Shown: piece by piece, positions 1 to 11,115 of the stretch | Position numbering within the stretch: position 1 is the stretch's first letter | Layout: every line of letters starts with the position of its first letter | NCBI GenBank assembly: GCA_012513195.1 | Contig: JAAZCR010000281.1 | Location: 1-11,115, forward strand | Origin: Bacilli bacterium | GTDB taxonomy: Bacteria > Bacillota_I > Bacilli_A > Haloplasmatales > Haloplasmataceae | Length of the DNA: 11,115 nt | Direction: 5' to 3' | Notes under the pieces: model-generated | Seen by the model: the letters and a program-made list of their open reading frames with translations, nothing else | Told to the model about the DNA's origin: nothing | The model's database searches: none | Position numbers and translations under genes: made by a program

Positions 1-272
1 ATAAAAATGCATCACTAGTTATCCTTGATGAGCCCACTAGTGCTTTAGACCCACTGACAGAAGCGGAAATCTACCAAAACTTTAATGATTTAGTTCAAGA
101 TAAAACAGCAATTTATATTTCCCATCGCATGAGTTCATGTGTATTTTGTGATCGTATAATTGTCTTTGATCAAGGTGAAATAAAGGATTTTGAATCTCAC
201 GAAAATCTTATTAAGAAAACTGATAGTTTATATTATAAAATGTTTATGACACAAGCACAAAATTATCAATAA
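1..272 (+). CDS. ABC exporter ATP-binding domain, C-terminal end (partial)
   Basis: This is the 3' end of an ABC transporter gene that begins before the window; the reading frame runs from base 3 to the TAA at 270-272, about 89 residues. The Walker B and D-loop motif LVILDEPTSALDP is visible, then the H-loop (IYISHR) and the stretch SSCVFCDRIIVFDQGEI, typical of the nucleotide-binding domain of type IV (MsbA-like) exporters that often fuse permease and ATPase. The Walker A motif, signature motif and any membrane domain lie upstream, so substrate and topology cannot be judged. It would sit on the cytoplasmic face of the membrane and power export by ATP hydrolysis. It is separated from the next gene by about 106 bases carrying a new promoter, so it is probably not linked functionally to the selenium genes. 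Confidence 0.9.
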   Translation, partial: KNASLVILDEPTSALDPLTEAEIYQNFNDLVQDKTAIYISHRMSSCVFCDRIIVFDQGEIKDFESHENLIKKTDSLYYKMFMTQAQNYQ

Positions 273-319
273 ATAATTTAATAATTCAAGTTACATTTAA
301 TTGTGCATATTTTAATTAG

Positions 320-336
320 ATTTTAAGTATTAAAAT
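320..336. repeat. AT-only inverted repeat over the -35 region
   Basis: ATTTTAA, spacer GTA, TTAAAAT is a perfect 7-bp inverted repeat directly upstream of the extended -10 promoter and covering its -35 region. It could be an operator or a chance repeat in AT-rich DNA. It lacks GC pairs, so it is not convincing as a terminator for the preceding ABC gene. Confidence 0.3.
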
Positions 337-347
337 CGACAAAAACA

Positions 348-356
348 TGTTATAAT
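348..356 (+). promoter_or_regulatory. Extended -10 promoter for the guanylate kinase-like gene
   Basis: TGTTATAAT is a perfect extended -10 element (TG, one base, TATAAT), 22 bases before the ATG at 379. The -35 region at the usual distance (around 328-333, TATTAA) is poor, which fits an extended -10 promoter. The untranslated leader would be short, about 15 bases, with AAAGGA at 364-369 as the likely ribosome site. Confidence 0.65.
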
Positions 357-378
357 CCTACATAAAGGATGTGGGAAA

Positions 379-939
379 ATGATTGTTTTTGTCGGAGCAA
401 GTGCCAGTGGCAAAACAGAATTAGCAAAAATGCTTTGTAACAAATATAACTATAAAAAATGTATTACCACTACCACAAGACCAATGCGTCCTAATGAAAG
501 ACAAGATGTTGATTATCATTTCCTTGATAAAGTTACTTTTGAAAAAATGATGAAAGATAATTTATTTGTTGAAGTAACGGAATATCAAGGCAATTACTAT
601 GGTATCCAAAAACAAGATGTCATAAGCAATGGTGTGGTAATTGTTGACCCTAATGGTGCCAACGCTTTGATTAAAGCATTTGCGGACAGAATCTATATTG
701 TATTCGTGGATTCCCCGCAAGAACTACGTAAAAAGCGAATGTTACAACGAGGTGACGCAGTAGAATCAGTCGAAAATCGCATCTTAAAAGATGAAAATAT
801 CTTTAAGAAAGAAAATCTATTAAGAGTTAATCTTCATTTGAAAAATGAAAACAACTCCTTAGAGGAGTTAGCATTATCAATTCATGAAGCATATCAAAAG
901 TTTTTACATGATTTGGATAAAAAACCTTCTAATCAATGA
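379..939 (+). CDS. Guanylate kinase-like protein
   Basis: This 186-residue protein matches the guanylate kinase fold, which transfers phosphate from ATP to GMP in the cytoplasm. The P-loop is GASASGKT (residues 6-13). The GMP-binding region reads TTTTRPMRPNE followed by DVDYHFL (about residues 30-49), with Arg34, Arg37 and Tyr46 at the expected places. The lid region has EYQGNYYG, like the family's GNYYGT. It is slightly shorter than typical Gmk (about 200 residues), and its P-loop differs from the usual GPSGVGKGT. It may therefore be a second, divergent copy rather than the essential gmk, and I leave the symbol blank. It has its own promoter, and its stop codon is TGA (937-939), which lies in the terminator hairpin. 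Family is clear; exact substrate is inferred. Confidence 0.85.
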   Translation: MIVFVGASASGKTELAKMLCNKYNYKKCITTTTRPMRPNERQDVDYHFLDKVTFEKMMKDNLFVEVTEYQGNYYGIQKQDVISNGVVIVDPNGANALIKAFADRIYIVFVDSPQELRKKRMLQRGDAVESVENRILKDENIFKKENLLRVNLHLKNENNSLEELALSIHEAYQKFLHDLDKKPSNQ

Positions 940-952
940 TTAGAAGGTTTTT
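920..952 (+). terminator. Intrinsic terminator overlapping the gene end
   Basis: A perfect 14-bp inverted repeat (left arm 921-934, loop AAT 935-937, right arm 938-951) ends in a T run at 948-952. The left arm encodes the last residues of the guanylate kinase-like protein, and the TGA stop straddles loop and right arm. A strong rho-independent terminator. Confidence 0.85.
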
Positions 953-968
953 ATATAATTGATAATTA

Positions 969-997
969 TTGAGTGGCTATAAGTTAAGTGTTATAAT
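969..997 (+). promoter_or_regulatory. Sigma-A-type promoter for the HAD-tusA-dsrE operon
   Basis: The -35 element is TTGAGT (969-974), then a 17-base spacer and the -10 element TATAAT (992-997), preceded by TG at 989-990 (extended -10). It lies 36 bases before the ATG at 1033. The ribosome site is AAGGAG at 1021-1026. Confidence 0.75.
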
Positions 998-1032
998 CTA
1001 TGTATGTAATAAAGTAATATAAGGAGATTTAT

Positions 1033-1728
1033 ATGCGATACGAACTGCTTATTTTTGACGCTGATGATACATTGTTTGATTTTCAGAAATCAGAAAGAGA
1101 AGCTTTAGAAAGATGTTTAAAAGAAGCAGGATTAACTCTTAATGGGAATATTATTTTATCAACATTTATAGATATTAATTTAGCGATTTGGCGTGAACTT
1201 GAACAGGGTTTAATATCCCAGCAAGTCTTAAGAGTGGAACGTTTCCGCCGTTTAAAACGAAAACTCAATTTACAATTTGATGAAGAAATAGTGGCGAAGA
1301 GATATCTTGATTTTTTAAGCGATGCTTCTTACTTATTTTCAGATTCTGAAAAAGTTATAAAAGCATTAGCGAGCGCATACAAATTAGTATTACTCTCTAA
1401 TGGTTTAAGTTATGTACAGAATAAAAGATTACGAAACTCCATCATGGCACCTTATTTTGAAGACATTATTATTTCTGAGGAAGTTGGATACGCTAAACCT
1501 GATCCACGGATATTCGCATTAACTTTAGAAAGAGTAAATCATTTCAATAAGCAAAACGTTCTTATGATTGGTGATAGTTTAACTAGTGATATCCTTGGTG
1601 GAATAGAATTTGGTATTGATACTTGTTGGGTTAATCGTAAGCATTTATTAAATAATACTAACATAAAACCAACTTATGAAGTTCATGATTTAATAGAATT
1701 AGATGAGTTATTAAAATCGAGGGAGTAA
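1033..1728 (+). CDS. HAD-family hydrolase, YjjG/YfnB-like (probable nucleotidase)
   Basis: This 231-residue protein carries all four motifs of the haloacid dehalogenase superfamily. Motif I is DADDT (residues 9-13; Asp9 is the nucleophile and Asp11 the acid/base). Motif II is LLSNG (Ser122). Motif III is GYAKPDPRIF (Lys155). Motif IV is IGDSLTSDILGG (Asp181 and Asp186, metal binding). The start FDADDTLFDF and the helical cap after motif I resemble the YjjG/YfnB group, whose studied members dephosphorylate nucleoside monophosphates, including non-canonical ones. The substrate here is inferred only. A clear AAGGAG site lies 6 bases before the start. It is the first gene of a three-gene operon, with the next ATG 2 bases after its stop. 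Its link with the TusA- and DsrE-like partners is not obvious. Confidence 0.9.
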   Translation: MRYELLIFDADDTLFDFQKSEREALERCLKEAGLTLNGNIILSTFIDINLAIWRELEQGLISQQVLRVERFRRLKRKLNLQFDEEIVAKRYLDFLSDASYLFSDSEKVIKALASAYKLVLLSNGLSYVQNKRLRNSIMAPYFEDIIISEEVGYAKPDPRIFALTLERVNHFNKQNVLMIGDSLTSDILGGIEFGIDTCWVNRKHLLNNTNIKPTYEVHDLIELDELLKSRE

Positions 1729-1730
1729 AA

Positions 1731-1973
1731 ATGATTGAAGTTAAGAAAAGTTATGATGCCAAAGATGCTAAGTGTAGCGAAATCATCATTAATCTTTACT
1801 TAATGATGAAAGAATTACAACCTGGAGAAGTTATTGAAGTTACTACTTACGATTTAGCTGCTTATGATGAAATATCCGCTTGGTGCAGGATGCAAGTACA
1901 TGATTTAATGTACTATGAAGAACTTGGTATTCTAAAATCTAAATTTTACATTCAAAAAGGGAAGGGTAGATAA
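1731..1973 (+). CDS. TusA/SirA-like sulfur (selenium?) carrier protein
   Basis: An 80-residue cytoplasmic protein of the TusA/SirA/YedF fold. The N-terminal segment YDAKDAKCSEII aligns with the family's LDxRGLxCPxP motif and keeps the key cysteine (Cys15), but both prolines of CPxP are missing. The C-terminal half has EISAWCRMQVHDLMYYEELG, matching the family's usual AWCRxxGHxLL segment and giving a second cysteine (Cys52). TusA proteins pass persulfide sulfur between partners. Close relatives in Sec-using bacteria form the N-terminal half of YedF, a protein that co-occurs with selenium metabolism genes. Here the DsrE half follows as a separate gene 2 bases downstream. A role in selenium or sulfur trafficking is inferred from this pairing and from the Sec operon next door. 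The ribosome site GAGGGAG (1719-1725) lies inside the end of the HAD gene. Confidence 0.8.
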   Translation: MIEVKKSYDAKDAKCSEIIINLYLMMKELQPGEVIEVTTYDLAAYDEISAWCRMQVHDLMYYEELGILKSKFYIQKGKGR

Positions 1974-1975
1974 AC

Positions 1976-2332
1976 ATGAAAACCGCAATTAGCATTACTT
2001 ACGGTAAAAATAATGCTGAACGAGCAACATTTGCGTTTATGATGGCTAATAATAGCCTTGCTTCAGGTCACGAAACAGTAGTATTCCTCAATCTCGACGG
2101 GGTATATTTAGCAACAGATGGTTATGCAGATGATATACACGTTGAGGATTTACCAAAGATGAAAGATTTGCTTGATAAGTACCTTGATAATGGTGGCGTT
2201 CTATGGGTATGTGGCACATGTTTTAATAAGAGAAAACTTAATCCTGAAAGTTTAATCAAAGGTGCGAGAATTATTGGACAAGTAACCTTCTTAGAATTTT
2301 TGTCAAAAGGTGCAGTTTGTATTAATTACTAG
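1976..2332 (+). CDS. DsrE-like protein (YedF C-terminal-half-like)
   Basis: A 118-residue protein of the DsrE/DsrF-like fold. It has the Rossmann-like N-terminus MKTAISITYG and a central strand VLWVCGTC, where Cys79 and Cys82 form a CxxC pair at the position where DsrE-type proteins carry their active cysteine. Cys115 is near the C-terminus. DsrE-family proteins accept persulfide from TusA-type partners, and in YedF both domains are joined in one chain of about 200 residues. Here the TusA-like protein is encoded just upstream (2-base gap), so the pair looks like a split YedF. The gene is complete, ends with TAG, and is followed at once by a terminator. Participation in selenium supply to SelD is an inference from context; sulfur transfer is the alternative. 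Confidence 0.75.
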   Translation: MKTAISITYGKNNAERATFAFMMANNSLASGHETVVFLNLDGVYLATDGYADDIHVEDLPKMKDLLDKYLDNGGVLWVCGTCFNKRKLNPESLIKGARIIGQVTFLEFLSKGAVCINY

Positions 2333-2357
2333 AAAGCGATTGAAAAATCGCTTTTTT
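2333..2357 (+). terminator. Intrinsic terminator of the HAD-tusA-dsrE operon
   Basis: A 9-bp stem AAAGCGATT / AATCGCTTT (2333-2341 and 2346-2354) with a GAAA tetraloop is followed by more T (2352-2357 is a run of six). It begins on the base after the TAG stop and separates this operon from the tRNA-Sec transcript. Confidence 0.9.
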
Positions 2358-2373
2358 GTTGTAATTTACTTGA

Positions 2374-2387
2374 GTAAAGCGCTTACA
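2374..2387 (+). promoter_or_regulatory. Possible cre (CcpA-binding) site upstream of the sel-grd promoter
   Basis: GTAAAGCGCTTACA matches 12 of 14 positions of the catabolite-responsive consensus TGWAANCGNTNWCA; the two mismatches are the first two bases. It sits 28 bases before the -35 element, a position seen for activating rather than repressing CcpA sites. A second small inverted repeat, TTTACT-TG-AGTAAA (2365-2378), overlaps it. The assignment rests on motif likeness only. Confidence 0.3.
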
Positions 2388-2415
2388 AATTTTCGTTAAA
2401 ACAACTTGAATGTGC

Positions 2416-2444
2416 TTGATTTTGTTTATTATTTCACATATAAT
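2416..2444 (+). promoter_or_regulatory. Promoter of the tRNA-Sec / sel / grd transcription unit
   Basis: TTGATT (2416-2421), a 17-base spacer and TATAAT (2439-2444) form a good vegetative promoter. Transcription would start near 2451, about 10 bases before the mature 5' end of tRNA-Sec. No other convincing promoter or terminator is visible from here to the end of grdA. Confidence 0.75.
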
Positions 2445-2461
2445 AGTAAATGGATATCTAT

Positions 2462-2557
2462 GGAAGCACTTATGTACTGGTGTACATACAGGTCTTCAAA
2501 ACCTTGTTGTGAGTGTAAAAGCTCATAGGTGGGTTCGATTCCCATGTGCTTCCGCCA
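2462..2557 (+). tRNA. selC: tRNA-Sec (anticodon TCA)
   Basis: This 96-base RNA folds as a bacterial selenocysteine tRNA. It has an 8-bp acceptor stem (GGAAGCAC / GTGCTTCC) and a 6-bp D stem (ATGTAC / GTACAT) with a four-base TGGT loop. The anticodon loop CTTCAAA carries TCA at 2496-2498. The long variable arm is TGTGAGT / GCTCATA (7 bp, two G-U pairs), and the 5-bp T stem carries the loop TTCGATT. Discriminator G and CCA are encoded (2554-2557). The 8+5 acceptor/T arrangement and long D stem are hallmarks of tRNA-Sec. It is charged with serine, converted by SelA and delivered to UGA codons by SelB. One oddity is that the outermost anticodon-stem pair (2489/2505) is a C-U mismatch. The tRNA is the first gene of the apparent sel-grd transcript and ends only 14 bases before the earliest possible selD start. 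Confidence 0.97.
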
Positions 2558-2567
2558 TTTTTATTTT

Positions 2568-2576
2568 AGAGGTGAT
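2568..2576 (+). promoter_or_regulatory. Ribosome binding site that bears on the selD start
   Basis: AGAGGTGAT contains an 8-base match (GAGGTGAT) to the complement of the 16S rRNA 3' end. It includes the GTG at 2572-2574, which is the only in-frame ATG, GTG or TTG between the tRNA and the Sec codon. If these bases serve as the ribosome site, initiation would fall at an ATT codon (2578 or 2581; spacing 5 or 8 bases) rather than at that GTG. Confidence 0.6.
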
Positions 2577-3627
2577 TATTATTAACACCAGAGATGAATT
2601 AATCGACATCACAAGATATAGTTGTGGCGGTGGTTGAGCTGCTAAAGTAGGACCGGAGGTCCTTGGTCGTATCGTTAGTAAGTTACCAAAACAAGTTGAT
2701 GCTCGCCTTGTTTTTGGATTTGAAAATAGCGATGATGCAGCAGTTATTGAACTTGATGAGCACCGTTACTTAATCAACACGGTCGATTTTTTTACGCCCA
2801 TTTATCATGATCCCTATGTATTTGGTCAGATAGCTAGTGCTAATGCCCTAAGTGATATTTATGCGATGGGTGGTACTGTGCTAAATTGTTTGAATATATT
2901 ATCATTTCCTTCCGAAGTAAATGAAAATATAATTTCGGAGATTTTACGTGGTGCTTACGATAAAGTTAACGAAGCTAATGGAGTAATTGCGGGTGGTCAT
3001 ACAATTTCTACTGACCACATTATTTATGGTTTATCGGTTAATGGTTTAGTTGAGAAAAGTAAATTGAAGACTAATAGTGGTGCTTTACCACAACAAAAAC
3101 TCATTTTAACAAAAAAAATCGGTACAGGAATCTATTCAAAAGAAATTAATATCAATAAAGATGCAGAAGATTGTCAAGAAGTAGTTAAATCAATGATTAC
3201 ACTTAATAAAAAGGCTTGCGAAATTATGCATAAATACCGTGTCAGTGCTGTGACAGATATCACGGGATTTGGCTTAGTTGGTCATTTATGCGAAGTTGCC
3301 CTTGCAAGCAATGTATCAATTACGATTTACTTAGACAGTATACCATTATTTAAGAGAACAAGAGAACTAGCATTAAAATACCCGAATGGTGGTATGAAAC
3401 GTAATTTTGCCCATTTCAGTAAATATGTTGAAATTTCTCATAATATAAATTCACAAGAAAACATCAATATCCTATTTGATCCACAAACCAGTGGGGGATT
3501 ATTAATAGTAGTTGATGAAACAGATGCTGATAAGTTATTACATGATTTACATCAAGAAGGAATAACAGCAGCTAGTATCATTGGGGAGACAACAATCTTA
3601 ACTGATAAACATCTTAAGGTAAAGTAA
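2572..3627 (+). CDS. selD: Selenide, water dikinase SelD (selenoprotein, in-frame TGA = Sec)
   Basis: SelD makes selenophosphate from selenide and ATP, the selenium donor for SelA. The frame reads through TGA at 2635-2637: before it, TRYSCGGG; after it, AAKVGPEVLGRIV. This aligns with the E. coli YSHGAGCGCKISP region, so Sec replaces catalytic Cys17, and Ala stands where E. coli has Cys19. Sec is residue 22 counted from GTG. Further family motifs are NSDDAAV, TVDFFTPI, SANALSDIYAMGG, GGHT, DITGFGLVGH and FDPQTSGG. With GTG at 2572 the protein has 351 residues, normal for SelD. That GTG lies inside the best ribosome site, so an ATT start at 2578 or 2581 is a serious alternative. A start at Met2866 would lose the catalytic N-terminus and is wrong. 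A SECIS-like hairpin follows the TGA. selA starts 17 bases downstream. Confidence 0.95.
2649..2663 (+). promoter_or_regulatory. bSECIS-like hairpin after the selD Sec codon
   Basis: A perfect 6-bp stem AGGACC / GGTCCT with the loop GGA starts 11 bases after the TGA at 2635-2637; the loop begins 18 bases after it. Stem position, short loop and G as first loop base fit the general model of bacterial SECIS elements, which bind the C-terminal winged helices of SelB. Confidence 0.75.
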
Positions 3628-3644
3628 GGAAAAAGTGAGAGATT

Positions 3645-5057
3645 ATGAGTGATCTATATCGGGAGATACCTCAAGTTGCGAAATTATTAGAAGATGCATC
3701 TATTAAAAGTTTTTTATCACGTTTTTATATATCAGAGATAAAAGAAGTTATTGACGAGACTTTAGCTGATCTAAGAACAAAGATTAAAAATAACGAGTTA
3801 AAAGAAATAAAATATGAAGAAGTTGTTAGATTAATTGTTGAAAAATTAAATAAAAAGCAAATCTATTCACTAAGAAAAGTCATTAATGGAACGGGTACTA
3901 TTATACATACCAATTTAGGCCGTTCCTTATTATCTGAAGCAGCTATAAAACACGTAATTGAAGTCTGTGCTAATTATAACAACCTTGAATATAACCTCGT
4001 TAAAGGTGAACGTGGGAGCCGCTATGAGCATGTCGAGGGAATGATGGCACGCTTAGTAGGTAGTGAAGCATGCCTTGTAGTAAACAATAATGCGGCTGCA
4101 GTATTACTTTCTGTTTCCGCGTTTGCGAAAAATAAAGAGGTAGTTGTTAGTCGAGGTGAATTAGTGGAAATTGGTGGTTCCTTCCGTATTCCAGAAATAA
4201 TTGAAACATCTGGGGCAATCTTACGGGAAGTAGGAACAACCAATCGTACGCATTTAAGTGATTATGAAAAAGCTACTAATGATAATACAGCCATTTATTT
4301 AAAAGTTCATCCATCTAATTATCATATTATTGGTTTTACAAACAATGTAACTAACGACGAGATAGTTTCCCTTGAGAAGAAGATGAATAAAGAACGAGTG
4401 AAACCAATTATAACCATAGAAGATTTAGGTAGTGGGTGTTTAATTGATTTAAGTTCAAGTGGTTATAAAGAAAATCTTGTAAGCGAATCGATTAAAAGTG
4501 GTATTGATTTAGTCACCTTTAGTGGTGATAAGTTACTAGGTGGACCACAAGCAGGTATTATCGTCGGCAAGAAAAACTTAATAGATCAATTAAAGAAACA
4601 TCCATTATTACGCGCTTTTAGAGTTGATAAAATGACTATTGCGGCTTTAGAAGGTACGATTCGCGATTATTTTGATGAAGAAAAGGCAAAAAGAACTATT
4701 CCGACATTAAAGATGATCTATCTGTCGGAAAGTGAACTTCGTGAAAGAGCCTTGATGTTGTATGAACGTATTAAGTGTATCGAAGGTATAAGTAGTGAAG
4801 TTATAAGAGTGTATTCTACAATAGGTGGTGGCTCATTGCCACATAGTCAATTAGTTAGTTATGGGGTAGTGATTAAAATTAGCAATTATCCCGCTCATGA
4901 AATAGAGAGAGTATTAAGAAATCAAGAAGTACCAATTATAGGTAGAATTGTGAATGATAAATTTTTGCTCGATGTGCGAACACTTCTTGATTCTGATATA
5001 GATATTATAATTAATACCTTAGATAGAATCGGGAGAAGTCTATGGAAAACTTCGTAA
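3645..5057 (+). CDS. selA: L-seryl-tRNA(Sec) selenium transferase SelA
   Basis: SelA is a pyridoxal-phosphate enzyme that converts seryl-tRNA-Sec to selenocysteyl-tRNA-Sec using selenophosphate, working as a large cytoplasmic ring. The 470-residue length is normal for the family. The segment TFSGDKLLGGPQAGI contains the PLP lysine (Lys296, beside Lys295 of E. coli). Other family segments are RKVINGTGTIIHTNLGRS (about 77-94), YNLVKGERGSRYEHVE (about 116-131), VNNNAAAVLL and IEDLGSGCLID. The N-terminal helical part (about 1-65) corresponds to the tRNA-binding domain. The ribosome site is weak (GGA at 3628-3630 is far, GTGAGAG is poor), so translation may depend on coupling with selD. The end overlaps selB by 16 bases in another frame, which suggests coupling to selB. 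Confidence 0.97.
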   Translation: MSDLYREIPQVAKLLEDASIKSFLSRFYISEIKEVIDETLADLRTKIKNNELKEIKYEEVVRLIVEKLNKKQIYSLRKVINGTGTIIHTNLGRSLLSEAAIKHVIEVCANYNNLEYNLVKGERGSRYEHVEGMMARLVGSEACLVVNNNAAAVLLSVSAFAKNKEVVVSRGELVEIGGSFRIPEIIETSGAILREVGTTNRTHLSDYEKATNDNTAIYLKVHPSNYHIIGFTNNVTNDEIVSLEKKMNKERVKPIITIEDLGSGCLIDLSSSGYKENLVSESIKSGIDLVTFSGDKLLGGPQAGIIVGKKNLIDQLKKHPLLRAFRVDKMTIAALEGTIRDYFDEEKAKRTIPTLKMIYLSESELRERALMLYERIKCIEGISSEVIRVYSTIGGGSLPHSQLVSYGVVIKISNYPAHEIERVLRNQEVPIIGRIVNDKFLLDVRTLLDSDIDIIINTLDRIGRSLWKTS

Positions 5058-6895
5058 TTGGTACAGCAGGACATGTCGATCATGGAAAGACTTCACTTAT
5101 AAAAGCTTTAACAGACATTAATACAGATACATTATTAGAAGAACAACGACGGGGTATATCCATCAACTTAGGATTTGCCTATCTACCTTTGGATGATAAG
5201 TTAACAGTGGGTATAGTCGATGTTCCTGGACACGAACGTTTTATCAAGAATATGTTAGCTGGTGTCTGTGGCATGAATCTCATTCTCTTAACTGTCGCTG
5301 CTGATGATGGTATCATGCCGCAAACACGGGAACATATGGAAATCATTGAGTACCTTCATATCAAAAATATTATTCCAGTTGTTACCAAAACAGATTTAGT
5401 AACAAGAGAACGAGTAGAAGAAGTTAAAGAACAGATAAAAAAAGAGTTTCATATCGATAAAATCGTTGAGTTTAGTATCAACAAACCTGAGACAACAAAA
5501 GATGTATTACATGCAATAAGAGAAAATTACTTAGCTTACGAACATGAAGAAAATCAAATTTTTAGGTTACCAATCGATAGAGTATTTGTTGTTAAAGGTT
5601 TCGGAGTAGTAGTTACAGGTTCATCATTATCTGGTCAGGTGAAAATTGGTGATGAATTAGAAGTTTTGCCTAACAAATTTAGAGTTAAAGTTAAAGGCAT
5701 TGAATGTTTTAATCAAAAGCGATTGATTGCCTATAAACATATGCGCGTAGCTTTAAATCTAGCAGGAGTAAAAAAAGAAGATTTATCGCGCGGTAAAATG
5801 CTTACCACTGTAGGTGCTTTTTCTAAGCCTACAAAAATTATTGATGTAAAGATCACAACATCAAAATACCTCAAAGACCCATTAAAACATTTAGAACATG
5901 TTAAGTTTTACTATTTAGCTAATGAAATTAAGTGTCAGGTAAAACTACTAGAACATAAAGAAGTAAGTGGTTCAATGACTGTTTATGGTCAGTTGCTGCT
6001 TGAAGAAGAGATTTATGTAAGCATCAATGATCTTGGTGTATTAAGAAGACTTAATCCCGTGCAAACAATAGCGGGTGTTGAGATTATTAATGTATTTGGT
6101 GAGTATGTAAAGAAAACTGATACTCATTATCTCGACTTTTTAAAATTATTCGAAAAGAAAGATTATGATAAGTTAGTACCCTTATTGATTGATAAATATC
6201 CATTTATAAGCATTGATGAACTTAAAAATAGACTAAATCTTACCAATAAAGAGTTGTTAGAGAAAATTATTGAAAAAGTAGGTTATCTCTTAGTTAATCA
6301 ATCATGCCTTACTTTTAATAAATTTAATGAAATAAAGCAAAATGTATTAATTAAAGTGAAAGAGTATCATGAAAAACATTCTTATGAACAAGGATTAAAT
6401 AAATTGTTACTTCAACAAGAATTAGGACTAGAACATTTAAACACCAAGGTTTTCACTGAACTATTAGAAAAGTTACCTGAAATTATAATTATAAACGATA
6501 AGGTTAAAATGAAAGATCACATTGTTAGATATAATCCAGAGGAACTTGTAGTTGTTAATAACATTAAGAAATTTTTAGATAGTTTTAATTATAAACCACC
6601 AAAGATAAACGATGTTCTTATAAATGTCAAAGGTAAAAATGTAAAAAGCATATTCTATTCATTAATAAAGAATCAAGAGTTAATTAAGTTAGATGAAGAA
6701 TATTGTTTAACCAAAGAGAAATTCGCGACGATGCTAAGTTTACTTGATGACTATTTTAAATCTCATTCCATCCTCACCCTAAATGATGCACGAGATCTCC
6801 TTGACACAAGTAGAAAATATTTAGTGTTAATCTTAGAGTACTTAGATAAGATTGGTTATACAAGAAGAGTAGAAGAGGGTCGAGTAAAGAAATGA
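5042..6895 (+). CDS. selB: Selenocysteine-specific elongation factor SelB
   Basis: SelB is the GTPase that carries selenocysteyl-tRNA-Sec to the ribosome and binds the SECIS hairpin after UGA. The 617-residue length is typical. G motifs: GHVDHGKTS (residues 10-18), RGISINLGF (37-45, switch I), DVPGHE (60-65) and TKTD (115-118). EF-Tu-like domains 2 and 3 follow to about residue 350. The rest is a set of winged-helix repeats ending in [25 protein letters not shown], the RNA-binding end. The start is the ATG at 5042 inside selA, with GGGAGAAG just upstream. The stop is TGA (6893-6895), overlapping the grdX ATG as ATGA. A TAA lies one codon further in frame, so accidental Sec insertion at this TGA would add only two residues. 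Confidence 0.97.
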
Positions 6896-7269
6896 TATTA
6901 ATTGTCACTAATAATCCACAAGTATATGAAATGTGTAAAGATAAAAATATTATTTATTTAGAAAATCAAGGGTTTGTCGATGTGTTAGGTAAAGTAAGAG
7001 ATTTAGTACATCATAACTACATGTTACTAACACATCCATTAGCAAGTAATCTTATGCCTGATAAAACTATCTATAAAACAGTTATACTAGAGCAGGGTTC
7101 AGAGTTAGATTATGGTTCATTAAATGTAATTGAAGATGCCGTTTTTTTTGCGAGTAAGGTAAAACGTAAGTTAAGTACAACATTATTAACTGAAGATATA
7201 TTAGAAGACATGCAACTTGTTGATTTAGAGATGGTAAAAGATGTTTTACAGGAAGTAATGGAGGGGTAA
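6892..7269 (+). CDS. grdX: GrdX family protein
   Basis: This 125-residue soluble protein matches the GrdX family, whose genes sit beside glycine, sarcosine or betaine reductase genes; the biochemical role is unknown. Family-like features are the N-terminal strand ILIVTNNP, the segment VDVLGKVRDLVHHNYMLLTHPLASNLMPD (about residues 29-57, with THPL at 47-50) and the following IYKTVILEQ strand. It has no signal peptide or membrane segment. Its ATG overlaps the selB stop by four bases, so it is very likely translated by coupling with selB, joining the Sec machinery to the glycine reductase genes. trxB begins 2 bases after its stop. Identification is from recalled family pattern and gene context. 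Confidence 0.85.
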   Translation: MILIVTNNPQVYEMCKDKNIIYLENQGFVDVLGKVRDLVHHNYMLLTHPLASNLMPDKTIYKTVILEQGSELDYGSLNVIEDAVFFASKVKRKLSTTLLTEDILEDMQLVDLEMVKDVLQEVMEG

Positions 7270-7271
7270 AT

Positions 7272-8207
7272 ATGATACGTGAATGTGATGTATTAATTAT
7301 CGGTGCTGGTCCAGCAGGATGTAGCGCTGCGATTTATGCAGCAAGAGGAAAACTCGATACTATAGTATTAGACAAAGGTAACCCCGGTGGGCAAATTGTG
7401 ATTACCGCTGAAGTGGCTAATTATCCTGGTTGTCCTGATGATACTGGACCTGACCTAATGAAACGAATGGTTAAACAGGCTGAGGATTTTGGAGCCAAGT
7501 TTATTTGTGATGAAGTAATCGGGGTTGATTTTTCTGGTAAGATTAAAATCGTTAAAACACCAGAAAATGAGTACCACGCTAAAGCTGTTATCATTGCGAC
7601 AGGTGCTAATCCACGAAAACTAGGTTGTCCTGGTGAGTTAGAATTTACAGGAAAAGGTGTATCCTATTGTGCTACATGTGATGCGGACTTTTTTCGCGAT
7701 TTAGAAGTGTTTGTAATTGGTGGTGGTGACACTGCCGTTGAAGAAGGTATGTATTTAACTAAATTTGCGCGTAAAGTTTATTTAGTACATCGACGTGATG
7801 AATTGAGAGCTGCGAAAAGTAATCAAGAAAAAGCCTTAAAAAATGAAAAAATGGAATTTATCTGGAATACAGTGGTTGAAGAAATCAAAGGGGATGGAGT
7901 AGTCCAATCCATCGTTTTACGAAATGTGAAAACTGGAGAAATCACTGAATACCATGCAGATGAAGACGATGGTATTATTGGTGTCTTCCCGTTCATTGGC
8001 GTTATTCCTAACTCAAAATTATTTGAAGGAATTATCAACATGGAAGATGGTTATATAAAGACTAATGATAAGATGGAAACCAATATTCCAGGTGTTTATG
8101 CAGCAGGAGATGTACGGGTTAAGACCTTAAGACAAGTGGTAACCGCAACAAGTGACGGAGCGATTGCGAGTTTCGAAGCTGAGAAATATATTTCAGATAA
8201 CTTTTAA
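7272..8207 (+). CDS. trxB: Thioredoxin reductase (glycine reductase operon type)
   Basis: This flavoenzyme passes electrons from NAD(P)H to thioredoxin. The 311-residue length is normal for low-molecular-weight TrxB. The FAD-binding motif is IIGAGPAG (residues 9-16). The redox disulfide is CATC (Cys133 and Cys136) in [11 protein letters not shown]. The pyridine-nucleotide site has [12 protein letters not shown] (about 148-159) and HRRDELRA (173-180); the HRR arginines usually indicate NADPH preference. The C-terminal FAD motif AAGDVR is also present. The ribosome site GGAGGGG at the end of grdX is strong, and the gap to grdX is 2 bases. In glycine-fermenting bacteria this enzyme and the adjacent thioredoxin re-reduce selenoprotein A after each cycle. 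Confidence 0.96.
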
Positions 8208-8220
8208 ATGGAGGGATAAT

Positions 8221-8535
8221 ATGTTAGAAGTTACCAAAGACACATTTGATCAAGAAGTACTACAAGCAAGCGGCTTAGTACTTGTTGATTATTGGAATGA
8301 AGGTTGTGAACCTTGTAAGGCATTAATGCCACATATGGAAGAATTAGCGAAAAAGTATCCTGAAGTAAAGTTCTGTAAATTAAACACTTCATTAGCACGT
8401 AGACTTGCCATTTCCCAACGTATTCTTGGTCTACCTACGATTTCCTTATATCGTAATGGTGAAAAGATTGATGAAGTAACAAAGGAAAACGCGACAATTA
8501 AAAACATTGAGGATATGATTAAGAAGTATTTATAG
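8221..8535 (+). CDS. trxA: Thioredoxin of the glycine reductase system
   Basis: A 104-residue thioredoxin. The active site is GCEPC (Cys29, Cys32) instead of the common WCGPC, and the cis-proline is in GLPTI (Pro72). Atypical GCxPC sites are known from thioredoxins of glycine-reductase organisms such as Eubacterium acidaminophilum and Clostridium relatives. Electrons from TrxB would be passed to oxidised GrdA. I chose the ATG at 8221 because GGAGGGA (8210-8216) precedes it and [13 protein letters not shown] is a normal thioredoxin N-terminus. The same frame is open back to 8152, but that extension overlaps trxB and shows no thioredoxin likeness. The gap to trxB is 13 bases. Confidence 0.96.
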
Positions 8536-8552
8536 GAGAGGGAGGGGGTTGA

Positions 8553-9839
8553 ATGAAACTCGAAATTGGTAATATTTATGTAAAAGACGTGGTATTGAGT
8601 AATAGAACAGCACTTGAAGACCATGTACTTTACATAAATGAAGATGATATTAAGAAAATTGTCTTAGAAGATGAACGAATTAAAAACATCACGGTTAAAT
8701 TAGCGAAACCAGGTGAAAGTAAACGTATCACGCCAGTTAAAGATGTTATTGAACCAAGAGTTAAAGTAGATGGTGGTGGAAGCATCTTCCCAGGCATCAT
8801 CGGTAAGGTTGATACGGTTGGAAGTGGTCGTACTCATGTATTAAAAGGGACTGCTGTAGTTACCGTTGGTAAGATTGTTGGCTTCCAAGAAGGTATTATC
8901 GATATGTCTGGTCCAGGTGCTGATTATACACCATTCTCAAAATTACTAAATATTTGTGTCGTTATTGAGCCTAAGGAAGGGCTTAAACAACATGATTATG
9001 AAACAAGTGCCCGCTTAGCAGGCTTAAAAGTTGCTTCTTTTATCGGTCAAGTCGCAAAAGATATTGAACCTGATGAAGTCCTAACATATGAAACAAAACC
9101 AATTACAGAGCAATTAGCTGAATATCCAGATTTACCAAAAGTTGGTTATGTCTACATGTTACAAACCCAAGGATTGTTACATGATACTTATGTCTATGGT
9201 GTTGATGCTAAACAAATTATACCAACTTTGATTTATCCAACTGAAATAATGGATGGTGCAATTGTAAGTGGAAACTGTGTATCAGCATGTGATAAAAATA
9301 CGACTTACCATCATTTAAATAATCCTATCATTGAAGAGTTGTATAAACATCATGGCGTTGATCTGAACTTTATTGGTGTTATTATTACCAATGAAAACGT
9401 CTATCTAGCGGATAAAGAAAGATCTTCAAATTATACTGCAAAACTAGCTAAGTATTTAGGTTTAGATGGAGTAATAATCTCCCAAGAAGGATTTGGTAAT
9501 CCCGATACAGATTTAATTATGAACTGTAAGAAAATTGAACTAAATGGTATTAAAACTGTTATCGTAACTGATGAGTACGCAGGCCGTGATGGATTAAGTC
9601 AATCTTTAGCTGATGCTGATCCACTTGCGACCGCAGTAGTTACGGGTGGTAATGCGAATGAAGTAATTGTTTTACCACCGATGGATGAAGTTATTGGTAC
9701 TTACGATTATGTAAACACCATCGCTGGTGGTTATGATGGATCATTAAAACCTGATGGATCCATTGAAGTTGAAATCCAAGCGATTACAGGCGCAACCAAT
9801 GAATTAGGATATAATAGATTAAGTGTGAAAACAATTTAA
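8553..9839 (+). CDS. grdE: Glycine reductase component B, subunits alpha and beta precursor (GrdE)
   Basis: GrdE is the proprotein of substrate-specific component B. It is cleaved in front of a cysteine that becomes a pyruvoyl group, which holds glycine as a Schiff base. The 428-residue length is typical. The processing region reads IVSGNCVSACDKNTTYHH, with the expected cysteine at residue 242, giving chains of about 241 and 187 residues. The N-terminal half has GGGSIFPGIIGKVDTVGSGRTH. Towards the C-terminus, VTDEYAGRDGLSQSLADADP and a final AITGATNELGYNRLS are family-like. GrdG (sarcosine) is a close homologue, so glycine specificity is inferred from the grdE-grdA-grdB order. The ribosome site is the purine-rich GGAGGG at 8541-8546, and grdA follows after 12 bases. 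Confidence 0.95.
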   Translation: MKLEIGNIYVKDVVLSNRTALEDHVLYINEDDIKKIVLEDERIKNITVKLAKPGESKRITPVKDVIEPRVKVDGGGSIFPGIIGKVDTVGSGRTHVLKGTAVVTVGKIVGFQEGIIDMSGPGADYTPFSKLLNICVVIEPKEGLKQHDYETSARLAGLKVASFIGQVAKDIEPDEVLTYETKPITEQLAEYPDLPKVGYVYMLQTQGLLHDTYVYGVDAKQIIPTLIYPTEIMDGAIVSGNCVSACDKNTTYHHLNNPIIEELYKHHGVDLNFIGVIITNENVYLADKERSSNYTAKLAKYLGLDGVIISQEGFGNPDTDLIMNCKKIELNGIKTVIVTDEYAGRDGLSQSLADADPLATAVVTGGNANEVIVLPPMDEVIGTYDYVNTIAGGYDGSLKPDGSIEVEIQAITGATNELGYNRLSVKTI

Positions 9840-9851
9840 AGGAGGAAAAAC

Positions 9852-10331
9852 ATGAGCATCTTTGAAAACAAAAAGTATATTCTCATTGGTGACCGGGATG
9901 GCATTCCTGGTGAAACTTTACGTGCAGTAGTTGAGCACATTCCTGGTAGCGAAGTTATCTTTGCGACTACTGAGTGTTTTGTCTGAACGGCCGCAGGGGC
10001 TATGGATTTAGAAAATCAAAAACGGATTAAAGAACTAACGGAAACCTATGGTCCTGAAAATATTATCGTCGTTTTAGGTGCTGGTGAAGCTGAAATTAGC
10101 GGTCTCGCAGCTGAAACAGTTACACTAGGCGATCCCACTTATGCTGGTTGTTTAACGGGTGTAAGTTTAGGATTAGGTGTCTATCATGCGGTTGAACCAA
10201 TCTTTAAAGCTGCTTGCCCACAAGATGTCTATGAAGAGCACCTTGGAATGATGGAAATGATTCTAGATATCGATGGTATTTCCAATGAAGTTAGTTCAAT
10301 CCGTGAACAATACTCACAATACAATAAATAG
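9852..10331 (+). CDS. grdA: Glycine reductase selenoprotein A (GrdA, in-frame TGA = Sec)
   Basis: GrdA is the small selenoprotein that takes the carboxymethyl group from component B as a selenoether and hands it to component C, forming acetyl phosphate; thioredoxin then reduces it. The frame begins at the ATG at 9852 after GGAGGA (9841-9846), passes TGA at 9984-9986 and ends at the TAG at 10331, giving 159 residues. The site is [18 protein letters not shown]: Cys42 and Sec45 form the CxxU pair exactly as in known GrdA proteins. A downstream [24 protein letters not shown] segment, and [10 protein letters not shown], are also family hallmarks. A start at Met10002, which a program treating TGA as stop would choose, loses the active site. 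A hairpin separates it from grdB. Confidence 0.97.
10005..10017 (+). promoter_or_regulatory. Candidate weak bSECIS hairpin after the grdA Sec codon
   Basis: GATTT-AGA-AAATC is a perfect but AT-rich 5-bp hairpin whose loop starts 24 bases after the TGA at 9984-9986 and has G in the second loop position, within the usual bacterial range. An alternative closer hairpin is GGCC (9989-9992) with GGCT (9998-10001), but its loop starts only 7 bases after the TGA. Neither is as convincing as the selD element. Confidence 0.35.
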
Positions 10332-10352
10332 TTTGATTTTCTAATCCATAGA

Positions 10353-10375
10353 AAAAGGCTCAGGTTGAGCCTTTT
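10353..10375 (+). terminator. Hairpin with short T tract between grdA and grdB
   Basis: AAAAGGCTCA / TGAGCCTTTT is a perfect 10-bp stem with the loop GGT and only four T at its end, followed by purine-rich DNA. It can act as a partial terminator or as a 3' stabiliser of the upstream RNA. No promoter is evident between it and the grdB ATG at 10409, so some transcription must pass through or start from an unrecognised site. Confidence 0.7.
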
Positions 10376-10408
10376 AAGAAAGAAAAAGAATAGAAGAGAA
10401 GGGATAGT

Positions 10409-11115
10409 ATGGCATATAGAGTAGTTCATTACATTAATCAGTTCTTTGCCAATATTGGTGGCGAAGAGATGGCCCATATAACCCCAGAAGTACGTACGGG
10501 CGCACTTGGTCCAGGTTTGGGGCTCATGCGTGAATTTCAAGGTGAAGTAGAAATCGTCGCAACCGTCATCTGTGGTGATTCCTACTTTAATGAAAATCCT
10601 GAAGCAGCCATTAAAACTATTATTGAGTTAATTAAACCTTTTAATATTGATGGTTTTATCGCTGGTCCGGCATTTAATGCTGGTCGATATGGTACAGCAT
10701 GTGGTGCAATCTGCAAAGCCGTTCAAGATGAACTAAAAATTCCAGCGATTACTGGTATGTATATTGAAAATCCTGGTGTAGATCTCTATCGTAAAGACAT
10801 CTACATCATTGAAACCGCAAATGCAGCTACATGTATGCGCAAAGCCTTACCTCTTATGGCTAATCTTATGAAGAAATTACTAAGAGGGGAAGAAATACTT
10901 GATCCTGAAATTGAAGGATATATACCTAAAGGAAAACGCAAGAATTATTTTGCGGAAGAAATCGGAGCAACACGTGCGGTCAATATGCTACTTAAGAAAT
11001 TAAAAGGTGAAGAGTATAAAACGGAATATCCGATGCCTGAATTTGACCGTGTTCCACCAGGAAAAGCTATTAAGGATTTAAGTAAAGCACGAATTGCATT
11101 AGTAACATCTGGTGG
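10409..11115 (+). CDS. grdB: Glycine reductase component B gamma subunit GrdB (partial, 5' end)
   Basis: The first 235 residues of GrdB, the large selenoprotein subunit of component B; the frame stays open to the window end. The start is the ATG at 10409 with AAGGGA at 10399-10404. The N-terminus MAYRVVHYINQFFANIGGEE and the segments VICGDSYFNENPE, FIAGPAFNAGRYGTACG, TGMYIENPGVDLY and PMPEFDRVPPGKAIKDLSKARIA, ending in VTSGG, are characteristic of GrdB and its sarcosine and betaine paralogues. Its Sec codon normally lies around residue 350, beyond this window, so it cannot be seen here. GrdB works with the pyruvoyl chain of GrdE: its selenolate attacks the activated carbon of bound glycine and passes the carboxymethyl group to GrdA. 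Confidence 0.95.
   Translation, partial: MAYRVVHYINQFFANIGGEEMAHITPEVRTGALGPGLGLMREFQGEVEIVATVICGDSYFNENPEAAIKTIIELIKPFNIDGFIAGPAFNAGRYGTACGAICKAVQDELKIPAITGMYIENPGVDLYRKDIYIIETANAATCMRKALPLMANLMKKLLRGEEILDPEIEGYIPKGKRKNYFAEEIGATRAVNMLLKKLKGEEYKTEYPMPEFDRVPPGKAIKDLSKARIALVTSG

Follow-up and report, generated by a model that had tools for sequence, protein, structure and literature searches.

The stretch of DNA analysed here (the window; 11,115 nt, from a member of the Haloplasmataceae) is the entire contig C156, one of 314 in the assembly (completeness 91%). It carries tRNA-Sec-selD-selA-selB-grdX-trxB-trxA-grdE-grdA-grdB (Table 1), an order proposed in a sequence-only reading of the DNA and confirmed here by ARAGORN, Rfam and family profile matches. 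The near-gapless junctions claimed in the same reading were borne out by measurement, with gaps of 17 bases (selD-selA), 2 bases (grdX-trxB), 13 bases (trxB-trxA), 17 bases (trxA-grdE) and 12 bases (grdE-grdA), and with overlaps of 16 bases (selA/selB) and 4 bases (selB/grdX); the grdA-grdB gap is 77 bases. All of the genes that define the Sec-decoding trait (selA, selB, selC and selD) are present in the window, and the genome as a whole yielded a single full-length selB and a single grdE-type gene. The selD gene has no ATG at the expected start; it may begin at ATT 2581 or at an in-frame GTG at 2572, the latter overlapping the ribosome-binding site. The contig ends inside grdB, and grdC and grdD therefore lie outside the window.

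Table 1. Features of the window, with the basis for each assignment
Feature	Position	Strand	Basis
Terminator-like hairpin and T-run, closing the upstream HAD-tusA-dsrE genes	2331..2356	+	Fold z −3.88
Putative sigma-70/A-type promoter TTGATT-17-TATAAT, 5' of tRNA-Sec	2416..2444	+	10/12 match
selC, tRNA-Sec, CCA encoded	2462..2557	+	ARAGORN; Rfam tRNA-Sec 74.3 bits at 2462-2553
selD, Sec codon TGA at 2635-2637	2581..3627	+	TIGR00476 347 bits; translation
selA	3645..5057	+	TIGR00474 575.8 bits
selB, C-terminal winged-helix domain	5042..6895	+	TIGR00475 339 bits; PF09107 64.7 bits
grdX	6892..7269	+	NF038093 110 bits
trxB	7272..8207	+	TIGR01292 379.7 of 343 bits
trxA	8221..8535	+	NF047697 160 bits
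grdE, component B proprotein	8553..9839	+	NF040793 700.8 bits, under sarcosine GrdG cut-off 780
grdA, in-frame TGA	9852..10331	+	NF040748 228.5 bits
grdA Sec codon TGA, motif C-F-V-U	9984..9986	+	Translation
Predicted helix I, 5' strand, bases +14 to +34 past UGA	10000..10020	+	Pairing analysis
Predicted helix I, 3' strand, immediately 3' of grdA stop codon	10332..10351	+	Pairing analysis
SECIS-like hairpin in grdA 3' UTR, 10-bp stem, loop GGU at 10363-10365	10353..10375	+	
grdB, truncated by contig end 5' of its own Sec codon	10409..11113	+	ORF; full-length in G001

The components that mark a glycine reductase operon (grdE, grdA with CxxU, grdB with UxxCxxC, grdC and grdD) were all found, in part through a genome of the same genus, G001. 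The window grdA has the motif CFVU, and in G001 the full-length grdB, with U349 in the motif UGTCTRC, is followed by grdC (NF040746) and grdD (NF040747). The G001 GrdB scores above the glycine cut-off (TIGR01917, 684 against 602) and below those for sarcosine (NF040794, 703 against 800) and betaine (NF040795, 570 against 775). A named sarcosine GrdF passes both TIGR01917 (696) and NF040794 (858), and the sarcosine cut-off is therefore the decisive one. Window GrdE stands at 70-73% to four other GrdE proteins and at 63% to one named GrdG. A sarcosine reading of grdE-grdB was ruled out by the profile cut-offs, by which the reductase is predicted to be of the glycine rather than the sarcosine or betaine type.

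Comparison between genomes suggests that the sel and grd halves are likely to be co-transcribed. The single message envisaged in the sequence-only reading is favoured by the conserved order, the tight junctions and a conserved first promoter, the core TTCACATATAAT lying 5' of tRNA-Sec in all five linked family genomes, but G001 has a 10/12 promoter-like site inside selB, 148 bases upstream of grdX. In the window, where the promoter scan as a whole was at chance (42 sites vs 51.6 in shuffles), the sole plus-strand 10/12 sites are at 969 and 2416-2444. The companion claim, that no internal promoter is obvious, held only in so far as the 600-base stretch around the grdX start contains 0 to 3 promoter-like sites per genome with no position common to the six linked genomes compared; weak sites do occur within the window block, in addition to the 10/12 site of G001. 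These sites would fit two transcripts, with the grd half initiated within selB or within grdX and the adjacency of the halves reflecting only shared history, as would the situation in C. difficile, where, in the part of the source available, the grd genes form an operon by themselves and CcpA binds within grdX (PMC3510511). We regard this arrangement as rather unlikely, given the selB/grdX overlap, of 1 or 4 bases in 6/6 linked genomes, and the lack of any promoter-like site that recurs at one position near the grdX start. In C. difficile, grd is under CcpA control (same excerpt, PMC3510511), and a cre-like site at 2374-2387 was also noticed by eye in G001 and G004. Catabolite control through this site was not retained, as cre pattern matches in the window were not clearly above chance (12 vs 7.2 expected; 19/200 shuffles as high).

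The selB-grdX adjacency was looked for in other genomes and is present in 4/4 of the other grd-bearing family genomes found; the same order and tight junctions occur in one Izemoplasma, spread over two contigs. Flanking genes differ among genera while the block itself is intact. That the linkage is an artefact of assembly or binning might be entertained on the ground that the window is a single contig of a 314-contig assembly, but is extremely improbable when four other assemblies share the order and like junctions, one of them matching strain Inordinaticella fortuita 4B. Within the family SelB tracks grd, being found in 5/5 genomes with grd and 0/3 without (8 genomes, 5 with both and 3 with neither), and a search confined to the Sec formate dehydrogenase family found no such selenoprotein in the six linked genomes. 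Both results support the earlier suggestion that the block unites the supply of Sec with its main consumer. The block, intact between differing flanks, may be a transferable module, as put forward in the sequence-only reading, but vertical descent with losses could likewise account for the linked genomes, which group as a single clade in the SelB tree. The linked Izemoplasma stands alone (selD in 0/8 relatives), and the flanking genes of its contig, examined as a test of whether that contig belongs to the genome, had no match outside G193. GrdE was found on 6 plasmid-labelled records, with no full sel-grd unit seen in the two regions viewed (H2 and H3). The Haloplasmataceae are placed in the Mollicutes by NCBI taxonomy, and in the available part of a 2016 survey no SelD is listed for the group containing them (PMC5029168).

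Starting 21 bases past the grdA stop codon is a hairpin whose loop is of the SECIS type, G(G/U)U; by itself it folds with −12.7 kcal/mol (z −4.09). In the bSECIS model, as set out in the portion available of a 2026 review (PMC13188914), the apical loop has 3-9 bases, of which the first two are G[G|U], the upper stem 4-16 bp and an energy of at most −7.5, and the element lies 16-37 bases from the UGA. The window hairpin has the shape (loop GGU, 10 bp, −12.7 kcal/mol) but not the position, being 376 linear bases from the UGA and in the 3' UTR rather than the coding region. By a rule that was written after the first set had been seen, and that in L066 chose a neighbouring hairpin, such a hairpin occurs in 27/33 grdA-grdB gaps of at least 60 bases (0.43 expected from shuffles), as against 1/39 shorter gaps and 342/12786 control windows. 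With the rule frozen, 3/9 fresh long gaps passed (0.13 expected); four of the others have a 5-bp stem and two lack such a hairpin. Among 23 aligned hairpins, 7/7 pairs vary on both sides, pairing holds in 98.8% of cells and covariation is 0.896 vs 0.349 in shuffles, with two of five measures matched by shuffles (34/500 and 92/500) and with related rows, here and in the helix comparisons below, not independent. A covariance model run on 1.6 Mb gave 27 matches at E<0.1, all 3' of grdA (23 were training sequences and 4 were not), and in 11 genomes 9 matches at E<0.001, all at grdA, of which 8 were training sequences. Rfam, searched at low threshold around grdA, returned nothing near a gathering score (SraG, 21.3 bits against 50).

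Stem-loops between operon genes commonly stabilise a transcript or attenuate it, and the hairpin might in this way set the grdA:grdB ratio with no relation to Sec, in keeping with the T-run after the element in the second grdA copy of G021. We consider this very unlikely: across the 23 aligned hairpins each of the 7 stem pairs covaries but the loop G and U do not vary, the long-range pairing described below adjoins the UGA, and the window stem has no T-run after it. For the second G021 element itself, a role as terminator may be possible.

The 20 bases preceding the hairpin pair with grdA bases 14-34 past the UGA (helix I), and the hairpin would therefore be brought to an ordinary SECIS distance from the UGA. 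The UGA-adjacent window is the best pairing partner of about 110 windows for 26/28 elements (L059 and L084 fail) and ranks first for 7/7 fresh elements, compared with only 1/51 grdA copies without the element. Helix I is in the minimum-energy fold of 28/28 (window z −5.0), and its 3' strand stops 8-12 bases 5' of the loop in 26/28; against shuffles, four of the 28 elements have p above 0.05. Its covariation, computed on 20 of 35 rows with the 3' register picked for best pairing, is 0.247 vs 0.151 in shuffles and was reached in 0/500 of them, although two of five measures were not above shuffles. Pair +14 fails in 6/20 rows and pair +24 in 10/20, and swapping coding segments reduces helix I pairing by merely 0.46 of 10. 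The structure of tethered hairpin and helix I, predicted with covariation, is in our judgement very likely.

We think it probable that 2416-11115 constitutes one operon for Sec supply and glycine reduction, in which the grdA UGA would be read by way of the tethered SECIS. In such a model, the whole unit would be transcribed from the promoter at 2416-2444, the tRNA-Sec would presumably be excised from the transcript at its 5' end, with SelD, SelA and SelB produced beside the enzyme that needs them. The 20 bases 3' of the grdA stop codon would then pair with +14 to +34 past the UGA, looping out the other 311 grdA bases and leaving the GGU hairpin one base from the base of the helix. The path from UGA to loop would comprise 13 unpaired bases, 1 linker base and the 10 bases of a stem arm, a sum of about 24 that is ordinary SECIS spacing, and SelB with Sec-tRNA would bind the GGU loop and deliver Sec. 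An alternative is that the hairpin binds SelB but controls translation of grdB, helix I exposing or hiding the grdB start. The element does precede grdB in 27/28 cases, and Thanbichler and Boeck (in 2002) reportedly described a SECIS-like element in the E. coli selAB leader that regulates translation. Such control seems to us distinctly unlikely, as helix I pairs specifically next to the grdA UGA, the second grdA copy of G021 carries the element yet no grdB follows, and in 45/52 copies without the element the same UGA-proximal bases pair inside grdA, in a like arrangement away from grdB. Pairing of a CCAU with the grdB start codon was also considered and dropped, the partner being absent at many grdB starts.

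No good SECIS was found adjoining the window grdA UGA, where a weak local hairpin (GAUUU-AGA-AAAUC) is present, and local hairpins past the UGA that are canonical and reach −3 kcal/mol or lower occur in 0/28 copies with the 3' element and 2/52 without. The expected anti-correlation between local SECIS strength and the 3' element was absent, local hairpins being weak in both groups. Our working hypothesis for decoding by a tethered SECIS, which we hold to be reasonably probable, is that throughout bacteria a SelB-binding hairpin is held at the GrdA UGA from one of three alternative sites. We would place these, with similar assurance, at two in-gene positions, about +75 to +125 and about +150 to +190, and in the 3' UTR, although neither L199 nor the grdA of Peptoclostridium acidaminophilum (L243) matches any of them by best pairing. 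The 3' UTR form would, with a fair degree of probability, be that of the Haloplasmataceae, an Izemoplasma, Brachyspira, several Fusobacteria and some Clostridia. If this is true, placing the element in the 3' UTR relieves the protein sequence of a constraint (a glutamine preceding LGL is present, within the first set, in 36/46 copies of the +150 type and in 0/28 of the 3' UTR type), and bacterial SECIS elements can thus be located beyond the stop codon, like those of archaea and eukaryotes. Predicted SECIS elements of grdA have been reported before: in the portions of the sources available, a figure legend names two Photobacterium grdA genes with a predicted SECIS (PMC1242214), and bacterial SECIS elements are predicted in all known families considered, grdA included (PMC1088965).

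Several known systems resemble parts of this locus. In Shewanella sp. MTB7, as far as the available text goes, Sec genes adjoin grd genes as in the window, and the idea of sel-grd linkage is therefore not new; there, however, selD lies inside the grd operon with selA-selB upstream (PMC10059138), whereas in the window selC-selD-selA-selB are all 5' and continue into grdX. Unlike the window, Photobacterium sp. DA100 has selD before grdE. In the passages available, other authors infer that Sec genes and glycine reductase were transferred horizontally (PMC10059138; PMC1273633). Clusters in which sel genes lie close to, or in a single operon with, fdhA as the only selenoprotein gene are likewise described in excerpts of PMC5029168 and PMC1794560; they bring supply and consumer together as the window does, but in the window the consumer, glycine reductase, has two selenoproteins. 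The linked operon from the Haloplasmataceae is a compact natural kit of Sec machinery and client. A tethered SECIS, if true, would explain GrdA decoding, would alter the way in which selenoprotein genes are searched for, and would mark a step within bacteria from placement in the gene to placement in the 3' UTR. We found no bacterial description, in the literature searched, of a post-stop SECIS tied to its UGA by long-range pairing. The E. coli selAB leader is said to be similar in having a SECIS-like hairpin not directly behind a UGA, but differs in that the window hairpin would be brought beside the UGA through helix I. According to the part available of the 2026 review, bacterial SECIS elements lie in coding regions, typically right behind the UGA, and some genes do not fit the bacterial model (PMC13188914). 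The loop, stem and spacing of the window element are predicted to fit that model if the loop-out is counted, whereas its location in the 3' UTR, 376 bases downstream linearly and joined via helix I, differs from it. In that location it resembles the archaeal and eukaryotic SECIS elements, as outlined in the same part of the review (PMC13188914), from which it would differ in having a loop of bacterial type and in being tethered by pairing to the UGA region.

The glycine reductase (grd) genes are placed directly behind the Sec-decoding (sel) genes not only in the window but in every grd-bearing genome found in its family. The gene list and gaps given in the sequence-only reading, which had proposed one sel and grd transcription unit, were borne out by gene calls, tRNA prediction and family matches; the window is a complete contig whose end falls within grdB. 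Among 100 genomes searched, the window's own included, full-length GrdE was found in that genome and six others, a seventh (G082) giving weak matches only. Eight of the 100 belong to the family, and five of these (the window's genome, G001, G003, G004 and G006) carry GrdE together with full-length SelB, both being absent from the other three (G002, G007 and G005, the last 85% complete). The proposed search for selB-grdX adjacency elsewhere found it in the four other family genomes with grd, where tRNA-Sec, selD, selA, selB, grdX, trxB, trxA, grdE, grdA and grdB follow in order on one strand. The genes flanking the block differ: the window and G001 have gmk-HAD-tusA-dsrE, G004 has a mannose-type sugar transporter, G003 a trehalose enzyme, and G006 a YedF-like gene together with corA.

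Features of the window around the sel-grd block, with comparable loci where noted
Feature	Position	Remarks
TusA and DsrE genes	1731-2332	directly upstream of tRNA-Sec; compare L014:17108-17539 and L240:5557-5895
Terminator-like hairpin	2331-2356	closes genes upstream of the block
cre-like palindrome	2374-2387	
Promoter, 10 of 12	2416-2444	downstream of the terminator-like hairpin; ends 17 bases before tRNA-Sec
TTCACATATAAT	2433-2444	overlaps the -10
selD start	2572-2583	no ATG; ATT aligns with ATG of G001; ATT in G004 too
Helix I, 3' strand	10332-10351	pairs with grdA +14 to +34 after UGA
SECIS-like hairpin	10353-10375	loop GGU, in grdA 3' UTR

Each of the five linked family genomes has an identical TTCACATATAAT ahead of selC, and among 241 loci compared the sequence recurs only at two Brachyspira loci; since it is conserved beyond the needs of a promoter, it is perhaps an operator. 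The cre-like palindrome, seen by eye in three of five family genomes, is not significant. Near the start of grdX, each of the six linked genomes (the five of the family and Izemoplasma G193) has 0 to 3 promoter-like sites, and no position is shared between them. The best of these sites, matching 10 of 12, is in G001. The selD start makes AUU initiation possible. The window's DsrE has no match in NCBIfam, and the gene upstream of selC in G006 and G193 matches the C-terminal half of YedF, a selenium protein, with 99.6 and 91.9 of 110 bits, below the cut-off; the YedF-like, TusA and DsrE genes before selC hint at a selenium-delivery partner.

GrdE occurs in 8 of 395 genomes of the class, the window's own included. 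In two from another family, G009 and G021, the order selC-selD-selA-selB is kept, but these genes lie apart from grd. In G193, one contig bears selA-selB-grdX-trxB-trxA-grdE-grdA-grdB; a second has a YedF-like gene, tRNA-Sec, selD and a selA truncated by the end of the contig. The two parts of selA seem complementary, from which we infer that they may join. No selD was found in eight relatives of G193. When named genomes were scanned, five of the best 80 loci among the matches listed (L043, L044, L046, L052 and L093, the first three from genomes already in the earlier counts) had SelB immediately before grdX in the same orientation. Any sel match was found in 12 of these 80, that in L104 being weak; 63 of the 80 have at least 7.5 kb of upstream sequence. 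SelB is present in all 50 grd genomes searched, drawn from the same loci. Other layouts, with sel divergent from or inside grd clusters, are seen in four Lactobacillales loci (L050, L056, L075 and L118); these appear to be independent linkages, and in the SelB tree they are separate from the clade of the window. In trees built from 42 genomes, one clade unites the linked six with G009 and G021 (SelB 100/100, GrdE 100/99), and within it the linked six group together (SelB 100/99, weaker for GrdE at 94/84). The branch leading to the SelB of this clade (L041, L042, L013-L016) is very long and lies next to two Fusobacteriota; GrdE shows no such placement, which may reflect either different deeper histories or fast evolution.

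Four of 11 genomes encode formate dehydrogenase alpha, and the gene has an in-frame TGA in G009 alone, whose sel genes are not linked to grd. Family members without grd and Sec decoding (L228, L229 and L230) keep SelD, with no in-frame TGA, and some other selenium use is therefore likely there.

Comparison of the grdA-grdB junctions revealed a hairpin in the gap, kept in the linked six and in G009 and G021. Across loci its stem varies, and its loop retains in turn G, G or U, and U. By a rule set once the data had been seen, it is found in 27 of 33 gaps of at least 60 bases, against 0.43 expected, and in 1 of 39 shorter gaps; in locus L066 the rule chose a neighbouring hairpin and the element was taken by hand. 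When the 23 of 27 cases sharing one register were aligned, 7 of 7 stem pairs changed on both sides, the pairing percentage being inflated because cases were chosen for having the hairpin; for two of five covariation measures, 34 and 92 of 500 shuffles did as well. Searched against 1.6 Mb, a covariance model gave 27 matches at E<0.1, each of them downstream of grdA, namely the 23 training sequences and L019, L055, L154 and L181; it misses elements with 4-base loops (L059, L061, L062 and four Fusobacteria) and gives that of L161 an E of only 2.1. In 11 whole genomes, 9 of 9 matches at E<0.001 lie at grdA, both G021 copies included. When the frozen rule was applied to fresh Fusobacteria and Clostridia, 3 of 9 long gaps had the hairpin where 0.13 were expected, as did 1 of 26 short gaps; beyond the rule, a 5-bp stem with loop AGGU is present in four more Fusobacteria, and two fresh Clostridia with long gaps have no such hairpin. 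The second G021 copy (L019) is a trxB-trxA-grdA set in which a T-run follows the hairpin and no grdB comes directly after grdA; close by is another grdE-grdB pair (40-47% identity). In many Clostridia (L047, L051, L053, L057, L065 and similar loci) the grdA stop is shortly followed by TTCCC or TTTCCC, and GGGGGGAA is present at the grdB ribosome-binding site, which suggests translational coupling of grdB to grdA.

The bases directly before the hairpin are complementary to grdA directly after its UGA (helix I). Of about 110 windows scanned over each grdA, the UGA-adjacent one comes first with 26 of 28 elements, all but L059 and L084; p<=0.05 against shuffles is reached in 24 of the 28 and p<=0.005 in 18. 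It also came first in all 7 fresh genomes that have the element, of which five are close kin. Among 51 grdA copies without the element, tested with their first bases after the stop codon, it ranks best in 1. Folds from UGA to hairpin pair 9-20 of the UGA-adjacent bases with the 3' UTR in 28 of 28, at a pairing probability of at least 0.98; that of the window has a z of -5.0, matched by 0 of 100 shuffles. Codon third positions are compensated: of 35, base +15 pairs as A-U in 12, U-A in 9, G-U in 6 and C-G in 2, and base +21 as U-A in 27 or C-G in 5. In 20 of the 35 rows, left once duplicates, near-duplicates and rows whose pairing is bulged or shifted were set aside, covariation reaches 0.247, compared with 0.151 for shuffles, and pairing is 87.7% in register against at most 45% in slid registers.

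Where the 3' element is lacking, 45 of 52 copies have the best partner of the UGA-proximal bases inside the gene, beginning between +141 and +176. In 49 of the 52, the stretch beyond this site holds a hairpin, most commonly with loop AGUUA (25), GUU (8), AGUUG (4), GGUC (3) or GGUU (3). In six (L050, L075, L082, L092, L101 and L104) the best partner lies at about +74 to +117, the later hairpin still being present in L075 and L101. The internal site is coding sequence, so that protein conservation is a confounder; against synonymous-codon shuffles, p<=0.05 is reached by helix I in 28 of 52 copies and by the hairpin in 27. Among 32 fresh copies, two from Photobacterium, the partner starts at +140 to +175 in 17, at +136 or +139 in three more and at +70 to +110 in 10, while L199 and L243 fit neither site; a hairpin with loop GUC, GUU, AGUUA or AGUUG lies at most about 30 bases downstream in 29 of the 32. 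Copies of the 3' UTR type pair weakly at the internal site, and glutamine before LGL is found in 0 of 28 of them versus 36 of 46 copies of the type with the internal site at about +150.

In those portions of the literature compared (PMC1794560, PMC1273633, PMC10059138, PMC13188914, PMC5029168, PMC1242214, PMC8659212, PMC3510511, PMC4513850, PMC8124441, PMC1088965, PMC12013277), no long-range or 3' UTR SECIS was found for bacteria; an earlier description is possible, the clostridial grdA literature having been covered in part. The grdB of G001 and 13 other genomes examined has an ordinary SECIS 18 bases after UGA with loop GGU (GGA in L052), and a GGU-type loop is therefore likely to be what this SelB reads. 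The bSECIS model places a small loop with G[G|U] within the coding region, at 16-37 bases from UGA (PMC13188914). The grdA hairpin agrees with it in loop, stem and energy but departs from it in linear distance and location, and so lies outside the model as defined; through helix I the distance becomes about 24 bases, and we infer that the hairpin would work like a SECIS, in SelB binding and Sec insertion.
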